A stretch of DNA of 64,000 nt from an uncultured Phycisphaerae bacterium. Its GTDB lineage: Bacteria > Planctomycetota > Phycisphaerae > UBA1845 > Fen-1342. Made by a program: the position numbers and the translations under genes. The stretch covers positions 62,001 to 126,000 of the forward strand of contig CALGJV010000011.1 in assembly GCA_937928595.1 (NCBI GenBank), written 5' to 3'. A model generated the notes under the pieces. That model made no database searches. It saw nothing but the letters and a program-made list of their open reading frames with translations, and was not told the DNA's origin. Shown in pieces: positions 1 to 64,000 of the stretch; the first letter of the stretch is position 1; every line of letters starts with the position of its first letter.

Positions 1-1773
1 CTTGCCGCTGCGGGTCTTCGGGAGCCGCTGCACGACGACCGCCTGTTTGAACGCGGCCACCGCGCCGATGCGGTCGCGGACCATCTGCACGAGCTCGCGC
101 ACGATGTCCGCGTGCGGGCGGGTCACACCCGCCTTGAGCACGACCAGGCCGAGCGGCAGTTCCCCCTTGAGCGCGTCCGCGACCCCGATGACGGAGCACT
201 CGGCCACGTCGGGATGCGATGCGAGGACCTCTTCCATGCCGCCCGTCGAGAGCCGGTGCCCCGCGACGTTAATGATGTCGTCGATGCGGCTCATGATGTA
301 CAGGTAGCCGTCCTCGTCCTGGTACCCGGCGTCGCCGCTCAGGTAGTAACCGGGGTAGCGGGTCAGGTACGACTCGATGTAGCCGCGGTCGTTGTTCCAG
401 AGCGTCGGCAGGCACCCCGGCGGCAGGGGCAGTTTGATGCAGAGATTGCCGGACTGGCCGCGGGGAACCTCGTCGCCGGCCTCGTCGAGGACGCGCACGT
501 CGTAACCGGGGACGGCCTTGGTCGGCGAGCCGGGTTTGACCGTCAACCGCTCGAGGCCGGTGCAGTTGCCGGCGATGGCCCAGCCCGTTTCGGTCTGCCA
601 CCAGTGGTCGATGACCGGGACGCCGAGCCGCTCCTGTGCCCACTTGAGCGTATCCGGATCGCAGCGTTCGCCCGCCAGGAACAGCGCCTCGAAGCCGCGG
701 AGGTCGTACTTTTGCAGCAGCGTCCCATCCGGGTCCTCGCGCTTGATGGCGCGGAACGCGGTCGGGGCGGTGAACAGGGCCTTGACGCCGTGCTGGGCGA
801 TCACGCGCCAGAATGCGCCGGCGTCGGGCGTGCCGACGGGCTTACCCTCGTACAGCACGGTCGTGCAGCCCGCCAGCAGCGGCCCGTAGACGATGTACGA
901 GTGCCCGACGACCCAGCCGATGTCGGACGCGGCCCAGTACACGTCGCCGGCCGATACGTTGTAGATGTTCTTCATCGTCCACAGCAGCGCCACCGCGTGG
1001 CCGCCGTGGTCGCGAACGACGCCCTTCGGGATGCCGGTCGTGCCGGACGTGTACAGGATGTAGAGCGGGTCGGTCGCGGCGACGGGGACGCACTCGGCAG
1101 GCGCGGCCGCGGCGACGGTCGCGTGCCAGTCCAGGTCGCGTCCGGGTTGCAGCTCCGCGGCGGCCAGCGGACGCTGAAGAATGAGGCAATGCTCGGGCGA
1201 CGCCGTTGACCGGCGGAGCGCCTCGTCGAGCAGCGGTTTGTACGGGATGACGCGCCGGCCCTCGATCCCGCACGAGGCGGACACGACGACGCGCGGCCGG
1301 GCGTCGTTGATGCGCGTGGCCAGCTCCTGCGGCGCGAAGCCGCCGAAGACGACGCTGTGGATCGCGCCGATCCGGGCGCAGCCGAGCATCGCGACCAGCG
1401 CCTCCGGGACCATCGGCATGTAGAGGATGACGCGGTCGCCGGCGGTGACGCCCAGCCCGCGCAGCGCGCCGGCGAACTGCGCGACGCGCCGCTGAAGCTC
1501 CGCGTAGGTGATGCGCTGCACGACGCCGGTCACGGGGCTGTCGTAGATGACCGCCGCCTGCTCGCCGCGGCCGGCGGCGACGTGCCGGTCGACCGCGTTG
1601 TAGCAGGTGTTCAGCACGCCGCCGGCGAACCAGCGGTAAAGCGGCGCGGCCGAAGCATCCAGCACCCGATCCCAGCGGCGTTCCCAGGTGACGGCCTGGG
1701 CCGCCTCCGCCCAGAAACCCTCCGGATCCTCCAGGGATCGGCGATAGGCACGCTCGTACGCTCCAGCGGACAT
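1..1773 (-). CDS. prpE: Propionyl/acetyl-CoA synthetase (AMP-forming), C-terminus cut by window edge
   Basis: Activates a short-chain acid (propionate or acetate) to its CoA thioester through an acyl-adenylate in the cytoplasm. Read from the ATG at 1773 it gives 591 codons with no stop, and the last codon in the window is the lysine of KTRSGK, the catalytic A10 lysine of the ANL family. The P-loop-like motif YTSGTTGIPKG is near residue 240, and WWQTETG (A5) and SGDAGYQDEDGY (A7/A8) follow. The N-terminus (YERAYRRSLEDPEGFW, TCYNAVDRH) looks more like PrpE/ACSS3 than Acs, so propionate is the likelier substrate. Only about 30-40 residues should be missing. A -10-like TATCAT (1813-1818, minus) lies 39 nt upstream. 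Confidence 0.9.
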   Translation of the reverse strand, partial: MSAGAYERAYRRSLEDPEGFWAEAAQAVTWERRWDRVLDASAAPLYRWFAGGVLNTCYNAVDRHVAAGRGEQAAVIYDSPVTGVVQRITYAELQRRVAQFAGALRGLGVTAGDRVILYMPMVPEALVAMLGCARIGAIHSVVFGGFAPQELATRINDARPRVVVSASCGIEGRRVIPYKPLLDEALRRSTASPEHCLILQRPLAAAELQPGRDLDWHATVAAAAPAECVPVAATDPLYILYTSGTTGIPKGVVRDHGGHAVALLWTMKNIYNVSAGDVYWAASDIGWVVGHSYIVYGPLLAGCTTVLYEGKPVGTPDAGAFWRVIAQHGVKALFTAPTAFRAIKREDPDGTLLQKYDLRGFEALFLAGERCDPDTLKWAQERLGVPVIDHWWQTETGWAIAGNCTGLERLTVKPGSPTKAVPGYDVRVLDEAGDEVPRGQSGNLCIKLPLPPGCLPTLWNNDRGYIESYLTRYPGYYLSGDAGYQDEDGYLYIMSRIDDIINVAGHRLSTGGMEEVLASHPDVAECSVIGVADALKGELPLGLVVLKAGVTRPHADIVRELVQMVRDRIGAVAAFKQAVVVQRLPKTRSGK

Positions 1774-1880
1774 GTTCGTTCTCGGCAGTGAGTTGTCGCG
1801 AATGGCGCCGCCATGATAAGGCGCGGCGCCCGCTCGCTCCACAGGCCGCTGAGCAGCGGGATCGACACGGACCGGCCCGG

Positions 1881-1909
1881 TTGCCAGACGCGTGCCCCCC
1901 CCGTACAAT
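1881..1909 (+). promoter_or_regulatory. Sigma70-like promoter of the RND pump operon
   Basis: TTGCCA at 1881-1886 and TACAAT at 1904-1909 are separated by 17 bp. Each matches the bacterial consensus at five of six positions. The site lies about 50 bp before the adaptor-protein ATG at 1960 and is divergent from the acyl-CoA synthetase. Confidence 0.65.
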
Positions 1910-1959
1910 CACCCAACTTGTGGTGCCCGCATCGGATGGCCTCCAGCAGAGCGGACCCT

Positions 1960-3261
1960 ATGCACCGAAAGTCGGCGGAACGCCTGGTGCGAAGAACCGT
2001 CCTGCTCTGCGCTGCCCTCGTGGCGGCGCGGCTTACGCCCGCGCAGGGCCCCGTGCCGGTGACGGTCGCCCCCGCGGTCACACGCGACGTGCCGCCCGCG
2101 CTGCGCCTCGTCGGAACGGTGAACGCCTACCGGCGGTCCGTTGTGGCCGCGGAAGTGGCTGGGATTGTCGCGACCTGGGAAGCGGAGGAGGGGCAGTTTC
2201 TGAAGGCGGGGGACGTGATCTGCCGGCTCGACCACACCGTCGCCCGGTTGCGGGTGGATGAGGCCCGCGCGACGCTCCGCAGCCACGAGGCGGAGCTGGC
2301 CAAGCTCGAGGCCGGCGAGCGGCGGGAAGAGCTCGACCGGATGGAAGCGCTGGTCGCCGAATCGGAAGCGATGCTCCAGAAGTGGGAGGTCGAGCGCAAG
2401 CGGATCGAAGACCTGCACGCCCGCGGGCAGAGCAGTGACAAGGAGCGGCACGATACCGAAATGGACTACCTCGCCGCACGGGGTCGGCTGCTCCAGGCCC
2501 GGGCACAACTCGAGCTGGCCCGCAACGGCGCGCGAGCCGAGGACATCCTGAAGGCGCGTGAGTTGGTGGCCGCGCAGCAGGCCGTCCTGCGGCGGCTCGA
2601 GCGCGACCTCGACAAGACGGTCATCCGGGCCCCGTTCAATGGGGCGCTGACCGTCCGGCGTACCGAAATCGGGCAGTGGATCGAAGCCGGCGGCCCCGTG
2701 GCGGAGCTGGTCGCCCTGGACACGGTCAAGATTCGGACGGACGTGCCCGAAGCGGCCATTCCGTTCGCGGTGACGGGGGCGGCCGCCGCGGTCGAAGTTG
2801 AGGCGCTGGCGCGCAGCTGGTCGGCGCGGATCACGCGCGTGATCCCCCAGGCGAACCCCGCGGCGCGGACGTTCCCGATCGAGATCGACCTGGACAACGC
2901 GGACCACCAGCTCTTGCCGGGGATGTTCGTCTGGACGCAAGTGCCCAGCGGCCCGGCGGGCGCGCGGCTGATGGTGCCGAAGGACGCGTTGGTGGCGCGC
3001 GGGACGGAAAAGACGATCTACGTGGTTCGCGCGGGGCCCGAGGGACCGCCCCTGGCCGTACCGCTGCCGGTGACGACGGGGCTGGAGGTCGGCGGCGCGA
3101 TCGAGGTGCAGGCGCCGGGCCTGAGTCCGGGCGACCTCGTCGTCGTGCGGGCCAACGAGCGGCTGCGGGGCCCGACGCCGGTGATCCCGACGCCGGGGCG
3201 CGACGCGCCGGCCGCGGCGACGACCCAGTCGGCCGGCACGACCGCCGCGTCGCCGTCGTGA
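1960..3261 (+). CDS. RND efflux periplasmic adaptor (membrane fusion protein)
   Basis: Periplasmic adaptor of a tripartite RND exporter, 433 residues. The chosen ATG gives a short basic N-terminus and a hydrophobic stretch (RRTVLLCAALVAARL) ending at PAQG, which reads as a signal peptide; an in-frame ATG at 1936 is the alternative. A split biotinyl-lipoyl domain flanks a long alpha-helical hairpin rich in Glu, Arg and Leu (about residues 95-190), and the returning half is marked by DKTVIRAPFNG. Beta-barrel and membrane-proximal domains follow. It lies 50 bp upstream of the RND permease, so the two are probably one operon. No outer-membrane TolC-like gene is adjacent. The substrate cannot be told from the sequence. 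Confidence 0.9.
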   Translation: MHRKSAERLVRRTVLLCAALVAARLTPAQGPVPVTVAPAVTRDVPPALRLVGTVNAYRRSVVAAEVAGIVATWEAEEGQFLKAGDVICRLDHTVARLRVDEARATLRSHEAELAKLEAGERREELDRMEALVAESEAMLQKWEVERKRIEDLHARGQSSDKERHDTEMDYLAARGRLLQARAQLELARNGARAEDILKARELVAAQQAVLRRLERDLDKTVIRAPFNGALTVRRTEIGQWIEAGGPVAELVALDTVKIRTDVPEAAIPFAVTGAAAAVEVEALARSWSARITRVIPQANPAARTFPIEIDLDNADHQLLPGMFVWTQVPSGPAGARLMVPKDALVARGTEKTIYVVRAGPEGPPLAVPLPVTTGLEVGGAIEVQAPGLSPGDLVVVRANERLRGPTPVIPTPGRDAPAAATTQSAGTTAASPS

Positions 3262-3311
3262 AACGCGGCGGGGCCACCGCCCCACCGTGACCCCCGAGGA
3301 GTACCCGCCCC

Positions 3312-6300
3312 GTGATCCTGATCCGCGAGTGCATTTCCCGGCCGGTCGCCGTGTCGGTCGGCGTGCTGCTGGTCGTGCTGTTCGGGCTGTTGTCACTGTT
3401 TCACATCCCGGTACAGCTCACGCCGAACGTCGACATCCCGATCGTCACGGTGACCACGCGCTGGACCGGTGCGAGCCCCCAGGAGGTTGAGCGCGAGATC
3501 GTCGATCGGCAGGAGGAGCAGCTGCGCAGCACAAAGGGCCTGCGCGAGATGCGCAGCACGTCCCGGGACGGCCTCGGCGAGATCACGCTCGAGTTCTACA
3601 ACGACACCAACCGCGACGTCGCCCTGCGGGACGTCAACGACAAGCTGCGGCAGGTCACGAATTATCCGCTCGACGTCGACGAGCCAACGGTCGCCGCGGC
3701 CGACACCGCCCGTGACTCGGAGATTGCCTGGCTGATCCTGTACCCGACGGCGGACAATGACGAGGGGGTGACGCGCCTCTACGACTTCGCGCGCGACTAC
3801 ATCAAACCCTATCTCGACCGGGTGGAGGGCGTCGGCTCGACCGACATCTACGGCGGGCGCGAGCGCGAGGTCCACGTCGTGGTGGACGCCGGGCGTCTGG
3901 CAGCGCGCGGCCTCACGTTCGCGCAGCTCGAGTTCGCGCTGCGGCGCGAGAACGCCAACGTCTCGGCCGGCACGGTGGCCCAGGGCAAGCGCGATTACAC
4001 GGTCCGGACGCTCGGGCAGTACGAGACGGTCGAGCAGATCCTGGGCACGGTCGTGGCCTACACGCCGGGCGGACCGGTCTACGTGCGGGACGTCGCCGAC
4101 GTGGAGGAGAGCTTCACGAAGCAGTACGCGTTCGTACGCAGCAAGGGCCGGTACGTTCTGGCGTTTCCGGTGCGGCGCGAGGTCGGCGCGAACGTCATCA
4201 CCGTCATGGCCAAGCTCCGCGAAGCCGTGCGGCGCATCAATGAGGATGTGCTGCGCGCCCGCGGACTGAACCTCGAGCTCAAGCAGGTCTACGACGAGAC
4301 GGTCTACATCGACCAGGCCATCGCGATGGTGCGCAACAACATCTTCGTCGGCGGGACGCTGGCCGGCGTGGTGCTGCTGCTGTTTCTGCGGAACTGGCGC
4401 GCCACGGCCATCCTGGCTCTGGCGATTCCCATCTCGGTGGTCGGCACCTTCCTGGTCGTGGCTTCCACCGGCCGCACGATGAACGTCGTCTCGCTGGCCG
4501 GCATGGCGTTCGCGGTCGGCATGGTCGTCGACAACGCGATCGTCGTGCTCGAGAACATCTACCGGCACTACCAGATGGGCAAGACGCCGCGACTCGCGGC
4601 GTACGACGGAGCCCGCGAGGTCTGGGCGGCGGTGCTCGCCAGCACGCTCACGACCATGGCCGTGTTCATCCCGGTCATCTTCGTGCGCGAGGAGGCGGGC
4701 CAGCTTTTCCAGGACATCAGCGTGGCCATCGTGGCTGCCGTGGGGCTCTCGCTGGTGGTGTCCATCACCGTCGTGCCCACGATGGCGACCGGCTTCCTGC
4801 ACCTGGGGGTGGGCCGGCGCGCGCGCGCGCGCCCGGCCGCCGCGGCGGCGACGCCGGCCGAAACCCGCCTGGGACGGGCCGTCGGCGCGGTGGTGCATTG
4901 GGCCAACGACCGGCCGGTGCACCGCGGCTTCGCCGTGGCCGCGCTGGTGGGGCTGTCGGTCGGGCTGGTTCCGCTGCTCGTTCCGGAAACGACCTACCTG
5001 CCGCAGGGCAACCGTAACCTCGTGTTCGGCTTCCTGATTACGCCGCCGGGCTACACGATCGACGAGTTCAAGCGGATGGGGGACGTCGTGGAAGCCCGCC
5101 TGCGGCCGTACTGGGAGGTCGCGGCGGGGTCGCCGGAGCACGCCGCGCTCGACGCCCGGTGGCGCGCGGAGATTGACGAGCTAATCCGGGCCGGCCGGGT
5201 GCCGGAGCTGGCCGCTCCGCCCGCGCCGGGCTTCAGCCTCGAGCGCCGGCTCCAGCGCGACCGCCTGGAGCGCGAATGGCGGACGCCGCCGCCGCTCATC
5301 GAGAACTTCTTCTTCGTGGCGTACGGCGGCGGGTGCTTCATGGGTTGCACGAGTCGCGATCCGGCCCGGGTGAAGCCGATGGCCCGCCTGCTCCAGACGG
5401 CGGGGGCCCAGATCCCCGGCGTGTATCCGGTGTTTTTCCAGACGGCGATTTTCCGGGTCGGCGCGGGCAACAACGCGGAGTTGCAGATCCGCGGGGACGA
5501 TCTGGACCATGTCGTCGGCGCGGCCAGCGCCCTGTTCGCCGCGTGTCTGCGGCAGTTCGGCCCGCCGCAGGCCACGCCGACCAACTTCAACCTCGGTCGC
5601 CCGGAAGTGCAGGTCATCGCGGACCGCGAACGGGCCGCCGACCTGGGCCTCACGGTGCGGGACGTCGGCTTCATCGTCGAGGCCGCGGTGGAGGGCGCGT
5701 ACGTCGGCGAGTACCGTTTCGCGGGCGGCACGACGTGCGACATCCGGCTGAAGATCAAGGGACAGGAAGGGCGACCGACGCAGGAAATCGGACAAATTCC
5801 CATCCACACGCCCGCCGGCCGGGTCGTGCCGCTGTCCGCCGCCGTGACGCTCCGCAACACGACCGCGCTGGAGCAGATCTATCGTGTCGAACGCCAGCGG
5901 GCCGTGGCGCTGACCATCAACCCGCCCGAGACCACCACGCTCGAGGCGGCGGTCGCTGCGCTCCGGAACATGGTCGCGGAGCTCCGTGAAGCCCAGGCGA
6001 TTCCGCCGGATGTGACCGTCACGCTGGCCGGCAACGCCGACAAGCTGGTGAAGGCCCGCGAGACGATGGTCGGCGAGTGGCGCGGCTGGACGCTTGCCAC
6101 GCTTGTCAACGTCGTCAGCAGCCGCTTCTTCCTCTCGCTTCTGGTCACGTACCTGCTCGTGGCCGCGCTGTATGAGAGCTGGGTCTACCCCTTCGTGATC
6201 ATGTTCAGCGTGCCGCTCGCGGTCCTCGGCGGGTTCCTGGGGCTGACGCTGGCGCACTGGGGCACGCTGCTGACCACCGACCAACCCATCCAGCAGCTCG

Positions 6301-6713
6301 ACGTCGTCACGTTCCTCGGGTTCGTGATCCTGGTCGGCACCGTCGTGAACAACGCCATCCTGCTCGTGGACCAGGCCCTTCAGAACCTGCGGCATCACGG
6401 CCTGGAGCCGCTGGCCGCGATTCGTCGCTCCGTGGCCACGCGCGTCCGCCCCATCTTCATGACGGCCCTGACGACCGTCGCCGGGCAATTGCCGCTGGCG
6501 CTGTTCCCCGGGGCCGGTAGCGAGCTTTATCGCGGCCTCGCGGCCGTGATGGTCATGGGGCTGCTGATCTCGACGCTCGGCACGCTCGTGCTGGTGCCGG
6601 CCGTGCTGGCGTTCGTGTTCGACGCCCAGGCGGCGGTCGCTCGTCGGCTTGGACGGCCCCCGTGGTGGCAGGCAGCGCGCGAGCAGCCTCTCCCGGTGGA
6701 TGTGACCGCGTAG
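3312..6713 (+). CDS. RND efflux transporter permease (HAE1-like)
   Basis: Inner-membrane proton-driven exporter working with the adaptor just upstream. It starts at GTG 3312 and has 1133 codons, longer than the usual 1030-1050. The first membrane helix follows the typical RPVAVSVGVLLVVLFG start. The TM4 motif is GMVVDNAIVVLENI, so the second Asp of the AcrB-type DD pair is Asn. TM10 carries GTVVNNAILLVDQ. Extra length lies in the second periplasmic half, where a charged helical insert precedes IENFFFVAYGGG and a CFMGC pair. Such variants are common among planctomycete HAE1 proteins as I recall them. Substrate unknown. Confidence 0.92.
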   Translation: MILIRECISRPVAVSVGVLLVVLFGLLSLFHIPVQLTPNVDIPIVTVTTRWTGASPQEVEREIVDRQEEQLRSTKGLREMRSTSRDGLGEITLEFYNDTNRDVALRDVNDKLRQVTNYPLDVDEPTVAAADTARDSEIAWLILYPTADNDEGVTRLYDFARDYIKPYLDRVEGVGSTDIYGGREREVHVVVDAGRLAARGLTFAQLEFALRRENANVSAGTVAQGKRDYTVRTLGQYETVEQILGTVVAYTPGGPVYVRDVADVEESFTKQYAFVRSKGRYVLAFPVRREVGANVITVMAKLREAVRRINEDVLRARGLNLELKQVYDETVYIDQAIAMVRNNIFVGGTLAGVVLLLFLRNWRATAILALAIPISVVGTFLVVASTGRTMNVVSLAGMAFAVGMVVDNAIVVLENIYRHYQMGKTPRLAAYDGAREVWAAVLASTLTTMAVFIPVIFVREEAGQLFQDISVAIVAAVGLSLVVSITVVPTMATGFLHLGVGRRARARPAAAAATPAETRLGRAVGAVVHWANDRPVHRGFAVAALVGLSVGLVPLLVPETTYLPQGNRNLVFGFLITPPGYTIDEFKRMGDVVEARLRPYWEVAAGSPEHAALDARWRAEIDELIRAGRVPELAAPPAPGFSLERRLQRDRLEREWRTPPPLIENFFFVAYGGGCFMGCTSRDPARVKPMARLLQTAGAQIPGVYPVFFQTAIFRVGAGNNAELQIRGDDLDHVVGAASALFAACLRQFGPPQATPTNFNLGRPEVQVIADRERAADLGLTVRDVGFIVEAAVEGAYVGEYRFAGGTTCDIRLKIKGQEGRPTQEIGQIPIHTPAGRVVPLSAAVTLRNTTALEQIYRVERQRAVALTINPPETTTLEAAVAALRNMVAELREAQAIPPDVTVTLAGNADKLVKARETMVGEWRGWTLATLVNVVSSRFFLSLLVTYLLVAALYESWVYPFVIMFSVPLAVLGGFLGLTLAHWGTLLTTDQPIQQLDVVTFLGFVILVGTVVNNAILLVDQALQNLRHHGLEPLAAIRRSVATRVRPIFMTALTTVAGQLPLALFPGAGSELYRGLAAVMVMGLLISTLGTLVLVPAVLAFVFDAQAAVARRLGRPPWWQAAREQPLPVDVTA

Positions 6714-6728
6714 TCCGCGGCGCCGCGC

Positions 6729-7241
6729 TCAGTACGCCAGTACCGGCGTGACCGCGGCCGGGTCCGACAGGCAGTACTCCAGCGTGCGGATGTAGAACAT
6801 CCACCACACCATGAGGGCGCCGTAGAAAACGCACAGGACGCCCGCGCCGAGCTCGGCCGGCCGGCGGCGGCGGAAGCGGAAGAGCACCGTCGCGCCGAAC
6901 CCGAACAACAACGTCTTGTACGTCGTGAGCTGAATCGGGCAGTCGGCAAACACCGCGGCCACGCGGTTCGCTTCCGCGAAGTTGCCCCGCATGAGCTGGG
7001 ACTGCGTCAGCAGCAGGTCGAATGCGTTGAACACGCAGACGGCGGCCAGCAGCACGGTGGTGCGAAAAGCGCGCCGCGCGTCCGCCGGTGAAGATGGCAA
7101 CGACGGCGGGAGCGCAAGCCAATCGAAGCCTGTGCGGCTGACGCGGACAGCGGCGCGCCGGCCGGTTGAGTTCCAGTCACTCGGGCTGGTCGCGGCATGG
7201 GGTCGGTTCGGCGAGCGCAGCAGTGACGGAGATGCATGCAT
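6729..7241 (-). CDS. Small membrane protein, DUF5658-like
   Basis: About 170 residues if read from the first ATG; the true start may be further in, since the first 55 residues look like uninformative Arg/Pro/Ser-rich sequence. The conserved part begins with a hydrophobic segment and FNAFDLLLTQ, then MRGNFAEANRVA, which resembles the DUF5658 pattern of an Asp in the first helix and a following E-x-NP-like site. Two more helices follow (YKTLLFGFGATVLF and GVLCVFYGALMVWWMFYI), giving three predicted membrane segments. It is convergent with the RND permease, only 15 bp from its stop. No function is known. Confidence 0.6.
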   Translation of the reverse strand: MHASPSLLRSPNRPHAATSPSDWNSTGRRAAVRVSRTGFDWLALPPSLPSSPADARRAFRTTVLLAAVCVFNAFDLLLTQSQLMRGNFAEANRVAAVFADCPIQLTTYKTLLFGFGATVLFRFRRRRPAELGAGVLCVFYGALMVWWMFYIRTLEYCLSDPAAVTPVLAY

Positions 7242-7472
7242 GCCGGTCTCGACGTGCGATGCCCGCCCACCCGGTCACACGAACCGACGGCGGCAGCGGA
7301 CTGGTATGCCTATCGGATACGCGGCGGCCGGGGTTGAGCCGTGGCCGCGCGTCGATCGGGTACCGGTTCTCGGGCCTGCACCGGATACGCTGTGGCGATC
7401 CGCACGAAAATCGCGGCCCGGCCCCGCGCCGTGCGTGCCGCTCCGGAAAAGCTGGGAGCCGAACCCGCCCCG
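7242..7472. other. Intergenic, no gene recognised
   Basis: Short open frames exist on both strands but none shows a recognisable domain or a good ribosome-binding site. I see nothing further until the promoter at 7473. Confidence 0.5.
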
Positions 7473-7501
7473 TTGCATACGCCGCTGCAGGCCGCTAAGC
7501 T
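7473..7501 (+). promoter_or_regulatory. Promoter of the fluoride-riboswitch operon
   Basis: TTGCAT (7473-7478), a 17-bp spacer and TAAGCT (7496-7501). The predicted transcription start, about 7 nt after the -10 box, falls at 7508, exactly where the first riboswitch stem begins. That placement supports a site that is only moderate by consensus. Confidence 0.6.
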
Positions 7502-7506
7502 ACTGC

Positions 7507-7565
7507 TGGCGATGGAGTCCGCCTTAAAGCGGTCCTGGGCAACCGGGCCTGATGACTCCTACCAG
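7507..7565 (+). promoter_or_regulatory. Fluoride riboswitch (crcB RNA) aptamer
   Basis: The strand carries the diagnostic GGCGATGGAG (7508-7517) and CTGATGACTCCTAC boxes (7549-7562). GGCG (7508-7511) pairs with CGCC (7520-7523). GGAGTC (7514-7519) pairs perfectly with GACTCC (7554-7559) as the pseudoknot. GGTCC (7531-7535) pairs with GGGCC (7545-7549), capped by GG-GCAA-CC, a GNRA tetraloop. The unpaired TTAAA linker is at 7524-7528. This is the known fold, and the operon downstream includes CrcB, the standard target. Fluoride binding is expected to switch expression on. Confidence 0.95.
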
Positions 7566-7581
7566 GAACCGCCTTGGTAGG
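7558..7581 (+). promoter_or_regulatory. Riboswitch-competing hairpin (expression platform)
   Basis: CCTACCAGG (7558-7566) can pair with CTTGGTAGG (7573-7581), nine pairs including one G-U, with loop AACCGC. Its 5' arm contains the last CC of the aptamer pseudoknot and the conserved TACC, so this hairpin and the folded aptamer cannot fully coexist. Confidence 0.7.
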
Positions 7582-7617
7582 GCTCGCAGGTCGCGGTCGG
7601 CGCGCAGGTGAGCATGC

Positions 7618-7650
7618 AGCCCCATCAGGTAGTCCCTGGTCGGGCTTTTT
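7618..7650 (+). terminator. Intrinsic terminator under riboswitch control
   Basis: AGCCC (7618-7622) pairs with GGGCT (7642-7646) around an inner CAGG/CCTG stem (7626-7629, 7635-7638), followed by TTTTT (7646-7650). It lies between the aptamer and the first start codon at 7706. This fits transcriptional (termination/antitermination) control. The outer stem is short, so confidence is moderate. Confidence 0.6.
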
Positions 7651-7705
7651 GTTTGCGCCGGCCGCGGCGGCCCTGCCGCCGGACGGCGGAGGTTGAGGCA
7701 GACCG

Positions 7706-8914
7706 ATGCACGAGATCTGGTTCCAGGCGGCGCTCTGGCTCGGGCTGGCGCTGGTCGCGACGCTGGTCTCGATCTGGCTGCGGATCTCCGTTGCACTAAC
7801 GGAAATCGTCGTCGGTACGGTCGCACAGCTCATGATCGGGGCGGTCCTCGGGCCGCAGGCGCTGGACGCCGGCGCGAGCTGGGTGAAGTTCCTGGCCGGG
7901 GTCGGCGCCATCGTGCTGACGTTCCTGGCCGGCGCCGAACTCGATCCCAAGTCGTTCCGCCAGAGCTGGCGCGAAGCGACGGTCATCGGGCTCGTCTCGT
8001 TCGCGGTGCCGTTTCTCGGGGCGACGGCGGCGGCGCGGTTTCTGCTCGGTTGGGACACGCAAGCCGCCTGGTTGGCCGGTGTCGCGATGTCGACCACGTC
8101 GGTCGCGGTCGTCTACGCCGTCATGCTCGAACTCGGCCTGAATCACACGCAGTTCGGCAAGGTGATCCTGGCGGCCTGCTTCATCACCGACCTGGGCACG
8201 GTCGTGGCCCTGGGTCTGCTGTTCGCGCCGTTCACATGGCGCAGCGCCACACTCGTCGGCGGCCTGATCGTTGCGATGGTCCTCCTGCTCAAGTTCACCG
8301 GGCCGTTCTTCCGCCGGTTCGGCGGGCGCACCAGCGAGCTGGAGGCCAAGTACCTGCTGTTCGCCCTGTTCCTGCTCGGTGGCCTGGCGGTCTGGGCCGA
8401 GTCCGAGGCCGTGCTGCCGGCCTACCTGGTCGGGATGGTGCTGGCCGGCACGGTGGGGCGCGACCACGCGCTCGTGCGGCGGCTCCGCACGCTCACGTTC
8501 GGCCTGCTGACGCCGTTTTACTTCATCCGGGCGGGTTCGCTCGTGCAGCTGCCCGCACTTGTGGCCGGCTTCGGAACCTTTCTGGTGCTGCTCATCGTGA
8601 AGATGGCGGCAAAGTTTGTGGGCGTGTACCCCGCCTGCCGCGCTTTCCGGTACGCCCGCGGAGACGCGATGTACACGACGTTGCTCATGTCGACCGGCCT
8701 GACGTTCGGCACCATTTCGGCGCTGTACGGCTTGTCGCATAATGTCATCACGCAGAACCAATACTCGGTGCTGGTCGCGGCCGTGATCGCGAGCGCCGTC
8801 GTGCCGACGTGGATCGCCAACCGCTTCTTCCTCCCGCGTCATTACCTGGCCGCCGCGACCCCGCCGCGGGCCGAGGCCCCCGCGCCCCCGGCCGCCTCAG
8901 TCGGAGTGGGCTGA
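7706..8914 (+). CDS. CPA2-family cation:proton antiporter, first gene of fluoride operon
   Basis: Integral membrane antiporter of 402 residues with about 12 hydrophobic segments, of the KefB/NapA-like CPA2 superfamily. Seen: TFLAGAELDPKSF after TM3, ACFITDLGTVVALG in the mid-membrane position where CPA2 proteins carry the ion-binding acidic residue(s) (a single Asp here), and a C-terminal cytoplasmic Ala/Pro tail without a TrkA-N/RCK domain. Na+/H+-type antiporters are known members of fluoride riboswitch regulons, so it probably helps ion or pH homeostasis during fluoride stress. Whether it moves F- itself cannot be decided here. Stop and next start are 1 nt apart. Confidence 0.88.
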   Translation: MHEIWFQAALWLGLALVATLVSIWLRISVALTEIVVGTVAQLMIGAVLGPQALDAGASWVKFLAGVGAIVLTFLAGAELDPKSFRQSWREATVIGLVSFAVPFLGATAAARFLLGWDTQAAWLAGVAMSTTSVAVVYAVMLELGLNHTQFGKVILAACFITDLGTVVALGLLFAPFTWRSATLVGGLIVAMVLLLKFTGPFFRRFGGRTSELEAKYLLFALFLLGGLAVWAESEAVLPAYLVGMVLAGTVGRDHALVRRLRTLTFGLLTPFYFIRAGSLVQLPALVAGFGTFLVLLIVKMAAKFVGVYPACRAFRYARGDAMYTTLLMSTGLTFGTISALYGLSHNVITQNQYSVLVAAVIASAVVPTWIANRFFLPRHYLAAATPPRAEAPAPPAASVGVG

Positions 8915-8915
8915 A

Positions 8916-9335
8916 ATGTTCAAGCAGATTCTCGCCGGATTCGACGGTTCCGAGTCGTCCAAACGCGCCTTCCAGGCCGCGTTGCACCTGGCGGCCGAAA
9001 GCAGCGGCGCCGTGGTGGTATTGACGGTGGTGCGCGCTCCCGAGGCGGCCGAGCTGGAGGGGGAGGTCGATGCGGCCCTGCGCGAAACGAACGGCGCGCT
9101 CGCCAAGGCCATCGGCTGGGCCAAGCAGCAGGCCCAGCAGGCGGGCGTGTCATGCACGTTCCGCAAGCAGATCGGTCATCCGGCCGAGCTCATCACGCGG
9201 GTGGCCGGAGAGGGGAAGTTCGACCTGATCGTGATCGGCCGGCGCGGCCACAGTCCGGTGAAACATTGGCTCGTGGGGTCGACGACGGACCGCATTGTGG
9301 ACCACGCTCCGTGCGCGGTCCTGATCGTTCATTGA
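8916..9335 (+). CDS. Universal stress protein (UspA family)
   Basis: Cytoplasmic nucleotide-binding stress protein of 139 residues, one Usp domain. It opens with FKQILAGFDGSE and ends with GRRGHSPVKHWLVGST, which fits the G-2x-G-9x-G-S/T ATP-binding signature exactly, then APCAVLIVH. It sits between the antiporter (1 nt gap) and crcB (18 nt gap), so it should be co-transcribed under the riboswitch. Usp proteins often dock on or regulate neighbouring CPA2 antiporters; that role here is inference. Confidence 0.9.
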   Translation: MFKQILAGFDGSESSKRAFQAALHLAAESSGAVVVLTVVRAPEAAELEGEVDAALRETNGALAKAIGWAKQQAQQAGVSCTFRKQIGHPAELITRVAGEGKFDLIVIGRRGHSPVKHWLVGSTTDRIVDHAPCAVLIVH

Positions 9336-9353
9336 TGAAGTGAGTACGCAGGG

Positions 9354-9767
9354 ATGTGGCGGACGTACGTACTGGACTGCCTGTTGAACAAGTACACGCT
9401 GATCGTCGCGGGCGGCGGTCTGGGCTCGGTGCTGCGCTACCTGGTGCAGGGCTGGGGCCAGTCGCTGACCAAGGGGACGTTTCCGCTCGGGACGATGATC
9501 GTGAACGTGGTCGGCTGCTTCGCAATGGGCGTGCTCAACATGGTCTTCGCGGAGCGCATCCCGATCCGGATGGAGTACCGCGTCGGGCTCACGGTCGGCA
9601 TTCTCGGCGGGTTCACGACGTTCTCGACGTTCGGCTGGGAGTCGTTCGCGCTGGCCAACGAGGGCCAGGGCGTCCGGGCGATGATGAACATGCTGCTGAC
9701 GGTCACGCTGGGGTTCGCGGCGGTGTGGCTGGGGTTCCGTCTGGCGCAACGCTGGTATGGGGCGTAG
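9354..9767 (+). CDS. crcB: Fluoride ion channel CrcB/Fluc
   Basis: Four-helix dual-topology membrane channel that exports fluoride from the cytoplasm. The 137-residue length is typical. Family motifs are all present: GGGLGSVLRY, FPLGTMIVNVVGC and GGFTTFSTFGWE, the last containing the pore Phe/Thr/Ser residues. The start is the ATG at 9354 preceded by GCAGGG. It is the third gene after the fluoride riboswitch, which fixes its function firmly. The only unusual point is about 20 extra N-terminal residues before the first helix. Confidence 0.97.
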   Translation: MWRTYVLDCLLNKYTLIVAGGGLGSVLRYLVQGWGQSLTKGTFPLGTMIVNVVGCFAMGVLNMVFAERIPIRMEYRVGLTVGILGGFTTFSTFGWESFALANEGQGVRAMMNMLLTVTLGFAAVWLGFRLAQRWYGA

Positions 9768-9770
9768 CAC

Positions 9771-10112
9771 ATGAAGCTCGAAGGCGAAGCGCAGTTGCTG
9801 CGGATTTTCATCGGGGAGAGCGACAAGTGGCATGGGCAGCCGCTCTACGAGGCCATCGTGCTCAAGGCGCGGGAGCTGCACCTGGCCGGCGCGACGGTCT
9901 TGCGCGGACCGATGGGCTTCGGCAAGCACAGCCGGCTGCACACGGTGAAGATCCTGCGGCTGTCGGAGGACCTGCCCATCATCATCGAGATCGTGGACAG
10001 CAAGGAGAAGATCGACCTCCTGTTGCCGCACCTGGACGCGATGGTGACGGAGGGCCTGATTACGCTGGAGAAGGTGCACGTGATCCAGTACCGCGCAAAC
10101 GGTACGGCGTGA
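9771..10112 (+). CDS. DUF190 protein, CrcB partner
   Basis: Small soluble protein of 113 residues with the DUF190 pattern: LRIFIGESDKWHGQPLYEAIV, then GATVLRGPMGFG and PIIIEIVDS. DUF190 resembles PII-like ferredoxin folds and is very often adjacent to or fused with CrcB, so a role in modulating fluoride export is plausible but unproven. Only 3 nt separate it from crcB, indicating translational coupling. Confidence 0.9.
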   Translation: MKLEGEAQLLRIFIGESDKWHGQPLYEAIVLKARELHLAGATVLRGPMGFGKHSRLHTVKILRLSEDLPIIIEIVDSKEKIDLLLPHLDAMVTEGLITLEKVHVIQYRANGTA

Positions 10113-10119
10113 GCCGGAC

Positions 10120-10758
10120 ATGCCGCCGATCGATCGACACATGCCGTTCTTTCGTCTGCTCGACGCGGCCCGGCAGCCGGGTTGCCCGCTCTGCCGACTG
10201 ATCCGCGCGCACACGCGGCGTCAGCTCGAGAGCATCCTGTACGAATCGGTGAACGACGTGGGCTTTCGCGATCGTTGGCGCGCGGCCCGGGGGTACTGCC
10301 ATCGCCATGCGTGGATCCTGGCCGAGTTCCAGGACGCCCTGGGCACGGCGATTCTCTACGAGGATGTCATCGCCTTCTACGGCGCGCGTCTGCTGACCGA
10401 CGGCACCGGTGCGAAGTGCCCGCTGTGCCGGGCCGAGGCGATGGACCTCGACGACCGCATCGCGGTGCTCGAGCAATCCTGGGACGACGACGAGCTGCGC
10501 GCCGCCCTCGAAGCCGGCGACGGATTGTGCGGGCCGCATGTGCGCGCGGTGCTCCGGCAGGTGCGGCGCGCCGAGGTGCGCGAGGCTCTGCTGCGGGTGT
10601 CCGCGGCCCGGCTCCAGCGCCTCGCGGCGGAACTGCGGCAACAGATCGACAGCTGCGACTATCAGCATGCCCCGCCGACCGACGAGCGCATCAAGCACGC
10701 GTGGCGGCGCGCCATCGAGCAACTGGTTGGGTGCCGGGATGTACCGCCGACGGACTAA
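10120..10758 (+). CDS. Cys/His-rich protein, DUF6062-like
   Basis: Predicted soluble protein of 212 residues with four spaced Cys/His sites: GCPLCRL near residue 25, GYCHRHAW near 65, KCPLCRAEA near 102, and LCGPH near 142. This spacing resembles DUF6062 and suggests bound metal, probably zinc. The rest is charged and helical. It starts 7 nt after the DUF190 gene and its 3' end overlaps the next gene by 20 nt, so it belongs to the same operon. No catalytic site is recognised. A link to fluoride rests only on position. Confidence 0.7.
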   Translation: MPPIDRHMPFFRLLDAARQPGCPLCRLIRAHTRRQLESILYESVNDVGFRDRWRAARGYCHRHAWILAEFQDALGTAILYEDVIAFYGARLLTDGTGAKCPLCRAEAMDLDDRIAVLEQSWDDDELRAALEAGDGLCGPHVRAVLRQVRRAEVREALLRVSAARLQRLAAELRQQIDSCDYQHAPPTDERIKHAWRRAIEQLVGCRDVPPTD

Positions 10759-11200
10759 GCGCGCCACACCGCCGGGCCGACGAGGTCGCTCTCAGAGCGA
10801 ACGGGAGATCGCGCGCGAAGAGGCGCTGCGGCCGTGCCCGCGGCTGGGTTTCGATCGCGATCAACTCGGCTGCTACCTCATCGGGCGCGGCGCCGTGGAG
10901 ATCGCCGAGTCGCAGTTCCGCCGGGCGGTGTGGCTCAACCCGTTCGAGCCGTCCTTCCAGGTGCACTGGGCGCTGTCGCTTATGAAGCTGGAGCGAAAGC
11001 CCGAGGCGCACGACGTGCTCCGCGGAGTCCTCGCCCGGAATCCGCAAAACCCGGAAGCGCTCGAACTGTGGCGTCAGAGCTGGCCGGATGAGTCGCCCGT
11101 GGAACCCGCCCGCGCACCGGAGTGCCCGGCGCGGGCCGATGCCCCGCCGGACGCGCGGTCGGCCGGCGCCGGTGCCGCCGACGCGGAGGCCGGCCGATGA
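10739..11200 (+). CDS. Small TPR-like protein
   Basis: 153 residues. After a basic N-terminus, residues about 35-115 form helical repeats of TPR type (GCYLIGRGAVEIAESQFRRAV, WLNPFEPSFQVHWALSLMKL, KPEAHDVLRGVLARNPQNPEALEL). The Pro/Ala-rich C-terminus is probably disordered. The ATG lies inside the preceding gene, and its TGA overlaps the next ATG as ATGA, so translation is coupled on both sides. Likely a protein-binding adaptor; partner unknown. Confidence 0.75.
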   Translation: MYRRRTKRATPPGRRGRSQSEREIAREEALRPCPRLGFDRDQLGCYLIGRGAVEIAESQFRRAVWLNPFEPSFQVHWALSLMKLERKPEAHDVLRGVLARNPQNPEALELWRQSWPDESPVEPARAPECPARADAPPDARSAGAGAADAEAGR

Positions 11201-11907
11201 GGATTCTCGTCATCTCCGACGTGCACGCCAACCCCTGGGCGCTGGACGCCGTCGTTCGAGATGCCGGCCCGGTGGAGCATGTGCTCTGCGCGGGCGACAT
11301 GATCAGCTACGGACCGGACCCCCGCGGCGCGCTCGCCCTGCTGCGCGGCTGCGGCGTCATCGCCGTGCGCGGCAACCACGATCAGGCCGTCGCGTCCGGC
11401 GCGGACCCGCGCGCGAGCCCGGCGAAGCAACCCCTGGCCCTGGCGCTGCGCGACTGGACCCGCTCCGCGCTCGAGCCGGCCGACGTCGCCTGGCTGGCGC
11501 GCCGGCCGATTCGACTGGTGTGGGAGGGCGGCGGCACACGCTTCGCGGTCGTGCATGCCACACCGGGCGACCCGCTCTACGACTATCGCCTACGGCCCGA
11601 TGCCCCGGAGGATTTCGTTCGCGAGGTCGCCGCGGGCGCCGACGCCGACGTGCTCGTCGTCGGGCACACGCACTGGCCGTTGCTGCGGACGCAGGGGCGG
11701 TTGCAGATCGTGAATCCCGGATCCGTGGGCCAGCCGCTCGACGGGGACCCGCGCGCCGCGTACGCCGTGTGGGAGGACGGCCGGATCACCCTGCGGCGCG
11801 TGACGTATGAGCAGGCTCCCGTGCTCGCGGCGCTGAGCGGCCTGCCGATCGAGCGGCCGCTGCGCGACGCGCTGGGCAACCTGCTGCGGCGGGCCCGGCT
11901 CGACTGA
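11197..11907 (+). CDS. YfcE/MJ0936-type metallophosphoesterase
   Basis: Cytoplasmic calcineurin-like phosphoesterase, 236 residues. All metal-binding motifs are present in order: SDVHAN (D-x-H), CAGDMISYGPDP (GD), VRGNHDQAV (GNHD), VHATPGDPLYDYRL and GHTHWP, then NPGSVGQP. This fits a Mn2+-dependent phosphodiesterase; the substrate is not predictable. The ATG overlaps the upstream TGA (ATGA). Two-metal phosphoesterases are among the enzymes that fluoride inhibits, which may explain induction in this operon; that is speculation. Confidence 0.88.
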   Translation: MRILVISDVHANPWALDAVVRDAGPVEHVLCAGDMISYGPDPRGALALLRGCGVIAVRGNHDQAVASGADPRASPAKQPLALALRDWTRSALEPADVAWLARRPIRLVWEGGGTRFAVVHATPGDPLYDYRLRPDAPEDFVREVAAGADADVLVVGHTHWPLLRTQGRLQIVNPGSVGQPLDGDPRAAYAVWEDGRITLRRVTYEQAPVLAALSGLPIERPLRDALGNLLRRARLD

Positions 11908-11918
11908 GGAAGACGCGC

Positions 11919-12347
11919 ATGCGCTGGTATTGTCCCGGTTGCTGGTGCGACTTCGGCGCGGACCTCGCCCGCTGCCCGCGCTGCGGTCTCGACCTGCACG
12001 GGTTCTGGGACTCCCGGGATTACCTGGAGAAGCTCATCCTCGCTCTGGATCACCCGGAACCGACGACGCCCGTCCGCGCGGCCGAGTTGCTGGGGCGTCT
12101 GCGCGCCGCGCCGGCCGTGGAGCCCCTCCAGCGACTGGTGCGCGCGAGCGCGGACGTGTTCGTCGTCCGCGCCGCGATCCGCGCGCTGGGCGCGATCGGG
12201 ACCCGCGGCGCGCACGAGTTTCTGAGAACACTCACCGATGAACCGGCGCGGTGGATCGCCGAAGAAGCGGCGCGGGCGCTGGATGCCGCCGGCCGACGCG
12301 CGGCGGCTCAGCGGCTCGACGCGCCACAGTCTGGTCAAGAGCCGTAA
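11919..12347 (+). CDS. Zinc-ribbon plus HEAT-repeat protein
   Basis: 142 residues. The first 25 hold CPGCWCDFG and CPRCGLDLHG, a two-CxxC zinc ribbon. Residues about 45-130 are HEAT-like helical pairs (VRAAELLGRLRAAPAVEPL, VRAAIRALGAIGTRGAHEFL, IAEEAARALDAAGRR). It starts 11 nt after the phosphoesterase and is the last gene of the riboswitch operon. Its final seven codons overlap the antisense remains of a Fur-family gene, so the C-terminal tail (APQSGQEP) may be recent extra sequence. No enzyme function is suggested. Confidence 0.75.
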   Translation: MRWYCPGCWCDFGADLARCPRCGLDLHGFWDSRDYLEKLILALDHPEPTTPVRAAELLGRLRAAPAVEPLQRLVRASADVFVVRAAIRALGAIGTRGAHEFLRTLTDEPARWIAEEAARALDAAGRRAAAQRLDAPQSGQEP

Positions 12348-12681
12348 GGCACGATCTCGTGACCGGTCACGGGGAAGCCTTCGGGGCCAGCCGCTTCCAA
12401 CCCGCGACGCAGCCTTCCGGATCGAAGACGGCGTCACAACCGCGACAACGAAAGTGGTGATGGTGACGCTCGGCGGAACCTCGCAGCTCGTACCGCGTCG
12501 GTTCGCCGAGCCGCTCGACCGGGCGAAGCGCTCCCCTCACGACCATCCGCTGGAGCGTCCGACAGGTCGTGGCGAGGTTGAGCAAGGGAACCCGCTTCCG
12601 GGCAGCCACGAGATTTTGCCGCGGAGCGAGCGGCCGACCCGCGCTGCGGACGGCCGCCTCAAGCGCAACTCTCTGCTGACT
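12326..12681 (-). pseudogene. Decayed Fur-family metalloregulator
   Basis: The minus strand from 12681 encodes a clear Fur/PerR/Zur-type sequence: SQQRVALEAAVRSAGRPLAP, then KRVPLLNLATTCRTLQRMV (winged-helix recognition region, with TC where VY is usual), HHHHFRCRGCDAVFD and KRLAPK. The gene is broken three ways. There is no ATG, GTG, TTG or CTG between the in-frame TAA just upstream and the HTH. A one-base deletion in the G run at KRLAPK gives a premature stop. Restoring the frame gives GFPVTGHEIVPYGS, then a stop where the first Cys of a CPDC zinc site is expected, with PDC still readable after it. It is probably non-functional. Confidence 0.8.
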
Positions 12682-12770
12682 ATGTCGTTACGTATTATAA
12701 ATCTCACCGCTTTACGGGCCGGGGCGGCGTGGCGCCGCTTCTGATCGATTTTGTGGCCGCCGCAACGCAC

Positions 12771-12798
12771 TTGACACTGCAGTTGCGACGGGTAGTAT
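12771..12798 (+). promoter_or_regulatory. Promoter for the PEP-CTERM protein gene
   Basis: Perfect TTGACA (12771-12776), a 16-bp spacer and TAGTAT (12793-12798). It gives a leader of about 140 nt before the ATG at 12947. An AT-rich CGTATTATAAAT at 12690-12701 on the other side is the likely relic promoter of the Fur-like pseudogene. Confidence 0.7.
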
Positions 12799-12946
12799 GT
12801 CGCACATGCGTATGCAGGTGCATTATTCGGTCTCAAGGCCGCGAAATCGCGGAGATGGGTTCGCCGGGCGGGCCGGAATCACCCAGGACGGTCTTGGTGC
12901 GGCTTCGCCCGCGGAAACCGGGCTTCGTTCGAGAGGAGGCAGGAGA

Positions 12947-13888
12947 ATGCAGTTTCGTCACCCGTGGCCGGCTTTTCTGGCAGGTTGCGTGATCGCGGGA
13001 GCGGCCGCGACCGTTTCCGCCAACCCCTTGCTCGTGGGCTACGGTCAGCCGTTCGGCGGCGGCCACGGCTCGGGCAACGGGGTTTACCTTTTCGGTACCA
13101 ACGGTGTGCACACCGACTTCATCCCCTTCCCAGGCCAGGGGGCCTGGGCCGGTTTGGCGAGCACGCCGGACGGCCGCCTGTTGGGCTTCGCCTCGGGGCA
13201 GCTCGCCGAGCTCCACGTGCCCACGCAGAGTGTGACGCCGATCGGCGGGCCATCGAACGTTAATGCGACCGGGTTCGACATCCTGGAAGACGGACGCGGC
13301 TTCATCGTTCCGTTTGACAGCGAGTTCGACACGCAACAGCTTCACCAGCTCGATTTGACCACGGGACAGGCCACGCCGCTGGGCAGTCCGAAAGCCGTGC
13401 AGGAGGCCATCGAGGCGGTGCTCGGTCAGCCCATGGGCAACGTGTACGCCAGCGGGCCGTTCATCATCGGGCTGGGGTCGGCGGGCGGCACGATTTACGG
13501 TGCCGATCTAGTCACCCTGAGCCTGATCGCGCTTTCGCCGAATACCGGCGTGGCCTCGGTCGTGGGCTCGTTGGGGGCGATCGGGAGTGTCCAGCACCCC
13601 AGCGGGCAGGGAAGGTACTTCGGCTTCGCGGGTCTGACCGGCGTCGACACCTCGGGCGACGGGTTGTTCGACACGCTCTATATGTGCGTGAACTACTACG
13701 ATCCGACCCCGGGCGTTCCCGGCGACACTCAAGCGATCGGCGGCATCGCCCGGGTGAACCTGACCGACGGCACGTGGACAATGGTCGGCGAGAACCCCGG
13801 CCACATTTTCTACGGGCTGGCCGCCGTACCTGAGCCGGCCGGCATGCTGCTGGCGGGGTTGGGGATGCTGTTCGTGCGGCGTCGATAG
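12947..13888 (+). CDS. Secreted beta-propeller-like protein with PEP-CTERM-like tail
   Basis: 313 residues. The ATG at 12947 has a strong ribosome site (GAGGAGGCAGGAG). A signal peptide ends around TVSANP. The body repeats short Gly/Thr-rich blades (GNGVYLFGTNG, WAGLASTPDGRLLGFASGQL, NATGFDILEDGRGFIVPFDS, GGTIYGADLVTLSLIALSP), a pattern of beta-propeller or DUF4394-like secreted proteins. The C-terminus is VPEPAGMLLAGLGMLF plus VRRR, a PEP-CTERM-type sorting signal expected to be cut by an exosortase (none in the window). No enzyme motif is seen. Confidence 0.8.
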   Translation: MQFRHPWPAFLAGCVIAGAAATVSANPLLVGYGQPFGGGHGSGNGVYLFGTNGVHTDFIPFPGQGAWAGLASTPDGRLLGFASGQLAELHVPTQSVTPIGGPSNVNATGFDILEDGRGFIVPFDSEFDTQQLHQLDLTTGQATPLGSPKAVQEAIEAVLGQPMGNVYASGPFIIGLGSAGGTIYGADLVTLSLIALSPNTGVASVVGSLGAIGSVQHPSGQGRYFGFAGLTGVDTSGDGLFDTLYMCVNYYDPTPGVPGDTQAIGGIARVNLTDGTWTMVGENPGHIFYGLAAVPEPAGMLLAGLGMLFVRRR

Positions 13889-13906
13889 GCCGACCGAGTC
13901 GTAGTT

Positions 13907-13955
13907 GCGGGCCGACGCCCTCGCCAGCGCGGATTTCGGGGGGACGTCGGCCCGC
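13907..13955 (+). terminator. Inverted repeat after the PEP-CTERM gene
   Basis: GCGGGCCGACG (13907-13917) and CGTCGGCCCGC (13945-13955) are an 11-bp perfect inverted repeat 18 bp after the stop, with a 27-nt loop and no T-run. Confidence 0.5.
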
Positions 13956-13976
13956 GCAACATTTGGGAGAGGCGGG

Positions 13977-14693
13977 ATGTCAAAACGGCATCCGTTGGTG
14001 ATGCTGATCGCGTTGGGTCTGGCGGCGGCACCGCTGCAGGCACACTATGACGTCTGGGTCGGGCGCTCGTCCAGCGGCCAGCTTCGCGTCGTGCGAGTGC
14101 CGGAGTACGCCTGGCGTCTGCCGCCGCTGGGGGCCAGCGGCCCGCTGTACGGGTGGCTGGACAACGATCCGGGTTTCTCCTCTCTGCCGGTTCCGAACCT
14201 CGGGGCGGATCTCTATCTGCTCCAGTTCGGCGCGACTCTCTGGCTCGAGCTGGTGAGTATCGACCCCGGAACGAAGGTATGGTCGCCGGTCCTGAGCGAT
14301 TACATCGACGCGCCCGGCCAGCGGCTTATCTTGGGGTCGTTCAACCTCCATACCCACGTGAACTGGCACGTAGACGCCGCGGCCCTGGGCGACGACTTCT
14401 TCGGACTGCGCAGCGTGGTTTTCCGGATCGTGGACACCGGCAGCACACGCTACACCCCGTCGGCGCCGGTTGCCCTGACGCTCGAGGTCGTTCCCGCCCG
14501 CGCGGGTGACTGTGACAACGGTGGTACGCTCGACCTCACGGATTTCGACGCTTGGGCACAGTGCCTCGTCGGTCCCGGCGTCTACTACACCGGGGCGTGC
14601 GGGTGCGCAGATCATGATGGTGACCACGACGTCGACCTGCGGGACTTTGCCCACCTGCAGCCGGCGTTCTCCGCCTCGGCCACCCCACGGTGA
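13977..14693 (+). CDS. Secreted protein with degenerate dockerin-like C-terminus
   Basis: 238 residues, ATG at 13977 after GGGAGAGGCGGG. A signal peptide (HPLVMLIALGLAAAPLQA) ends before HYDVWVG. The middle is beta-rich with no family I recognise. The C-terminus has two Asp/Asn-rich repeats, GDCDNGGTLDLTDFDAWAQC and ADHDGDHDVDLRDFAHLQ, a degenerate calcium-binding dockerin/EF-hand-like pair, but not the GDLNCDG...NFDDID form of the other exported proteins in this window. The gene follows the PEP-CTERM gene by 88 bp. Function unknown. Confidence 0.75.
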   Translation: MSKRHPLVMLIALGLAAAPLQAHYDVWVGRSSSGQLRVVRVPEYAWRLPPLGASGPLYGWLDNDPGFSSLPVPNLGADLYLLQFGATLWLELVSIDPGTKVWSPVLSDYIDAPGQRLILGSFNLHTHVNWHVDAAALGDDFFGLRSVVFRIVDTGSTRYTPSAPVALTLEVVPARAGDCDNGGTLDLTDFDAWAQCLVGPGVYYTGACGCADHDGDHDVDLRDFAHLQPAFSASATPR

Positions 14694-14712
14694 ATCTGCT
14701 CTCCGCGCCAAG

Positions 14713-14745
14713 CGAGGCCGGCGTCCCGTGGGGACGCCGGTCTCG
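14713..14745 (+). terminator. 15-bp hairpin after the dockerin-like gene
   Basis: Positions 14713-14727 pair with 14731-14745 (15 pairs, one G-U) around a GTG loop, 20 bp after the stop codon. There is no T-run. Confidence 0.6.
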
Positions 14746-15569
14746 CCGCGTCGCCCTCTCCGTCGCCACCACCGCACCACGGGAGATAGCCCGGCGCTGT
14801 AACGACGGTCGCAGCGGTCAAACCGGCGCTCGCCCGCGGAAGACCGTCGCCGAGCCCCGCGGGGCACCGCACGATCGGCGCGCGGTCGTGGACATGGCCC
14901 GCGTCGCGGAGGGATTACGGCAGTGGCCGCCGCGGCGGCATTCGTCCCGCCGCTGGCGAGCCGATCACGTGGCGGGCCGGTCCCCGAGCGATACGCTGCC
15001 CGGGCACGAGGCCGCCTCGTTCGGATGGCCGAGCATCGCGCCGGTCTCGGGGATTCGCCGATCGAATCCGGACACCTTCCTGGCCGACTCCGCGATCGCG
15101 AGGGGCGGCGACCCGATCGGGGCCGGTGCGGCCTGCCGCCGCGGGCGGATCGCCGAGTACAATCCGCCGCCGGCGGCCGAGCCGGAACACGGCCGTCGTC
15201 AGCCGCCCGGCGCCAGGGCGCGTGTGGCGGCGGCGGGTCGCCGGCGGAGATCCGGTGTCATGAGGCGGCGTCGAGCGCGGACCATCGCGGGTTCGGGAAA
15301 GCGGATGCACGCCTGAGACCGACCGCACCGGTATTGCGTTGGCGTCGCGGCTGACACGGCTCGGCGTCAGTTGTCAGATGGTCGAGGCGGACGCTCGCCT
15401 GTCGGAGCGGGTCAACGTGCGGGGCCGGCCGGCGGCACCAGAGTTGCTGCTCGACCAGATCGACTGCCGCGGCGGGATCGCCGCCGACCGGCGCGGCGGC
15501 GTCGCGAGCACGACGCGGCAGCGCGGCGACGAGACCCCGCTGAGCGAACGAGCTGCGAGAATCCCGGCG
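14746..15569. other. 824-bp stretch with no recognisable gene
   Basis: Several long frames are open on both strands, but their translations are Arg/Pro/Gly-rich with no domain, as expected of stop-poor high-GC DNA. A lone TACAAT is at 15167. I see no RNA gene or repeat. Immediately before the MFS start, GAGAAT (15557-15562) sits 7 nt from the ATG. Confidence 0.5.
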
Positions 15570-16853
15570 ATGGGCATGGACTTCCAGGTTCCAGGAAACT
15601 CGCCGCCGCCCGCGACGGCCCGCCCCCGTCAACGCTGGCTCAACCGCACTGTCCTCGGTATCGGCCTGGCCTCTTTGTTCTCCGATACCAGCCACGAGAC
15701 CGTGACCGTGCTGTTGCCCGCCTTTCTAGCCTCGATGGGTGCGGCGGCCGGAGCGCTGGGAACCATCGAGGGGCTGGCCGACGGCCTCTCCAGCGTGGCC
15801 AAACTCTACGGCGGCTGGCTGGCCGACCGCCTGCGCCGGCGCAAGGTCATCGCCGCCGGCGGCTATGCGTTCATGGCGCTCTCGCCCGTGGTCATCGCGG
15901 CCGCGGTCCACTGGCCGGTGGTTCTCGCGGGGCGGGTGTTGGCCTGGGTTTCCCGCGGCCTGCGGACGCCGGCGCGGAAGGCCCTGCTCGCGGACGCGGT
16001 GACCCCGGAGACGTACGGGCGGGCCTTCGGGCTGGAACGGGCGATGGACACCTGCGGTGCGATCATCGCCCCGGCCGCCTGCTATGCCCTGCTGGCGCTG
16101 GGTGTGGGGGAGCGCACGCTCATCTTCTGGTCGGCCGTTCCGGCGCTGCTCGCCGTGCTGGCCGTCGTGTTCCTGGTGCGAGAACGCACCGACCGTGAAC
16201 CCGTCACCACTCCGTTTCTGCGGAGCTTCGGGGGGTTCAGCAGGCCGTACAAGGAGTTCCTCGCCGCGGTGGGCCTGTTCGGCATCGGCGACTTCGCGGA
16301 CACGTTCTACATCCTCTACGCGGTGTCGGTGCTGTCGCCGCAGATCGGCGCGGCCCGGGCGGCGAGCCTGTCGGTCGCGTTTTACGTCGTGCACAACGTG
16401 CTTTACGCGGCGTGGTCGTACGGCGGCGGCTGGATCGCCGACCGTGTGAACCGCCGGGCGCTGCTGGCCTGCGGCTATGCCGCGGCGGCGCTGGCGGCGG
16501 CGTGCATGCTGTTGGGAGTGGAGCACTTTCCCTGCGGCGCGGGTCTCTGGCCCACGTACCTCGGCTTGGCCCTGATGTTCGCGCTCGGCGGCACGGGCGT
16601 CGGCATCTACGAAGCCGTCCAGGACACGATCGCGGCGGAGTTGCTCCCGCGCGAAATCCGCGGCAGCGGCTTCGGCGCACTGGCCGTCGTGACCGGCCTG
16701 GGCGACCTGGTCAGCAGCCTCCTCTTCGGCTGGGTCTGGGCCGCGTTCGGCGTCGCCGCGGCCGCGCTCGTCGCGCTGGTGCCGATGGTCGCCGGCGCGG
16801 CGTTCGTGCTGTATCTGGCGCGACGGTCACGTCGCGGCCCGGTCCCCGGGTGA
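15570..16853 (+). CDS. MFS transporter
   Basis: Major facilitator of 427 residues with about 12 hydrophobic segments. It starts at ATG 15570 (ATG 15576 is possible); an upstream in-frame extension is Arg-rich and unlikely to be coding. Motifs: SLFSDTSHETVTVLLP in TM1, and AKLYGGWLADRLRRRK, the MFS motif A between TM2 and TM3. SHETV-type proteins form a broad family of uncharacterised exporters. Substrate unknown. It is monocistronic, followed by a hairpin. Confidence 0.85.
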   Translation: MGMDFQVPGNSPPPATARPRQRWLNRTVLGIGLASLFSDTSHETVTVLLPAFLASMGAAAGALGTIEGLADGLSSVAKLYGGWLADRLRRRKVIAAGGYAFMALSPVVIAAAVHWPVVLAGRVLAWVSRGLRTPARKALLADAVTPETYGRAFGLERAMDTCGAIIAPAACYALLALGVGERTLIFWSAVPALLAVLAVVFLVRERTDREPVTTPFLRSFGGFSRPYKEFLAAVGLFGIGDFADTFYILYAVSVLSPQIGAARAASLSVAFYVVHNVLYAAWSYGGGWIADRVNRRALLACGYAAAALAAACMLLGVEHFPCGAGLWPTYLGLALMFALGGTGVGIYEAVQDTIAAELLPREIRGSGFGALAVVTGLGDLVSSLLFGWVWAAFGVAAAALVALVPMVAGAAFVLYLARRSRRGPVPG

Positions 16854-16875
16854 TCCCCTGCGTGAGCACGAGGCT

Positions 16876-16917
16876 AGCCTGTTCCGGTGGCGAAGCGTCG
16901 CGCCAGGGCGACAGGCT
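16876..16917 (+). terminator. Stacked hairpin after the MFS gene
   Basis: AGCCTGT (16876-16882) pairs with ACAGGCT (16911-16917), enclosing TGGCG (16888-16892) paired with CGCCA (16901-16905). It lies 22 bp after the stop and has no T-run. Confidence 0.5.
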
Positions 16918-17291
16918 CGGGCGAACGGGGGGGCGGAGTGCGCTGCGGCTCGCCAAGGCTGCCGGCGGCCTCGAGGTCGTTGTGCGGTCGCCGGACGGCT
17001 GACGGATGCGGCCGGTGGGTCAGCCGGGTAGCGGTGCCGGCGTTTAGGATCGCGCCGCTCATCTCCGTGGCGAGGTTCCTCGCGCTGCCGGGAAGACCGC
17101 CAGGGCTCTTACGGCGACCGGCGCTGCCGGTCGGGCGGCGAAACAAACGGCCGGTCCGGCACGCAGCGACACCCCCGGGGGTTGTGGGGAAGAAGGGACC
17201 TGCAGGCGGGGGATCGGGGAACGCGGCGCAACGGGCCCGTCCCAAGTTGCACGCCACGGATCGCCCCGGTCGGGAGGAGCCTGACTCCGAA
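16918..17291. other. Intergenic, nothing recognised
   Basis: 374 bp between the MFS hairpin and the tRNA pair. Open frames on both strands are featureless and I see no structured element. Confidence 0.5.
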
Positions 17292-17376
17292 CGGAGAGGG
17301 TGGGATTCGAACCCACGGACCCTTGCGGATCACCGGTTTTCAAGACCGGCGCCTTGAGCCACTCGGCCACCTCTCC
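17292..17376 (-). tRNA. tRNA-Ser (UGA)
   Basis: Class II tRNA of 85 nt. The acceptor GGAGAGG pairs with CCTCTCC and is followed by discriminator G. The anticodon loop is CTTGAAA (anticodon TGA) in a CCGGT/ACCGG stem. A long variable arm and the T-loop GTTCGAATC are present. The 3' CCA is not encoded. It lies 28 nt downstream of tRNA-His on the same strand. Confidence 0.96.
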
Positions 17377-17404
17377 CGATCATTGGTTCCCGGATGGCGG
17401 GGAC

Positions 17405-17478
17405 TGCCGGCGCCCGGGGTCGAACCGGGGACCTCTTGATCCACAGTCAAGCGCTCTATCCAACTGAGCTACACCGGC
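17405..17478 (-). tRNA. tRNA-His (GUG), lacking the usual encoded G-1
   Basis: 74-nt tRNA. The acceptor GCCGGTG pairs with CGCCGGC (one G-U) and the discriminator is A73. The anticodon stem CTTGA/TCAAG holds the loop CTGTGGA, anticodon GTG. The T-arm is CCCGG-TTCGACC-CCGGG. The base 5' to the acceptor is C, so neither G-1 nor C73, the usual bacterial histidine identity pair, is present. CCA is not encoded. Confidence 0.92.
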
Positions 17479-17528
17479 GGCGGTCAGCGTCTGGCAGGGC
17501 CACGGGCGCCATCGCTCGCAAACATTCG

Positions 17529-17557
17529 AGTCTAAGCAGGGCCGCGTCGAGTGTCAA
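17529..17557 (-). promoter_or_regulatory. Promoter of the tRNA-His/tRNA-Ser pair
   Basis: On the minus strand, perfect TTGACA (17557-17552), a 17-bp spacer and TAGACT (17534-17529), about 50 bp before tRNA-His. Confidence 0.75.
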
Positions 17558-17865
17558 TCAGACCGCGCGGGCCGGCGATCCCGGCGAATGCTCACCTTGC
17601 AGCCGGATGACCCGCCGTTCCGGACCGAGCCGGCCGCGTCCGAGCGCGCCGCCGGACCGATTCGCGCCCCACGGAGGACCGCCAGCGTTTGCGGTCGCGC
17701 TAGCGGCGGTTCCAGTGCGGCGGCGTGCCGGCGGCGAACCCGGACAGCGGAAAATCGCCGCCCCTTGGGGTACACTCCCGCGTTGGTTTGGCCGGTTCGG
17801 CGCGGCCGCGGGATCATGGCGGCCGGCGGGGGTGGCCGGGACGGCGCGTTGCGGCCGAGGACCCG

Positions 17866-20061
17866 ATGCCCACTGCGGAACTGCTGGAGCTGGCGCAAGC
17901 CGGCAAGATCGAGGAGTTCGAGTCGCGTTGCCTGGAGCTGCTGACGAGCGGCCAGCTCACGCCGGCGCAGCTCGTTGGGCCGTTCGAGCGGCTGGAGCGC
18001 GACGGCCGGGCCGAGCGGCTGGCCACGCTGACACAGATGGTGTTCGAAAACGTTGGCCCGGTGCCGGACCCCGCGGCGGCCCTGCCGCTGGTGCGCATCG
18101 CGCTGACGGCTTCGCCGCAGAGCGCGGAGTTGCGGGCGCTGGCGGTCCGGCTGTACACGGATGCCTTCGGCCAGGTACCGGGGTTCGCGGCCCTGCTGGA
18201 GGCGTCGGGGCTGAAGGGTGGCCGGCCGGTGCGGACGGCGCTCAAGACGCTGGACCTGTGCCTGACGCTCCAGCCGGGGGATACGTTGTACTGTCGGTCG
18301 GAGGATCGGGCGGCCGAAGTGGTTGACGCAGACCGCGTCAACGGGCTGTTCACGTTGCGGCAGGAGGGGCGCGTGACAACGCTGCCGGGGCCGGAGTTGG
18401 CTCGCGAGTACGAGCGGATCGCGCCCGACGATTTCCGCGTGCTGCGGCAACTGCGGCCGGAGAAGGTCGCGGCGATGATCCGCGAGAACCCGGTCGAGGT
18501 CGTGCTGGGGATCGTGCGGGCGCACGGCGGCCAGATCGACGCCGACGAGCTGAAGCACGAGCTCTCGCCGCGGCTGATTCCGGCGGCGGAGTGGGCGGGC
18601 TGGTGGACGAAGGCCCGCACGGCGCTCAAGCGCTGCCCGCACATCAAGCTGGAGGGGCGCTCGCCGCTGATCCTGACGTACCTGGAGGCGGCGCAGACGC
18701 TCGAGGACGAGACCTGGACGGCGTTCGGCGCGAAGAACGACCTGGGTCACTGGGTCGCGACCATCGAGGGGTATCTCCGCGAGAAGCAGGCCCGCAAGGA
18801 AGCGCCGGACGCGGCGCTTCTGGCGCGCTTCCACCAGCACCTGTGGGCGTACGTCGCGGCCGTCCGGGCGCGGCGGCCGGCGGAAGCGCTGGCCTGCGCG
18901 TTGGCGCTCGAGCGGCTGGGGGAGAAGGGCGTGCCGGGCGGAGCGGATGGGCGGGCGCTGGCCGATGAGCTGCTGCGAGCAGCCGCAGAACCGCGGCTGC
19001 TGCTGGACGGAATCGAGCTGGATGCGCTGCGGGAGCCCGCGTTCGAGGCGCTGCGGCGGGCCCGGCCGGACGACTGGCTCGCGCACGCGATTGCGTGGCT
19101 GGAGGATGCGCCGGCGGCACTGCTAGACCGGCTGGTGCACGCGGCGATCGAAGCCGGGCGACTGGACGCGGTGCAGAGCTTCGTCGACAAGGGACTGAGC
19201 GACCTGCCCCGGCATCCGGAGCTGATGTACTGGCTGTGGAAGGGGCCCCGCGAGACGGCGGGGCTGCGCCTGCCGAGCGAGGCGGATCTGTTCCGGCTGA
19301 TCATCGACACGCTGAGCTCGCTGGGGCGAACGCTATCGGCCGAGCCGCACGTCGTGAAGGAGTTCCGGCACCGTGCGAAGGCGGCGTTGGCGCTGCGCGA
19401 CTACGAAAAGGCCCGGCGCTGCCTGGCGGCGACGAGCGAGGCGGCGGCGGTCACGATCAAGCGGGAGTTGCAGCGGCTCGAAGGGCTGGGCGAGAACACG
19501 CCGGCCCGGCTGCTGGACCTGCTGCGCGAGGCGCACCCGGAGTTGTGGGTGGTCGTGCGGCGCGAGGTGCGGCCGTGGGAGGACGCGGAGACGCTGTGGT
19601 GCACCGCGGAGGGGCTGGCGCGGCGCACGGCGGAGCGCGACCAGATCGTGAACGTGCAGATGCGCGACAACGCCCGCCGGATCGGCGAGGCAGCGTCGCA
19701 CGGCGATCTGAGCGAGAACTCGGAGTACAAGTTTGCCCTCGAGGAGCGCGACCTGCTGCGGGCGCGCCTGGCCAAGGTGAACGAGGACCTCTCGCGGGCG
19801 CGGGTGCTGGAGGTCCACGACGTGCCGACGGACCACGTGGGGATCGGCACGCGCGTCACGCTGCGGCGCGGCGACACCGGGGCCGCGGTGACGATGACGT
19901 TCCTGGGGCCGTTCGAAACGGACGTCGAGCGGGGCGTGTACAACTACATGGCGCCGCTGTCGCAGAAGCTGATGGGGACCCCCGTCGGGTCGCGCGTGAC
20001 GATCCCCCTGGAGGGACACGACGTCGAGGTCGAGGTCGTCGCGGTCGAGAGCGTGGTGTAA
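17866..20061 (+). CDS. greA: Transcript-cleavage factor Gre with large N-terminal extension
   Basis: 731 residues, against about 158 for ordinary GreA. The last ~145 residues are a full Gre factor: a coiled coil with GDLSENSEY near residue 613, holding the acidic tip (D614 and E617, equivalent to D41 and E44 of E. coli GreA), then the FKBP-like C-domain (GTRVTLRRGD, PVGSRVTIPL). It should enter the RNA polymerase secondary channel and stimulate cleavage of backtracked RNA. The first ~580 residues are helical and TPR-like, and include a Trp-rich stretch (AEWAGWWTKARTALKR). Chlamydial GreA proteins are also about 700 residues long, so the extension may be shared across the PVC group. A TACACT -10-like box is at 17771. 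Confidence 0.88.
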   Translation: MPTAELLELAQAGKIEEFESRCLELLTSGQLTPAQLVGPFERLERDGRAERLATLTQMVFENVGPVPDPAAALPLVRIALTASPQSAELRALAVRLYTDAFGQVPGFAALLEASGLKGGRPVRTALKTLDLCLTLQPGDTLYCRSEDRAAEVVDADRVNGLFTLRQEGRVTTLPGPELAREYERIAPDDFRVLRQLRPEKVAAMIRENPVEVVLGIVRAHGGQIDADELKHELSPRLIPAAEWAGWWTKARTALKRCPHIKLEGRSPLILTYLEAAQTLEDETWTAFGAKNDLGHWVATIEGYLREKQARKEAPDAALLARFHQHLWAYVAAVRARRPAEALACALALERLGEKGVPGGADGRALADELLRAAAEPRLLLDGIELDALREPAFEALRRARPDDWLAHAIAWLEDAPAALLDRLVHAAIEAGRLDAVQSFVDKGLSDLPRHPELMYWLWKGPRETAGLRLPSEADLFRLIIDTLSSLGRTLSAEPHVVKEFRHRAKAALALRDYEKARRCLAATSEAAAVTIKRELQRLEGLGENTPARLLDLLREAHPELWVVVRREVRPWEDAETLWCTAEGLARRTAERDQIVNVQMRDNARRIGEAASHGDLSENSEYKFALEERDLLRARLAKVNEDLSRARVLEVHDVPTDHVGIGTRVTLRRGDTGAAVTMTFLGPFETDVERGVYNYMAPLSQKLMGTPVGSRVTIPLEGHDVEVEVVAVESVV

Positions 20062-20085
20062 CGGGCGGCGGACGGCGAATGCCCG

Positions 20086-20091
20086 TATAAT
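20086..20091 (+). promoter_or_regulatory. TATAAT box for a leaderless transcript
   Basis: Perfect TATAAT ending 7 nt before the ATG at 20099, so transcription should begin at or next to the start codon. No -35 hexamer is evident. Confidence 0.6.
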
Positions 20092-20098
20092 CGCAGCG

Positions 20099-20332
20099 AT
20101 GGGTCTGACCCGCTGCGACTGCAAGAAGCTCAGCTTCGTCGCGCTCCGCTCCTACGCCCGCCGCCACAACATCACCGAGATCGAGGACCTGATCCGGCGG
20201 ACCGGCTGCTGCACGGGCTGCGGGACGTGCCGGCCGCACCTCGAGGAGTTCCTGCGCACGGGTGAAGTGCGCTACGGGGACCAGCGCATCCGGCTGCCGG
20301 AGTGCGACCCGCCCGAGTTGCCTCCGGATTGA
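20099..20332 (+). CDS. BFD-like [2Fe-2S] protein
   Basis: 77 residues. It has CDC near residue 6 and CCTGCGTC near residue 37, the four-cysteine layout of bacterioferritin-associated-ferredoxin-type [2Fe-2S] domains, on two short helices (LSFVALRSYARRHNITEIED, then HLEEFLRTGE). It probably carries electrons or senses iron. No bacterioferritin is nearby. It ends 10 nt from the convergent glycosyltransferase. Confidence 0.8.
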   Translation: MGLTRCDCKKLSFVALRSYARRHNITEIEDLIRRTGCCTGCGTCRPHLEEFLRTGEVRYGDQRIRLPECDPPELPPD

Positions 20333-20342
20333 GACGGCGTCG

Positions 20343-21131
20343 CTACGCGCGCGTCCGCCGGATGTCGCGGTACAGGCGGAACAGCTCGCGAAACGCCCGC
20401 AGGATGACTCGCAAGTTCGCGCCGGTCTGCTGCCCGGCAACGCGGGGGTAGTGGTGCACGCCGATCTGGGCGATCGAGCAGCCGAGGTAGCGGGCCTTGG
20501 CGAGCATCTCGGTGTCGATCAGCGCCCCGCGGCTCTGAAGCTCGATCCGCTCGATGAACGTGCGCGGGTAGATCTTGAACGCGCAATCGATGTCCCGCAG
20601 CCACAGTCCGAACAGCACGTTCACCAGCGTGGTCCACGCCAGCGCGTTGAGCTTGCGAATCAGCGGGTCCTTCCGGTCCAGCCGGTAGGCCGAGACGATG
20701 TCGTGCGTCTCCAGCAGCGGCAGCAGCCGCGGCAGCTCGCCGAGGTCGAACTGCCCGTCTCCGTCGGTGTAGAAGATCCAGTTCTTGCGGGCCTCGCGGA
20801 ACCCGCGCGCCAGCGCGCCGCCGTAACCCTGGTTCGGCCGGTTGTGCACCGCCCGCACCCCCGGAATCGTGCGGGCCAGCTCGTCCGCCAGCTCGCCGGT
20901 CCGGTCGCGGCTGCCGTCGTTGACGATCAGCACTTCCCAATCGTCGGCCACGGCCTGCGCGGCGGCCACCGCGGCCCGCGTCACCCGCTCGACATTGGCT
21001 TCCTCGTTGTAGCAGGGGAGGAAGATCGTCAGCGACAGCGGCTTGAGCGGCGGCTTGTCCACGCGCGTGGCTCCGACGTGCGGGGCGGGCCCGCGCCGCA
21101 CGGCCGCGGGCCGCCCTCCGCCGCCCATCAT
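20343..21131 (-). CDS. Family 2 glycosyltransferase (DPM1/GtrB-like)
   Basis: Transfers sugar from a nucleotide donor, probably to a polyprenyl phosphate or lipid. 262 residues from the first of two tandem ATGs; a start closer to LSLTIFLPCYNEE is possible. The GT-A fold starts there, followed by VLIVNDGSRDRTGEL and the metal-binding YTDGDGQFD (D-x-D). NQGYGGALARGF and DIDCAFKIYPR fit the dolichyl-phosphate mannosyltransferase-like subgroup. It lacks the two C-terminal TM helices of GtrB, but the hydrophobic LAWTTLVNVLFGLWL may associate with the membrane. It is divergent from the uracil-DNA glycosylase. Confidence 0.85.
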   Translation of the reverse strand: MMGGGGRPAAVRRGPAPHVGATRVDKPPLKPLSLTIFLPCYNEEANVERVTRAAVAAAQAVADDWEVLIVNDGSRDRTGELADELARTIPGVRAVHNRPNQGYGGALARGFREARKNWIFYTDGDGQFDLGELPRLLPLLETHDIVSAYRLDRKDPLIRKLNALAWTTLVNVLFGLWLRDIDCAFKIYPRTFIERIELQSRGALIDTEMLAKARYLGCSIAQIGVHHYPRVAGQQTGANLRVILRAFRELFRLYRDIRRTRA

Positions 21132-21164
21132 ATCGGCTGGGCCGGGCGGCCGTCTGCGGGCGGC

Positions 21165-21194
21165 TTGTGGTCCCGGCCCGGGGGGCCGTAAGCT
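21165..21194 (+). promoter_or_regulatory. Promoter for uracil-DNA glycosylase, leaderless type
   Basis: TTGTGG (21165-21170), an 18-bp spacer and TAAGCT (21189-21194), ending 7 nt before the ATG at 21202. The transcript would start at or next to the initiation codon. Confidence 0.5.
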
Positions 21195-21201
21195 GCCGCG
21201 C

Positions 21202-22140
21202 ATGTCTCCACGCGATCCGGATGCCGTGTCGACCGCGCTGCGCGAGTGGCTGCGCAGCGAACGCCGTCTGGGCGTAACGCACGTCGGCGTGCCGCTGCCC
21301 CCGCCGCCGGGCGCCGCGACCCGCGCCGCAGCGCCCGCTGCGCGGGCGAGTGCGCCACGAGCCGCCCCCGCGAATGAACGTCGCGCGCCGCCGGCCGCGC
21401 CCGCGTTGCCGTCGCGCCGGTTCGCGCCCGCCGCCCGCGTGACCCCACCCGCGAGCCTGTTGCCCCCCGCCGCCCCGCGCGGCAACGGCGGCCCGAACCT
21501 GCCGCCGCTGTGCGACCGCGAGTTGAGCGTCGGCGAGGCCCGCGCCGCGCTGACGGCGCTCGACGACACGTACGTGCGCGGCTGCCGACTCTGCGGTCTG
21601 TGCGAACATCGCACGCAGACGGTCTTCGGCGTCGGCCACCCGCGGCCGGACCTGGTCTTCGTCGGCGAGGGGCCCGGGGCGGACGAGGATGCGCAGGGGC
21701 TGCCGTTCGTGGGGGCGGCCGGCCAGCTCCTGACGCGGATGATCGCGGCGATGGGCCTGACGCGCGAGCAGGTGTACATCGCGAACGTCGTGAAGTGCCG
21801 GCCGCCGGGCAACCGCACGCCGACGGACGACGAGATGGCGACGTGCGCCCCGTACCTCTACCGACAGCTCGCGATCCTGCGGCCGAAGGTCATCGTGGCG
21901 CTGGGGCGGCCGGCGGCGCAGACGCTGCTGGCGACGAAGACGCCGATCGGCAAGCTGCGGGGGCAGTTTCATGACTTCCCGCCGCCGGCGCTGGCGGCGG
22001 TGGGGCTGCCCGCGGCCCGGCTGATGCCGACGTTCCACCCGGCGTACCTGCTGCGCAGCCCGGGTGAGAAGGGCAAGGTGTGGGAGGACTTGCAGCAGGT
22101 CATGGCGGTGCTGGGGCTCAAGCGGCCGGGGAAAGGGTGA
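21202..22140 (+). CDS. udg: Family 4 uracil-DNA glycosylase (Fe-S)
   Basis: Removes uracil from DNA in base-excision repair. 312 residues, longer than usual because of an Ala/Pro-rich linker (about residues 30-105) that is probably disordered. The catalytic domain has the family 4 motif GEGPGADEDAQG near residue 155, PFVGAAG, and motif 2 HPAYLLR near residue 279. Four cysteines for a [4Fe-4S] cluster are present: C128 and C131 in CRLCGLC, one in NVVKCRPPGNR, one in TCAPYL. The N-terminal 25 residues (ALREWLRSERRLG) recur in other planctomycete and myxobacterial members as I recall them. Confidence 0.93.
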   Translation: MSPRDPDAVSTALREWLRSERRLGVTHVGVPLPPPPGAATRAAAPAARASAPRAAPANERRAPPAAPALPSRRFAPAARVTPPASLLPPAAPRGNGGPNLPPLCDRELSVGEARAALTALDDTYVRGCRLCGLCEHRTQTVFGVGHPRPDLVFVGEGPGADEDAQGLPFVGAAGQLLTRMIAAMGLTREQVYIANVVKCRPPGNRTPTDDEMATCAPYLYRQLAILRPKVIVALGRPAAQTLLATKTPIGKLRGQFHDFPPPALAAVGLPAARLMPTFHPAYLLRSPGEKGKVWEDLQQVMAVLGLKRPGKG

Positions 22141-22242
22141 CCACGTCGGTACGCCCGCCCGGAGTCGCGCGGCGTCGGCGAAGCGTCGCCGGCTGACGCA
22201 ACGAAGTGGCCGAGGAACGCCGCGCCCCGCCGTCACCCGCAT

Positions 22243-22698
22243 TCAGTTCGCCGAACGCGGCCGCGGTTTCCGCGGCGGCAGCTCGCCGCGGACCGACAGC
22301 GCGTCGGTGCGGGTCTCGACCGCGCGGTTCACCAGCTCGGCGATCACCGGCTGCGTCGTCGGGGTCAGTTCGAACGTCGGCAGCACGTGCTCGTCGCGGA
22401 TCATGCCCGGCCACAGCACCTCCGCGACGAGATCGAACGGCGGCCACTGGTACCACGGCGGGTCGATCCGGTGGTGCGTGCGCAGCGTCTCGTAGCCCGG
22501 CTTGCGGATGATGAGCTCGTAGTCCCCGTACCACTGGAACGAGAACTTCACGGGGCTGACGCCCACCTCCTCGTCGTTGATCGTGACCAGGGCCCCCGGC
22601 GGCTGGGTCTGCACCCGCGCCGTTCGTTCAACGCAGCCCGCCCCGACCGCCGCCAGCAGCCCGGTGAGCAGTCGCAGCGTACGAGTCGCCAGCATCAT
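22243..22698 (-). CDS. PEGA-domain lipoprotein
   Basis: 151 residues. The signal sequence ends in the lipobox LAAVGAGC, so the mature protein is lipid-anchored. Right after the Cys comes a PEGA domain (VQTQPPGALVTINDEEVGVSP, FQWYGDYELIIRKPGYE). The C-terminal half (PPWYQWPPFDLVAEVLWPG, PTFELTP) is a recurring planctomycete arrangement. The ATG at 22698 follows GGAGGCAG. Probably a cell-envelope scaffold; function unknown. Confidence 0.8.
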   Translation of the reverse strand: MMLATRTLRLLTGLLAAVGAGCVERTARVQTQPPGALVTINDEEVGVSPVKFSFQWYGDYELIIRKPGYETLRTHHRIDPPWYQWPPFDLVAEVLWPGMIRDEHVLPTFELTPTTQPVIAELVNRAVETRTDALSVRGELPPRKPRPRSAN

Positions 22699-22884
22699 CG
22701 CGGCACCTGCCTCCGCCGGGGACGGACCTCGACGCGGATCTGACCCACGGCGCGCCGCATCATCCCGCAAACCGGGCCGACGGGAAAGAGACCGGCGGCA
22801 CCTCGACGCTCTCTCCGGTCGGCCGGGGACCGAGCGGCGCCGGGGGGATCGTGGGCGGAAACAACCCGACGGCCGAGAGAGTCG

Positions 22885-23298
22885 TCAGTTCCAGCGCGGC
22901 GGCGGGAGATCGCCCACCGGCTGGAGCTCCGGCTGGTTCGGGATGAACTGAATCACGTTCGAGCTACGGCAGCCGGGACACCGGAACGAGGGCGGGATCC
23001 GCGGCGGGCCGGCCGGGTCGGTGCGCACGAGCTCCGGAACGAAGCGCCTGCGACAATCGAAGCAGTACATGAGCGGGTAGACCGCCTGCTGTCCGCACTC
23101 AGGGCACTTGTGCGGCGCGGGCTCCGTGTTCGGGTGCTGCACGGCGCCTTCGTGCTTGCAGGAGAGGCACAGCCCCTGGATGGTCAGCGTGTCACTGACT
23201 TTCGCGGGACTCGATCGACCCAGGAAGGAATAAGCGGCACCACCGAACCCGGCCACGATCAGAAGGCCGTATACGACCTGCCGCTGTCTTTTCGACAC
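22885..23298 (-). CDS. Membrane-anchored zinc-ribbon protein
   Basis: About 137 residues from GTG 23298, chosen because GCGGAGAACGGC precedes it. One TM helix near the N-terminus (VVYGLLIVAGFGGAAYSFLG) is followed by four CxxC pairs: CLSC, CPEC, CFDC and CPGC, giving two zinc ribbons. It begins 15 bp after the prepilin gene on the same strand, so the two are likely co-expressed. Function unknown. Confidence 0.7.
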   Translation of the reverse strand: MSKRQRQVVYGLLIVAGFGGAAYSFLGRSSPAKVSDTLTIQGLCLSCKHEGAVQHPNTEPAPHKCPECGQQAVYPLMYCFDCRRRFVPELVRTDPAGPPRIPPSFRCPGCRSSNVIQFIPNQPELQPVGDLPPPRWN

Positions 23299-23312
23299 GC
23301 CGTTCTCCGCAG

Positions 23313-24344
23313 CTACTGACGGTCTGCTTGCGCATTGGGCAGCTTCCGCCAGGCATTGTTCTGCGTGCGCCATACCGCGTTCAATTCTTCAGGGTACGCG
23401 AACGGGTGGAAGTTATCGCCGCCTTGCGGGCCCACCCACTTGCCGCCGGTGTTGTTCAGTTTGGGAAAGTACCAGGAGGGGTAGCGGCCGTCGTAGTTCG
23501 TGTCCCGTCCGGGATAGTTCATCTGGTCGTAGCGGTGCTCCTTGGCACGACTCGGATTCTCACCGGGCAGCCACGTGAACTGCTTCGAGGTGTCGACGGT
23601 CTTGAACCAGAGGTCCTGGAGTGTGGCGAGGTTGGTCGTCCGCGGCGCGAGCTGCGCGACGTGACCGTCGCTGAACAGCAGGTTCGCCGAGTTGTCGCTG
23701 CCGTGCCGCCAGCCCACTCCCGTGCCGCCCTGATTCGGAAACGCCGAGGGATCCGGCTGCCCGTTGAGGACCCGCGGCGCCAGCAGCCATGCCGCGTTGA
23801 TGGAGCTGAACCACGTCCACCAGCCGTCGGCGGCGTAAACCTGGCGAGCCGCATCCTTGAACCGGTCGCGCGGGAAGTTGAAGTGCATCTGGATGTTCAG
23901 GGCGTAACTGGTGCGCACGCCGGCCTTGGGGGCTTCGCCCTTCATGAACTCGTTCACGAATCGGAAGCCCCACGCGTTTCCCCAGAGCTTCGCGGCCTCG
24001 TCGGCGCGCTGGTCGTTCGGGCAGACTTGGAGCTTGATGTCGCCGATGTAGTCCAGATCGAAGAGCGTGTCGACCCAGGAATACATGAACCAGGTCGCGC
24101 CGACCTTCTTCTCCCCGTCGTCCCAACTCGGACCGAACTCGCGGTTCTCCACCCAGCAGCTCTGCACGGCCTTGCCGATGCCGCTCAGGTTGGCGGCGCA
24201 CTTGGCCCGCTTGGCCTGCTGCCGGGCCGAGTTCAGGCTCGGCAGGAGGATTGAGATCAACAGCGCGATGATCGCGACGACGACCAGCAGCTCGATCAGC
24301 GTGAACGCGCTGCGGTGACGGCGGGCGAAGGGCGTCACGGACAT
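23313..24344 (-). CDS. Type II/IV prepilin-like protein (H-X9-DG type)
   Basis: 343 residues. A short basic leader is followed by a prepilin cleavage/TM segment ([17 protein letters not shown]), processed by prepilin peptidase. The globular part has a late RHGSDNSANLLFSDGHVAQL motif, the DGH signature of the large planctomycete DUF1559/H-X9-DG prepilin family. The ATG at 24344 is chosen as the nearest start to the leader; a TACAAT (24391-24396, minus) lies 46 nt upstream. Probably a pseudopilin on the cell surface or in a secretion system. A second one is at 43649-44581. Confidence 0.85.
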   Translation of the reverse strand: MSVTPFARRHRSAFTLIELLVVVAIIALLISILLPSLNSARQQAKRAKCAANLSGIGKAVQSCWVENREFGPSWDDGEKKVGATWFMYSWVDTLFDLDYIGDIKLQVCPNDQRADEAAKLWGNAWGFRFVNEFMKGEAPKAGVRTSYALNIQMHFNFPRDRFKDAARQVYAADGWWTWFSSINAAWLLAPRVLNGQPDPSAFPNQGGTGVGWRHGSDNSANLLFSDGHVAQLAPRTTNLATLQDLWFKTVDTSKQFTWLPGENPSRAKEHRYDQMNYPGRDTNYDGRYPSWYFPKLNNTGGKWVGPQGGDNFHPFAYPEELNAVWRTQNNAWRKLPNAQADRQ

Positions 24345-24637
24345 GAACAACTCCGGCGCTGGCGGACGAAGGAAAGGGCCTCGCGTCAGCATTGTATCGT
24401 CGCGGTCCGCCGCTTCCAGCCAGCGGCCGCTCCGCACGCGACGCTGAAGCACGCCCGCGCGGCAAACCACGAGCGCGGCACGGTCCCCCGCATGTGCAAC
24501 CGCGCGGACGGTTCGCCTAATTCGCACACGGCGACCCGCTCCATGAAGCGGTTCATCGGTCGCGCGACAGCGCGGCGCGCGGCCACATGTGGTGCCTGAC
24601 GCTGCGAATTCACCTTCACCGCAATGGGCCGTCTTTC

Positions 24638-24666
24638 TTGACTGCCTCGCGACGCCGATCTATTCT
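24638..24666 (+). promoter_or_regulatory. Promoter of the alpha-glucan locus
   Basis: TTGACT (24638-24643), a 17-bp spacer and TATTCT (24661-24666), with a leader of about 205 nt before ATG 24879. The 534-bp divergent interval 24345-24878 otherwise holds only the prepilin -10 box (24391-24396, minus strand); no gene is recognised. Confidence 0.65.
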
Positions 24667-24878
24667 CAGTTTGCTCGAGCGTCCGCCGCGCCGCCCCATC
24701 TTCCTGCGGCGTCGGCACGGGAGCAGGGAAGAGGTTCGTCTCGTTTGCGTTGCGCCCGTCGCTCGCCGCGTTCGCACGCTGCGTGGGTCGGCCGAGAGCC
24801 CGAACGAGTCGTCCCCCGAGGCCGTCGCGTGGTTCTCTCGGTTCACCGAGATCGTCTTTCAACGATAGGAGACCCCCG

Positions 24879-27056
24879 ATGAAGAAGCTCTGCTGTACGG
24901 GCGCGCTCGCGCTGGGCCTGGTGCTTCCGGCCCTCGCGCAACCGGTGATGGACGGCTCCGCGGCTGATGTCCTATACGGCGCCGCTCTAGCTGTTCAGGA
25001 CACCCAGACCGGATTCGGCGACTCAAACATCGGTCGGCCGGACATTGCGAACGGTTCCGAACTCGACGGTGCGTTCGGCGTGGTCTACGCGGGCAAGCTC
25101 TACCTAGTGCTTGCGGGCAACTTCGAGACGAACGGCAACAAGCTGGAGCTCTTCTTCGACACCCGGCCCGGCGGTCAGAACCGCCTGCTGGCGACGAACC
25201 CGGGTACGCCGAATACCAAGCTTTTGCGTATGAGCGACGACGGCAGCGGCAACGGCCTGACCTTCCCGGCGGGCTTCGAGGCCGATTTCTGGGTCTCGGC
25301 GAACGCGTACGGTGACCCGACGGGCCTGTACGTGGACTACGCGGAGCTGTACGCGAACGCCGGCAACCCCGGCGTTCTTTATTACTGCGGCGCAGGTCTC
25401 CCGGTCTGCGGGACGGCCGGCGGCGCGCTCAGCGGCGGTGACGCCGGTGCTCCGGCGATCCTCGCGACGCTGAACAACCGCAACGTCTTCGGCGTGACTG
25501 GCGGCAACGGCAGCGACGACGGCAGCGGCGTGAAGACGGGCTTCGAGTTCGCCATCCCGTTGGCGGCGCTGGGCAACCCGACCGGCCCCATCAAGGTGAT
25601 CGCCTTCATCAACGGCCAGCAGCACGACTTCATCTCGAACCAGATTCTCGGCGGCCTCGGCGGCCTGGAGCCGGGCAATCTCGGCGAGCCGCGCAACGTC
25701 GATCTCGGCGCGGTCGCCTTCGGCCTTGTGCAGCCGTTTACTGTGCCGCTCGTCTCGACGCCCGTCGGCGCCTGCTGCGTGGGCACCTCGTGCTCAATCA
25801 CCACGGCGGCCGCGTGCGGCGGCGTCTACCTCGGCGACAATACGAACTGCGACGGCAACCCGTGCGACGCGACGCCGGCCGGCCGCTGCTGCATCGACGA
25901 CGGCTACAGCGGCACCTGCCTGATCCTGACCGCGGCGGAGTGCGCGGCCCAGGGCGGCACCTACGGCGGCGACGGAACGACGTGCGAGGGCTGCCCGTGT
26001 CTGCTGCCGCCCAAAGGTGCTTGCTGCGTCGGCGGGACCTGCCAGATCCTCACCGAGGCGGCCTGCATCACCGCGGGCGGTGCGTACGCCGGCAACTACA
26101 CCAACTGCACCGGCGGCGCGTGCGACTTCGGCGCCTGCTGCACGGAAGGCGTGTGCAGCGAGGTGTTCCGGTTCCAGTGCGCGGCCGGCGGCGGCCGGTT
26201 CGTGGGCGTGGGCCAGCCTTGCACCACGGGCCTGTGCGACGTGACGATCAGCACCCCGTACGTGGCGGGCTCGTTCAACGGCTGGTCCAACAACACGGAC
26301 CTGATGACCGAGACGGCACCGGGCAGCCGCATCTGGACGCGGACGTACACCGAGCTGACCCCCGACACGCGGTACGAGTTCAAGATCACGGATGGAACGT
26401 GGAATGTGACGGTTCCGCAGGGGCCGAACAGCTGGCTGGTCACCGACGCGAACGGCGCGATCACGATTACGTACGACGCGAACTTCTACGCGGACGGCTG
26501 GCTGCCGAGCCGCGACCGCCTCGGTCTGAGCGAGTTCGAGTACGCCGTCGGCTGGACCGCTGTGGGCAACATGCTGTCCGAACTCGGCGGCTCCGACTGG
26601 AACAACGCCGACCCGGTCGGCGCGATGACCTATCAAGGCGACGGCATCTACCTCAAGCAGATCAACCTGCCCGCGGGCACCTACGACTGGAAGGGCGTCC
26701 GGACCGGGTCGTGGGATTCGATCAGCCGCGACGGCCGGAGCGTGAACACCGCCAACTGGCAGTTCACGGTGGCGGCGCCGACCGACACGGTGAAGCTGTG
26801 GATCGACGCGCAGCGCGGCCGCGGCAAGGTCGAGGTCATCGCCGCCCCGACCGGTTGCGCGGGCGACCTCAACTGCGACGGCTTCGTGAACTTCGACGAC
26901 ATCGACCGGTTCGTCGAGGCCCTCAGCTATCCGGGCGGCGCGGGCTGGCCGAATCCGAACTGCCCGTGGACCAACGGCGACTGCAACGGCGACAACCAGG
27001 TCAACTTCGACGACATCGATCCGTTTGTGGCGCGCATCGGGGCGACCTGCCCGTAG
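24879..27056 (+). CDS. Large secreted protein: Cys repeats, FNGW carbohydrate-binding-like module, dockerin-like tail
   Basis: 725 residues. The ATG at 24879 follows TAGGAG. A signal peptide ends at PALAQP. Residues about 20-290 are a Gly/Asn-rich beta domain seen in secreted planctomycete proteins. Residues about 296-465 hold four six-Cys repeats starting GACC or GRCC. A starch/glycogen-binding-like module follows (YVAGSFNGWSNNTDLM, RYEFKITDGTWN), then a second beta domain. The C-terminus is a dockerin-like pair (GDLNCDGFVNFDDIDRFV and GDCNGDNQVNFDDIDPFV). No catalytic site is seen. It precedes two more FNGW proteins, so it probably binds extracellular glucan. Confidence 0.8.
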   Translation: MKKLCCTGALALGLVLPALAQPVMDGSAADVLYGAALAVQDTQTGFGDSNIGRPDIANGSELDGAFGVVYAGKLYLVLAGNFETNGNKLELFFDTRPGGQNRLLATNPGTPNTKLLRMSDDGSGNGLTFPAGFEADFWVSANAYGDPTGLYVDYAELYANAGNPGVLYYCGAGLPVCGTAGGALSGGDAGAPAILATLNNRNVFGVTGGNGSDDGSGVKTGFEFAIPLAALGNPTGPIKVIAFINGQQHDFISNQILGGLGGLEPGNLGEPRNVDLGAVAFGLVQPFTVPLVSTPVGACCVGTSCSITTAAACGGVYLGDNTNCDGNPCDATPAGRCCIDDGYSGTCLILTAAECAAQGGTYGGDGTTCEGCPCLLPPKGACCVGGTCQILTEAACITAGGAYAGNYTNCTGGACDFGACCTEGVCSEVFRFQCAAGGGRFVGVGQPCTTGLCDVTISTPYVAGSFNGWSNNTDLMTETAPGSRIWTRTYTELTPDTRYEFKITDGTWNVTVPQGPNSWLVTDANGAITITYDANFYADGWLPSRDRLGLSEFEYAVGWTAVGNMLSELGGSDWNNADPVGAMTYQGDGIYLKQINLPAGTYDWKGVRTGSWDSISRDGRSVNTANWQFTVAAPTDTVKLWIDAQRGRGKVEVIAAPTGCAGDLNCDGFVNFDDIDRFVEALSYPGGAGWPNPNCPWTNGDCNGDNQVNFDDIDPFVARIGATCP
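25764..26243 (+). repeat. Four in-frame six-Cys GACC repeats
   Basis: Four protein repeats of about 36-46 residues, each with adjacent Cys-Cys, then Cys, Cys, a GG-x-Y/F-x-G element, Cys, x(2-5), Cys. The same module recurs four times in the gene at 41472. Confidence 0.8.
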
Positions 27057-27070
27057 CGCGACCAGTTGTC

Positions 27071-27110
27071 ACTCCGTCGGCCGGCCGTAACCCAGGTCGG
27101 CCGGCGGAGT
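27071..27110 (+). terminator. 13-bp hairpin after the large secreted protein
   Basis: ACTCCGTCGGCCG (27071-27083) pairs with CGGCCGGCGGAGT (27098-27110), 13 pairs with one G-U, 14 bp after the stop, no T-run. Confidence 0.6.
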
Positions 27111-27186
27111 CGTGCGGGCCGCGCCGCGCGGCGCGGTTGTGCGGAACGTGGAGTCTTCTTGGAACTCTGTGAGGAGGAGTTGGATC

Positions 27187-27867
27187 ATGCGGAAGTTTGT
27201 GGTGGTGATGGCCGCGGCGCTGCTCTCGGCCGGCGCACTCGCGGACCCGGTGTACGTGGTTCGCGGCGAATTCAACGGCTGGGGCGGCGGCGGCGACCTG
27301 GTGCTCAATGACATGGGCGGCGGGCTGTGGTCTGCCACGGCCACGGGGCTCACCCCGGGCCAGGCGACCGAGTACAAGTGCACGACGCCGGACTGGTCGT
27401 TCAACGCGCCCGGCAGCAACGGCAAGGTCGTGGCGAACGCGTCGGGCGAGATTACGTTCCACTTTTACCCGGCGACGAGCTGGGCGGACGGCTGGAACCC
27501 CGGCGGCTGGGCCCGCGTCGGCTACATGGACCCGGGCCAGTTCGGCTGGGAGATCATGGGCTCGTTCAACGGCTGGTCGGCCCCGATCCTGTCGCTGAGC
27601 GACCTGGGCGGCGGGCTTTACGCGGGCGACATCGCCCTCAACGCCGGCTCGTATGAGTTCAAGTTCCGCAAGGCCGGCGACTGGGGCATCAGCATCGGCG
27701 ACGACTTCGGCAACTCGGCGGCCAACGCCAGCTTGAACGTCGCCAACAACGGCGACCTGATCCGGTTCGAGCTCGATCTGCCGGGCGGCCGGTGGCGGAC
27801 GTACGTCGTGCCGGAGCCGGCGGCCGGGGTGCTGTTGGCGCTGGGCCTCGTGCTGCGTCGCCGCTAG
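27187..27867 (+). CDS. Secreted two-module carbohydrate-binding-like protein, PEP-CTERM-like tail
   Basis: 226 residues, ATG 27187 after GAGGAGGAG. A signal peptide ends at SAGALADP. Two beta modules each carry a glycogen-binding-like core: VRGEFNGWGGGGDLVLND near residue 24 and IMGSFNGWSAPILSLSD near residue 123, with GSYEFKFRKAGDWG as the conserved later strand. The C-terminus VPEPAAGVLLALGLVLRRR is a PEP-CTERM-type sorting signal. It sits between another FNGW protein and a secreted GH13 enzyme. Probably an alpha-glucan-binding surface protein; binding is inferred. Confidence 0.8.
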   Translation: MRKFVVVMAAALLSAGALADPVYVVRGEFNGWGGGGDLVLNDMGGGLWSATATGLTPGQATEYKCTTPDWSFNAPGSNGKVVANASGEITFHFYPATSWADGWNPGGWARVGYMDPGQFGWEIMGSFNGWSAPILSLSDLGGGLYAGDIALNAGSYEFKFRKAGDWGISIGDDFGNSAANASLNVANNGDLIRFELDLPGGRWRTYVVPEPAAGVLLALGLVLRRR

Positions 27868-27899
27868 ACGCGAGTACCCGGAGAGAGTGGAGAGGCGGA

Positions 27900-27927
27900 G
27901 GGCGCGGGCCCGCAAGGGCTCGCGCCC
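27900..27927 (+). terminator. 12-bp hairpin with GCAA tetraloop
   Basis: GGGCGCGGGCCC (27900-27911) pairs with GGGCTCGCGCCC (27916-27927), 12 pairs with one G-U, closed by GCAA. It lies 32 bp after the stop, with ACTTTATG beyond rather than a T-run. Confidence 0.65.
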
Positions 27928-28041
27928 GCACTTTATGGGCGCGGCGCTCTGCGCGCGGCTGCGGCCGCCCGCGATATGCTTCCAGATGGCGGGCCCGACA
28001 GCGCTGGAATGGTACCCGTGACGACCTTTCGCGAGATTTCC

Positions 28042-30405
28042 ATGCGACTGCGCGCGTTACTTTGCGGCGGCCTCGTGCTGGGGCTCGGCCTGGCCGCGTA
28101 TGCGTCCGGCCCCGACAACGACGTCGAGTGGAACGGTCTGAGCCACGTGGACTGGGCGGACCGGACGCCGCTCTGCCCGATCGCGGGCGAGAGCTTCACG
28201 GTGGCGGTGCAATGCTACCGCTACGATCTCACCGGCGTGCGCGTGTACCTGACCGTGGGCGGCGCGCCGCAGTGGCTGGAAGGCGTCTGGGTCGCCAACC
28301 GCGGTCCGTACGACGTGTGGCAGGCGACGATCCCGGCTACGTCGCCGACGGCGCAGCTCAGCTACTACTTCGAGGTCACGGACGGCACGGATATCGATTA
28401 CCTCGGGCCGGACGGCCCGTCGGACGGCCCGCCCGCCGCGGGCTGGTCGCTGAACTTCGCGACGCTGAGCCACGCGCCGCTCGGCGCGACGCTGACCAGC
28501 GACGGCGGGGCCGTGTTCAAGGTCTGGGCCCCCGGCGCGACGACCGCCGGCGTCGCGGGCCAGTTCAACGGCTGGAGCACCACGTCGCTGCCCATGAGCC
28601 CGAGCGGCGGGTTCTTCACGCGCAAGGTCGCGCCGCCGGTGAGCGCGAACCAGAAATACAAGTTCGTGTTCAACGGCAACAACTGGCGAACCGACGCCCG
28701 CGCCCGCGCGATGGACCCGGGCGACAACGGCAACAGCATTCTCGTGAACCCGCGGGCCTACGCTTGGGGCGACGGGGCTTTCCAGATGCCGGCGTTCGAG
28801 GAGCTCGTGATTTATGAGCTGCACGTCGGCACGTTCTCCGGGCGCAACGACGGGCTGAACCGCGCCGGCCGGTTCCGCGACATCGTGGACCGGCACTTGG
28901 ACCACCTGCTCTACCTCGGCGTGAACGCCGTGCAGCTCATGCCGGTGACCGAGTTCGATTATCACGAGTCGTGGGGCTACAACCCGATCCTGCAATTCGG
29001 CCCCGAGAACGCCTACGGCAGTCCGGCCGACCTGCGGTACACGATCGACCGACTGCACCAGCACGGGATCGCGGTCCTGCTCGACGTCGTCTTCAACCAC
29101 TTCTCGCCCACCGGCAACTTCCTGTGGAACTACGACGGGACGCAGATCTACTTCGACACGCCGGCGGTCGGTACGCCGTGGGGCTCGCAGGCCGACTTCG
29201 ACCGCGGGGAGGTCGCCGACTACTTCGTCGATGCGACGCTGCTGTGGCTGGAGGAGTACCGCGTCGACGGTTTCCGCATGGACGCCACGCGCTACATGCG
29301 CGACAACGACATCTTCCCCGGCGGGCAGCCGTCCGGCTGGGCGCTGATGCAGCGGATCAACAACGCAATCGACCGCCGCAAGGGGCAGGCGATCTCCATC
29401 GCCGAGGAGCTGCCGAACGAGCCGATGATCACGACGCCCACCGCCTGGGGCGGCGCCGGCTTCGACAGCCAGTGGCACGACCAATGGAACGACGACGTGC
29501 GCCAGGAGGTCTTCGACGCCGCCTACGGTGACCCGGAGATGTGGAAGATCGCCAACGCGATCCACGCGCCGGGCTACCCGAACAAGACGCACCTGGTCCG
29601 CTACGTCGAGGGCCACGACGAGGCCGCCTACGGCCGGCTGGCCGTCGCGATCGACAGCAGCAACCCGTACAGCAAGTGGGCGCAGGGTCGCTCCAAGCTG
29701 GCCCAGGGGCTCACGATCCTCGCGCCGGGAATCCCGATGTTCCTCCAGGGCGGCGAGTGGCTCGAGGACACCCCGTTCGGCAGCGCGGCAGGCAACCGCA
29801 TCGACTGGTCCAAGGCCGTCGCGCGGGCCCCGATCGTGCAGTTCTTCCGCGACGTGATCCACGTCCGCCGCACCAACTGCGGCTTCCGCTCCAACGCAGG
29901 CTGCGAGGTCCATCACGTCGACGACTTCAACAACATCCTCGCGTTTCATCGCTGGTGCGACTCGGGCAACGACCTGGTCGTCGTGGCCAGCCTGCGAAAC
30001 AGCGACATCGGCAACTACCGCGTCGGCTTCCCGCAGGGCGGCGTCTGGTACGAGATCCTCAACAGCCAGGCCCTCGACTACCTCGGCAACGGCTCGGGCA
30101 ACGCCGGGCAGGTGACGGCCGTGGTCGTGCCGTACGACGGGATGCCGTACTCGGCCGCGCTGACGGTGCCGGAGATGGGGCTGCTGGTGTTCCGGCACAA
30201 CGAGCCGCCGCCCCGGCCGGGCGACCTGAACTGCGACGGCGCGGTGAACTTCGATGATATCGACCCGTTCGTGCTGGCCCTGAGCGGGCCGGAGGGCTAC
30301 GGCGCGGCGTACCCGCAGTGCCGCTGGCTCAACGCCGACTGCAACGGCGACGGCGTTGTGAGTTTCGACGACATCGACGCGTTCGTGGCGCTGATCGGAA
30401 GTTGA
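28042..30405 (+). CDS. Secreted GH13 alpha-glucan-active enzyme (branching-enzyme-like) with dockerin-like tail
   Basis: 787 residues from ATG 28042; in-frame ATGs at 28009 and 27976 are alternatives. A signal peptide ends near AAYASG. An N-terminal beta domain (about 25-140) is followed by a CBM48-like module (AVFKVWAPGATTAG, VAGQFNGWS), then the GH13 barrel starting at VIYELHVGTFSG. The four GH13 regions are intact: DVVFNHF, GFRMDATRY (nucleophile D414), ISIAEELP (acid/base E455) and VEGHDEAA (D526). The order resembles GlgB/TreZ-type enzymes, but export and the C-terminal GDLNCDG...NFDDID pair point to extracellular use on starch or glycogen. Branching versus hydrolysis cannot be decided from sequence. 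Confidence 0.88.
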   Translation: MRLRALLCGGLVLGLGLAAYASGPDNDVEWNGLSHVDWADRTPLCPIAGESFTVAVQCYRYDLTGVRVYLTVGGAPQWLEGVWVANRGPYDVWQATIPATSPTAQLSYYFEVTDGTDIDYLGPDGPSDGPPAAGWSLNFATLSHAPLGATLTSDGGAVFKVWAPGATTAGVAGQFNGWSTTSLPMSPSGGFFTRKVAPPVSANQKYKFVFNGNNWRTDARARAMDPGDNGNSILVNPRAYAWGDGAFQMPAFEELVIYELHVGTFSGRNDGLNRAGRFRDIVDRHLDHLLYLGVNAVQLMPVTEFDYHESWGYNPILQFGPENAYGSPADLRYTIDRLHQHGIAVLLDVVFNHFSPTGNFLWNYDGTQIYFDTPAVGTPWGSQADFDRGEVADYFVDATLLWLEEYRVDGFRMDATRYMRDNDIFPGGQPSGWALMQRINNAIDRRKGQAISIAEELPNEPMITTPTAWGGAGFDSQWHDQWNDDVRQEVFDAAYGDPEMWKIANAIHAPGYPNKTHLVRYVEGHDEAAYGRLAVAIDSSNPYSKWAQGRSKLAQGLTILAPGIPMFLQGGEWLEDTPFGSAAGNRIDWSKAVARAPIVQFFRDVIHVRRTNCGFRSNAGCEVHHVDDFNNILAFHRWCDSGNDLVVVASLRNSDIGNYRVGFPQGGVWYEILNSQALDYLGNGSGNAGQVTAVVVPYDGMPYSAALTVPEMGLLVFRHNEPPPRPGDLNCDGAVNFDDIDPFVLALSGPEGYGAAYPQCRWLNADCNGDGVVSFDDIDAFVALIGS

Positions 30406-30454
30406 GGAAGAAGGCACGAAGCCAAGACGCGACGGACGGAGGGACTGGGCACGA

Positions 30455-30486
30455 AGGGATTGAGGGACTGAGGGATGGAGGGATTG
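30455..30486 (+). repeat. Octamer tandem repeat AGGGAYTG
   Basis: Four head-to-tail octamers: AGGGATTG, AGGGACTG, AGGGATGG, AGGGATTG. Looser copies flank it on both sides (for example GGAGGGACTGGG near 30440). It lies in the 369-bp intergenic stretch 30406-30774, which has no recognisable gene. Confidence 0.8.
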
Positions 30487-30681
30487 AGGGGGTGGCCCCG
30501 CCCGACCGCGCCCGCCGAGTCCTACGCAACAATCGGCGATGTTCGCGCGCCTGTGGCGGCCGACCCCCGCGTCGGCCGTTTCTTTGGACCTGTGGCAACC
30601 AGGTTGCGTGTCGGCAGATCATCCGCACACGAAGCGCCGGCGAGCGCTCATGCCGCCCCGACCGCGCCGCGCTCTCTGTGA

Positions 30682-30744
30682 CTTGCTATTCGCCACTCGC
30701 CATTCGCTACTCGCAACTCGTTATTCGCCACTCGCAACTCGTCA
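30682..30744 (+). repeat. Heptamer tandem repeat YTCGCNA, nine units
   Basis: Nine contiguous 7-bp units: CTTGCTA, TTCGCCA, CTCGCCA, TTCGCTA, CTCGCAA, CTCGTTA, TTCGCCA, CTCGCAA, CTCGTCA. Variation is confined mainly to units 1, 5 and 6 of each heptamer. It lies just beyond the 3' end of the nitroreductase gene. Confidence 0.9.
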
Positions 30745-30774
30745 CGCGCTCCTCGCACCCCCCGTGTCCGCCGC

Positions 30775-31272
30775 CTACCCGCTGAACCTCTCCCAGTGCA
30801 ACACTTCCTGGAGCGCCCGCTTCGGCGGTGACGGCGTCTCCGCCGCCTGCCCGATCGCGATCAGCGACACGAGCTTGTACGCCTCCGGCGCCCCCAGCAG
30901 CTTCACCACCGCCGGCGCGTACGCCTTCTTGTCGCCCGCGATCCAGCACGAGGCCAGCCCCAGCGCCGTCGCCGCCAGCAGCATCTGCGTCGTCGCGGCC
31001 GAGCCGTCCTCCAGGTAGTACACGCAGTCGCGGCACAGCACGGCGATGCATGCATCCGCGTCCGTCAGGAACCTGCCGTGCTCGGTCAGGTGCGCGAGCT
31101 GCCGCAGCTTGGTCGACTCGGTTACGACGACGAACTCCCACGGCTGCTCATTCCGCGCCGTGGGGGCCAGCCGGCCCATGTTGACGATCTGGGAGAGCTG
31201 CTCGCGGGTCGTGTGGCCGGGGCGGTACTTCCGCACGCTGCGGCGCTTGGACATCACCTCGAACGCGTCCAT
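30775..31272 (-). CDS. Nitroreductase-family flavoprotein
   Basis: 165 residues, FMN-dependent NAD(P)H oxidoreductase fold. It begins with MSKRRSVRKYRPGHTTREQL and has GRLAPTARNEQPWEFVVV, the usual phosphate- and flavin-contact region, then LLAATALGLASCWIAG and VSLIAIGQA. The length matches the small single-domain subfamily that often replaces classical NfsB in anaerobes. Substrate unknown. A TAAAAT -10-like box (31319-31324, minus) is 46 nt upstream. Confidence 0.85.
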   Translation of the reverse strand: MDAFEVMSKRRSVRKYRPGHTTREQLSQIVNMGRLAPTARNEQPWEFVVVTESTKLRQLAHLTEHGRFLTDADACIAVLCRDCVYYLEDGSAATTQMLLAATALGLASCWIAGDKKAYAPAVVKLLGAPEAYKLVSLIAIGQAAETPSPPKRALQEVLHWERFSG

Positions 31273-31318
31273 GTCAGTCCTCGTCGGTGAGATGAGCGGC
31301 CCGACGGCCGGCGCTCGG

Positions 31319-31352
31319 ATTTTACCACGTCAACGGATCCGGTGGCTAGAAT
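31319..31352. promoter_or_regulatory. Divergent -10 boxes for the nitroreductase and SOUL genes
   Basis: TAAAAT reads on the minus strand (31319-31324) and TAGAAT on the plus strand (31347-31352), placed to drive the two divergent genes. The -35 hexamers are poor. Confidence 0.45.
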
Positions 31353-31421
31353 CGTTCAAAACGTTCAGGGCGTCGCCGGCCGAGACGCGCTCGGCCCGCA
31401 ACGCCAGACTGGGAGGTCCGT

Positions 31422-32135
31422 ATGCGTCTTGTTTCGCTGGTTTCCGGGTTTTTGGCGACGGTGATGGGGGTCGGCGCCTGCGCCACGTCGTCGAATCGGC
31501 CGCCGGGTGCCGCGCGGGTCGCGGACTCGGCTTCGGGCGCTACGGTTGAGGCCGCGGACGAAGCGGAGACCCAGCCGCCGCCGCTCATGGTCTCCGAGGC
31601 GGACCTGCCGCGCGGCTTCCCGAAGGCGGGCCCGATTGGCACGGTCGTAATCAAGGAGTACCCGGCGTATCGACTGGCCCGCGTGACGAGCGACCGCGGC
31701 GGCGCGAATGCGCTGTTCAATCCGCTTTTCCGGCACATTCAGCGGAACGACATCCCGATGACCGCGCCGGTCGAGATGACGTATGCGACGCCGGACGCCG
31801 GCGCCCGCCGGAGCGGCACGACTTCGATGGCGTTCCTGTACCAGGCGCCGGATGTGGGACGGACTGGCCCGGACGCGGCCGATCCGCGGGTCGTGGTGGA
31901 GGACGTGCCGCCGATGACGGTGCTGTCGGTGGCGCTCCGCGGCGACTACACCCCCGCGAACTTCGACCGCGGCCTCGCGCAGCTCGAAACGTGGCTCTCG
32001 GAGAACCCGGGCCGGGTCCGCGTGGTCGGAGCACCGCGCTACCTCGCGTACAACAGTCCGTTCGTGCCGTGGTTCCTCAAGGTGGGCGAGGTGCAGTACC
32101 CGGTCGAACGGCTCGACCGCGTGGCCCGGCCGTGA
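31422..32135 (+). CDS. SOUL heme-binding-family lipoprotein
   Basis: 237 residues. The signal sequence ends in a lipobox (MGVGAC), followed by an Ala/Thr-rich linker. The SOUL domain starts around IGTVVIKEYPAYRLARVTS and includes ALFNPLFRHIQRNDIPMTAPVEM, the most conserved segment of the family, and ends with FLKVGEVQYPV. SOUL proteins bind heme or other tetrapyrroles; the bacterial role is not established. Lipid anchoring puts it in the envelope. It is convergent with the esterase gene. Confidence 0.85.
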   Translation: MRLVSLVSGFLATVMGVGACATSSNRPPGAARVADSASGATVEAADEAETQPPPLMVSEADLPRGFPKAGPIGTVVIKEYPAYRLARVTSDRGGANALFNPLFRHIQRNDIPMTAPVEMTYATPDAGARRSGTTSMAFLYQAPDVGRTGPDAADPRVVVEDVPPMTVLSVALRGDYTPANFDRGLAQLETWLSENPGRVRVVGAPRYLAYNSPFVPWFLKVGEVQYPVERLDRVARP

Positions 32136-32184
32136 CCCCGGCGCGAGCATCTTTGCCGGGAGGCGGAGACGACCGCGGGCGTCT

Positions 32185-33153
32185 TCACAGGTACTGGGCC
32201 GCGAAGCGCAAACGCTCGATGAGCTGGTACGAGCCGCCGCCCTCATGGTTGTTGTATTCGTACACCCGGATCGCCTTCGGCGCGGTGATCCGGTTGTACG
32301 CCGCGTAAACCGTGCTGGGCGGGCACGTCTGGTCCATGAGTGCCACCGAAAAGAGCGTTCTGGCCCGCACGCGCGGCGCAAAGTGGACGCCATCGAAGTA
32401 GGCGAGCGTGCGGAACACGTCGTCGACCCGCGCGCGGTGGCACGCCAGGTACCGCGTGAGTTCTACATACGGCAGCGTGTCCGCCAGCTCCAGCGCGCGG
32501 CGGTAATGGCAAAGGAACGGCACGTCCGCCGCCAGCAGCCGTACGCGGTCCGCGGCCAGCGCGGCCGTCGCCAGCGCGATCCCGCCGCCCTGGCTGCCGC
32601 CCATCACGCCGAGGCGGGCCGGATCGACGCGGGGGTGGGCCGCAGCCGCCGCCAGGGCCCGCACGGCGTCGGTGAAGACGCGGCGGTAGTAGTAACTTTC
32701 GGGCGACTCGATCCCGCGGGTCATGAAGCCGGGGTGCTGTGGGCCGCCGCCGAACGGGTCCGGCGTGTCCCCGGGTGACCACGTCGCGCCCTGGCCGCGG
32801 GTGTCCATCACGAAATGCGCGAACCCGGCGGCCGCGGGCGCGAGGTGGTCCACGGGCAAGCCGCGCCCGCCGCCGTAGCCCACGTACGAAACGAGGCAGG
32901 GCCGGCGGCCGGCGGCGCCGGCCGGCAGGATGAGCCACGCCCGGATCGGATCACCGCCCCAACCGCGGTAGGTCACGTCGCAGACATCGACCCCGCGGTA
33001 GATCGGATCGGCCACGGCATCGAAACGGGCGTCCAGCGGATTCGCAGCCGCCTCGGCCAGCGTGCGCTGCCAGAACGCGTCGAAGTCGGAGGGCTCGGCG
33101 ACGTCCGGATGATAGCTTTCGAGCTGGGGACGCGGGTAGTCGAACAGCGGCAT
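32185..33153 (-). CDS. CE7 acetyl esterase (acetylxylan/cephalosporin-C deacetylase-like)
   Basis: 322-residue alpha/beta-hydrolase without a signal peptide. The family start MPLFDYPRPQLESY matches CE7. The nucleophile is in GVMGGSQGGG, the acid in LMDQTCPPST, and the catalytic His in YNNHEGGG. DTRGQG supplies the oxyanion region. CE7 enzymes remove acetyl groups from xylo-oligosaccharides and small esters in the cytoplasm, which suggests uptake of acetylated plant oligosaccharides. Confidence 0.92.
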   Translation of the reverse strand: MPLFDYPRPQLESYHPDVAEPSDFDAFWQRTLAEAAANPLDARFDAVADPIYRGVDVCDVTYRGWGGDPIRAWLILPAGAAGRRPCLVSYVGYGGGRGLPVDHLAPAAAGFAHFVMDTRGQGATWSPGDTPDPFGGGPQHPGFMTRGIESPESYYYRRVFTDAVRALAAAAAHPRVDPARLGVMGGSQGGGIALATAALAADRVRLLAADVPFLCHYRRALELADTLPYVELTRYLACHRARVDDVFRTLAYFDGVHFAPRVRARTLFSVALMDQTCPPSTVYAAYNRITAPKAIRVYEYNNHEGGGSYQLIERLRFAAQYL

Positions 33154-33252
33154 CCGAGGACCTCCTGAGCTTGGCGGGGGAGCGACGGCTTCGCTGCGCG
33201 GCGGCGCATCGGGCGTCGGTCACGTCGCTGCGACGCCGTCCGTGGAACGCAC

Positions 33253-36099
33253 CTATTCGGGCGGCAGCAGCACGTACGCGACCCCGCCGGTCGCCTTCCA
33301 CCAGGCCTCTTCGAGTCCTGCGCGCGGATACCACACGCAGCCCTTTTCCGGCGTCGAGGCGGCCGGATCGTTGACTTCCACGTTGCCCGCCGCGTCGAAG
33401 CCGGTCAGCACGATCAGGTGCCCGTCGGTGGCCGGGTACGGGGAGTTCAGCAGGATCCCGGGCTGGGCGAACCGGATCGAGAGGATCAGCGGGCGTCCGT
33501 CGGCGATGGAGCGCTCCACGTCGGCCCAGTTGGTGAAGCGGGCGAGGTACCCCGGCACGCCGAAGCTGTACGCGGCCTGCACGTTGCGCGGCCAGTTCCC
33601 GTAGATACCGTGGTGCGGGTCCAGGCAAGCGCGGGCGACCTCGAGGGTGTCGCGATCGACGCCGTAGTACGCCATGACCATCGCGACGGACGTCGGGCTA
33701 CAGATCTTCCCGGAGAGGTCGGGCTGATCGGTCTTCTGCGTGCGGAACGGGACCGGCAGGCGGCGCTGCCAGGCGGGCGGCTGGAGCGGCCGGGCCGCCG
33801 CCGGCGCGTCAGCCGGGCCGCCGGTTTTCAGGTCGCTCAGACACAGCGTGACGCGGCGCAGGTGCAGCACGCCGGGCGCGCCGGCGGTTGTCGCCCGCAC
33901 CCGATATTGCACGCGATCGAACAGCGTGTCGGAGCGGAAGTAGTCGATGTCCACACGGCCGCGCTCGAAACGCACGACGCGCTCGCCCGCCGGCGGCGTG
34001 CCCCAGTCGCCCATGTACAGCCAGGGCGACCAGGCGTTTTCGCTGGAGCGGCCCACGCGGATTTCCAGCGTGAAGCCCGCGTCCGGCGGCGTTCCGATGT
34101 TCCACGACGCCAGCACCTCGTGGAACGCGATGCCCGGCGCCAGGATGGGCGACTCGTACTCCGTGACGCCCGCGGGACCGACCGGCAGGAGCGCCCCGCG
34201 GCCGTGCTCCGCCGGCGTCAGCCCCGGAAAGTCCGCCGCGGCTTCGTGCCGGATCAGGCGGTGGCGGTAGGCGGCGGGGGGAATGGCACCGCAGAGCAGG
34301 TCGTCCACCGCGGCGGCCATCTGCTCGAGGTACTCCTCGCCGCGGGGGTGGTGCGTCATGCCGGCGAGGAGGTAGACGCGCTCGCCGTGCTGCACGCGGG
34401 CGGTGTCGAGGTGCCAGTCCTCCCACGTACCGCTCTTGCGCAGCAGCGTCGCGCCGCGCGGCGCCAGCGCCCGCACGAAACTCGTGTCGTGGTGTGCGAG
34501 CTGCGGCGCGGCGAAGATCTCCTTCATCTTCAGGCTGGCGGGGCCGCTGACGAGCCGGCCCTGCTCGAGCATGAGGTAGTAGCGCAGACACTGCCGCACG
34601 GTCGCCGCGTGCGAGTGGTCGTGCAGCGGATCGCCGGTGCGGGGCGCGTCAATCCCGTAGTGCTTGCCGCACCACAGCCCGCCGCCGCGGGCCTGGTCGT
34701 AGAGCTTGTAGCGCGACCCGGTGAGGAGCGCCTGAATCTTGTCCAGACCGACGAGCCGGCTGTACTTGGCCGCCAGCTCGTTGTCGGAGTGCTTGATCAT
34801 GAGCTCGAGCTCGCGCTGCGTCGGCGGGTCGAGCGCGCGGGCGGCCTCCGGGTGCGTCTCGAAGTAGGCCAGCAGAATCGCGATCTTCGGCACGCTCGCG
34901 CCGTAGAACTCCTCGTCCGGCCGGACGGCCGCGAAGCGCCGCGTGGCAAGGTCCAGCACGCCGAACGCGCGGTCGGCGTCGGGAATCCCGAGGTCGTCGC
35001 CCAGCCGGCGGTCCGCCAGCTCGAGCTCGCGCTGCAGTTCGGCGTCGACGGGCGTGTCCGGTGTCAGGCGGTACGCTTGCAGGTTCATCGCGGTAACCCA
35101 GTCCTGGGTGTGCAGCGGACGGATGGCATCGCCGCCCAGCGGAGACGCCCGCACGGCAGCGGTGAGCGCGGCCTCGCTGACGTCCGTGGCGGCCCCGGGC
35201 GCGGCGGGCGCGGCGGCCAGCCGCGCCTCGGCGTCCGGCCGCAGCCGCAGGAACTTGACACCGACGCAGCGCCGGTCGCCGGCCAGGTACTCCAGCAGCG
35301 GCTGTTCGCGGACGGCCGGCTCGGCCGAGTGCAGGAAGTTCACCGTGCCGTCCGACGCGTGGGTGACGAGGCCGGTGTGGCCGACCCACTGCGACTCGGA
35401 CGAGCCGCGGACGATGTTGACCAGGTCGGCGTCGCGCAGCTCGGCGAGGATGTCGGGCACGCGCTCCTTCGGGATGTAGTGGTCGGCCAGCGTCTCGTCG
35501 GGGATGTCCTGCCCGAGGCCGAACTTCGCCAGGAAGGCCGCCCGCCGGATCACCGCGTGCAGCGGCACGGCGACCCGGCCGCCGCCGAGCTGCGTCGTCA
35601 GGTCCTCGAACAGGAACGCGTTGCTGCGATTCCAGTCCGCCTCGGTGTAGTGGTTGCGCGTCACCATGCCCACGACGCCGTCGCGGTAGCGGAGCCGCTG
35701 GAGAACGCGGAGGTACGACCACCAGTCGCTCGCCAGCGCGGCGGCGTAGGTGTGCTCGCAGAACGTCACGCAGTCGCTCCGCGCCAGGCAATAGAGCGGG
35801 TCCGCGTCGTAGATCTCGTACGGGTATTCGCCGAGCAGGTAGATCTCGTACGGCTGGCCGAGATTCTGCCGCGCGAGCCGCACCACGCGCTGCGCCGGGT
35901 CCGGCGTCTGCGCCCGAACGTACGGCAGGTACTGCCCGAGTTCGGCTTCGCTGAACGTGTACAGCGGCCGGTCGGCCAGCGCGGCGGCCTCCGGCGGTGC
36001 GGCGGGGGGCGGCACCGGCGGCGGCGTGCGGCAGTTCCACAGGCCGGTCGCGGCGGCCAGCAGGGCCGCGGCGCCGGCGACGCGTTGCAGTTTCGACAT
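33253..36099 (-). CDS. Three-domain envelope protein: DUF1460 amidase-like, class A beta-lactamase-like, C39 peptidase-like
   Basis: 948 residues from ATG 36099. A signal/lipobox-like start (ALLAAATGLWNC) suggests export and lipid anchoring at C23. Domain 1 (about 45-290) is DUF1460, an NlpC/P60-like amidase fold, with C110 in ARSDCVTFC and H241 in VGHTGLV. Domain 2 (about 340-610) has serine beta-lactamase/transpeptidase motifs: S402-V-P-K405, S438-D-N440 and K555-S-G557. A beta-sandwich linker (about 645-755) follows. Domain 3 (about 780-948) is a C39-like peptidase with C800 in GKICSPTSVAM, H894 in DGHLIVLTG and N910-D911. It probably remodels peptidoglycan peptides. I know of no characterised protein with all three catalytic sites. 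Confidence 0.88.
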   Translation of the reverse strand: MSKLQRVAGAAALLAAATGLWNCRTPPPVPPPAAPPEAAALADRPLYTFSEAELGQYLPYVRAQTPDPAQRVVRLARQNLGQPYEIYLLGEYPYEIYDADPLYCLARSDCVTFCEHTYAAALASDWWSYLRVLQRLRYRDGVVGMVTRNHYTEADWNRSNAFLFEDLTTQLGGGRVAVPLHAVIRRAAFLAKFGLGQDIPDETLADHYIPKERVPDILAELRDADLVNIVRGSSESQWVGHTGLVTHASDGTVNFLHSAEPAVREQPLLEYLAGDRRCVGVKFLRLRPDAEARLAAAPAAPGAATDVSEAALTAAVRASPLGGDAIRPLHTQDWVTAMNLQAYRLTPDTPVDAELQRELELADRRLGDDLGIPDADRAFGVLDLATRRFAAVRPDEEFYGASVPKIAILLAYFETHPEAARALDPPTQRELELMIKHSDNELAAKYSRLVGLDKIQALLTGSRYKLYDQARGGGLWCGKHYGIDAPRTGDPLHDHSHAATVRQCLRYYLMLEQGRLVSGPASLKMKEIFAAPQLAHHDTSFVRALAPRGATLLRKSGTWEDWHLDTARVQHGERVYLLAGMTHHPRGEEYLEQMAAAVDDLLCGAIPPAAYRHRLIRHEAAADFPGLTPAEHGRGALLPVGPAGVTEYESPILAPGIAFHEVLASWNIGTPPDAGFTLEIRVGRSSENAWSPWLYMGDWGTPPAGERVVRFERGRVDIDYFRSDTLFDRVQYRVRATTAGAPGVLHLRRVTLCLSDLKTGGPADAPAAARPLQPPAWQRRLPVPFRTQKTDQPDLSGKICSPTSVAMVMAYYGVDRDTLEVARACLDPHHGIYGNWPRNVQAAYSFGVPGYLARFTNWADVERSIADGRPLILSIRFAQPGILLNSPYPATDGHLIVLTGFDAAGNVEVNDPAASTPEKGCVWYPRAGLEEAWWKATGGVAYVLLPPE

Positions 36100-36192
36100 G
36101 CGGCGCTCCGTCCGACGGATCGGGGGCCCGGATCGGGCCGGGCCACATCTTACGCGGTTGCCGCGGTTGTGCCACGGCCGGCGTCGCCGCGC

Positions 36193-36221
36193 TTGGCAGT
36201 TGCGCCGGGGGTTCCTACACT
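36193..36221 (+). promoter_or_regulatory. Promoter of the acyl-CoA synthetase/GNAT gene
   Basis: TTGGCA (36193-36198), a 17-bp spacer and TACACT (36216-36221), 55 bp before ATG 36277. Strong match. Confidence 0.7.
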
Positions 36222-36276
36222 GGTTCCGCAGTCGCCCAGGCCGCGCGGGGCCGCCGGATCGGCTGCGGAGGCGTGC

Positions 36277-38958
36277 ATGAGCGTCCGGCACCTCGACTCG
36301 CTCTTCCATCCGAGCTCGGTCGCGGTCATCGGCGCATCGATCCAGCCGCTCAGCGTCGGCGGGATGGTGATGCGGAACCTGCTGCGCGGCGGGTTTTCCG
36401 GGCCCATCATGCCGGTGAACCCGAAGTATCAGGCCATCGCGGGCGTGCTGTCGTACCCGGACGTCGCGCACCTGCCCGTGGTGCCCGATCTGGCGGTGAT
36501 CGCAACACCGCCGTCGACGGTGCCGGGACTGATCGACGAGCTGGGACGGCGCGGCACGCGCACCGCGATCGTCATCACGGCCGGCCTGTCGCTCTATCGC
36601 ACGGACGACGGGCGGCCGATCCAGGAAGCGATGCTCGCGGCGGCCAGGCCGTACCTGCTGCGCATCCTCGGGCCGAACACGGTCGGGCTGCTGGTGCCGG
36701 GGATCGGGCTGAACGCCACGTTCGCGCACGCGGACCTGTCCCCGGGATCGCTGGCGTTCGTGTCGCAATCGGGCGGGTTCTGCACGGCGACGCTGGACTG
36801 GGCGCGGGCCAAGGGGATCGGCTTCTCGCACTTCGTCTCGCTGGGCGACAGCGCCGACGTGGATTTCGGCGACGTGCTCGATTACCTGGGCAGCGCCCCG
36901 GAGACGACCGCGATCCTGTTGTACATGGAGTCGATCGGAGCGGACGAGGCCCGCAAGTTCATGTCGGCGGCGCGGGCCGCCGCGCGCAACAAGCCGGTTA
37001 TCGCGATCAAGGCCGGGCGCATGGCGGAGGGGGCGCGGGCCGCGGCCTCGCACACCGGGGCACTGGCCGGGTCCGACCAGGTGTACGACGCGGCGCTGCG
37101 GCGGGCGGGCATCCTGCGCGTGTACGACCTGGACGAGCTGTTCGACGCCGCCGAGACGCTGGCGCGGGCTCGGCCGCTGAAGGGCGACCGGCTGGCGATT
37201 CTCACGAACGGCGGCGGGCCGGGCGTCATCGCGACGGATGCACTGGTCGCGGGCGGCGGACAGCTCGCGGAGTTCAGCCCCGAGACGATGCAACGCCTCG
37301 ACGCGCTGCTGCCGCCCACCTGGTCGCGCGGGAATCCCGTGGACATGATCGGCGACGCCGACGGCGAGCGCTATGTGCACACGCTGCGGATTCTCCTCGA
37401 TGATCCGGGCGTCGATGCCATTCTCGTGATGAACGCCCCCAGCGCGCTGGCCCCCAGCGAGGCCGCGGCGCGGGCGATCATCGAGACCGCGCACCAGGCG
37501 GATCGGCCCATCCTGACGAGCTGGCTCGGCGGCGAGTCGGCCGGCCGGGCGCGCCGCATCTTCGCCCAGGCCAACATTCCCACGTACGACACGCCCGAGG
37601 CGGCCGTGCGGGCGTTCCTGCACATCGTCCGGTACCAGCGCAACCAGGAGATCCTGACGCAGACGCCGCCGTCCGCGCCGACCGACTTCACGCCCTCGCC
37701 CGGCGCGGCCCGCGCGATCGTCGAGTGCGTGCTCGAGGAAGGCCGCGAGCTGCTGACCGAGCCCGAGGCCAAGAGCGTGCTCGCGGCCTACGGCATCCCC
37801 GTGGTCGAAACGCGCGTCGCGCAGACGCCGCTCGAGGCCGCGCAGGTGTCCGAGCAGATCGGCTTCCCCGTCGCGCTGAAGATCCTCTCGCCCGACATCA
37901 CGCACAAGTCGGACGTCGGCGGCGTCGCGCTGGGACTGGATGCGTCCGACGACGTTTGGTCCGCGGCCGTCACGATGGAGGCCCGCATCAGCAAGCGGTT
38001 CCCGACCGCCCAGCTGCAGGGCTTCACCGTGCAGAAAATGGTCCAGCGACCGCACGCGCACGAGCTGATCATCGGACTGACGACGGATCCGATCTTCGGG
38101 CCGGTGATCCTGTTCGGGCGGGGCGGCACGGCCGTGGAAGTCGTCGCGGACAGCTCAATGGCGCTGCCGCCGCTGAACATGAGCCTGGCGCGTTACCTGA
38201 TCCAGCGGACGCAGGTGTACAAGCTGCTGAAGGGCTACCGGGACCGCGCGCCGGCCGATCTCGACGCCGTCTGCCTGGCGCTGATCCAGGTCTCGCAGCT
38301 CATCGTGGACCGGCCGGAGATCATCGAGCTGGACATCAACCCGCTGCTGGCCGACGCGCACGGCGTCATCGCGCTCGACGCCCGCATCCGCGTGGGCGTG
38401 CCGCGCATCTCCGGTCCGAAGCGGCTGGCGATCCGCCCGTACCCGCGCGAGCTGGAGGAGACGCTCACGCTCAAGGACGGGCGGCAGGTGCTGGTGCGAC
38501 CGATCCGGCCGGAGGACGGGCCCGCGCACCGGGCGTTCGTGGCCCGCCTGACGCCGGAGGACCTGCGTTTTCGATTCCTCGGCGTGACGCGCGAGGTGCC
38601 GCCGTCGGAGATGGCGCGGCTCACGCAGATCGACTACGACCGGGAGATGGCGTTCATCGCGACGGCGCCGAACGAGCACGGTGTGGAGGAGACGCTGGCG
38701 GTCGTGCGCACCGTGAGCGACCCCGACAACGTGCGGGCCGACTTCGCCGTGATGACCCGTTCGGACCTCAAGGGCCACGGCCTCGGGACGGCGCTCATGA
38801 AGAAGATGATCGCCTACTGCCGCAGCCGCGGCATCAAGGAGATCGTCGGGCAGGTGCTGGCCGACAACCAGGCCATGCTGCGACTGACGCGGCAACTCGG
38901 CTTCACCGTGACGCCGCTGCCGGACGGCAATCGCGTCGAGGTGAAGCTCACGCTCTGA
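36277..38958 (+). CDS. NDP-forming acyl-CoA synthetase fused to GNAT acetyltransferase (PatZ/Pka-like)
   Basis: 893 residues. Order: CoA-binding domain (HPSSVAVIGAS), succinyl-CoA-ligase-like domains, ATP-grasp (LTEPEAKSVLAAYGIPVVE, FPVALKILSPDITHKSDVGG), then a C-terminal GNAT domain (VRPIRPEDGPAHRAFVARL, RSDLKGHGLGTALMKKMI). This is the layout of PatZ/Pat protein lysine acetyltransferases that silence acetyl-CoA synthetase. The phospho-histidine motif SHTGALAG (H259) is intact, whereas the E. coli and Salmonella proteins are reported to lack a working synthetase site. It may therefore be a true ADP-forming synthetase as well as an acetyltransferase. An acyl-CoA synthetase at 1-1773 is a possible target. 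Confidence 0.9.
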   Translation: MSVRHLDSLFHPSSVAVIGASIQPLSVGGMVMRNLLRGGFSGPIMPVNPKYQAIAGVLSYPDVAHLPVVPDLAVIATPPSTVPGLIDELGRRGTRTAIVITAGLSLYRTDDGRPIQEAMLAAARPYLLRILGPNTVGLLVPGIGLNATFAHADLSPGSLAFVSQSGGFCTATLDWARAKGIGFSHFVSLGDSADVDFGDVLDYLGSAPETTAILLYMESIGADEARKFMSAARAAARNKPVIAIKAGRMAEGARAAASHTGALAGSDQVYDAALRRAGILRVYDLDELFDAAETLARARPLKGDRLAILTNGGGPGVIATDALVAGGGQLAEFSPETMQRLDALLPPTWSRGNPVDMIGDADGERYVHTLRILLDDPGVDAILVMNAPSALAPSEAAARAIIETAHQADRPILTSWLGGESAGRARRIFAQANIPTYDTPEAAVRAFLHIVRYQRNQEILTQTPPSAPTDFTPSPGAARAIVECVLEEGRELLTEPEAKSVLAAYGIPVVETRVAQTPLEAAQVSEQIGFPVALKILSPDITHKSDVGGVALGLDASDDVWSAAVTMEARISKRFPTAQLQGFTVQKMVQRPHAHELIIGLTTDPIFGPVILFGRGGTAVEVVADSSMALPPLNMSLARYLIQRTQVYKLLKGYRDRAPADLDAVCLALIQVSQLIVDRPEIIELDINPLLADAHGVIALDARIRVGVPRISGPKRLAIRPYPRELEETLTLKDGRQVLVRPIRPEDGPAHRAFVARLTPEDLRFRFLGVTREVPPSEMARLTQIDYDREMAFIATAPNEHGVEETLAVVRTVSDPDNVRADFAVMTRSDLKGHGLGTALMKKMIAYCRSRGIKEIVGQVLADNQAMLRLTRQLGFTVTPLPDGNRVEVKLTL

Positions 38959-38985
38959 GGCCCGCGGCGGCGCGGTTGAGAGCCC

Positions 38986-39939
38986 ATGCGCATCGTTTTC
39001 TTCGGCACCGGTGACTTCGCCGTTCCGGCCCTGCGGGCCGCGCAGGCCGCCGGACACGTCATCCGCGCCGCCGTCAGCCAGCCCGACCGCCCGGCCGGTC
39101 GCGGCCGCGCCGTCCGCCCCACGCCCGTGCGCGCCGCGGCCACGGAACTCGGGATCCCGCACATCCAAACCGCGGATGTCAACGCGCTGGATCTCGCGGC
39201 GGTGCTCGGCGACGCGGAACTGGGCGTGGTCGCCGCGTTCGGGCAGAAGCTCGGCCCGGCGCTGCTGGCGGCGCTGCCCCGCGGCTGCATCAACATTCAC
39301 GGCTCGCTGCTGCCGCGCTACCGGGGCGCGGCTCCGTACCAGTGGGCGCTGATCAACGGCGACGCCGAGACCGGCGTCACGATCTTCCAGCTCAACGAGC
39401 GCTGGGATGCGGGCGCGATCTGGAGCCGACGCGCGACGCCGATCCGCGACGACGAAACCGCCGATGAGCTACACGACCGCCTGGCCGTGCTCGGCGCCGG
39501 CCTGCTGATCGATACGCTGCCGCTGATCGCAGACGGTCGCACGCAGCCGGAGCCCCAGTCTGCCACCGGTGCCGCCCGGGCCCCCAAGCTCACCAAGGCC
39601 GACGGCATCGTGGACTGGTCGCAGCCGGCCCGTCGAGTCGTACGCCGCATTCATGGGCTCTGGTCGTGGCCCGCGGCCGCGTGCCTGTTCCGGTCGCGCA
39701 CCGGACGTGAGGAGCGAATCCTGCTCGCGCGGGCCGAGGTCGCCGACGAGAACGGCGCGCCGACGCCGGAGCAGCCGCCCGGCGCGCTTCTGGCCGACGG
39801 CACCGTCCAAGCCGGGCTGGGGCGCGTGCGGCTGCGCGAGGTCGTGCCCGCCGGCGGGAAGCGCATGGACTTCCGCGCGTACGCCAACGGCCGGCGGATC
39901 GCGCCCGGCGATCGGCTCCTGCCGGTTACGCAGCCGTGA
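38986..39939 (+). CDS. fmt: Methionyl-tRNA formyltransferase
   Basis: 317 residues. Formylates initiator Met-tRNA using 10-formyl-THF. Start RIVFFGTGDFAVP, catalytic INIHGSLLPRYRGAAP (N, H) with the partner Asp in WDAGAI, and the C-terminal tRNA-binding OB fold (GALLADGTVQAGLGRVRLREV). Length is normal. It overlaps rsmB by 4 nt (GTGA), the classical fmt-rsmB pairing. No def gene is adjacent. Confidence 0.96.
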   Translation: MRIVFFGTGDFAVPALRAAQAAGHVIRAAVSQPDRPAGRGRAVRPTPVRAAATELGIPHIQTADVNALDLAAVLGDAELGVVAAFGQKLGPALLAALPRGCINIHGSLLPRYRGAAPYQWALINGDAETGVTIFQLNERWDAGAIWSRRATPIRDDETADELHDRLAVLGAGLLIDTLPLIADGRTQPEPQSATGAARAPKLTKADGIVDWSQPARRVVRRIHGLWSWPAAACLFRSRTGREERILLARAEVADENGAPTPEQPPGALLADGTVQAGLGRVRLREVVPAGGKRMDFRAYANGRRIAPGDRLLPVTQP

Positions 39940-41324
39940 GCCGCGCCGGATCGCCGCCGGCGGACGGTCGCACCGCCGCGGCGCAGGCCGTGGCGGCGGC
40001 CCTGACCGGGCGGGGGTTCGCCGGGGCGCAGCTCGCCGCACACCGGGAGCGGCTCGCGCCGCGCGAGGCGGCGCTGGCGCTCGAGCTTGCGCAAGGGGCC
40101 CTGCGGCACCTGCTGACGATCGAACACGTCCTGGCGCGCACCGCCGAGTACGAGCGCCGCCGGACGCCGGCCTCCGTGCGCGCCGTCCTGGCGACGGCCG
40201 CGTATCAGGTCATCTGGCTCGACCGCGTGCCCGTGTTTGCAGCCGTGGATGCGGCCGTGGACACCGCGCGGGCGGTGGCGGGCGGTCGGGCGCCGGCGAT
40301 GGTCAACGCGGTGCTGCGGCGGCTGGCCGGAGCGGTCGCGGAACGCCGCGCGCCCTGGACGCGCCTCGATCCGCGGCAGGTGCGCGTGAGCTGGGACCGC
40401 GCGTGCGTTTTCGAGCGGCCGGTGCTGCCGCCGGGCGAAGCGGGGCCGGCGCATCTGGCCGCGGCGACCGGCGAGCGGCGGGCGCGTTTCGCGACGCTGG
40501 TGGAGCGCTGGGGCGTGGACACGGCCGAGGCCGTGGCCTGGGCCTCGCAGGCGCCGCCGCCGCTGGTGTTGCGGCGGAATCCGCTGCGGACGACGGCGGA
40601 GGCGTTTGCGTCAGAGGTGCAGACGCTCGCGGGGGAGGCGGTCGAGTTCGTCGCGGACGCGGCGGTCCTGCCGGCGGGGCTGCCCGTGCTGGAGAGCACG
40701 CTGTTTACCGAAGGGCGGGCATACGTACAGGATCACACGGCACATGCCGCAGCGCTGGCGGTTCAGGCGCAGCCCGGCGAGCGCATCCTCGACGTTTGCG
40801 CCGCGCCGGGCGGCAAGACGGCAACGCTGGCCGGCGCGCTGGCCGACCGCGGGACGATCGTGGCGTGCGACAGCGACGGGGCGCGGCTGGAGCGCGTCCG
40901 CGCGAACATCGCCCGGCTCGGGCTGCGATGCGTCGAGGTGCGGCTCGTGCCCGCGCGGGGCGGCGGCCTGCCCGCGGAGCCGCCCTTCGACGCCGTGCTC
41001 GTGGACGTGCCGTGCTCCAATACGGGCGTGCTCGCGCGGCGGCCGGAAGCTCGGCTGGGGTTCACGCCGCAGAAAGTCGCCTCGCTGGTCGCGGTGCAAC
41101 GGAGGCTGCTCGCGGAGGCGGCAGCATGCGTGCGGCCGGGCGGACGGCTCGTGTACAGCACATGCAGCCTGGAACCGGAGGAGAACGACGAGGTGGTGGC
41201 GGCGGTTCTGGCCGGGTCGCCCGGCTGGCGGCTGGACGCGGCGGCCACGACGCTGCCGGCGTGGGGCCTGAGGCTGGCGGACTGGCGGGACGGGGGGTAC
41301 TGGGCGCGGCTGATCCGAGGTTAG
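39936..41324 (+). CDS. rsmB: 16S rRNA m5C967 methyltransferase RsmB
   Basis: 462 residues from GTG 39936, overlapping the fmt stop. The N-terminal NusB-like domain (about 10-160) is followed by the SAM-dependent methyltransferase domain: DVCAAPGGKTATLAG (SAM site), VACDSDGARLERV, then VDVPCSNTGVLARRPE (motif IV, PC) and YSTCSLEPEEN (motif VI, with the catalytic Cys in TCS). It methylates C967 of 16S rRNA in E. coli numbering. Its GC content and coding style match its neighbours. Confidence 0.95.
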   Translation: MSRAGSPPADGRTAAAQAVAAALTGRGFAGAQLAAHRERLAPREAALALELAQGALRHLLTIEHVLARTAEYERRRTPASVRAVLATAAYQVIWLDRVPVFAAVDAAVDTARAVAGGRAPAMVNAVLRRLAGAVAERRAPWTRLDPRQVRVSWDRACVFERPVLPPGEAGPAHLAAATGERRARFATLVERWGVDTAEAVAWASQAPPPLVLRRNPLRTTAEAFASEVQTLAGEAVEFVADAAVLPAGLPVLESTLFTEGRAYVQDHTAHAAALAVQAQPGERILDVCAAPGGKTATLAGALADRGTIVACDSDGARLERVRANIARLGLRCVEVRLVPARGGGLPAEPPFDAVLVDVPCSNTGVLARRPEARLGFTPQKVASLVAVQRRLLAEAAACVRPGGRLVYSTCSLEPEENDEVVAAVLAGSPGWRLDAAATTLPAWGLRLADWRDGGYWARLIRG

Positions 41325-41408
41325 GCTCCTGCGTAGTGCGACTTTGAATCAGCCGACCACCGGCGGGCTGGCGGACTTCCTGCCGCAGTTACCGGCCGCC
41401 GTTTTCCG

Positions 41409-41437
41409 TTGATTTGCTTGCCCCGCCGTGCAACAAT
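41409..41437 (+). promoter_or_regulatory. Promoter of the Cys-repeat secreted protein
   Basis: TTGATT (41409-41414), a 17-bp spacer and AACAAT (41432-41437), 34 bp before the ATG. Confidence 0.5.
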
Positions 41438-41471
41438 GGAAACGAACAGGCCGTTTTTATGGAGATGGGCT

Positions 41472-42800
41472 ATGAAGCGAGCGTGTGCGCGGGCGCTTGT
41501 TGCGCAAGCTGTTTCTTCGTTATCCCTTATGATCGCGACCGCTTCCGCGGCGGAGGTCATCGTCAAGAACGATTCGTTCGTCGACGGCGGTGCGGTCAAC
41601 GTGCAGGCGGGCTTTGTTGATCGCGAGTTGGCCGCCGCGTGGCTCACCTCGCCGTGCAACGGCACCATCGTCGGCATCCAGGTGTTCTGGGGCGCGATGG
41701 GCGACGGGCTGCCCTCGATTGAGGACAGCATCACGATCTACCGCGCGGGGACGTTCCCGAACCCCGACACGAGCTTTGGCGGTACGCTGGCGGTGCTCGA
41801 GGCCCCGGCGCTGACGCCGGGATTCATGAACGAGTATCGCTACCTGGACGAGAACAATACCGTGCCGATCAACGTGCCGGTGACGGCGGGGCAGACGTTC
41901 GTCGTTGCGTTCAAGTTCTTCAACCCGCCGGCCGAGCGGGGCGGCAGCATCTGCACGGACGTGAACGGCTGCCAGAGTGGCAAGAACGGGCTGTACGCCA
42001 TTCCGCCGGGGTTGTGGTTCAACGCGTGTGCCCTGGGCGTGTCGGGCGACTTCGTGATCCGGGCGATCGTTGATTGTCAGGCCGCGACCGGAGCCTGCTG
42101 CAAGCCGGACGGGACCTGCGCGACGTTGACCGCGGCCCAATGCAGCCAGATCGGCGGCACCTATCAGGGCGACAACGTGAGCTGCGGCTCGGTTAGTTGC
42201 CCGCAGCCGACCGGCGCCTGTTGCTTCGCGGCGACGCAGGGGTGTCTGAACCTGACCCAGGCGCAGTGCCAGACCGCGGGCGGCACATGGGCCGGTGCGG
42301 GGACGAGCTGCGCCACGTACGTGTGCTTCCCGAAAGGTGCGTGCTGCCTGCCGAACGGAACGTGCATTGACAACGTGAGCCCGGAGCAGTGCGCGGCCCA
42401 GGGCGGCACGTTCAAGGGCAACGGCACGACGTGCGGCACGGTCTCGTGTCCGCCGCCGACCGGCGCGTGCTGCTTCGGCACCGGCGGGTGTCTGTTGCTC
42501 GTGCAGGCCGACTGCCACATCGCGGGCGGCTCCTGGAAGGGGGCCGGGACGAACTGCGCCGACGGCAATCAGAACGGCGCGCCCGACGCGTGCGAGTCCA
42601 ACGTACGGCCGGGCGACCTGAACTGCGACGGCGTCGTCAACTTCGACGACATCGACCCGTTCGTCGTGGCGCTGTCAGGGCAGGCCGCGTACGAGGCGGC
42701 GTATCCCGGGTGCCGGTGGCTGAACGCCGACTGCAACAACGACGGCCAGGTGAACTTCGACGACATCGACGCGTTTGTGAGCGTGCTCGCCGGCGGGTGA
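41472..42800 (+). CDS. Secreted protein with four GACC Cys repeats and dockerin-like tail
   Basis: 442 residues from ATG 41472 (GGAGATGGGCT before it). A signal peptide ends at ATASAAEV. Residues about 25-200 form a beta domain with VDRELAAAWLTSPCNGTIVGI and VFWGAMGDGLPSIEDSI. Residues about 206-375 are four six-Cys GACC repeats like those of the gene at 24879. The C-terminus is the dockerin-like pair (GDLNCDGVVNFDDIDPFVVA and DCNNDGQVNFDDIDAFVS). No catalytic motif. Probably a disulfide-rich surface or secreted binding protein. Confidence 0.8.
   Translation: MKRACARALVAQAVSSLSLMIATASAAEVIVKNDSFVDGGAVNVQAGFVDRELAAAWLTSPCNGTIVGIQVFWGAMGDGLPSIEDSITIYRAGTFPNPDTSFGGTLAVLEAPALTPGFMNEYRYLDENNTVPINVPVTAGQTFVVAFKFFNPPAERGGSICTDVNGCQSGKNGLYAIPPGLWFNACALGVSGDFVIRAIVDCQAATGACCKPDGTCATLTAAQCSQIGGTYQGDNVSCGSVSCPQPTGACCFAATQGCLNLTQAQCQTAGGTWAGAGTSCATYVCFPKGACCLPNGTCIDNVSPEQCAAQGGTFKGNGTTCGTVSCPPPTGACCFGTGGCLLLVQADCHIAGGSWKGAGTNCADGNQNGAPDACESNVRPGDLNCDGVVNFDDIDPFVVALSGQAAYEAAYPGCRWLNADCNNDGQVNFDDIDAFVSVLAGG
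42088..42594 (+). repeat. Four in-frame six-Cys GACC repeats (second gene)
   Basis: Four protein repeats of about 40-44 residues: each opens with GACC, then C, C, GG-x-[YWF]-x-G, C, C. The spacing is the same as in the repeats at 25764-26243. Confidence 0.8.
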
Positions 42801-43002
42801 CGCGGCGAGCGGGGCCGCGGGAGCATCGAATCGCCAAGTCGCGCGCGGGTCGAAAAGTACGGTCCGCACCCCAACTGGATGGCGTGTCCGGAAGACGTCC
42901 GGCGCGGGGGTGGGACGCCCCGCGCGAGGCCGCGCGCCCTGTCTCATCCGGCCGGTCGCCGGGGACGAGAAACAGTGGAGCACGCGGCGCGCCTCCGGAC
43001 GG

Positions 43003-43008
43003 TACACT
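43003..43008 (+). promoter_or_regulatory. -10 box for leaderless alkyladenine glycosylase transcript
   Basis: TACACT ending 7 nt before the ATG at 43016. The -35 region is not convincing. Confidence 0.5.
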
Positions 43009-43015
43009 CCCCGCC

Positions 43016-43639
43016 ATGCCGCCCGGCTGCATGCGTTCGGCACTGCTGCCTCGCGAATTCTACGACCGCGATCCGGTCCGGGTGGCGCGCGCGCTGCTCG
43101 GCTGCCTCCTGCTGCGCCGCGCGCGCGCGGGCCTGGCCGGCGGACGGATCGTCGAGACCGAAGCGTACCTCGCCGACGGCGACCCGGCTTGTCACGCCAG
43201 CCGCGGTCGGACGCGGAAGAACGCGAGCATGTTCGGCCGCCCGGGGACGGCGTACGTGTACGCGATCCACTCGCGCTGGTGCTTCAACGTGGTGACGGAG
43301 CCGGAGGGGCGGGCGAGCGCGGTGCTGGTGCGGGCGATCGAGCCGCTGGCGGGGCTGCCGCTCATGCAGGCCCGCCGCGCGGCGCGGCAGGCGGGGCGAG
43401 ACGACGCGGCACTTCCGGCCCGCGACCTGGCGCGGGGCCCGGCCCGGCTGTGCGAGGCGCTGGCGATCGACCGGCGACTGGACGGCTGGGACCTGACGCG
43501 CGGCACACGGCTCTGGATCTCGGCCGACGACGGTCCCCGTCCCGCCGCAATCGCAACGAGTGCGCGCATCGGCGTCACGTCCGGGGGCGAGCTGCCGCTG
43601 CGGTTCTACTGGGCGGGCAGCCCGTTCGTCAGCCGCTGA
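43016..43639 (+). CDS. Alkyladenine (3-methyladenine) DNA glycosylase, AAG/MPG family
   Basis: 207 residues, the usual size. Excises alkylated purines in base-excision repair. Motifs: LPREFYDRDPVRVARALLGC start, GRIVETEAYLADGDPACHAS (with the catalytic Glu), RTRKNASMFGRPGTAYVYAI, FNVVTE and the ending RIGVTSGGELPLRFYWAGS. It is the second base-excision glycosylase in the window (after the UDG at 21202), and both have promoter boxes suggesting leaderless transcripts. Confidence 0.93.
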   Translation: MPPGCMRSALLPREFYDRDPVRVARALLGCLLLRRARAGLAGGRIVETEAYLADGDPACHASRGRTRKNASMFGRPGTAYVYAIHSRWCFNVVTEPEGRASAVLVRAIEPLAGLPLMQARRAARQAGRDDAALPARDLARGPARLCEALAIDRRLDGWDLTRGTRLWISADDGPRPAAIATSARIGVTSGGELPLRFYWAGSPFVSR

Positions 43640-43648
43640 TGCCGTGAC

Positions 43649-44581
43649 TCACCAGCCGGGCAGCGGAGAAATCAGCCGGTACTGGTAGTCCGGGTCGTAA
43701 AAGCGATTCCACCATGCCTTCGGGTCGCTCGGCGAGTTGCCCGAGCACGACTTCCAGCCCAGGCCGCGGCTGTCCTTGGCGGTGTCCGTGAGCACATGGC
43801 CGGCGTGCCCGTCCAGGAAGAGGAACGTGTGCTTGTTCCACTGGCGGTGCCAGCCGCGGCGCGGAAAGCGCAGCCACATGGCCGAGTCGAACGGGTCTTC
43901 GTAGAGCATGATGAACGTGGTCTGGTCGCGCTTGCGCTGCATCCTCAGGAACGCGTTGGCCCGGTGCTGCCAGCGCGGCCGGCTGCCGTCGGAGAACTTG
44001 AGGATCGCCCAGTTGTAGGCGAAGTGGTAGTTCAGGTCGTAGCTCGTGCCCGTCTCGTAGTGCAGCGGCTTGACGCTGAACGGATCCTCGGCGTTGCTGT
44101 TGTTCCAGAAGCCGCCCGTATCCGACGGACACTGGTAGACCGGCATCTTCCGCACCACTTCGAACTGCGGGTCCGTGGGCGGCGGGTCCCAGTTCGGCAG
44201 GTCGGGATAAATGTACGGGTTGAACGGCCGACCGCGGGGCGTGTTCCGATAAGCCGGGTCGGTGTAGCCCCACCACGGGCTGCGCCCCGGGTGCCCGCCG
44301 TAGTAGAACCCATGCAGGTAGTTGAAGTTGTTGTGCCGTTCGAACGGGAACCAGTCGTTGTTGTCCATGAAGTAGCCGTTCATGGCCAGGCCGATCTGGC
44401 GCAGGTTCGAAAGGCAGACGACGATCCGGGACTGCTCCTTCGCCCGCGACAGATTGGGCAGCAGGATCGAGATCAGCAGCGCGATGATCGCGACCACCAC
44501 GAGCAGCTCGATCAACGTGAACCCGACGAAGCCGTTCCGATTGTGTGTGTGCGCACACCGGTTGTAGGTTTGCCTTCGCAT
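43649..44581 (-). CDS. Type II/IV prepilin-like protein (second copy)
   Basis: 310 residues from ATG 44581; an in-frame start 23 codons further upstream is less likely. The prepilin segment [17 protein letters not shown] is near residue 20, followed by [27 protein letters not shown]. The globular region is Trp/Tyr/Asn-rich and ends with [15 protein letters not shown], the DGH motif of the planctomycete family. Its sequence outside the leader is not close to that of the copy at 23313. A TAGAAT -10-like box is at 44634-44639 (minus). Confidence 0.85.
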
Positions 44582-44730
44582 CGCCAGTCCAGCCAAAAGA
44601 GAGCCGAACACGCTGCCACGACGTGTTGCCCCGATTCTAACGACCGGCATCCAGCGGGGGAAGTTTTTTTCAAAACGAGCAAGGCCATCCGCGCTCGTCG
44701 GAACGCGCCGGTCCGGGTCGGTCCGGCCCC

Positions 44731-47700
44731 TCAGTCGCCAATGGCCACGCTGTACAGCCCGAACGGCCGGTGCGACCAGGACAGCCGGCCCGGCTCGCTT
44801 CGGACGTCCGGGGGCACAACGGCCGGGTCCTCCCGCTCCAGGATGTTGACAAACCGCCCCACGCCGAGCGCGGGGTCCCAGCGCAGCGCGGTCGGTCCCC
44901 GCTGGCCCCAGATCTCATGCAGCCGGACGATCAGGCGACCGTCGTCTTCGGCCTTCTTGACGGTGTCGAGCACCAGGTTCGGCTGCTCGCAAGTCAGCCC
45001 GGACCACTCCGGTCCGCGCGGGCCCGCCTGCCGGTCCGCCGGAACCAGCCGGAGCGGGACGTTCAGGGCGTATCCGGCCTGCACCACGCCGCCGACGCGC
45101 AGGTCGCCGGGGTGCGGGAGCAGGCTGTACGTGAACGTGTGCGTGCCCCGGTCGGCCTTCGGGTCGGGGCTGGTCGGCGACCGCAGCAGGCTGAGCCCCA
45201 GTATGTGACCGTGGCAACTGTACCCGTACTTGCAGTCGGTCAGCAGCGCGGCGCCGTAGTCCGGCTCGCTCAGGTCGCACCAGTGGTGCCCGCAACACTC
45301 GAACCGGGCGACATCCCAGCTCGTGTTCCGGTGCGTCGGGCGCTGGAGGTGCCCGAACTGCGTGTGATATGTGGCCCACGGGCTGCGCAGCTCCAACGGA
45401 AAAAGCACCCGCAGCAGCTCATGATCCGCGTGCCAGTCGACCCACGTCTCGAAGTCCAGCCGCGGGCCGGCGCACATCAACCGCACGTACTGCACGAGTC
45501 GCGAGTGGCCGTCGAGGTCGCGCTCGATCCGCAGCGCCGCCCGCAGCGGACCGCTTTCGACCACCCGGATCGAGGCCGGCGTGGTTATCGGTCGGGCCTT
45601 CTCCAGGTAGAACACGTCGATATCCCACGCATCCCAGTAGATCGGGCGATCTTCGTACAGGACGAGCTGGTTGGCGGGCTCACCGCTCCGCGTGACCGTG
45701 CGACCGGTCCGCTTGTCGAGCAGCCGCGCCAGGCGACCCGCGGCGTCGAACTCGGCCCGGATCCAGGTGTTTTCCAGCGCGGTGCCGTCGGCCCGGGCGG
45801 GCTCGGCCCCGGGCGATCCGAGGGCGGGGTCGGCGGCGTCGAAGACCCGGTGCCCCAGCGGCGGCACGTCCGCCCCCAGGTGGACCAGCCGCGTGGGACG
45901 GCCGTCGAGCGTCTCGCCCGCCTGCGCGGCAGCCGCCGATACGCCGTCGGGCAGCGCGACGACCTCGCGCCGCGGCCAGCCGAGCGTGTTGACCGCGACG
46001 AGCGGGGTGCGGGCAGCGGAGGTGTCGGCCGCGGCGGCCCAGGCGCCGAGGCCGCGGGCCCGCAGCGCGCCGAGCTGCTCCTCGAGACGGGCGTAGTCGC
46101 GGGCGGTGTCCTCGTACACCCAACCGATGGACGAGCCGGGGAGGATGTCGTGGAACTGGTTGAGAAGCACGGTCTTCCAGGCGGCGTCGAGCTCAGCGGC
46201 GGGGTAGGCGGCCGCGGGACCGCCCGGCGCGAGGGCGTGCAGCAGCTCGACGTCGCGCAGGGCGAGCTCGGCGCGGCGGTTGCCGCGCTTGTTGGCGGCC
46301 TGCGTGGTGAGGGTGCCGCGGTGGTACTCGAGGTAGAGCTCGCCGTCCCAGGTCGGCAGGTCGCGGGCGTCCGCGTGGAGGGCCTCGACGAAGGCGCGGA
46401 CGGTGCTGAGCTGCACGCGCGGCAGCTCCTCGCAGTCCGCCGCCCGCCCGAGCAGCTCGAGCATCTCCGCGGTTGGGCCGCCGCCGCCGTCGCCCCAGCC
46501 GTAGGCGTAGAGCCACGTCGCGCAGCGGTCGCTCTGCTTGAACGCGCGGTCGCTGTAGCGGAGCTGCTTGGGCGTGCAGTCGGAGTTGTACGTGTCCGAC
46601 GTCAGGAAGTGCGCGAGGATCGGCGTGCCGTCCAGCCCGGCCCACCAGAACGTGTGATGCGGGAACTTGTTGAACTGGTTCCACGACATCTTCTGCGTGA
46701 AGAACGTGCGGATGCCGGCCTGTGTCAGGATCTGCGGCAGCGCGGCGCTGTAGCCGAACGTGTCGGGCAGCCAGAGGTACGTCTGCTCGATCCCGAACTG
46801 CGCGCGCCAGTAGCGCGTGCCGTGCAGGATCTGCCGCACGAGCGACTCGCCGCTGACCAGGTTGCAGTCGCACTCGACCCACATGCCGCCGCCCGCGTCC
46901 CAGCGGCCCTCCGCGACGCGTCGGCGAATCTGCTCGAATAGCTCGGGCGCGTCGGCCTGCACAAACGCGTAGAGCTGCGCCTGGCTCTGCTGAAAGCGGT
47001 ACTGCGGGTAGCGTTCCATGTTCCGCAACGCCGTCGCGAACGTGCGGTAGCACTTGCGCCGCGTCTCGCGCACCGGCCAGAGCCACGCCGTGTCGATGTG
47101 CGCGTGGCCGACCGCGTAGCACCGGCCGGCCGATGCGTTCGCCCGCGCCTCCAGCACGGGTCGCAGCGCGGCCCGCGCGGCCGTGGCCGTGCCGGGCACG
47201 TCGCGGGCGTCGAGGGCATTGACGGCGGCGTTCAGCGCGAAGATCAGCTTGCGGCGGCGGGGCAGATCCGGGTCCAGCGCGTCGGCGAGCTGGAGCGCGA
47301 AGGACAGGTCGTAGAACAGGGCGTCGACTTCCGGCCGGCATTCGAGCAGGTGGGCCTCCCGCAGCTGACCGATCTCATCGCCGGGATATGCCGGCTGCCA
47401 CTCTTCCTGTCCGAACATGCGGTTGGCCGCGGCTTCGACCAGCAGGGTGACGCGGCCGTTGCGCACGAAGTCGGGCGTGAGCGGCACCCGTTTGTGATAG
47501 CCGCTGAGCCCGTGGTACGGGACGCCCGCGTGCCAGAGACAGGCTTCGGTGCCGGTGTCGATCGCGGCGTAGAGGCGGTCCGGCGGCGTCCCCGACGGCA
47601 GCTCGGCCGTGAACCGGAACCACGCCGTGGACCACAGCGGGCCCCAGCGGAAGCCGACCGGCACCGGGCGATAGGACGCCGCGGCGGCGTGCGCGAACGA

Positions 47701-47838
47701 GCAGGGCTCGGCGCACTGGTAGGCCTCGGCGGCCAGGTCGGACACGCGGCGGAAACGGGCGGGTTCGACGACGGTGTGCAGGCAGCGCGCGACGCGGTCG
47801 CGGGCCAGCTTGTGATCGGGCAGCACGGACATACTCAC
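44731..47838 (-). CDS. GH38 alpha-mannosidase
   Basis: 1035 residues, full-length cytoplasmic-type GH38. Cleaves alpha-mannosyl residues by a retaining, zinc-dependent mechanism. The catalytic domain begins around [19 protein letters not shown] (zinc His and Asp). The nucleophile Asp is in [31 protein letters not shown] and [11 protein letters not shown] follow. The N-terminal ~230 residues form the family's ancillary beta domain and the C-terminal ~450 the beta-sandwich region. No signal peptide, so substrates are imported or intracellular oligosaccharides. A TATCAT box (47890-47895, minus) is 51 nt upstream. Confidence 0.93.
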
Positions 47839-48003
47839 GCTCCGACGCCGTCGGCGGGCCGACCTTCCGGCCGCGCGCGGCGCGCCGGGATGATAACGGC
47901 TCGCTGAAAACCTGTGACGCAGGACTTCCGCAGCCCCCGCGCGCTTCTGTGCGCCTCGTCAACGTCCGACGCGGGGGTCGGTCGGATGCTGCGCCGCGCG
48001 GCG

Positions 48004-49614
48004 TCAGGTCAGTGCCACCAGGGGGCGGTCGCGCGGCTCGGGGGCGGCAGTCGGCAGCTTCACCCAGAAGTTGGCGCCGTGGCCGGGGGTGCTTTCGACG
48101 CCGATCTCGCCGCCCAGCAGGTGGGTGAGCTCCTTGGCGATGGCCAGCCCGAGGCCGGTGCCGTGGTGTTCGCGGGTGGCGGACTGATCGATCTGGCGGA
48201 ATTTCTCGAAGATGAGCTGCTGGTGCTCGGGGGCGATGCCGGGGCCCGTGTCGCGGACGGAGATCAGGATACGGGCGTCGCCGTCCGGGCGCACGCCGAG
48301 CCAGACCTGCCCGTCCTCCGGGGTGAACTTGATGGCGTTCGAGAGGAGGTTGTAAAGGATCTGGCGGAGCTTGCCGCGGTCGGTCGCGACGGCCGGCACG
48401 CCGTCCTCGACGCGCAGCGTGAGCTGGAGCTTCTTCTTGTCGGCGAGCGGACGGACGTACTCGACCAGCGTGCCGCATACCTCCTCGACCCGCACCGACT
48501 CGATCCGCAGCGGCATCTTGCCGGCCTCGAGCTTCACGAGATCAAGCAGGTCGTTGATGATTTCGAGCAGGATGCGGCCGGAGATGAGGATGTTCTCGGC
48601 GTAGCGGGCGGTGCGGGGGTCGCCGCCGCCCTGCGGGCCCTCGCGCAGCAGCTCGGCGAAGCCGATGATGCTGGTCAGGGGCGTGCGCAGCTCGTGCGAG
48701 ACGTTGGCGAGGAACTCGCTCTTGAGGCGGTTGGACTCGTAGAGTGCGACGTTCGTCTCGGCCATCGCGCCGAGCTTCTCGTCGAGCAGGCGGTTGGCTT
48801 TCTGGAGCTCCTCTTGGGAGGCCCGCAGGCGCTCGAGCATCGTGTTGAGGTTCTCGGAGAGCTGCTCGAACTCGTCGCCGGTCTGGATCGTGGAGCGCAC
48901 GCTCAGGTCGCCGTCGGCCACGCGCAGCGCGACGCTGCGCAGCTCGTGGATCGGCGCCAGGATGAACCGCGTGCTGATCACGTAGAACACGAGGATCGCG
49001 AGGATCCCGGCGAGCATCCCGGCGGCGATGATGACCACGCGGTTGAGCAGCGACGACTGGCTGCCCTGCTCCGCGGGCAGGTCGACCAGCAGCAGGCCGG
49101 CGAGCTGGTTCTCGCGGTAGGGCCGGGCGCTGCGGCCCTCGTCGTGGCAGGCCAGGCAGCGGCGCGTAACGTAGACGGCATGCGCGTAGCGGAAGCGCGG
49201 GCCGCCGTCGCCGGGCTCCGTGCGGTAGTAATACTCCTCGTTCCCGTGCCGCCGAAAGCTACGCGCCGCCTCCGCCACGAAACTATCCGTGCTCGCGGCT
49301 GCCAGCACGCCCGCTTCGCCTTCGCCGCCGGGCTCGAGGGGGATGAAGCGCGGCAGGGTCGTCTTCTTGTCGGGCAGCAGGCTGAAGCGCCCGCCGTGCA
49401 CGCCGCCCGTCAGCAGCGGCGCCGCGTCCGGGTTGGGCAGGGCGATGCGGAAATAGCTCTCGGCCAGCGACTGGGCTTCCCGGAAGGGCTGCTCGAGGAC
49501 GATCACCTCCATGTAGTACCACGGCACCGACAGCGCCGCGCCGATGATCAGCAGCACGGCGAGGCCGAAGAGGAAACGGTACTTGGTGGCGAGCGAGATG
49601 CGCCCGAGCCGCAT
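48004..49614 (-). CDS. Membrane sensor histidine kinase with c-type heme sensor domain
   Basis: 536 residues. TM1 (about 15-32), an extracytoplasmic domain (about 35-185) resembling DUF3365/Tll0287-like heme domains with one c-heme site C153-L-A-C156-H157, TM2 (about 192-216), HAMP, a coiled coil, HisKA (phospho-acceptor H307 in SHELRTP) and an HATPase domain (LSNAIKF, DTGPGI, GTGLGLAI). It probably senses redox state, O2 or NO through heme. There is no receiver domain and no adjacent response regulator, so the partner lies elsewhere. TATAAT (49661-49666, minus) is 46 nt upstream. Confidence 0.9.
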   Translation of the reverse strand: MRLGRISLATKYRFLFGLAVLLIIGAALSVPWYYMEVIVLEQPFREAQSLAESYFRIALPNPDAAPLLTGGVHGGRFSLLPDKKTTLPRFIPLEPGGEGEAGVLAAASTDSFVAEAARSFRRHGNEEYYYRTEPGDGGPRFRYAHAVYVTRRCLACHDEGRSARPYRENQLAGLLLVDLPAEQGSQSSLLNRVVIIAAGMLAGILAILVFYVISTRFILAPIHELRSVALRVADGDLSVRSTIQTGDEFEQLSENLNTMLERLRASQEELQKANRLLDEKLGAMAETNVALYESNRLKSEFLANVSHELRTPLTSIIGFAELLREGPQGGGDPRTARYAENILISGRILLEIINDLLDLVKLEAGKMPLRIESVRVEEVCGTLVEYVRPLADKKKLQLTLRVEDGVPAVATDRGKLRQILYNLLSNAIKFTPEDGQVWLGVRPDGDARILISVRDTGPGIAPEHQQLIFEKFRQIDQSATREHHGTGLGLAIAKELTHLLGGEIGVESTPGHGANFWVKLPTAAPEPRDRPLVALT

Positions 49615-49834
49615 GCGCAGCGTCCTGTGGGTCGCGACCGACCCGGCCGACGACGCGGCGATTATAACGCGACGCAGTACGCGAGGGCCCGCGCGGGAGC
49701 GCGGCCCGTGGTTCGCTGCGGCGCGTCGGCGCGGCCGCCGCCGGCGTCACCGGGTGCCCGGAGGTTCGTGGACGTTGTGTGGGCGCCGGGTATCATGCTT
49801 CTCCGCGGGCAGCCGCCCGGGAGCGCCGGACCGC

Positions 49835-52471
49835 ATGATCAACGCCCTGCTGCGGATCTTCGTCAAGGGACTCCTGCGACTCCGCTACCGCGTGCGATGC
49901 GTCGGGGCCGAGGCCGTCCTCGCCCGCGGCCGCACGGGCATCCTGTTCCTGCCCAATCACCCCGCGCTCATCGACCCGATCATCGTCCTGACGTGGCTGA
50001 ACCACCCCTTCGCGCCGCGCGTCATCGCCGACGCCGACCAGATCGACCGCTTCTTCATCCGCTGGCTGGCCCGCCGCATCGGCGCCCGGCCTCTGCCCGA
50101 TCTCCGCAAGCGCGGCCCCGGCGCCGCGGCGGCGATCGAGGCCGTTCTCCGCGAGTCGCTCGAGGGTCTGCGCCGCGGCGAGAACCTCGTGCTCTACCCG
50201 GCCGGCGCGCTCTATCGCTCGCGCTGCGAGGATCTGCGCGGCAACAGCGCCGTCGAGCGCATTCTGCGCGAGCTGCCCGACGTGCGCGTGGTCCTCGTGC
50301 GGACGCGCGGCTTGTGGGGCAGCAGCTTCAGCCTGGCGTCCGGCCGCATGCCGAACGTCGCCGAGAACCTCCGGCGGCAGGCGGTCAATCTTCTCAAGAG
50401 CCTGATCTTCTTCGCTCCGCGGCGGCCGGTGACGCTCGAGCTGTACGAGCCGCCGGACCTGCCGCGCCACGGCGCGCGGGCGGAGCTGAATCGCTTCCTC
50501 GAGCGCTACTACAACGACCAGGCGCCGCCCGCGCTGTACGTTCCGTACACGCCCTGGGAACGCAGCGGGCCGCGCGCGCTGCCCGACCCGGTGTTCGACA
50601 GCGGGCACGAGGCCCTCGCGCGCGTGCCGGCCTCCACGCGGCAGCTCGTGTACGGCTATCTCGAGCAGGCCACCGGCCGGAAGGGCCTGCGCGACGAGGA
50701 CCGGCTCGCCCAGGACCTCGGCCTCGACAGTCTGGCCAAGACCGAGCTCGTGTTGTGGCTGTCCAAGGAGTTCGGCCTCGGCGGCAGCGATGTCGACGCG
50801 CTCCAGACCGTCGGCGACGTGCTGCTGGCCGCCCGCGGCGAGGCCGTCGTCGTGCGGCCCGTCGAATTCAAGCCCGTGCCGCCGCGCTGGTTCCGGCCGC
50901 GCCCGGACGAGCGTTTGCGGCCGCCCGCGGGCGACACGGTGGCGGCGGCGTTCCTGGCGCAGGCCGCCCGCGACCCCGGCCGCGTCGCGGTCGCCGATCA
51001 GGTGAGCGGCGCGCGGACGTACCGCGACCTGATCACGGCCGTGCTGGCACTGCGGCCGCAGGTCGAGGCCCTGCCGGGCGAGCGCATCGGGATTCTGCTG
51101 CCGGCGTCGGTGGCGGCGGTGGTGACGTATCTGACCGCGCTGTTCGCGGGCAAAGTGCCCGTGATGATCAACTGGACGACCGGCGCGCGCAACGTGGCCC
51201 ATGCGCTCGAGCTGACCGGCGTGCAGCGCGTGCTGACGGCCGGGCCGCTGGTCGCGCGGATCGAGTCGCAGGGCACGGATCTGAGCGTTTTGCGCGACCG
51301 CTTCGTGCTGCTCGAGGCACTGCGGGCCCGGATCGGCCGGGGGACGCAGCTCAAGGCCGCGTGGCAAGCCCGCCTGAGCTGGGGCGCGCTGGAGCGGGTG
51401 CATGTGCCGCAAACCGCCGCGATCCTGCTCACGAGCGGCTCGGAGGCGCTGCCGAAGGCGGTGCCGCTCACGCATGCCAACATTCTGGCCAACCTGCGCG
51501 ACGTGCTTGAGGCGGTGGATGTGCGGTCGAATGATCGCCTGATCGGCTTCCTGCCGCCGTTTCACTCGTTCGGCCTGACGGTGACGATGGTGCTGCCGCT
51601 GGTCGGCGGAGCGTCGGTCGTGTACCACGCGAACCCGACCGAGGCGTGGGTGCTGGCCCGGCTGATCGAGGCCTACCGCGCGACGCTGCTGGTCGGGACA
51701 CCGACGTTCCTGGCGGGCATCGTGCGGGCGCGCGGCACGGCACGGCTGGACTCGCTGCGGCTGGCGGTGACCGGGGCCGAAAAGTGCCCCGAGCGCACCT
51801 ACGCGGCGCTGCGCGAGGCCTGTCCGCAGGCCACCATCCTCGAGGGTTACGGCATCACCGAGTGCGGCCCGATCGTCGCCGTCAACCGCGTGGAGGACCC
51901 GCGGCCGGGTACGATCGGGCGCGTCCTGCCGTCGATGGAGTTCGTGGTGGTCGATCCCGACACCGGCCGGCCCGTGCCGCCGGACACGACCGGGCTGCTG
52001 CTGGTGCGCGGGCCGAACGTGTTCCCCGGCTACCTCGGGACCGACGTGGCCTCGCCGTTCGTCGAGTTCGACGGTCGGTCGTGGTACCGCACGGGCGACC
52101 TCGTGAGCGCGGCCGCCGACGGCACGCTCACGTTCCGCGGGCGGCTCAAACGCTTCGTGAAGCTCGGCGGTGAGATGGTGTCGCTGCCCGCGATCGAGGC
52201 GGTGCTGGAACAGCAGTTCGCGCTCGAAACCGACGAGGGGCCGGTGCTGGCCGTGACGGCCACGCCCGATGCCGATCACCCCGAGATCGTGCTGTTCACG
52301 GTGCGCGACATCGACCGACCGACGGCGAACCGGCTCATCCGGGCGGCCGGCCTGTCGCCGTTGCACAACGTGAGTCGGGTGGAGCGCGTGGCGGCGATTC
52401 CGGTGCTCGGCACCGGCAAGACGGACTACCGCGCGCTGGGGGAGCTGCTGCGGACCGGTTCGGCGGGCTGA
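49835..52471 (+). CDS. Acyltransferase - acyl carrier protein - AMP-ligase fusion (Aas-like)
   Basis: 878 residues. Domain 1 (about 1-235) is a PlsC-type acyltransferase with FLPNHPALIDP (the NHPALID form of HX4D) and LYPAGAL. Domain 2 (about 270-340) is an acyl carrier protein with its phosphopantetheine Ser in DLGLDSLAKTELV. Domain 3 (about 365-878) is an AMP-binding acyl-ACP/CoA synthetase (LLTSGSEALPKAVPLTH, EGYGITECGP, YRTGDLVS, GTGKTDYRAL). Ordinary Aas has the two outer domains but no internal carrier. The fusion could load an acyl group on its own ACP and pass it to a lysophospholipid or other acceptor. Substrate unproven. Confidence 0.88.
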   Translation: MINALLRIFVKGLLRLRYRVRCVGAEAVLARGRTGILFLPNHPALIDPIIVLTWLNHPFAPRVIADADQIDRFFIRWLARRIGARPLPDLRKRGPGAAAAIEAVLRESLEGLRRGENLVLYPAGALYRSRCEDLRGNSAVERILRELPDVRVVLVRTRGLWGSSFSLASGRMPNVAENLRRQAVNLLKSLIFFAPRRPVTLELYEPPDLPRHGARAELNRFLERYYNDQAPPALYVPYTPWERSGPRALPDPVFDSGHEALARVPASTRQLVYGYLEQATGRKGLRDEDRLAQDLGLDSLAKTELVLWLSKEFGLGGSDVDALQTVGDVLLAARGEAVVVRPVEFKPVPPRWFRPRPDERLRPPAGDTVAAAFLAQAARDPGRVAVADQVSGARTYRDLITAVLALRPQVEALPGERIGILLPASVAAVVTYLTALFAGKVPVMINWTTGARNVAHALELTGVQRVLTAGPLVARIESQGTDLSVLRDRFVLLEALRARIGRGTQLKAAWQARLSWGALERVHVPQTAAILLTSGSEALPKAVPLTHANILANLRDVLEAVDVRSNDRLIGFLPPFHSFGLTVTMVLPLVGGASVVYHANPTEAWVLARLIEAYRATLLVGTPTFLAGIVRARGTARLDSLRLAVTGAEKCPERTYAALREACPQATILEGYGITECGPIVAVNRVEDPRPGTIGRVLPSMEFVVVDPDTGRPVPPDTTGLLLVRGPNVFPGYLGTDVASPFVEFDGRSWYRTGDLVSAAADGTLTFRGRLKRFVKLGGEMVSLPAIEAVLEQQFALETDEGPVLAVTATPDADHPEIVLFTVRDIDRPTANRLIRAAGLSPLHNVSRVERVAAIPVLGTGKTDYRALGELLRTGSAG

Positions 52472-52574
52472 AAACCTGCGGCCGCGCGGCTCGCTGCCGT
52501 GCGCGTGTCCCCGACCGGACGCCCGGGGCGGCGGCCACGGTCGACCGCCCGGCTGGCCGGCTCTCGACGCGCCG

Positions 52575-53105
52575 CTAGGCGGGGGCCGGCGCGGTCAGGG
52601 ATTCGAGCAGGCCCGGTACCTGGTCGGGGGTGACCCGCGGATAGACCTTGTCGTTGATCATCACGACCGGCGCCAGGCCGCACGTGCCCAGACAGGCCGC
52701 GTCGTGCAGCGAGAACTGGCCGTCGGTGGTCGTCTGGCCGAAATCGATGCCGAGCTCCTCGCGGAAGCGGGCGGCCACCCGATCGGCGCCCTTCACGTAA
52801 CAGGCCGTTCCCATGCACACGTTGATCATGAACCGGCCGCGCGGCTGGAGGCGGAAGTAGTGGTAGAAGGTCGCGACGCCGGACACGCGGGCGGCCGGCA
52901 CCCGGAGGAGCTGCGCGACCGCGTCCATCTGGGCCTGGCCGAGGTAGCCGAAGTGCTCCTGGACGCGGTGCAGCACCGCGATCAGGTGGCTTTCCGGGTG
53001 CGGCTTGGCGCGACAGGCGGCGATGAACGAGACGATCTCGGGGGTCAGGGCGGCCTGGGCCGCCGCCTCGACCTGCGCCCAGTTGTCGGTCGTGGCCGGA
53101 TTCAT
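52575..53105 (-). CDS. hydC: [FeFe]-hydrogenase subunit, NuoE/HndA-like thioredoxin-type ferredoxin
   Basis: 176 residues. A helical N-terminus is followed by a thioredoxin-like [2Fe-2S] domain with C97-x4-C102 and C138-x3-C142, the NuoE signature, plus GVATFYHYF typical of the family. It passes electrons between NAD(H) in the NuoF-like subunit and the rest of the complex. Its ATG overlaps the stop of hydA (ATGA), the last gene of the three-gene operon. Complex I membership is excluded because no other nuo genes are present. Confidence 0.9.
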   Translation of the reverse strand: MNPATTDNWAQVEAAAQAALTPEIVSFIAACRAKPHPESHLIAVLHRVQEHFGYLGQAQMDAVAQLLRVPAARVSGVATFYHYFRLQPRGRFMINVCMGTACYVKGADRVAARFREELGIDFGQTTTDGQFSLHDAACLGTCGLAPVVMINDKVYPRVTPDQVPGLLESLTAPAPA

Positions 53106-54886
53106 GCGATGCCTCGCGGGAGCTGAGCCCGGTAGTGCGTGTGCAGGAGTTCGTGGGCTTTGGGACTGCCCGGCTGCCCCAAGTACTCGCGGTACAGCGT
53201 CCGGACGGCGGGGTTCTCGTGCGAGCGGCGATGCTCGCTCTGGCCGTCCAGCTCGTAGAGCGTTTCCGCGCGGAGCTGCAACAGGCTGTCGAGGTGCGAG
53301 CGCAGGGCCCGCGGGGGGTACGGCTGGCCCGCCCCGCCGACGCAGCCGCCGGGACAGGCCATCATCTCGAGCACGTGGAACGTCCGCTCGCCGCGCACCA
53401 CCAGCTCGAGCAGCTCGGACGCGTTGCCGGTGCCGTTCGCGATGCCCACATGCAGCGTCCGATCGCCGAGCGTGACATCGAACTCGCGCAGGCCCGGCAC
53501 GCCGCGCGTCTCGCGGAATTCGACGCGGGCCTGCGGGTCGCCGGTGAGCTGCACGGCGGCCGTGCGGAGCGTCGCCTCGGTGACGCCGCCGGTGGCGCCG
53601 AAGATCGTGCCGGCGCCGGTGGCGATGCCGAGCGGGGCGTCGAAGTGCTCGTTCGGGTAGGCGCTCAGATCGACGTTGTCGAGGGCCCACAGGTCGATGC
53701 CCGCCGCCTTCAGCATCCAGATCAGCTCGCGCGTCGTCAGGACCGCATCGGTGTACGGGCGGCCCTGCGCGTCGCGGTGCTCGGGGCGGGCGGCCTCGTA
53801 CTTCTTCGCCACGCACGGCATCACCGCGACCATGTAGATCTGTTCCGGCCGCAGCCCGCGCTGCTCGGCGTAGTAGGTCCTGGTGAGCACGCTCGTCATG
53901 GTCATCGGCGAGCGGCACGTGGACGCGTGCGGGATGAGCTGCGGATAGAACTTCTCGAGATAGTTGATCCAGGCCGGCGAGCACGACGTGAGCATCGGCA
54001 GCGGACCGCCTGCTTTGAGCCGCGTGAGCAGCTCGTGGGCCTCCTCCACGATCGTCAGGTCGGCCCCGAAGACCGTGTCGAACACGACGTCGAACCCGAG
54101 CAGCCGCAGCGCGGCGACCATCCGCCCGGTGGTGGCCCGCCCCGGCGGCGCGCCGAAGCCCTCCGCCAGCGTGGCCCGGATGGCCGGCGCGGTCTGGACG
54201 ACGACGTGCAGATCCGGATCGGCCAGGGCCTTCCACACCCGCTCGGTGTGGCTCTGCTCGAGCAGGGCGGCGGTGGGACACACCGCGACGCACTGGCCGC
54301 ACTGGATGCAGACCGACTCGTCCATGCCCGCGCCGTGGGCCGGCGTCACGACGGTCCGGAAGCCGCGGCCGTGCTGGCTGAGATTGTGGACGTTCTGCAC
54401 CTCGGCGCACATGCGGATGCAGCGGCCGCAGAGGATGCACTTGTTCGGTTCGCGGACGACGGCGACGCCGCGCGTATCGCAGGGGTAGTCCTTGCGCTGG
54501 CCTTCGAAGAGCCGCTCGCGCACGCCGAGGGCGTAGGCCAGATTCTGAAGCTCGCAGTTGCCGTCCCGCTCGCAGGTCTGGCAGTCGCGCGGGTGGTTGT
54601 CGAGGATCAGTTCGACGATGTCGCGGCGGGCCTGGCGCAGGACGGGCGTGTTGGTGACGACCTCCATGCCCTCCCACACTTCGGTCGAGCAGGCGGCCAT
54701 GTGGTGGCCGATGTCGCGGACATCCACGATGCACACGCGACAGGCCCCCGGCACGCTGAGGTAGGGGTGGTAGCAGAGCGTCGGGATGCGGATGCCGACG
54801 CGCTCGGCCGCCTTGGCGATGGTCGTGCCGGTCGGCACCTGCACCGCGTTTCCGTCGATCGTCAGCCGCACCAGCTCGCTGGACAC
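53102..54886 (-). CDS. hydA: [FeFe]-hydrogenase catalytic subunit (HydA/HndD)
   Basis: 594 residues. Oxidises H2 or reduces protons at the H-cluster. Cofactor sites in order: N-terminal [2Fe-2S] (C38, C49, C52, C66), His-ligated [4Fe-4S] (H98, C102, C105, C111), two [4Fe-4S] (C150/153/156/160 and C193/196/199/203), then the H-domain. L1 is T300-S-C-S-P304, L2 is MPCVAKKYE with C358, and L3 is MACPGGCVGGAGQP with C511 and C515. A small-subunit-like tail (ENPAVRTLYREYLGQPG) is fused. The modular layout is the trimeric NAD(P)-linked, possibly electron-bifurcating type. Maturases HydE, F and G are not in the window. Confidence 0.95.
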   Translation of the reverse strand: MSSELVRLTIDGNAVQVPTGTTIAKAAERVGIRIPTLCYHPYLSVPGACRVCIVDVRDIGHHMAACSTEVWEGMEVVTNTPVLRQARRDIVELILDNHPRDCQTCERDGNCELQNLAYALGVRERLFEGQRKDYPCDTRGVAVVREPNKCILCGRCIRMCAEVQNVHNLSQHGRGFRTVVTPAHGAGMDESVCIQCGQCVAVCPTAALLEQSHTERVWKALADPDLHVVVQTAPAIRATLAEGFGAPPGRATTGRMVAALRLLGFDVVFDTVFGADLTIVEEAHELLTRLKAGGPLPMLTSCSPAWINYLEKFYPQLIPHASTCRSPMTMTSVLTRTYYAEQRGLRPEQIYMVAVMPCVAKKYEAARPEHRDAQGRPYTDAVLTTRELIWMLKAAGIDLWALDNVDLSAYPNEHFDAPLGIATGAGTIFGATGGVTEATLRTAAVQLTGDPQARVEFRETRGVPGLREFDVTLGDRTLHVGIANGTGNASELLELVVRGERTFHVLEMMACPGGCVGGAGQPYPPRALRSHLDSLLQLRAETLYELDGQSEHRRSHENPAVRTLYREYLGQPGSPKAHELLHTHYRAQLPRGIA

Positions 54887-54906
54887 GGTGCGCTCCTTGC
54901 CGGCGG

Positions 54907-57090
54907 CTAGCGCCGCGCAACCGCCTCAAAGCGGCAGACCTCGAAACACACGCCGCAGCGGATGCAGCGGCCCTGGTCGATCACATGGCGCTGGCGCCGT
55001 TCGCCGGAGATGCATGTCACCGGGCAGCGCCGGGCGCAGAGCGTGCAGCCCACGCACTTCTCGTTGATTTCGAATCGCAGCAGCGCCCGGCACTTGTGGG
55101 CCGGGCAGGTGCGCTCGGCCGCGACGTGGGCCTCGTACTCGCTGCGGAAGTACCGCAGCGTGCTCAGCACGGGGTTCGGGGCGGCCCGCCCCAGGCCGCA
55201 CAGCGACGACGTCCGCACGAGCCGCGCCAGACGCTCGAGCCGCTCCAGGTCCTCCGGGCGGCCCTGGCCGCCGGTGATCCGCTCGAGAATCTCGAGCATC
55301 CGCTTGGTGCCCTCGCGACACGGCGTGCACTTGCCGCAGGATTCGTGCTGCGAGAACGTCAGGTAGTAGCGCGCCAGGTCGACGACGCAGTCGTCCTCGT
55401 CCAGCACGATCATGCCGCCCGAGCCCATGATCGAGCCGCGGGCCTGGAGCGTGTCGAAATCGACGGGCGTGTCGAGGTCCTCCGCCCGCAGACAGCCGCC
55501 GGCCGGTCCCCCGGTCTGCACGGCCTTGAGCCGCTTGCCGCCGCGGATGCCGCCGCCGATGTCGAAGACCACCTCCCGCAGCGTGGTGCCCATCGGCACC
55601 TCGACCAGGCCCGTGTGCTGCACCTTGCCGGCCAGGGCGAAGACCTTGGTGCCCCCGCTGGCCTCCGTGCCGAGTTGCGCGAACCAGTCCGCGCCGTACA
55701 GAATGATCGCCGGCACGTTCGCGAACGTCTCGACGTTGTTGATGCACGTCGGGCGGCCCCACAGGCCGGCGGTCGTGGGGTACGGCGGGCGGATGCGCGG
55801 CTGGCCGCGCTCGCCCTCGATCGAATGGATCAGCGCCGTCTCCTCGCCGCAGACGAACGCGCCCGCGCCCAGGCGGATTTCGAGGTCGCAGTCGAAGCCC
55901 GAGCCCAGGATGTCGCGCCCCAGCAACCCGGCGGCCCGGCAGAGCTCCAGCGCCCGCTCGATCCGCCGCACCGCCAGCGGATACTCGGCCCGCACGTAGA
56001 AGAAACCCTGGTGCGCGCCGATCGCGTACGCGCCGATCAGCATGCCCTCGATGACGGCGAACGGGTCGCCTTCGAGCATGCTGCGGTCCATGAACGCGCC
56101 GGGGTCGCCCTCGTCGGCGTTGCAGATGATGAACTTCTCGTCGCCCGCCGCGGCCGCGGCCTGGTCCCACTTCAGGCCGGTCAGGTAGCCGCCGCCCCCG
56201 CGCCCGCGCAGCCGCGCGCGCCGCACCTCGGCCCGCACCGCGGCCGGGTCGCCGCGCTCGAGCACGCGCGCCAGCGCCTCGAAGGCCCGCTGACGCAGCG
56301 CCTCGTCGAGACTCTCCGGGTCGATCACGCCGCTGTTGCGCAGCGCGACGCGCGTCTGGCGGCGGAAAAAGCTGACGTCGCCGTACAGCTCGAAGAACCC
56401 CCGCCCGACGGCCTCGTCGGCCACACGCAAACGCTCGACCACGCGGCCCTGCCCGACGTGCTCCGCGATGATCGCGTCGAGGTCTTCGGGCGACGAGAGC
56501 GTGTAGACGACCTTGTCCGGCCGGACCAGCACCCGCGTCGCGCGGCCGGTCCCCAGCGGATCGCAGAGTCCGAAGCAGTTGGCTTGCCGCACCGCGACCC
56601 GTTCCGGGGGCACGCCCGCCGCCCGGAGCTTCTCCTCGAAGGTCCGCTGCAGCGGCTCGGTCAGCTCGCGCCCGCACCGGGCCGCCCCGCAGAAGAAGAA
56701 CTCCAGCCCGTGCGTGCCGGACTCGTCGGCATCGAGCGTGTACGGCCGCACCGGCGTTCCGTTCAGCACGTGCTGGGTGAAGATCTCGTGGGCCCGGGCC
56801 CGGTCGACCTTCTCGTACTTGACCGGCATCTGCCCCGGGACCAGCACGCCCACGATCGGCTCGCAACTGCACCGCCCCGTGCAGCCGGTCCGCCGCAGCG
56901 CCACGTCCGTCCGTCCGGTGGCGCGGATGTGCTTGCGGAACTCGTCGTACACGTCGGCCGCCCCGGCGGCGTTCTCGCACGTGGCCGAGCCGACCTGAAT
57001 TCGCACGCGCGCCGCGCCTTCGGCAGCCTGGACACGCTCGCGCGCCGCCGCGGCCTGCTCGCGGTAACGCTCCATCACGCTCGCGGCCAT
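54907..57090 (-). CDS. hydB: [FeFe]-hydrogenase flavin subunit (HydB/HndC, NuoF-like) with two N-terminal thioredoxin-type domains
   Basis: 727 residues from ATG 57090, preferred because GGAGAG lies 4 nt before it; GTG 57102 is the alternative. Two tandem thioredoxin-like [2Fe-2S] domains open the protein: Cys 38, 70, 74 and 76 in the first, and a clean C134-x4-C139 plus C172-x3-C176 in the second. The NuoF core follows (GRGGGGYLTGLKW, NADEGDPGAFMDR for FMN/NADH), an N3-type [4Fe-4S] (C585, C588, C591, C631), and a C-terminal two-cluster ferredoxin domain (CVGCTLCARRC, CIRCGVCFEVC). It carries the NAD(H) site of the hydrogenase. The stop is 20 nt from hydA. Confidence 0.93.
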   Translation of the reverse strand: MAASVMERYREQAAAARERVQAAEGAARVRIQVGSATCENAAGAADVYDEFRKHIRATGRTDVALRRTGCTGRCSCEPIVGVLVPGQMPVKYEKVDRARAHEIFTQHVLNGTPVRPYTLDADESGTHGLEFFFCGAARCGRELTEPLQRTFEEKLRAAGVPPERVAVRQANCFGLCDPLGTGRATRVLVRPDKVVYTLSSPEDLDAIIAEHVGQGRVVERLRVADEAVGRGFFELYGDVSFFRRQTRVALRNSGVIDPESLDEALRQRAFEALARVLERGDPAAVRAEVRRARLRGRGGGGYLTGLKWDQAAAAAGDEKFIICNADEGDPGAFMDRSMLEGDPFAVIEGMLIGAYAIGAHQGFFYVRAEYPLAVRRIERALELCRAAGLLGRDILGSGFDCDLEIRLGAGAFVCGEETALIHSIEGERGQPRIRPPYPTTAGLWGRPTCINNVETFANVPAIILYGADWFAQLGTEASGGTKVFALAGKVQHTGLVEVPMGTTLREVVFDIGGGIRGGKRLKAVQTGGPAGGCLRAEDLDTPVDFDTLQARGSIMGSGGMIVLDEDDCVVDLARYYLTFSQHESCGKCTPCREGTKRMLEILERITGGQGRPEDLERLERLARLVRTSSLCGLGRAAPNPVLSTLRYFRSEYEAHVAAERTCPAHKCRALLRFEINEKCVGCTLCARRCPVTCISGERRQRHVIDQGRCIRCGVCFEVCRFEAVARR

Positions 57091-57144
57091 CGCTCTCTCC
57101 ACGCCGGTCGGCCCGCGTCCGCAGCCGCTAAAGGCCGGCCGACG

Positions 57145-57205
57145 GGAGTTAATAACATCCGTATCCGATGCGCCGCAATGCGATGTTGCACAAAAGAAAT
57201 GAAAG
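57145..57205 (-). promoter_or_regulatory. AT-rich region upstream of the hydrogenase operon
   Basis: An AT-rich interval in a very GC-rich neighbourhood, with minus-strand TTATTAAC (around 57147-57154) as a possible -10 and TTGCGG 17 bp upstream. It lies between the end of the BLUF gene and hydB, and is the only place for an operon promoter. No clear dyad operator is seen. Confidence 0.4.
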
Positions 57206-57283
57206 ATTGCCGGCCGACCGATTCGACCGATCGGACGCGCTCCCGACAGACGCCTCCGCCCCGCGCCGCCGCCCGCACGCGGT

Positions 57284-57712
57284 TCAGCCGCCGCCCACGA
57301 TCGCGGCCGTGTTCATGAGCTCCTCGAGCAGCGCCAGCGCGACCTGGCCGGAGATCTGGAACGGATCGAGCTGCGGCTTCTCCGAGTACTTCAGCACGAC
57401 GCCCAGGTTGAGCTTGTCGAGGTCCACGCGGCCCATCCGCCAGCTGGCGAAGCGGCGTTCGCTGATCTCGGCGTAGTCGAGCAGCGTGACGTCGGTGTGC
57501 CGGGGGTCGCGAACCAGCTTCGCGTAGAGCCGGTTCACTTCGTCGCGGCCGCCCTCGAGCGCCTGCATGAAAATGTTACCGTGACAAACGCACAGCACGC
57601 CCGTGATACCGGCTTCGACGTTGCGCCGGTCGGACTGGTCCAGGATGCCGCGGATCAGGGTGTCATCGACCGGCTGGGTGGACCGGCTGGCGTAGATCAA
57701 GCGCACAAGCAT
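57284..57712 (-). CDS. BLUF blue-light photoreceptor
   Basis: 142 residues: one BLUF domain and a short C-terminal extension. All photocycle residues are present: Y7 (LIYASR), N31 (RNVEAGITG), Q50 (FMQALEG), and W91/M93 (ASWRMG), matching Y21, N45, Q63, W104 and M106 of AppA. It binds FAD and senses blue light. There is no attached output domain, so it should signal by protein interaction. It starts 10 nt after folE with a ribosome site (GAGGAG) inside the folE stop region, so the two are coupled. Confidence 0.92.
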   Translation of the reverse strand: MLVRLIYASRSTQPVDDTLIRGILDQSDRRNVEAGITGVLCVCHGNIFMQALEGGRDEVNRLYAKLVRDPRHTDVTLLDYAEISERRFASWRMGRVDLDKLNLGVVLKYSEKPQLDPFQISGQVALALLEELMNTAAIVGGG

Positions 57713-57722
57713 GGCCGTCTCC

Positions 57723-58436
57723 TCACGACCGGTCACGTTCGTTCAGCAGGGCCAGGAACTCGCGGCGGAGGTTGGGGTTCTTCAGAAAGCTGCCGCGCAT
57801 GACGCTGTTGGTCATCTTCGAGTCCATATCCTTCACGCCGCGCCACTGCATGCAGTAGTGGTCGGCCCGCATGATGACCGCCAGCCCGTCTGGGCGCATC
57901 TTCTCCTGGAGCAGGTCGGCGAGCTGCACGATGGCCTCTTCCTGGATCTGCGGGCGGGCCATGACCCACTCGACGAGCCGGGCGTATTTCGACAGGCCGA
58001 TCAGCGCGGAGTGCTCGTTGGGCATCACCCCGATCCAGATGCGCCCGATGATCGGGCAGAGGTGGTGCGAACAGGCGCTGCGGACCAGCACCGGCCCGAC
58101 GATCATCAGCTCGTTGAGCCGCGCGATGTTCGGGAATTCGGTGACCGGCGGGATCGGGGCGTACCGGCCGCGGAAGACCTCGTGGATGAACATCTTCGCG
58201 ACGCGGCGAGCGGTGTCCTGCGTGTTGTGATCGCCGGCGGTGTCGATCACGAGCGTGTCCAGAACGTCCTGGAGCCTGGCTTGGACCTCGCTCTGGAGCG
58301 CGTCGAGCTCACCGGGTTCGATGAAATCGGCGATGTTGTCGTTGGCGTGAAAACGCCGGCCGGCCGCGACCAGCCGTCGACGGATGCGGTCGGCGACGGG
58401 GGCTGGTCCCCGGTGGCCGTTGGACTCCTGCTCCAC
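57723..58436 (-). CDS. folE: GTP cyclohydrolase I
   Basis: 237 residues from GTG 58436, chosen for the GAGGAGGCAGAC before it; an ATG 13 codons upstream is the alternative. Converts GTP to dihydroneopterin triphosphate. Catalytic/zinc motif SACSHHLCPIIGRIWIGVMP, then HSALIGLSKYARLVEW and DHYCMQWRGVKDMDS. It lies in a light-related cluster with BLUF, a flavoprotein, an SDR and a photolyase, so its pterin may serve a photoreceptor/photolyase function rather than general folate synthesis. That is inference. Confidence 0.95.
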   Translation of the reverse strand: MEQESNGHRGPAPVADRIRRRLVAAGRRFHANDNIADFIEPGELDALQSEVQARLQDVLDTLVIDTAGDHNTQDTARRVAKMFIHEVFRGRYAPIPPVTEFPNIARLNELMIVGPVLVRSACSHHLCPIIGRIWIGVMPNEHSALIGLSKYARLVEWVMARPQIQEEAIVQLADLLQEKMRPDGLAVIMRADHYCMQWRGVKDMDSKMTNSVMRGSFLKNPNLRREFLALLNERDRS

Positions 58437-58481
58437 GTCTGCCTCCTCAACTCGAGATGATACCCACCACCGCATCGTGCG

Positions 58482-59570
58482 TCACGGGCCCGCACCCGGC
58501 GGACCCGCGAGGTCCGCGACCGCCCCACCGGTCCCCAGCACCCGTTCAGCGGCCGCCAGGCCGCTGAGGAACGCGCCCTCGATTCGCGCGCCTTGGCACC
58601 AGTCGCCGCACACCGCCACACGGGCTTCCGCGTCCCACAATGCGCCGACCTGGAGCGGCACGGAAGGCAGCGCGTAACGCCAGCGATGCGCCGCCGCGTG
58701 GACGGGGTCCGGCAACTCCGCACCCGTCGCCTGCGCCAGTGCGGCTCGCAACGCGTCGATCACCCGGTCGGGCGGGTCGTCGAGGTGCGCCGCCGACCAC
58801 TCCGGCCCGGCGTGCAGGATCCAGGCCTCTTCGGACGACCGACCGGGCTTCGCCGAATTGCGGGCGACCCACGCGAGCGGCGACCCGCGGACGAACGCGC
58901 CGTCGTACGGAACGGGGAGCGCTTGTTCAAAGCCGAGCATCACCGCCCAACACGGCATGAGGACGCAGCGGCCGGCTTGCTCGGCGAGGGCGCTTCGGCC
59001 GGCGAGCAGCTCCGCCGCCTGCGGGGCGGGCAGCGCCGCCGCCACGGCGTCGAACGGGCCCACCCCTGACGCGTCGTCCGCGAAGAGACGCCATCCGCGC
59101 CGCGTGCGCGCCAGGCGCGTGATGCGCGTCTCCGTCGTCACCTGCAGCCCGGCCGCCAGGTGCTTGGCCACGGCGTTCATCGCGGGCACGCCGACGTGCC
59201 GCACCTGCGGAGAGCCGGCGCGCCACGTTCCACGCTCCAGTGACCCGATCCGGCCCGGCCAGATCGCCGCCACGCCGGCACTCTGCCACGCGCGCACCTC
59301 GCGCGCGAAACGCGGATCCCGCGCGGTGAAGTACTGCGCCCCGTGATCGAACTCGAAGGGGGGCGCGCGTCGGACGGCGGTCCGTCCCCCAACCCCACGG
59401 CCTTTATCGAAGACGCGCACGTCGCAGCCGCACGCGTGCAGCGCTCGTGCCGCCGTCAGACCGGCGATCCCGGCGCCCACGACCGCGATGCGCCACCGCG
59501 GCCCGCAGACCTCCACGGCGGCGGCCGGCCGCACCACCGAGGCCGGGGAGCTTTCCTCCGCGGGCATCAT
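58482..59570 (-). CDS. Renalase-like FAD-dependent oxidoreductase
   Basis: About 362 residues from ATG 59570. FAD-binding Rossmann motif RIAVVGAGIAGLTAARAL near residue 27, followed by GRGVGGRTA and FDHGAQYFTARDP, the NAD(P)/FAD amine-oxidase-like pattern of renalases. The C-terminal WRYALPSVPLQVGALWD and CGDWCQGARIEGAFLSG close the FAD site. It has the adjacent membrane gene's stop overlapping its start (ATGA). Homologues commonly sit near bacterial photolyases and SDRs. Substrate unknown; possibly an NAD(P)H isomer or carotenoid-related compound. Confidence 0.85.
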   Translation of the reverse strand: MMPAEESSPASVVRPAAAVEVCGPRWRIAVVGAGIAGLTAARALHACGCDVRVFDKGRGVGGRTAVRRAPPFEFDHGAQYFTARDPRFAREVRAWQSAGVAAIWPGRIGSLERGTWRAGSPQVRHVGVPAMNAVAKHLAAGLQVTTETRITRLARTRRGWRLFADDASGVGPFDAVAAALPAPQAAELLAGRSALAEQAGRCVLMPCWAVMLGFEQALPVPYDGAFVRGSPLAWVARNSAKPGRSSEEAWILHAGPEWSAAHLDDPPDRVIDALRAALAQATGAELPDPVHAAAHRWRYALPSVPLQVGALWDAEARVAVCGDWCQGARIEGAFLSGLAAAERVLGTGGAVADLAGPPGAGP

Positions 59571-60013
59571 CCGCTCACCCACAGCAGCGTAAACGCGAGG
59601 ATCCCCCGCACCGACCAGGCGGCTGTGCGAATCCAGTTCGTGACGACCAGGCGACGCCAGGCCTGGGCGTCAAACCCACGGCTCAGGCGCGCGTGACACG
59701 GAACCTGAAGCAGGGCCGTCGAGCCCCAAATTGCCAGCAGCAGCACAGCGCCTGCGCCGGCCAGGAACCGCGGGGCCGGCTCTTCGAGCAGCAGCAGTAG
59801 CGCCACCGCCGCGGCCGTCTCCAATCCCATGAGCGGCCCCACCAGCCACGTGATGCGGCGGGTGTGCTGCTGCTCATATACGCGGAACGCATCAGACCCC
59901 ACCTGCGCGAAAAGCGGGTAGTGCACCAGTTGCACCGTCCAGATCAATCCGGTCAGCATCCAGGAGCTCGCGGCGTGTAGCCCCAGCACAGCGTTCAGCA
60001 CCGGGCTGTCCAT
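59567..60013 (-). CDS. Four-helix membrane protein of a photolyase-associated family
   Basis: 148 residues from ATG 60013. Four hydrophobic segments: LHAASSWMLTGLIWTVQLV, LVGPLMGLETAAAVALLLLL, AGAVLLLAIWGSTALLQV and a last one near SVRGILAFTLLWV. Conserved-looking loop VHYPLFAQVG and YEQQHTRRITW, with VPCHARLSRGFD later. I recall this family beside renalase-like flavoproteins and FeS photolyases, but it has no assigned function. Its stop overlaps the next start, so it is co-translated with the flavoprotein. Confidence 0.75.
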   Translation of the reverse strand: MDSPVLNAVLGLHAASSWMLTGLIWTVQLVHYPLFAQVGSDAFRVYEQQHTRRITWLVGPLMGLETAAAVALLLLLEEPAPRFLAGAGAVLLLAIWGSTALLQVPCHARLSRGFDAQAWRRLVVTNWIRTAAWSVRGILAFTLLWVSG

Positions 60014-60121
60014 TCGTTTTCGCGCCTCGTTGCGCTCGTGCCTGCGTGCGGGGTTGGGCGCTTTTTGCACCGGTCACAGCCGACCGCCGGACCGCCGCGG
60101 CATCCCCTGCCCCGCGCCTCG

Positions 60122-60895
60122 TCAGACGCCCCGCGGCGGCCGGGTCTTCAGACGGGCCAGCCCGCCGTCCACGCCGATCACCTGCCCCGTCACCCATCCG
60201 CTGGCCGGGCTGAGCAGCCAGCCGATCGCCGCGGCGACGTCCTCCGGGCGTCCCAGCCGGCCCAAGGGGTGCAGCGCCAGAGAGGCGCTGCGCGCGGCTT
60301 CGTTCGATGTGATCCGGGCACTGAGGGGCGTTTCCACCAGCCCCGGCGCCACCGCGTTGACGCGGATGCCCTGCGCGGCATAGGTGGCGGCCGCCGACCG
60401 CGTCAGCCCGATCACGCCCGCCTTGGCGGCGGCGATGGCCTCGTGACTGGCCAGGCCGATCTCGGCCGCCGCCGAGGCCATCAGCACGATCGAGCCGCCC
60501 GAAGACCGCATGACGGTCGCGGCGGCCCGGACCGTCGCGAAGGCCGAGACCAGGTTCACTTCCAGGACCTGCTCCAACTCGGCCGCGGTCGTCAGGTGAG
60601 CCGGTTTGAGCAAGATCGAGCCGACGCAGTTGACCACGCCGTCAACGCGTCCGCCCCACGCAGCGGCGTCCTGAAGACAGCGTTCGACCGCCTCGAAGCT
60701 GGTCGCGTCTACCTCGCACGGCCGGGCCGCCAGCTCGGCCGCGAGCGGCTCCAGTTTCGCGAGCGTACGCCCGGCGAGCACCAGCCGGGCCCCGGACGCG
60801 TGCAGTTGATGCGACAGGCACGCGCCGATGCCGCCGGCGGCTCCGATGATGACGTATACGGGACTCGTTACCTCCGCCGACGATGTAGCGGTCAA
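60122..60895 (-). CDS. Short-chain dehydrogenase/reductase lacking the catalytic Tyr
   Basis: 257 residues from TTG 60895, chosen because GGGAGA is 6 nt before it and no ATG fits. A Rossmann fold with GAAGGIGA, NCVGS, N114 and the PG motif VAPGLVETP. The usual S-x12-Y-x3-K triad reads S141...I154-A-A-A-K158, so the tyrosine is Ile. The same IAAAK variation occurs in relatives as I remember them, so this may be a non-classical family rather than damage. It is divergent from the photolyase across a 187-bp shared region. Confidence 0.85.
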   Translation of the reverse strand: MTATSSAEVTSPVYVIIGAAGGIGACLSHQLHASGARLVLAGRTLAKLEPLAAELAARPCEVDATSFEAVERCLQDAAAWGGRVDGVVNCVGSILLKPAHLTTAAELEQVLEVNLVSAFATVRAAATVMRSSGGSIVLMASAAAEIGLASHEAIAAAKAGVIGLTRSAAATYAAQGIRVNAVAPGLVETPLSARITSNEAARSASLALHPLGRLGRPEDVAAAIGWLLSPASGWVTGQVIGVDGGLARLKTRPPRGV

Positions 60896-60947
60896 GACAG
60901 ATCTCCCACGGGTTACGGCCAGCGGACGGTGGCCGCGCCGTGCGTGG

Positions 60948-60953
60948 ATTGTA
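60948..60953 (-). promoter_or_regulatory. -10 box in the shared SDR/photolyase control region
   Basis: TACAAT on the minus strand, 52 nt before the SDR start. For the photolyase, GATACT around 61036 on the plus strand is a weak candidate. No light-regulator operator is evident. Confidence 0.4.
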
Positions 60954-61082
60954 GGCTTGTCGGCGACGCCCGCCCGGCGCGGCGCGTTCCCGCCGGCGCG
61001 GCGGCGCGGGGCTTCCGGCGTCCCCGCTCCCCGGCGATACTCCGGTCGCGCGAGCGGAGCCGGGCGAGCGCCGGAGTGCTCA

Positions 61083-62687
61083 ATGGCAGCGAAGATGCCG
61101 AACGAGTCGGGCGGCTTCCCGACCCTGCGCGTCACCGGTCCGGTCCGGCGGCTGGTGCTCGTGCTGGGGGACCAGCTCGATCCGCAGGCCGCGGCGCTGC
61201 GCGCCCTGGACCCGGCGCGCGACGCGGTGGCGATGTTCGAGGTGGCGGAAGAGTCCAAGCACGTCCCCAGCCACAAGCAGCGGACCGCGTTGTTCCTGGC
61301 GGCCATGCGGCACTTCGCGTTGGACCGGCACCGCGACGGCTACCGTGTCCACTACGTCACGCTCGATGACCCGGACAACACGCAGTCGCTCGGGCGCGAG
61401 CTGGAGCGCGCCGTCCGGCTGCTCCGGCCGGAAGCGGTCGTCTGCACGCACCCCGGCGAGTGGCGCGTCAAAGCGTTGATCGAAGCCGCGGCCCAGCGCG
61501 CCGGCGTCGCGCTCCAAGTGCGGCCGGACGGGCATTTCCTCACGGATCTGGCGGATTTCGACCGCTGGATGGCGGGTCGTCGCCAGCCGGTAATGGAGCA
61601 CTTTTACCGCTGGCAGCGGCGGCGGCTCGAGGTTCTCCTCACCGCGGACGGCGGTCCCGTCGGCGGGGCGTGGAACTACGATGCGGAGAACCGCGGCGCG
61701 CTGCGTCGGGCGCCGCGCGTGCCGCCGCCTTACACGCCGCGGCCGGACGCGCTGACCCGCGCCGTGCTGGCCCTCGTGGAGCGCCGGTTCGCGGAGCATC
61801 CGGGGAGTCTGGCGGGGTTCCGCTGGCCGGTGACACGGGCCCAGGCCCGGCGGGCGCTGGACGATTTCATCCGCCACCGGCTGCCGCTGTTCGGCCGGTA
61901 TCAGGATGCGATGTGGTCGGGCGCGCCGTTTCTGTACCACTCGCTGCTTTCGCCCGCGCTCAACCTCAAGCTGCTCAGCCTGCGCGAGTGCGTGGCCGCG
62001 GCCCTGGCCGCCTACGAGGCCGGCGCCGCGCCGCTCAACAGCGTGGAGGGCTTCGTTCGCCAGATCATCGGCTGGCGCGAGTTCATCCGCGGCATCTACT
62101 GGCACGCCGGTCCGGCGTACGGCGAGCGGAACGAGCTGGATCAGCACGGCCGCCTGCCGGAGTTCTACTGGACGGGCGACACCGAGATGGTCTGCCTGCG
62201 GGAGTGCATCGGGCAGGTGCTCGCGTACGGCTATGGCCACCACATCCAGCGGCTGATGGTGACGGGGAACTTCGCGCTGCTGGCGGGCGTGCATCCGCGC
62301 CGCATCAGTGACTGGTACCTCGCGATGTACGTCGACGCGGTGGACTGGGTCACGCTGCCCAACACGCTTGGCATGGTGATGCACGCGGACGGCGGGATGG
62401 TGGGCACCAAGCCGTACGCCGCCAGCGGCCGGTACATCCAGCGCATGAGCAACTACTGCGCGACATGCCGCTTCGATCCGGCGCGGCGCACCGGCCCGGA
62501 CGCCTGTCCGTTCACGACGCTCTACTGGGACTTCCTGCTGGGCTATGCACCGTGGTTCCGCGGCAACCGGCGGATGGCCATGATCCTCAAGAACGCCCGC
62601 ACCATTCCCGCGGCCGAACAGCGCGCGATCCGCGAACAAGCCGACCGGTTGCGCGCGGCTTTCGGGGTCAGTGCCGGCTCCGCGTAG
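61083..62687 (+). CDS. phrB: Iron-sulfur bacterial cryptochrome/photolyase (PhrB-type)
   Basis: 534 residues. Starts RLVLVLGDQLDP, typical of the FeS-BCP/PhrB family, with an N-terminal antenna domain and a C-terminal FAD domain. The four iron-sulfur Cys fall at C371, C459, C462 and C475; gaps of 88, 3 and 13 equal those I recall for Agrobacterium PhrB. FAD/DNA region: EGFVRQIIGWREFIRGIYW, RLMVTGNFALL, DWVTLPNTLGM. Family members repair (6-4) photoproducts with a lumazine antenna. It is divergent from the SDR of the light cluster. Confidence 0.95.
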   Translation: MAAKMPNESGGFPTLRVTGPVRRLVLVLGDQLDPQAAALRALDPARDAVAMFEVAEESKHVPSHKQRTALFLAAMRHFALDRHRDGYRVHYVTLDDPDNTQSLGRELERAVRLLRPEAVVCTHPGEWRVKALIEAAAQRAGVALQVRPDGHFLTDLADFDRWMAGRRQPVMEHFYRWQRRRLEVLLTADGGPVGGAWNYDAENRGALRRAPRVPPPYTPRPDALTRAVLALVERRFAEHPGSLAGFRWPVTRAQARRALDDFIRHRLPLFGRYQDAMWSGAPFLYHSLLSPALNLKLLSLRECVAAALAAYEAGAAPLNSVEGFVRQIIGWREFIRGIYWHAGPAYGERNELDQHGRLPEFYWTGDTEMVCLRECIGQVLAYGYGHHIQRLMVTGNFALLAGVHPRRISDWYLAMYVDAVDWVTLPNTLGMVMHADGGMVGTKPYAASGRYIQRMSNYCATCRFDPARRTGPDACPFTTLYWDFLLGYAPWFRGNRRMAMILKNARTIPAAEQRAIREQADRLRAAFGVSAGSA

Positions 62688-62796
62688 TCGCACCGCTTTA
62701 GCCCCGCGCCGTGGTGCACGCGGAGGTCGTGCTTGCGGTCGCGTGGGCCCTGGCGCACGCGGCGGGGCCGGCGTTGCATCCGGGGCCGCGCCGCGG

Positions 62797-63726
62797 TCAG
62801 GGCCGCGCGGCCGGCGGCACGAGCTGCGCGCCGGGCGCGTTTCCGCATTGAACGACCGCGGCGGGACCCTTCGGCCGCCGCCGCAGCGCGGCCGTGTCCG
62901 GCAGGGCCGCCACCGCGGCCCGCGCGCCGGCCTCGTCCAGCACCAGGAACGCGGTGGACAGGGCGTCGGCCAGGGCGGCCGTGGGCGCGAGCGACCAGGC
63001 CGCCCGCCCGGCCGCGACTGGCGCGCCGGTCCGCGGGTCGCGGACGTGCAGGCCGTGCAGCGCCTGGCCGGAGCCGGCCACCGCGGCCGCGTGCAGCTCG
63101 ACCGTCGCGAGCGTGCGGTCGGCGGCGTCCGGGGCACGCAGGCCCACGCGCCAGGGCGTGCCGTCGGCGGGTCGACCGAACGCCAGCGCCGTGCTCTGGC
63201 CGCTGTGGAGCAGGGCGGCGGCGATGTGCCACTCGCGCAGCACCGCCGCGGCGCGGTCCAGCGCGTAGCCTTTGGCGAGCCCGCCGAGATCCAGTTCGAC
63301 GCCCGGGCAGCGCGGCGCGACGGCGTGACGCGTCGGGTCCAGCGTCAGCAGCGGCGGGCCGGTGGCATGCGCCGGGATCCGGCGCGCCGGGCTGCGATAC
63401 GCGATGTCGAACGCGCCGCCGGTCGCCGCGTGGACCTGCGACGCGAGCGTCAGGCACTCGACGGTCTCGATGCTGACCGGGACGAACTCGCCGGGGGCGG
63501 CACGGTTGATGTGGGCGATGTCGCTCGTGGGAATGAACCGGCTGAGCTCGCGTTCGAGCCGGTCGATTTCGTCCGTCGCGGCGCGCGCGGCATGGGCCGC
63601 GTAGCGGGCGTCCGACGCGACGAGGAACAGCTCGAACGTGCAGGCCATCGCATCATGGGCGAACCGCCGCAACGGCGCCGCGGCCGGCGACGCGATTTCC
63701 AGAGCGGGCGGCGGCCGCCGGCTCAT
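62797..63726 (-). CDS. apbE: FAD:protein FMN transferase (ApbE family)
   Basis: 309 residues from ATG 63726. Transfers FMN covalently to Thr/Ser of target flavoproteins such as RnfG or NqrC. Motifs: MACTFELFLVASDARYA, ELSRFIPTSDIAHINR, GGAFDIAYRSP, ELDLGGLAKGYALDRA, HSGQSTALAFG and the metal-binding DALSTAFLVLD. No lipobox or signal peptide, unlike exported ApbE. It overlaps the upstream gene by 4 nt (ATGA) and is convergent with the photolyase. Confidence 0.9.
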   Translation of the reverse strand: MSRRPPPALEIASPAAAPLRRFAHDAMACTFELFLVASDARYAAHAARAATDEIDRLERELSRFIPTSDIAHINRAAPGEFVPVSIETVECLTLASQVHAATGGAFDIAYRSPARRIPAHATGPPLLTLDPTRHAVAPRCPGVELDLGGLAKGYALDRAAAVLREWHIAAALLHSGQSTALAFGRPADGTPWRVGLRAPDAADRTLATVELHAAAVAGSGQALHGLHVRDPRTGAPVAAGRAAWSLAPTAALADALSTAFLVLDEAGARAAVAALPDTAALRRRPKGPAAVVQCGNAPGAQLVPPAARP

Positions 63727-64000
63727 GGCGCCGCGCCTCCGGCCGGCGCGACCTTGGGCGCACCGAACGCCGCTTCCCACAGCGGTCGGTCCGCGTGGAG
63801 GACGACGACTTCGTCCCGTCGCAAGCCGAAGTGCGCCACGACGCGCTCGCCCGAAGGCCGCCCGGCCGCCCCGGCTGCGCTCAACCCGGTGAGCACCAGC
63901 GGCGATTCGAGCGTCGCGGGCGCTGCGGCCGGCTCCCAGTAGCCGACGCGCTCGAACCGACGCAGATACCACGGCAGCGGCCAAACGTTCTCGGCGACGA
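63723..64000 (-). CDS. C-terminal fragment, probable Agl23-like (TIGR03663) membrane glycosyltransferase
   Basis: 91 codons enter from the right edge. The fragment starts NVWPLPWYLRRFERVGYWEP. WPLPWYLR...VGYW is the C-terminal motif I associate with TIGR03663/Agl23-type membrane proteins (dolichyl-phosphate-mannose transferase-like). The end VVAHFGLRRDEVVVLHADRP is polar and soluble. Its stop overlaps the apbE ATG. The rest lies outside the window, so the family call is moderate. Confidence 0.5.
   Translation of the reverse strand, partial: VAENVWPLPWYLRRFERVGYWEPAAAPATLESPLVLTGLSAAGAAGRPSGERVVAHFGLRRDEVVVLHADRPLWEAAFGAPKVAPAGGAAP

What the first reader, a model, noticed from the sequence alone, without database searches (positions are those of the whole stretch)
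30682..30744. Nine-unit heptamer tandem repeat, YTCGCNA
Perfect 7-bp phasing over 63 bp with substitutions almost confined to fixed columns, placed just after the nitroreductase stop. Seven-base periodic repeats are unusual outside cyanobacterial STRR-type elements. Its A/T content contrasts with the surroundings.
Basis: seen in the sequence. Interest (0 to 1): 0.5.

Follow-up and report, generated by a model that had tools for sequence, protein, structure and literature searches.

The report
Dispersed seven-base intergenic repeat arrays
A short run of imperfect seven-base repeats behind a nitroreductase gene is one of many look-alike runs that sit in the gaps between genes of this planctomycete and some of its relatives, a variant of a repeat class known from Xanthomonas and Nostoc but without the G-runs once offered to explain that class.

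Summary
The array is real: nine 7-bp units at 30682-30744 (decayed to 30758), above chance. It is not a one-off: the same genome has 13 exact three-unit matches (reversed control 0), and 39 of 101 relatives, own genome included, have matches (control 0). It resembles the dispersed intergenic heptamers of Xanthomonas (GGGAATC) in unit skeleton (GCGARTN against GGGANTN), in close inverted pairs (seen in relatives, not in the own genome) and in placement. It lacks their G-tract: a GGG form matches in 5 of 101 relatives, about as often as its control.

New here:
- Polarity: the end where the purine-rich strand starts is nearer a coding boundary than the other end in 74 of 84 scorable arrays; the 24 of 118 arrays in close inverted pairs face outward, none inward.
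- Behind groEL, three of four congeners keep heptamers at the same place with differing units; two differ by exactly two units.
- Before dnaJ, the spacer between inverted arrays is reversed in one species (one locus).

Most likely: DNA-level repeat turnover tolerated at intergenic edges, no shown function. Punctuation, protein binding or mobility remain open. New variant of a known kind.

The parts
30682..30744 (+). Heptamer array, nine units fitting YTYGYNA (YTCGCNA strand is plus; purine-rich TNGCGAR strand is minus, sense of the nitroreductase gene)
30745..30758 (+). Two decayed units at the outer end of the array
30775..31272 (-). Nitroreductase gene whose stop lies next to the array's outer end
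27976..30405 (+). Convergent alpha-amylase-type gene on the other side of the intergenic region
30434..30490 (+). Octamer array GGGAYTGA (best part 30456-30490), near the amylase stop, purine-rich on the plus strand
30551..30578 (+). REP-like palindrome (CTGTGG + CGGCCGAC...GTCGGCCG) between the two arrays
   Evidence: read from sequence, coordinates; comparison with REPs only by eye
30590..30607 (+). Second REP-like palindrome (CTGTGGCAACCAGGTTGC)
   Evidence: read from sequence, coordinates
30631..30647 (+). Stretch GAAGCGCCGGCGAGCGC, also found beside the heptamer array at G000:C19

Best explanation
The array is one copy of a dispersed, non-coding, degenerate heptamer repeat family (purine-rich unit GCGARTN) that sits at the edges of intergenic regions. 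Shown: several copies in this genome and many in some relatives; genome-specific favourite units; fixed polarity toward coding boundaries; a whole-unit copy-number difference and a reversed spacer, each at one locus of one relative genus. Inferred: arrays are seeded from existing arrays by recombination or template switching, grow and shrink by slippage, and survive where they do not harm coding sequence. On this view the array is a DNA-level, mostly neutral or selfish repeat and not a device of the nitroreductase gene.
For: Copies in own genome and 39 of 101 relatives with no control match. Uneven counts, e.g. 77 in G084 against 1, 2 and 1 in congeners G037, G068, G085. Neighbouring units more alike than in shuffled order in G015 and G084 (0 of 1000 permutations each). 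Exactly 14 bp (two units) between G037 and G085 behind groEL. Reversed spacer between inverted arrays before dnaJ in G068. Units of different arrays about as alike as units of one array in G015 and G000 (1.20 against 1.28; 2.01 against 2.09). Arrays meet both stops (58) and starts (26) with the same DNA polarity, which speaks against one RNA-level role.
Against: No neighbour similarity in the own genome (P 0.67), so slippage is not shown for the window's own arrays. The likeness between arrays is biased because arrays were found with one consensus, and in G084 units within an array are somewhat more alike than between arrays (0.93 against 1.10). Neutral turnover does not by itself explain the polarity. 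Seeding in trans was not observed directly; no filled/empty site pair was found.
Confidence: 0.55

Rival explanations
1. Transcription punctuation: arrays, above all inverted pairs that can form hairpins, act as terminators, insulators or 3' mRNA stabilisers at gene ends.
For: 58 of 84 scorable arrays have a called gene end at their outer side, in G015 mostly within 20 bp; inverted pairs are complementary. In Xanthomonas, transcripts started or stopped more often at quadruplex-capable repeats than at control repeats (PMC4692102, read).
Against: 26 of 84 lie at a called gene start with the same DNA polarity. In the window no terminator-like or promoter-like site was found in 30380-30800 and the minus-strand RNA of the gap folds no better than shuffles (z +1.84, 99 of 100 shuffles as good or better). 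The own genome has no close pair among 16 arrays.
Confidence: 0.17
2. Protein-binding site clusters (nucleoid or regulatory protein) that keep the fixed columns by selection.
For: Variation in the window array is confined to four of seven columns; period 21, two helical turns, scores best.
Against: Units differ between genomes and even at the same place in one genus; 62 of 101 relatives have no match; neighbouring genes are unrelated (groEL, dnaJ, nitroreductase, type IV pilin-like and others by eye).
Confidence: 0.12
3. Carriage by or descent from mobile elements (REP/RAYT or MITE-like): arrays are ends or passengers of elements moved by a Y1 transposase.
For: Array count correlates with Y1_Tnp (PF01797) count across 101 genomes (rho 0.31, p 0.0017) and in family f1 (27 genomes, rho 0.54, p 0.004, not corrected for kinship or genome size). 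REP-like palindromes share the gaps. Some arrays ride in longer dispersed repeats (G431). Masked inner flanks match other loci in 7 of 14 (G000), 10 of 48 (G015) and 15 of 27 (G084) arrays.
Against: Own genome has 1 Y1_Tnp match, G020 has 2 with 61 array matches, G046 has 12 with none. Spacers of inverted pairs looked unrelated to each other by eye. Outer flanks match no other locus in G000 (0 of 14) and G015 (0 of 48), though 11 of 27 do in G084. No control family was correlated.
Confidence: 0.1
4. Templated end-extension at DNA breaks: a polymerase adds heptamers to 3' ends from a genome-specific template (see novel case).
For: Polarity from coding boundaries inward, outward-facing pairs around unique cores, genome-specific units.
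Against: Units vary within arrays, unlike a single template; no enzyme or template RNA identified; none was searched for.
Confidence: 0.05
5. G-quadruplex / i-motif elements as proposed for the Xanthomonas and Nostoc heptamers.
For: Same unit skeleton and placement as the Xanthomonas repeats (PMC4692102).
Against: The unit has GCG, not GGG. Any GGG or CCC occurs in 2 of 16 (G000), 4 of 56 (G015) and 3 of 27 (G084) arrays. The GGG form matches in 5 of 101 relatives, in none of the 27 of family f1, and its reversed control matches in 5 genomes too.
Confidence: 0.01

Closest known systems
Xanthomonas GGGAATC / GGGANTN heptamer repeats (Rehm et al. 2015, PMC4692102)
   Same: Heptamer with the same skeleton (GCGARTN against GGGANTN), dispersed, mostly intergenic, close opposed pairs in the same orientation, purine-rich strand sense near stops and antisense upstream of ORFs.
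   Different: No G-tract, so no quadruplex expected; different phylum; own genome has no close pair; only some relatives carry the form.
Nostoc / Calothrix heptamers (GGGGAYT; STRR)
   Same: Intergenic degenerate heptamer arrays. The G-rich strand has the same placement by purine richness (PMC4692102).
   Different: G-tracts; few inverted pairs in Nostoc (PMC4692102). In Nostoc the A-Y-T step is on the G-rich strand, so the polarity agrees by purine richness, not by the ART motif. STRR unit sequences are recalled, not looked up.
Beggiatoaceae TAACTGA repeats (MacGregor 2015, PMC4679880)
   Same: Intergenic heptamer arrays next to coding boundaries; in ART/AYT terms the orientation before starts agrees with the polarity found here.
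   Different: Nearly one invariant unit, mostly directly before start codons, one inverted repeat only; not purine-rich in the sense used here.
GTAG/CGTC-tagged REPs (PMC3733652, passages read)
   Same: Intergenic, often in opposed pairs, mostly downstream of genes, reported in Planctomycetes; similar palindromes share the gaps here.
   Different: Single palindromes of 20-40 bp, not tandem heptamers.

Membership tests
Dispersed bacterial heptamer repeats (Xanthomonas GGGANTN type) | Tandem 7-bp unit with fixed and variable columns, many copies per genome | tested here: met
Dispersed bacterial heptamer repeats (Xanthomonas GGGANTN type) | Mostly intergenic, close to coding boundaries with strand polarity | tested here: met
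   outer end nearer in 74 of 84; 28 of 118 arrays fell in called ORFs (simple gene finder, partly miscalled) and were left out
Dispersed bacterial heptamer repeats (Xanthomonas GGGANTN type) | Close inverted pairs in one orientation | tested here: met
   in relatives 24 arrays outward, 0 inward; in the own genome 0 of 16 arrays are paired, so not met there
Dispersed bacterial heptamer repeats (Xanthomonas GGGANTN type) | G-tract in the unit able to form a quadruplex | tested here: not met
   hence filed as a variant, not a member of the G4 repeats
Cyanobacterial STRR | Known STRR unit sequences in a cyanobacterium | not tested
   STRR units not looked up; host is planctomycete, so membership is not claimed
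REP / MITE mobile palindromes | Conserved palindromic core moved as a unit | tested here: inconclusive
   Spacers of inverted pairs unrelated by eye in G015 and G019-G021; shared masked inner flanks in part; longer dispersed repeats in G431
Intrinsic terminator | GC-rich hairpin followed by a T-run at the array | tested here: not met
   (window 30380-30800): 0 sites; fold no better than shuffles

The most novel reading that the evidence does not exclude
The arrays are scars of templated end-extension: when DNA breaks in an intergenic region, a polymerase adds heptamers to the 3' ends, copying a genome-specific template (an RNA, or an existing array paired through the GART core), much as telomerase can heal breaks with telomeric repeats. 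This would account for the polarity from both coding boundaries inward, the outward-facing pairs around a unique core, and the genome-specific flavour that differs at conserved places between congeners.
Probability: 0.05. Interest if true: 0.88.

Novelty: new variant of a known kind. Interest (0 to 1): 0.42.

Why it matters
The best described members of this class were linked to G-quadruplexes. A lineage with the same skeleton, pairing and placement but no G-tract is a natural control: quadruplex formation is not needed to produce or keep such arrays. The polarity toward coding boundaries, the changed units at a conserved place and the reversed spacer turn a descriptive curiosity into testable questions about how short repeats spread and turn over between bacterial genes.

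Tried and rejected
Tandem stop codons in three frames: TAGCGAG supplies them and several G015 arrays begin in a stop codon, but the G084 and G019 flavour TGGCGAA and the Xanthomonas GGGAATC contain none, so this is no general function. C-rich Rho site in a 3' UTR: rejected because at stops the purine-rich strand is the sense strand. One ARTNNNN code behind all heptamers: not claimed; the six-unit pattern matches 67 of 101 relatives but the reversed control also matches often (G006: 148+148 against 28+65), and Chloroflexus GATAGRA does not fit. Genome-wide replacement of the GCC by the GTC flavour in genus g34: not supported, YTYGTCM triplets are rare there (G037 2, G085 2, G068 1, G084 0), so changed units are shown only near groEL and dnaJ. 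Rfam: only two hits below the families' gathering scores in 30000-32000.

Limits: the gene finder is my own simple codon-usage script. In the very GC-rich own genome it chose an antisense ORF over the amylase gene, so stop/start labels are approximate and the own-genome row is weak. Of 118 arrays, 28 inside called ORFs and 6 without two flanking genes were left out of the 84. Arrays were detected with one consensus. The 20 loci L091-L110 were picked partly because one search showed close pairs; two of them (L105, L106) are from family f2. For G015 the places listed were covered; for G084 the list was cut and I fetched 20 stretches, not all places. The 'unselected' stretches come from genomes picked because one search showed many repeats.

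Full report
OBSERVATION. Nine 7-bp units fill 30682-30744 and two decayed units follow to 30758. Variation sits in columns 1, 3, 5 and 6 and is absent from columns 2, 4 and 7. The best period-7 score of the window (17.5) exceeds the best of 100 resampled windows (15.0). The nitroreductase on the minus strand ends 16 bases from the decayed end; on the other side of the gap lies a convergent alpha-amylase-type gene. The nearest named relative of the nitroreductase is in a Phycisphaerales MAG (78% identity), so the host is most likely a planctomycete of that group.

NOT ALONE. In the same genome (3.69 Mb, 46 contigs) the three-unit pattern has 13 matches and the reversed pattern none; the looser two-unit pattern has 46 against 2. 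Of 101 relatives, own genome included, 39 have matches (17 of 27 in the same family) and none has a control match; counts reach 82, 79, 77 and 61 in G015, G043, G084 and G020, while 62 have none. A wider draw from the phylum gives 21 of 392, with control matches in 8 genomes. A de novo scan found 13 arrays of period 7, 6 of period 8, 2 of period 9, 4 of period 12 and 5 of period 15 in 327 kb (the window plus stretches of seven repeat-rich relatives), with none at these periods in shuffled sequence; periods 12 and 15 are likely coding. Eighty loci chosen only by the nitroreductase gave 1 of period 7, 2 of period 8, 2 of period 9 and 3 of period 12 in 586 kb. So period 7 stands out in repeat-rich planctomycetes and not in general.

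ANATOMY. On the purine-rich strand the unit is GCGARTN. Genomes differ in favourites: CTCGCTA in G015 (143 of 268 units), TTCGCCA in G084 (79 of 185), mixed in the own genome (top unit 17 of 98). In relatives arrays often come as inverted pairs around a short spacer. Over four sets of loci, 24 of 118 arrays have an opposed partner within 150 bp on their inner side and none on the outer side; the own genome has no such pair among 16 arrays. The outer end, where the purine-rich strand starts, is nearer a coding boundary than the inner end in 10 of 12 (own genome), 35 of 38 (G015), 18 of 21 (G084) and 11 of 13 (other relatives) scorable arrays, 74 of 84 in all. In G015 the outer end is within 20 bp in 34 of 38 and the inner end in 3 of 38. 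The boundary is a called stop in 58 and a called start in 26. The window array fits. At the amylase end of the same gap an octamer array (GGGAYTGA) also reads inward with its purine-rich strand; the octamer has 11 matches at 8 places in the genome, control 0, and at three of them, the window's included, a heptamer array follows 163-199 bp away in the same relative orientation. The other five octamer loci showed no heptamer array.

EVOLUTION IN ONE GENUS. Around groEL and dnaJ of genus g34, G084, G037 and G085 have heptamers right behind the groEL stop, TGGCGAA units in G084 and mixed units with TGACGAA in the other two; G068 has different DNA there and no array. G037 and G085 differ by exactly 14 bp. 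Before dnaJ, G037, G085 and G068 have short inverted heptamer runs, and the segment between is reversed in G068: alignment to its reverse complement scores 47.0 (G085) and 49.5 (G037); the shuffled maxima are 22.5 and 24; G037 against the reverse complement of G085, which measures the palindromic arms alone, scores 31.0 against a shuffled maximum of 22. G084 has arrays of its own in that gap but the DNA does not align (17.5, shuffled maximum 26). This is one inversion at one locus.

MECHANISM. Neighbouring units are more alike than in shuffled order in G015 and G084 (0 of 1000 permutations each) but not in the own genome (P 0.67). With the 14-bp difference this supports slippage in relatives. 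Units of different arrays are about as alike as units of one array in G015 and G000; in G084 slightly less. This suggests a shared pool but is biased, since arrays were found with one consensus. Arrays inside longer dispersed repeats (G431) and composite heptamer-octamer runs at four places of one G006 contig show that copying as a unit happens. I favour DNA-level turnover without a dedicated function (0.55). The polarity is not explained by that alone and is the strongest open point. Because stops and starts are met with the same DNA polarity, one RNA-level role is less likely. The number of Y1 transposase genes correlates with array number (rho 0.31; 0.54 in the family), which keeps a mobile-element role open.

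COMPARISON. Rehm et al. 2015 (PMC4692102; text parts 1, 2, 3 and 5 of 8 read) describe GGGAATC repeats in two Xanthomonas genomes: 186 and 183 sites, 70 and 75 cases of close opposed pairs, mostly intergenic, preferably on the sense strand near stops or the antisense strand upstream of ORFs, with quadruplexes formed in vitro. These features match except the G-tract. They also report a preference for four units and tie it to quadruplexes; in G015 four units is the commonest length too (26 of 56 rows, three units 9 of 56, detection floor near three units) without G-tracts. MacGregor 2015 (PMC4679880; parts 1 and 2 of 9 and passages read) describes TAACTGA repeats next to start codons. Subirana and Messeguer 2019 (PMC6749651; part 1 of 5, section 6 and passages read) mention heptamer-derived satellites and GATAGRA in Chloroflexus. 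PMC3733652 and PMC4060949 were seen as passages only. I saw no paper on heptamer repeats in Phycisphaerae or other planctomycetes among the results listed by searches of the held library; some lists were cut (15 of 990 listed; 10 of 72), so this is weak. The survey of Mrazek 2007 is known to me here only as cited by the two 2015 papers.

VERDICT. A real, recurrent repeat; a variant of a known heptamer class without G-tracts; a sharp polarity and informative evolution in relatives; no function shown.

Noticed in passing
window 30434-30490: Octamer array GGGAYTGA behind the amylase stop; 11 matches at 8 places in the own genome, control 0; at 3 of the 8 a heptamer array lies 163-199 bp away in the same relative orientation.
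   Followed up: partly
window 30551-30607: Two REP-like palindromes with a CTGTGG head between octamer and heptamer; similar GTAG/GTGG-headed palindromes lie in array-bearing gaps of G015 and G084 (likeness judged by eye).
   Followed up: partly
L231 (G006), 1284-1403, 3797-3886, 7547-7623, 9642-9725: Heptamers (ACTAGAR)n run straight into octamers (ACCTTRTC)n at four places of one contig, a composite repeat.
   Followed up: no
L283, L284, L285 (G267): Heptamer arrays lie beside repeats that look like CRISPR repeats (GTTTCAATCCCAACTTGGTTC) at three places (not tested with a CRISPR tool).
   Followed up: no
L286, L288, L289 (G431): A heptamer array sits inside a longer dispersed repeat; L286 and L288 are 98% identical over 259 bp, L289 matches in pieces.
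   Followed up: no
101 relatives: Y1 transposase (PF01797) matches in 97 of 101 genomes; their number correlates weakly with heptamer array number.
   Followed up: partly
L226 (G015), about 3007-3027: An array seems to reach into the 5' end of a gene whose start reads LGLYLHIPFC by eye, like HemN/HemW (recalled motif), as if it had replaced the original start region.
   Followed up: no
L279 against L278 and L280: The segment between inverted heptamer runs upstream of dnaJ is reversed in one of three congeners.
   Followed up: yes

What the first reader, a model, noticed from the sequence alone, without database searches (positions are those of the whole stretch)
33253..36099. One protein with amidase-like, beta-lactamase-like and C39-like active sites
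All catalytic residues of three unrelated families appear intact in one exported chain: C110/H241, S402-K405/SDN/KSG, and C800/H894/N910. This could be a single-chain peptidoglycan peptide processor, or a beta-lactamase paired with proteases for wall-fragment recycling. I know of no described example.
Basis: partly seen in the sequence, partly recalled or inferred. Interest (0 to 1): 0.65.

Follow-up and report, generated by a model that had tools for sequence, protein, structure and literature searches.

The report
Three-enzyme cell-wall peptide processor
One exported planctomycete protein strings together three enzymes that most likely take apart peptidoglycan (cell-wall) fragments, and relatives with the same parts reshuffled, including four-enzyme chains that also end in a D-Ala-D-Ala dipeptidase, point to wall-fragment salvage rather than antibiotic resistance.

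Summary
The 948-residue chain (33253-36099, minus strand) has Pfam-supported AmiA-like (DUF1460), beta-lactamase-like and C39-like domains, plus an unnoticed beta-sandwich. It is no assembly artefact: the same A-B-S-C order occurs in nine other genomes, two of them single-contig chromosomes. Catalytic residues are invariant across 30-61 relatives, and each module is under purifying selection. The modules also occur alone and reshuffled (A-B, B-SC, A-SC); seven relatives carry an added M15 D-Ala-D-Ala dipeptidase, giving a four-enzyme chain in two genomes. Several relatives neighbour NagB and NagC-like genes; stand-alone A genes in Opitutae sit beside NagB, a TonB receptor, AnmK and MurQ. The 'beta-lactamase' part folds like class A enzymes, but its best PDB sequence match is PBP-A, a DD-peptidase, and the Glu166 position appears to be Leu/Val/Ile in all 30 members. 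Best reading: an exported (in most relatives lipoprotein) multi-enzyme that strips and trims stem peptides from peptidoglycan fragments. The bond cut by the C39-like part and the substrate's origin remain open. It is a new architecture of known families with one new subfamily.

The parts
33253..36099 (-). Whole coding sequence, 948 aa + stop: export signal, A, B, S, C
   Evidence: orthologues
36031..36099 (-). N-terminal signal, residues 1-23, ending LWNC (lipobox-like; canonical lipobox in most relatives)
   Evidence: sequence
35200..35979 (-). Module A, residues 41-300: DUF1460/AmiA-like amidase, triad C110-H241-H257
34264..35079 (-). Module B, residues 341-612: class A beta-lactamase-fold serine peptidase, S402xxK405, S438DN440, K555SG; L492 at the probable Glu166 position
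33775..34179 (-). Module S, residues 641-775: beta-sandwich with no Pfam family, found with C in nearly all relatives
33256..33774 (-). Module C, residues 776-948: C39-like cysteine peptidase, C800, H894, N910/D911
32185..33153 (-). Downstream AXE1-family esterase, same strand; next gene also in three relatives (L038, L040, L042); possible co-transcribed partner

Best explanation
An exported multi-enzyme (anchored as a lipoprotein in most relatives) that dismantles peptidoglycan fragments. Module A cuts the MurNAc-L-Ala amide and frees the stem peptide from the sugar. Module B, a PBP-A-like serine DD-peptidase, removes terminal D-Ala and/or opens D-Ala-mDAP cross-links. Module C, a papain-like cysteine peptidase, cuts the stem peptide further at an unidentified bond. 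The sugar goes to MurQ/NagB-type catabolism and the peptides are taken up. In some relatives a fused VanX-like enzyme (X) also hydrolyses D-Ala-D-Ala. Shown here: families, conserved catalytic residues, fusion and shuffling, purifying selection, neighbours in relatives. Inferred: the bonds cut, the order of steps, and salvage or nutrition as the purpose.
For: Pfam hits for A, B and C. Same A-B-S-C chain in ten genomes in all, two of them single-contig records CP070691.1 and CP054190.1. Invariant catalytic residues. dN/dS 0.09-0.30 per module in the closest pair. Modules recombine: A-B, B-SC, A-SC-X, A-B-X, A-B-SC-X. X matches D-alanyl-D-alanine dipeptidase above cut-off (PF01427 3e-36; NF007557 185.5 bits vs 176). 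NagB and/or NagC-like ROK genes within three genes of several relatives, with only 0-2 NagB matches per genome. Stand-alone A in Opitutae beside NagB, TonB receptor, M20 peptidase, AnmK, MurQ and an AmpG-like transporter. MurQ and an S66 carboxypeptidase family member are in the window's genome. B resembles PBP-A by fold and by its best sequence hit; PBP-A is a DD-carboxypeptidase/endopeptidase (PMC11189452). DUF1460 is an amidase with a Cys-His-His triad (PMC10318531).
Against: No biochemical data. AnmK and M15 are absent from the window's genome, and AnmK does not track the fusion (3 of 8 fused genomes), so anhydro-muropeptide use there is unsupported. In the window itself the neighbours are not wall genes, and its NagB lies on another contig. 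Most architecture changes could be losses from one ancestral chain, so the fusions need not be independent. C39_2 proteins include general peptidases.
Confidence: 0.7

Rival explanations
1. A wall-remodelling enzyme acting on the cell's own sacculus (growth, division) rather than on soluble fragments for salvage or nutrition.
For: DD-endopeptidase and amidase chemistries serve remodelling too; probable membrane anchoring in most relatives; AnmK absent from many fused genomes.
Against: Sporadic distribution: 36 of 218 genomes of the class have any match to the modules, and B is found in only 2 of 292 phylum-sampled genomes, one of them this one. Amino-sugar catabolic neighbours in relatives. 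X acts on free D-Ala-D-Ala in the known family. DUF1460 enzymes are described as highly specific (title of ref. 43 in PMC10318531).
Confidence: 0.2
2. Beta-lactam resistance protein: B is a true beta-lactamase and the cysteine enzymes are incidental.
For: Class A fold with SxxK, SDN, KSG.
Against: No Glu at the position aligned with PBP-A Leu158/Glu166 (Leu/Val/Ile 30/30); closest comparators include PBP-A and LRA-5, which lack Glu166; B is consistently found with wall-peptide enzymes.
Confidence: 0.05
3. A general extracellular peptide/protein scavenger; the C39 part and its beta-sandwich cut ordinary proteins and the fusion only co-exports unrelated hydrolases.
For: S-C occurs alone widely (Deinococcus, Nonomuraea, Haladaptatus) and once fused to an S9 peptidase (L056). 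An archaeal S-C cannot be assumed to act on peptidoglycan.
Against: In this group S-C is fused to A, B and X, all of peptidoglycan-acting or penicillin-recognising families.
Confidence: 0.15
4. Assembly-created fusion of neighbouring genes.
For: The window's genome is a 46-contig assembly.
Against: Same fused order at 52-63% identity in other genera, including single-contig chromosomes.
Confidence: 0.01

Closest known systems
DUF1460/AmiA-like amidases (PF07313; PDB 2im9, 2p1g, 4h4j/4q5k)
   Same: Domain above threshold, C-H-H triad, whole-domain sequence match
   Different: Here fused to two or three further enzymes; the solved relatives are chains of 240-333 residues, too short for the other modules
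PBP-A of Thermosynechococcus (PDB 2j7v), class A-fold DD-peptidase
   Same: Fold (Z about 25), SxxK/SDN/KxG, hydrophobic residue at the probable Glu166 position
   Different: Only ~20% identity; own loop signature W-x-G-K-x-Y; fused; activity unknown
Class A beta-lactamases
   Same: Fold and SxxK, SDN, KSG
   Different: Probable lack of Glu166; company of wall-peptide enzymes
C39-like peptidases with an N-terminal beta-sandwich (e.g. Deinococcus 'peptidase C39 family protein')
   Same: The S-C pair is homologous
   Different: No match to A or B in those records
Bifunctional wall hydrolases such as CwlT (lysozyme + NlpC/P60; title of ref. B220 in PMC6403190)
   Same: Several wall-cutting activities in one chain
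   Different: CwlT pairs a glycosidase with an endopeptidase; here all parts are amidase or peptidase families and there are three or four

Membership tests
DUF1460/AmiA-like amidase (PF07313) | Profile score above gathering threshold | tested here: met
   86.9 bits vs 27
DUF1460/AmiA-like amidase (PF07313) | Cys-His-His triad | tested here: met
   C110, H241, H257 conserved in all rows with a letter; triad type from PMC10318531
DUF1460/AmiA-like amidase (PF07313) | N-acetylmuramoyl-L-alanine amidase activity | not testable with these tools
   needs enzyme assay
Class A beta-lactamase | Fold and SxxK, SDN, K[TS]G motifs | tested here: met
Class A beta-lactamase | Glu166 in the omega loop | tested here: inconclusive
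   Profile alignment to PBP-A (E 0.037) puts L492 there, Leu/Val/Ile in 30/30; D468 and D490 nearby are nearly invariant, so a structural check is needed
PBP-A-like DD-peptidase | Class A fold without Glu166, DD-peptidase activity | tested here: inconclusive
   Fold and best PDB sequence match agree; activity not testable
Peptidase_C39_2 (PF13529) | Profile score and Cys, His, Asn/Asp catalytic residues | tested here: met
   63.4 bits vs 24; C800, H894, N910, D911 conserved
D-Ala-D-Ala dipeptidase (relatives only) | PF01427/NF007557 score, SxHxxGxAxD and EWWH motifs | tested here: met
   L080, L048 and L053; motifs in 7/7 X modules
D-Ala-D-Ala dipeptidase (window protein or its genome) | A PF01427 domain present | tested here: not met
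   No match in G000
Anhydro-muropeptide recycling pathway in the window's genome | AnmK present | tested here: not met
   No PF03702 match in G000; MurQ present
Bacterial lipoprotein | Canonical lipobox [LVI][ASTVI][GAS]C | tested here: not met
   LWNC in the window protein; canonical in most relatives

The most novel reading that the evidence does not exclude
A peptidoglycan-peptide disassembly line in a single chain: amidase, a new class A-fold DD-peptidase family and a cysteine peptidase, completed in some species by a VanX-type dipeptidase, acting in sequence on one bound fragment with possible substrate channelling.
Probability: 0.3. Interest if true: 0.75.

Novelty: new variant of a known kind. 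Interest (0 to 1): 0.58.

Why it matters
Planctomycetes were long thought to lack peptidoglycan (general knowledge), and how Phycisphaerae obtain or reuse wall fragments is little described: literature searches here found nothing on this architecture. Fused and reshuffled modules give a direct, testable list of partners for a wall-fragment pathway, link a narrow class A-fold subfamily to peptidoglycan metabolism rather than resistance, and offer more comparators (with PBP-A and LRA-5) for the step from DD-peptidase to beta-lactamase.

Tried and rejected
Assembly artefact: rejected. Beta-lactamase function: disfavoured. Co-occurrence with AnmK as support for anhydro-muropeptide recycling: not found. 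Separate VanX gene in the window's genome: not found. NCBIfam scan of the whole protein: nothing informative. Orientation of active sites: full-length model has pTM 0.61 and gives no usable inter-domain confidence; I draw nothing from it. The 2014 DUF1460 paper is not in the library, so its substrate specificity is cited only through its title and PMC10318531. Antisense open frames in this GC-rich DNA produced false neighbour clusters at first and were replaced by codon-scored gene calls. AXE1 esterase as a wall O-acetyl esterase: only a guess. Plasmids carry S-C or A fragments only, never the fusion.

Full report
1. Observation. The minus-strand frame 33253-36099 encodes 948 aa. Pfam gives AmiA-like (DUF1460), Beta-lactamase2 and Peptidase_C39_2 above gathering thresholds, in that order. 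A further beta-sandwich (S, ~641-775) precedes the C39-like part, and the amidase has a third catalytic histidine, H257, which completes the Cys-His-His triad reported for DUF1460 (PMC10318531).

2. It is real and conserved. Seven relatives in other genera carry the same four-module order at 52-63% identity, and a scan of named genomes adds two more (L079, L093), all Phycisphaerae/Planctomycetota records. Two records are single-contig chromosomes (CP070691.1, CP054190.1), which rules out a misassembly. Catalytic residues are invariant: A triad in 60-61 modules, B S/K/S/N/K/G in 30, C C/H/N in 29-30. In the closest pair each module has dN/dS of 0.09-0.30.

3. The modules are mixed and matched. 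In the same order and class I found A-B, B-SC, A-SC-X, A-B-X, single A, single B and S-C genes. X is an M15 D-Ala-D-Ala dipeptidase (NF007557 and PF01427 above cut-off for L080). L080 and L130 carry A-B-SC-X, four enzymes in one chain (1156 and 1203 aa). S-C is also fused to an S9 peptidase (L056) and B-SC to a NAGPA glycosidase domain (L095). On the B tree the architectures need at least 8 changes (5 is the minimum for six classes), but few branches are strongly supported, so repeated loss from one ancestral long chain is as good as repeated fusion. All five stand-alone B genomes also encode S-C, and so do two more.

4. Neighbours. In several relatives with A-B-type genes, NagB (glucosamine-6-phosphate deaminase) and/or a NagC-like ROK protein lies within three genes, although the eleven genomes checked have only 0-2 NagB matches each. 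Stand-alone A genes in Opitutae (Verrucomicrobiota) lie next to a TonB receptor, M20 peptidase and NagB, and in L104 to AnmK and MurQ; L115 has AnmK and an AmpG-like transporter. The TonB receptor was recognised by eye, the others by profile. That is amino-sugar/MurNAc catabolism. In the window itself the partner seen is an AXE1 esterase, the next gene downstream here and in three relatives. The window's genome has MurQ and an S66 carboxypeptidase, but no AnmK and no M15, and its NagB is elsewhere.

5. What module B is. The B model is confident (pLDDT 93, pTM 0.91) and has the class A beta-lactamase fold, with PBP-A and LRA-5 among the closest matches (Z about 25, tied with many class A enzymes). 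A profile of the family finds PBP-A as its only meaningful PDB sequence match (E 0.037, weak). In that alignment our L492 falls on PBP-A Leu158, the Glu166 position, and is Leu/Val/Ile in all 30 members. PBP-A is a DD-carboxypeptidase and DD-endopeptidase (PMC11189452). B is therefore more likely a DD-peptidase than a beta-lactamase. D468 and D490 are nearly invariant in the same loop, so the structure should be checked. B is a narrow family: 2 of 292 genomes sampled across the phylum, one of them the window's own.

6. Mechanism. Most likely a periplasmic or surface enzyme, lipid-anchored in most relatives (the window protein itself has LWNC, not a canonical lipobox). It frees stem peptides from MurNAc (A), trims or de-crosslinks at D-Ala (B), cuts the peptide further (C) and, in some species, splits D-Ala-D-Ala (X). 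The bond cut by C, the order of steps, channelling, and whether the substrate is the cell's own turnover or foreign wall are inferred or unknown. If X acts on free D-Ala-D-Ala as in the known family, something in the chain must release it; an L,D-cleavage by C would do so, but this is speculation.

7. Comparison. Each part belongs to or resembles a known family; the combination was not found in the literature held here nor in plasmids. I rate it a new variant (architecture) of known wall-hydrolase kinds with a new class A-fold subfamily, not a categorically new system.

Noticed in passing
27976-30405 and 41409-42800 (+): Two exported proteins end in near-identical dockerin-like motifs (GDLNCDGxVNFDDIDPFVxALSG); the second also has repeated Cys-rich units (TGACC...).
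   Followed up: no
L056:3157-6273: S9 prolyl oligopeptidase fused to the S-C39 modules in one chain.
   Followed up: partly
L095:4993-7878 (and L094): NAGPA phosphodiester glycosidase domain fused in front of B-S-C39.
   Followed up: partly
L104, L115, L099-L107: Opitutae loci with NagB, AraC-type regulator (by eye), TonB receptor (by eye), DUF1460 amidase, M20 peptidase; AnmK and MurQ in L104, AnmK and AmpG-like in L115: looks like a peptidoglycan-fragment utilisation locus.
   Followed up: partly
L078:1106-3493, L080:1236-3638, L089:1845-4253: About 800-aa divergent NagB-PIG-L-like proteins (NF002557 below cut-off in L078) next to the fused enzymes.
   Followed up: partly
stand-alone B genes L057, L060, L061, L064, L067: SDN changed to SSN, and KSG to KWG in four of the five; possible altered specificity.
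   Followed up: no
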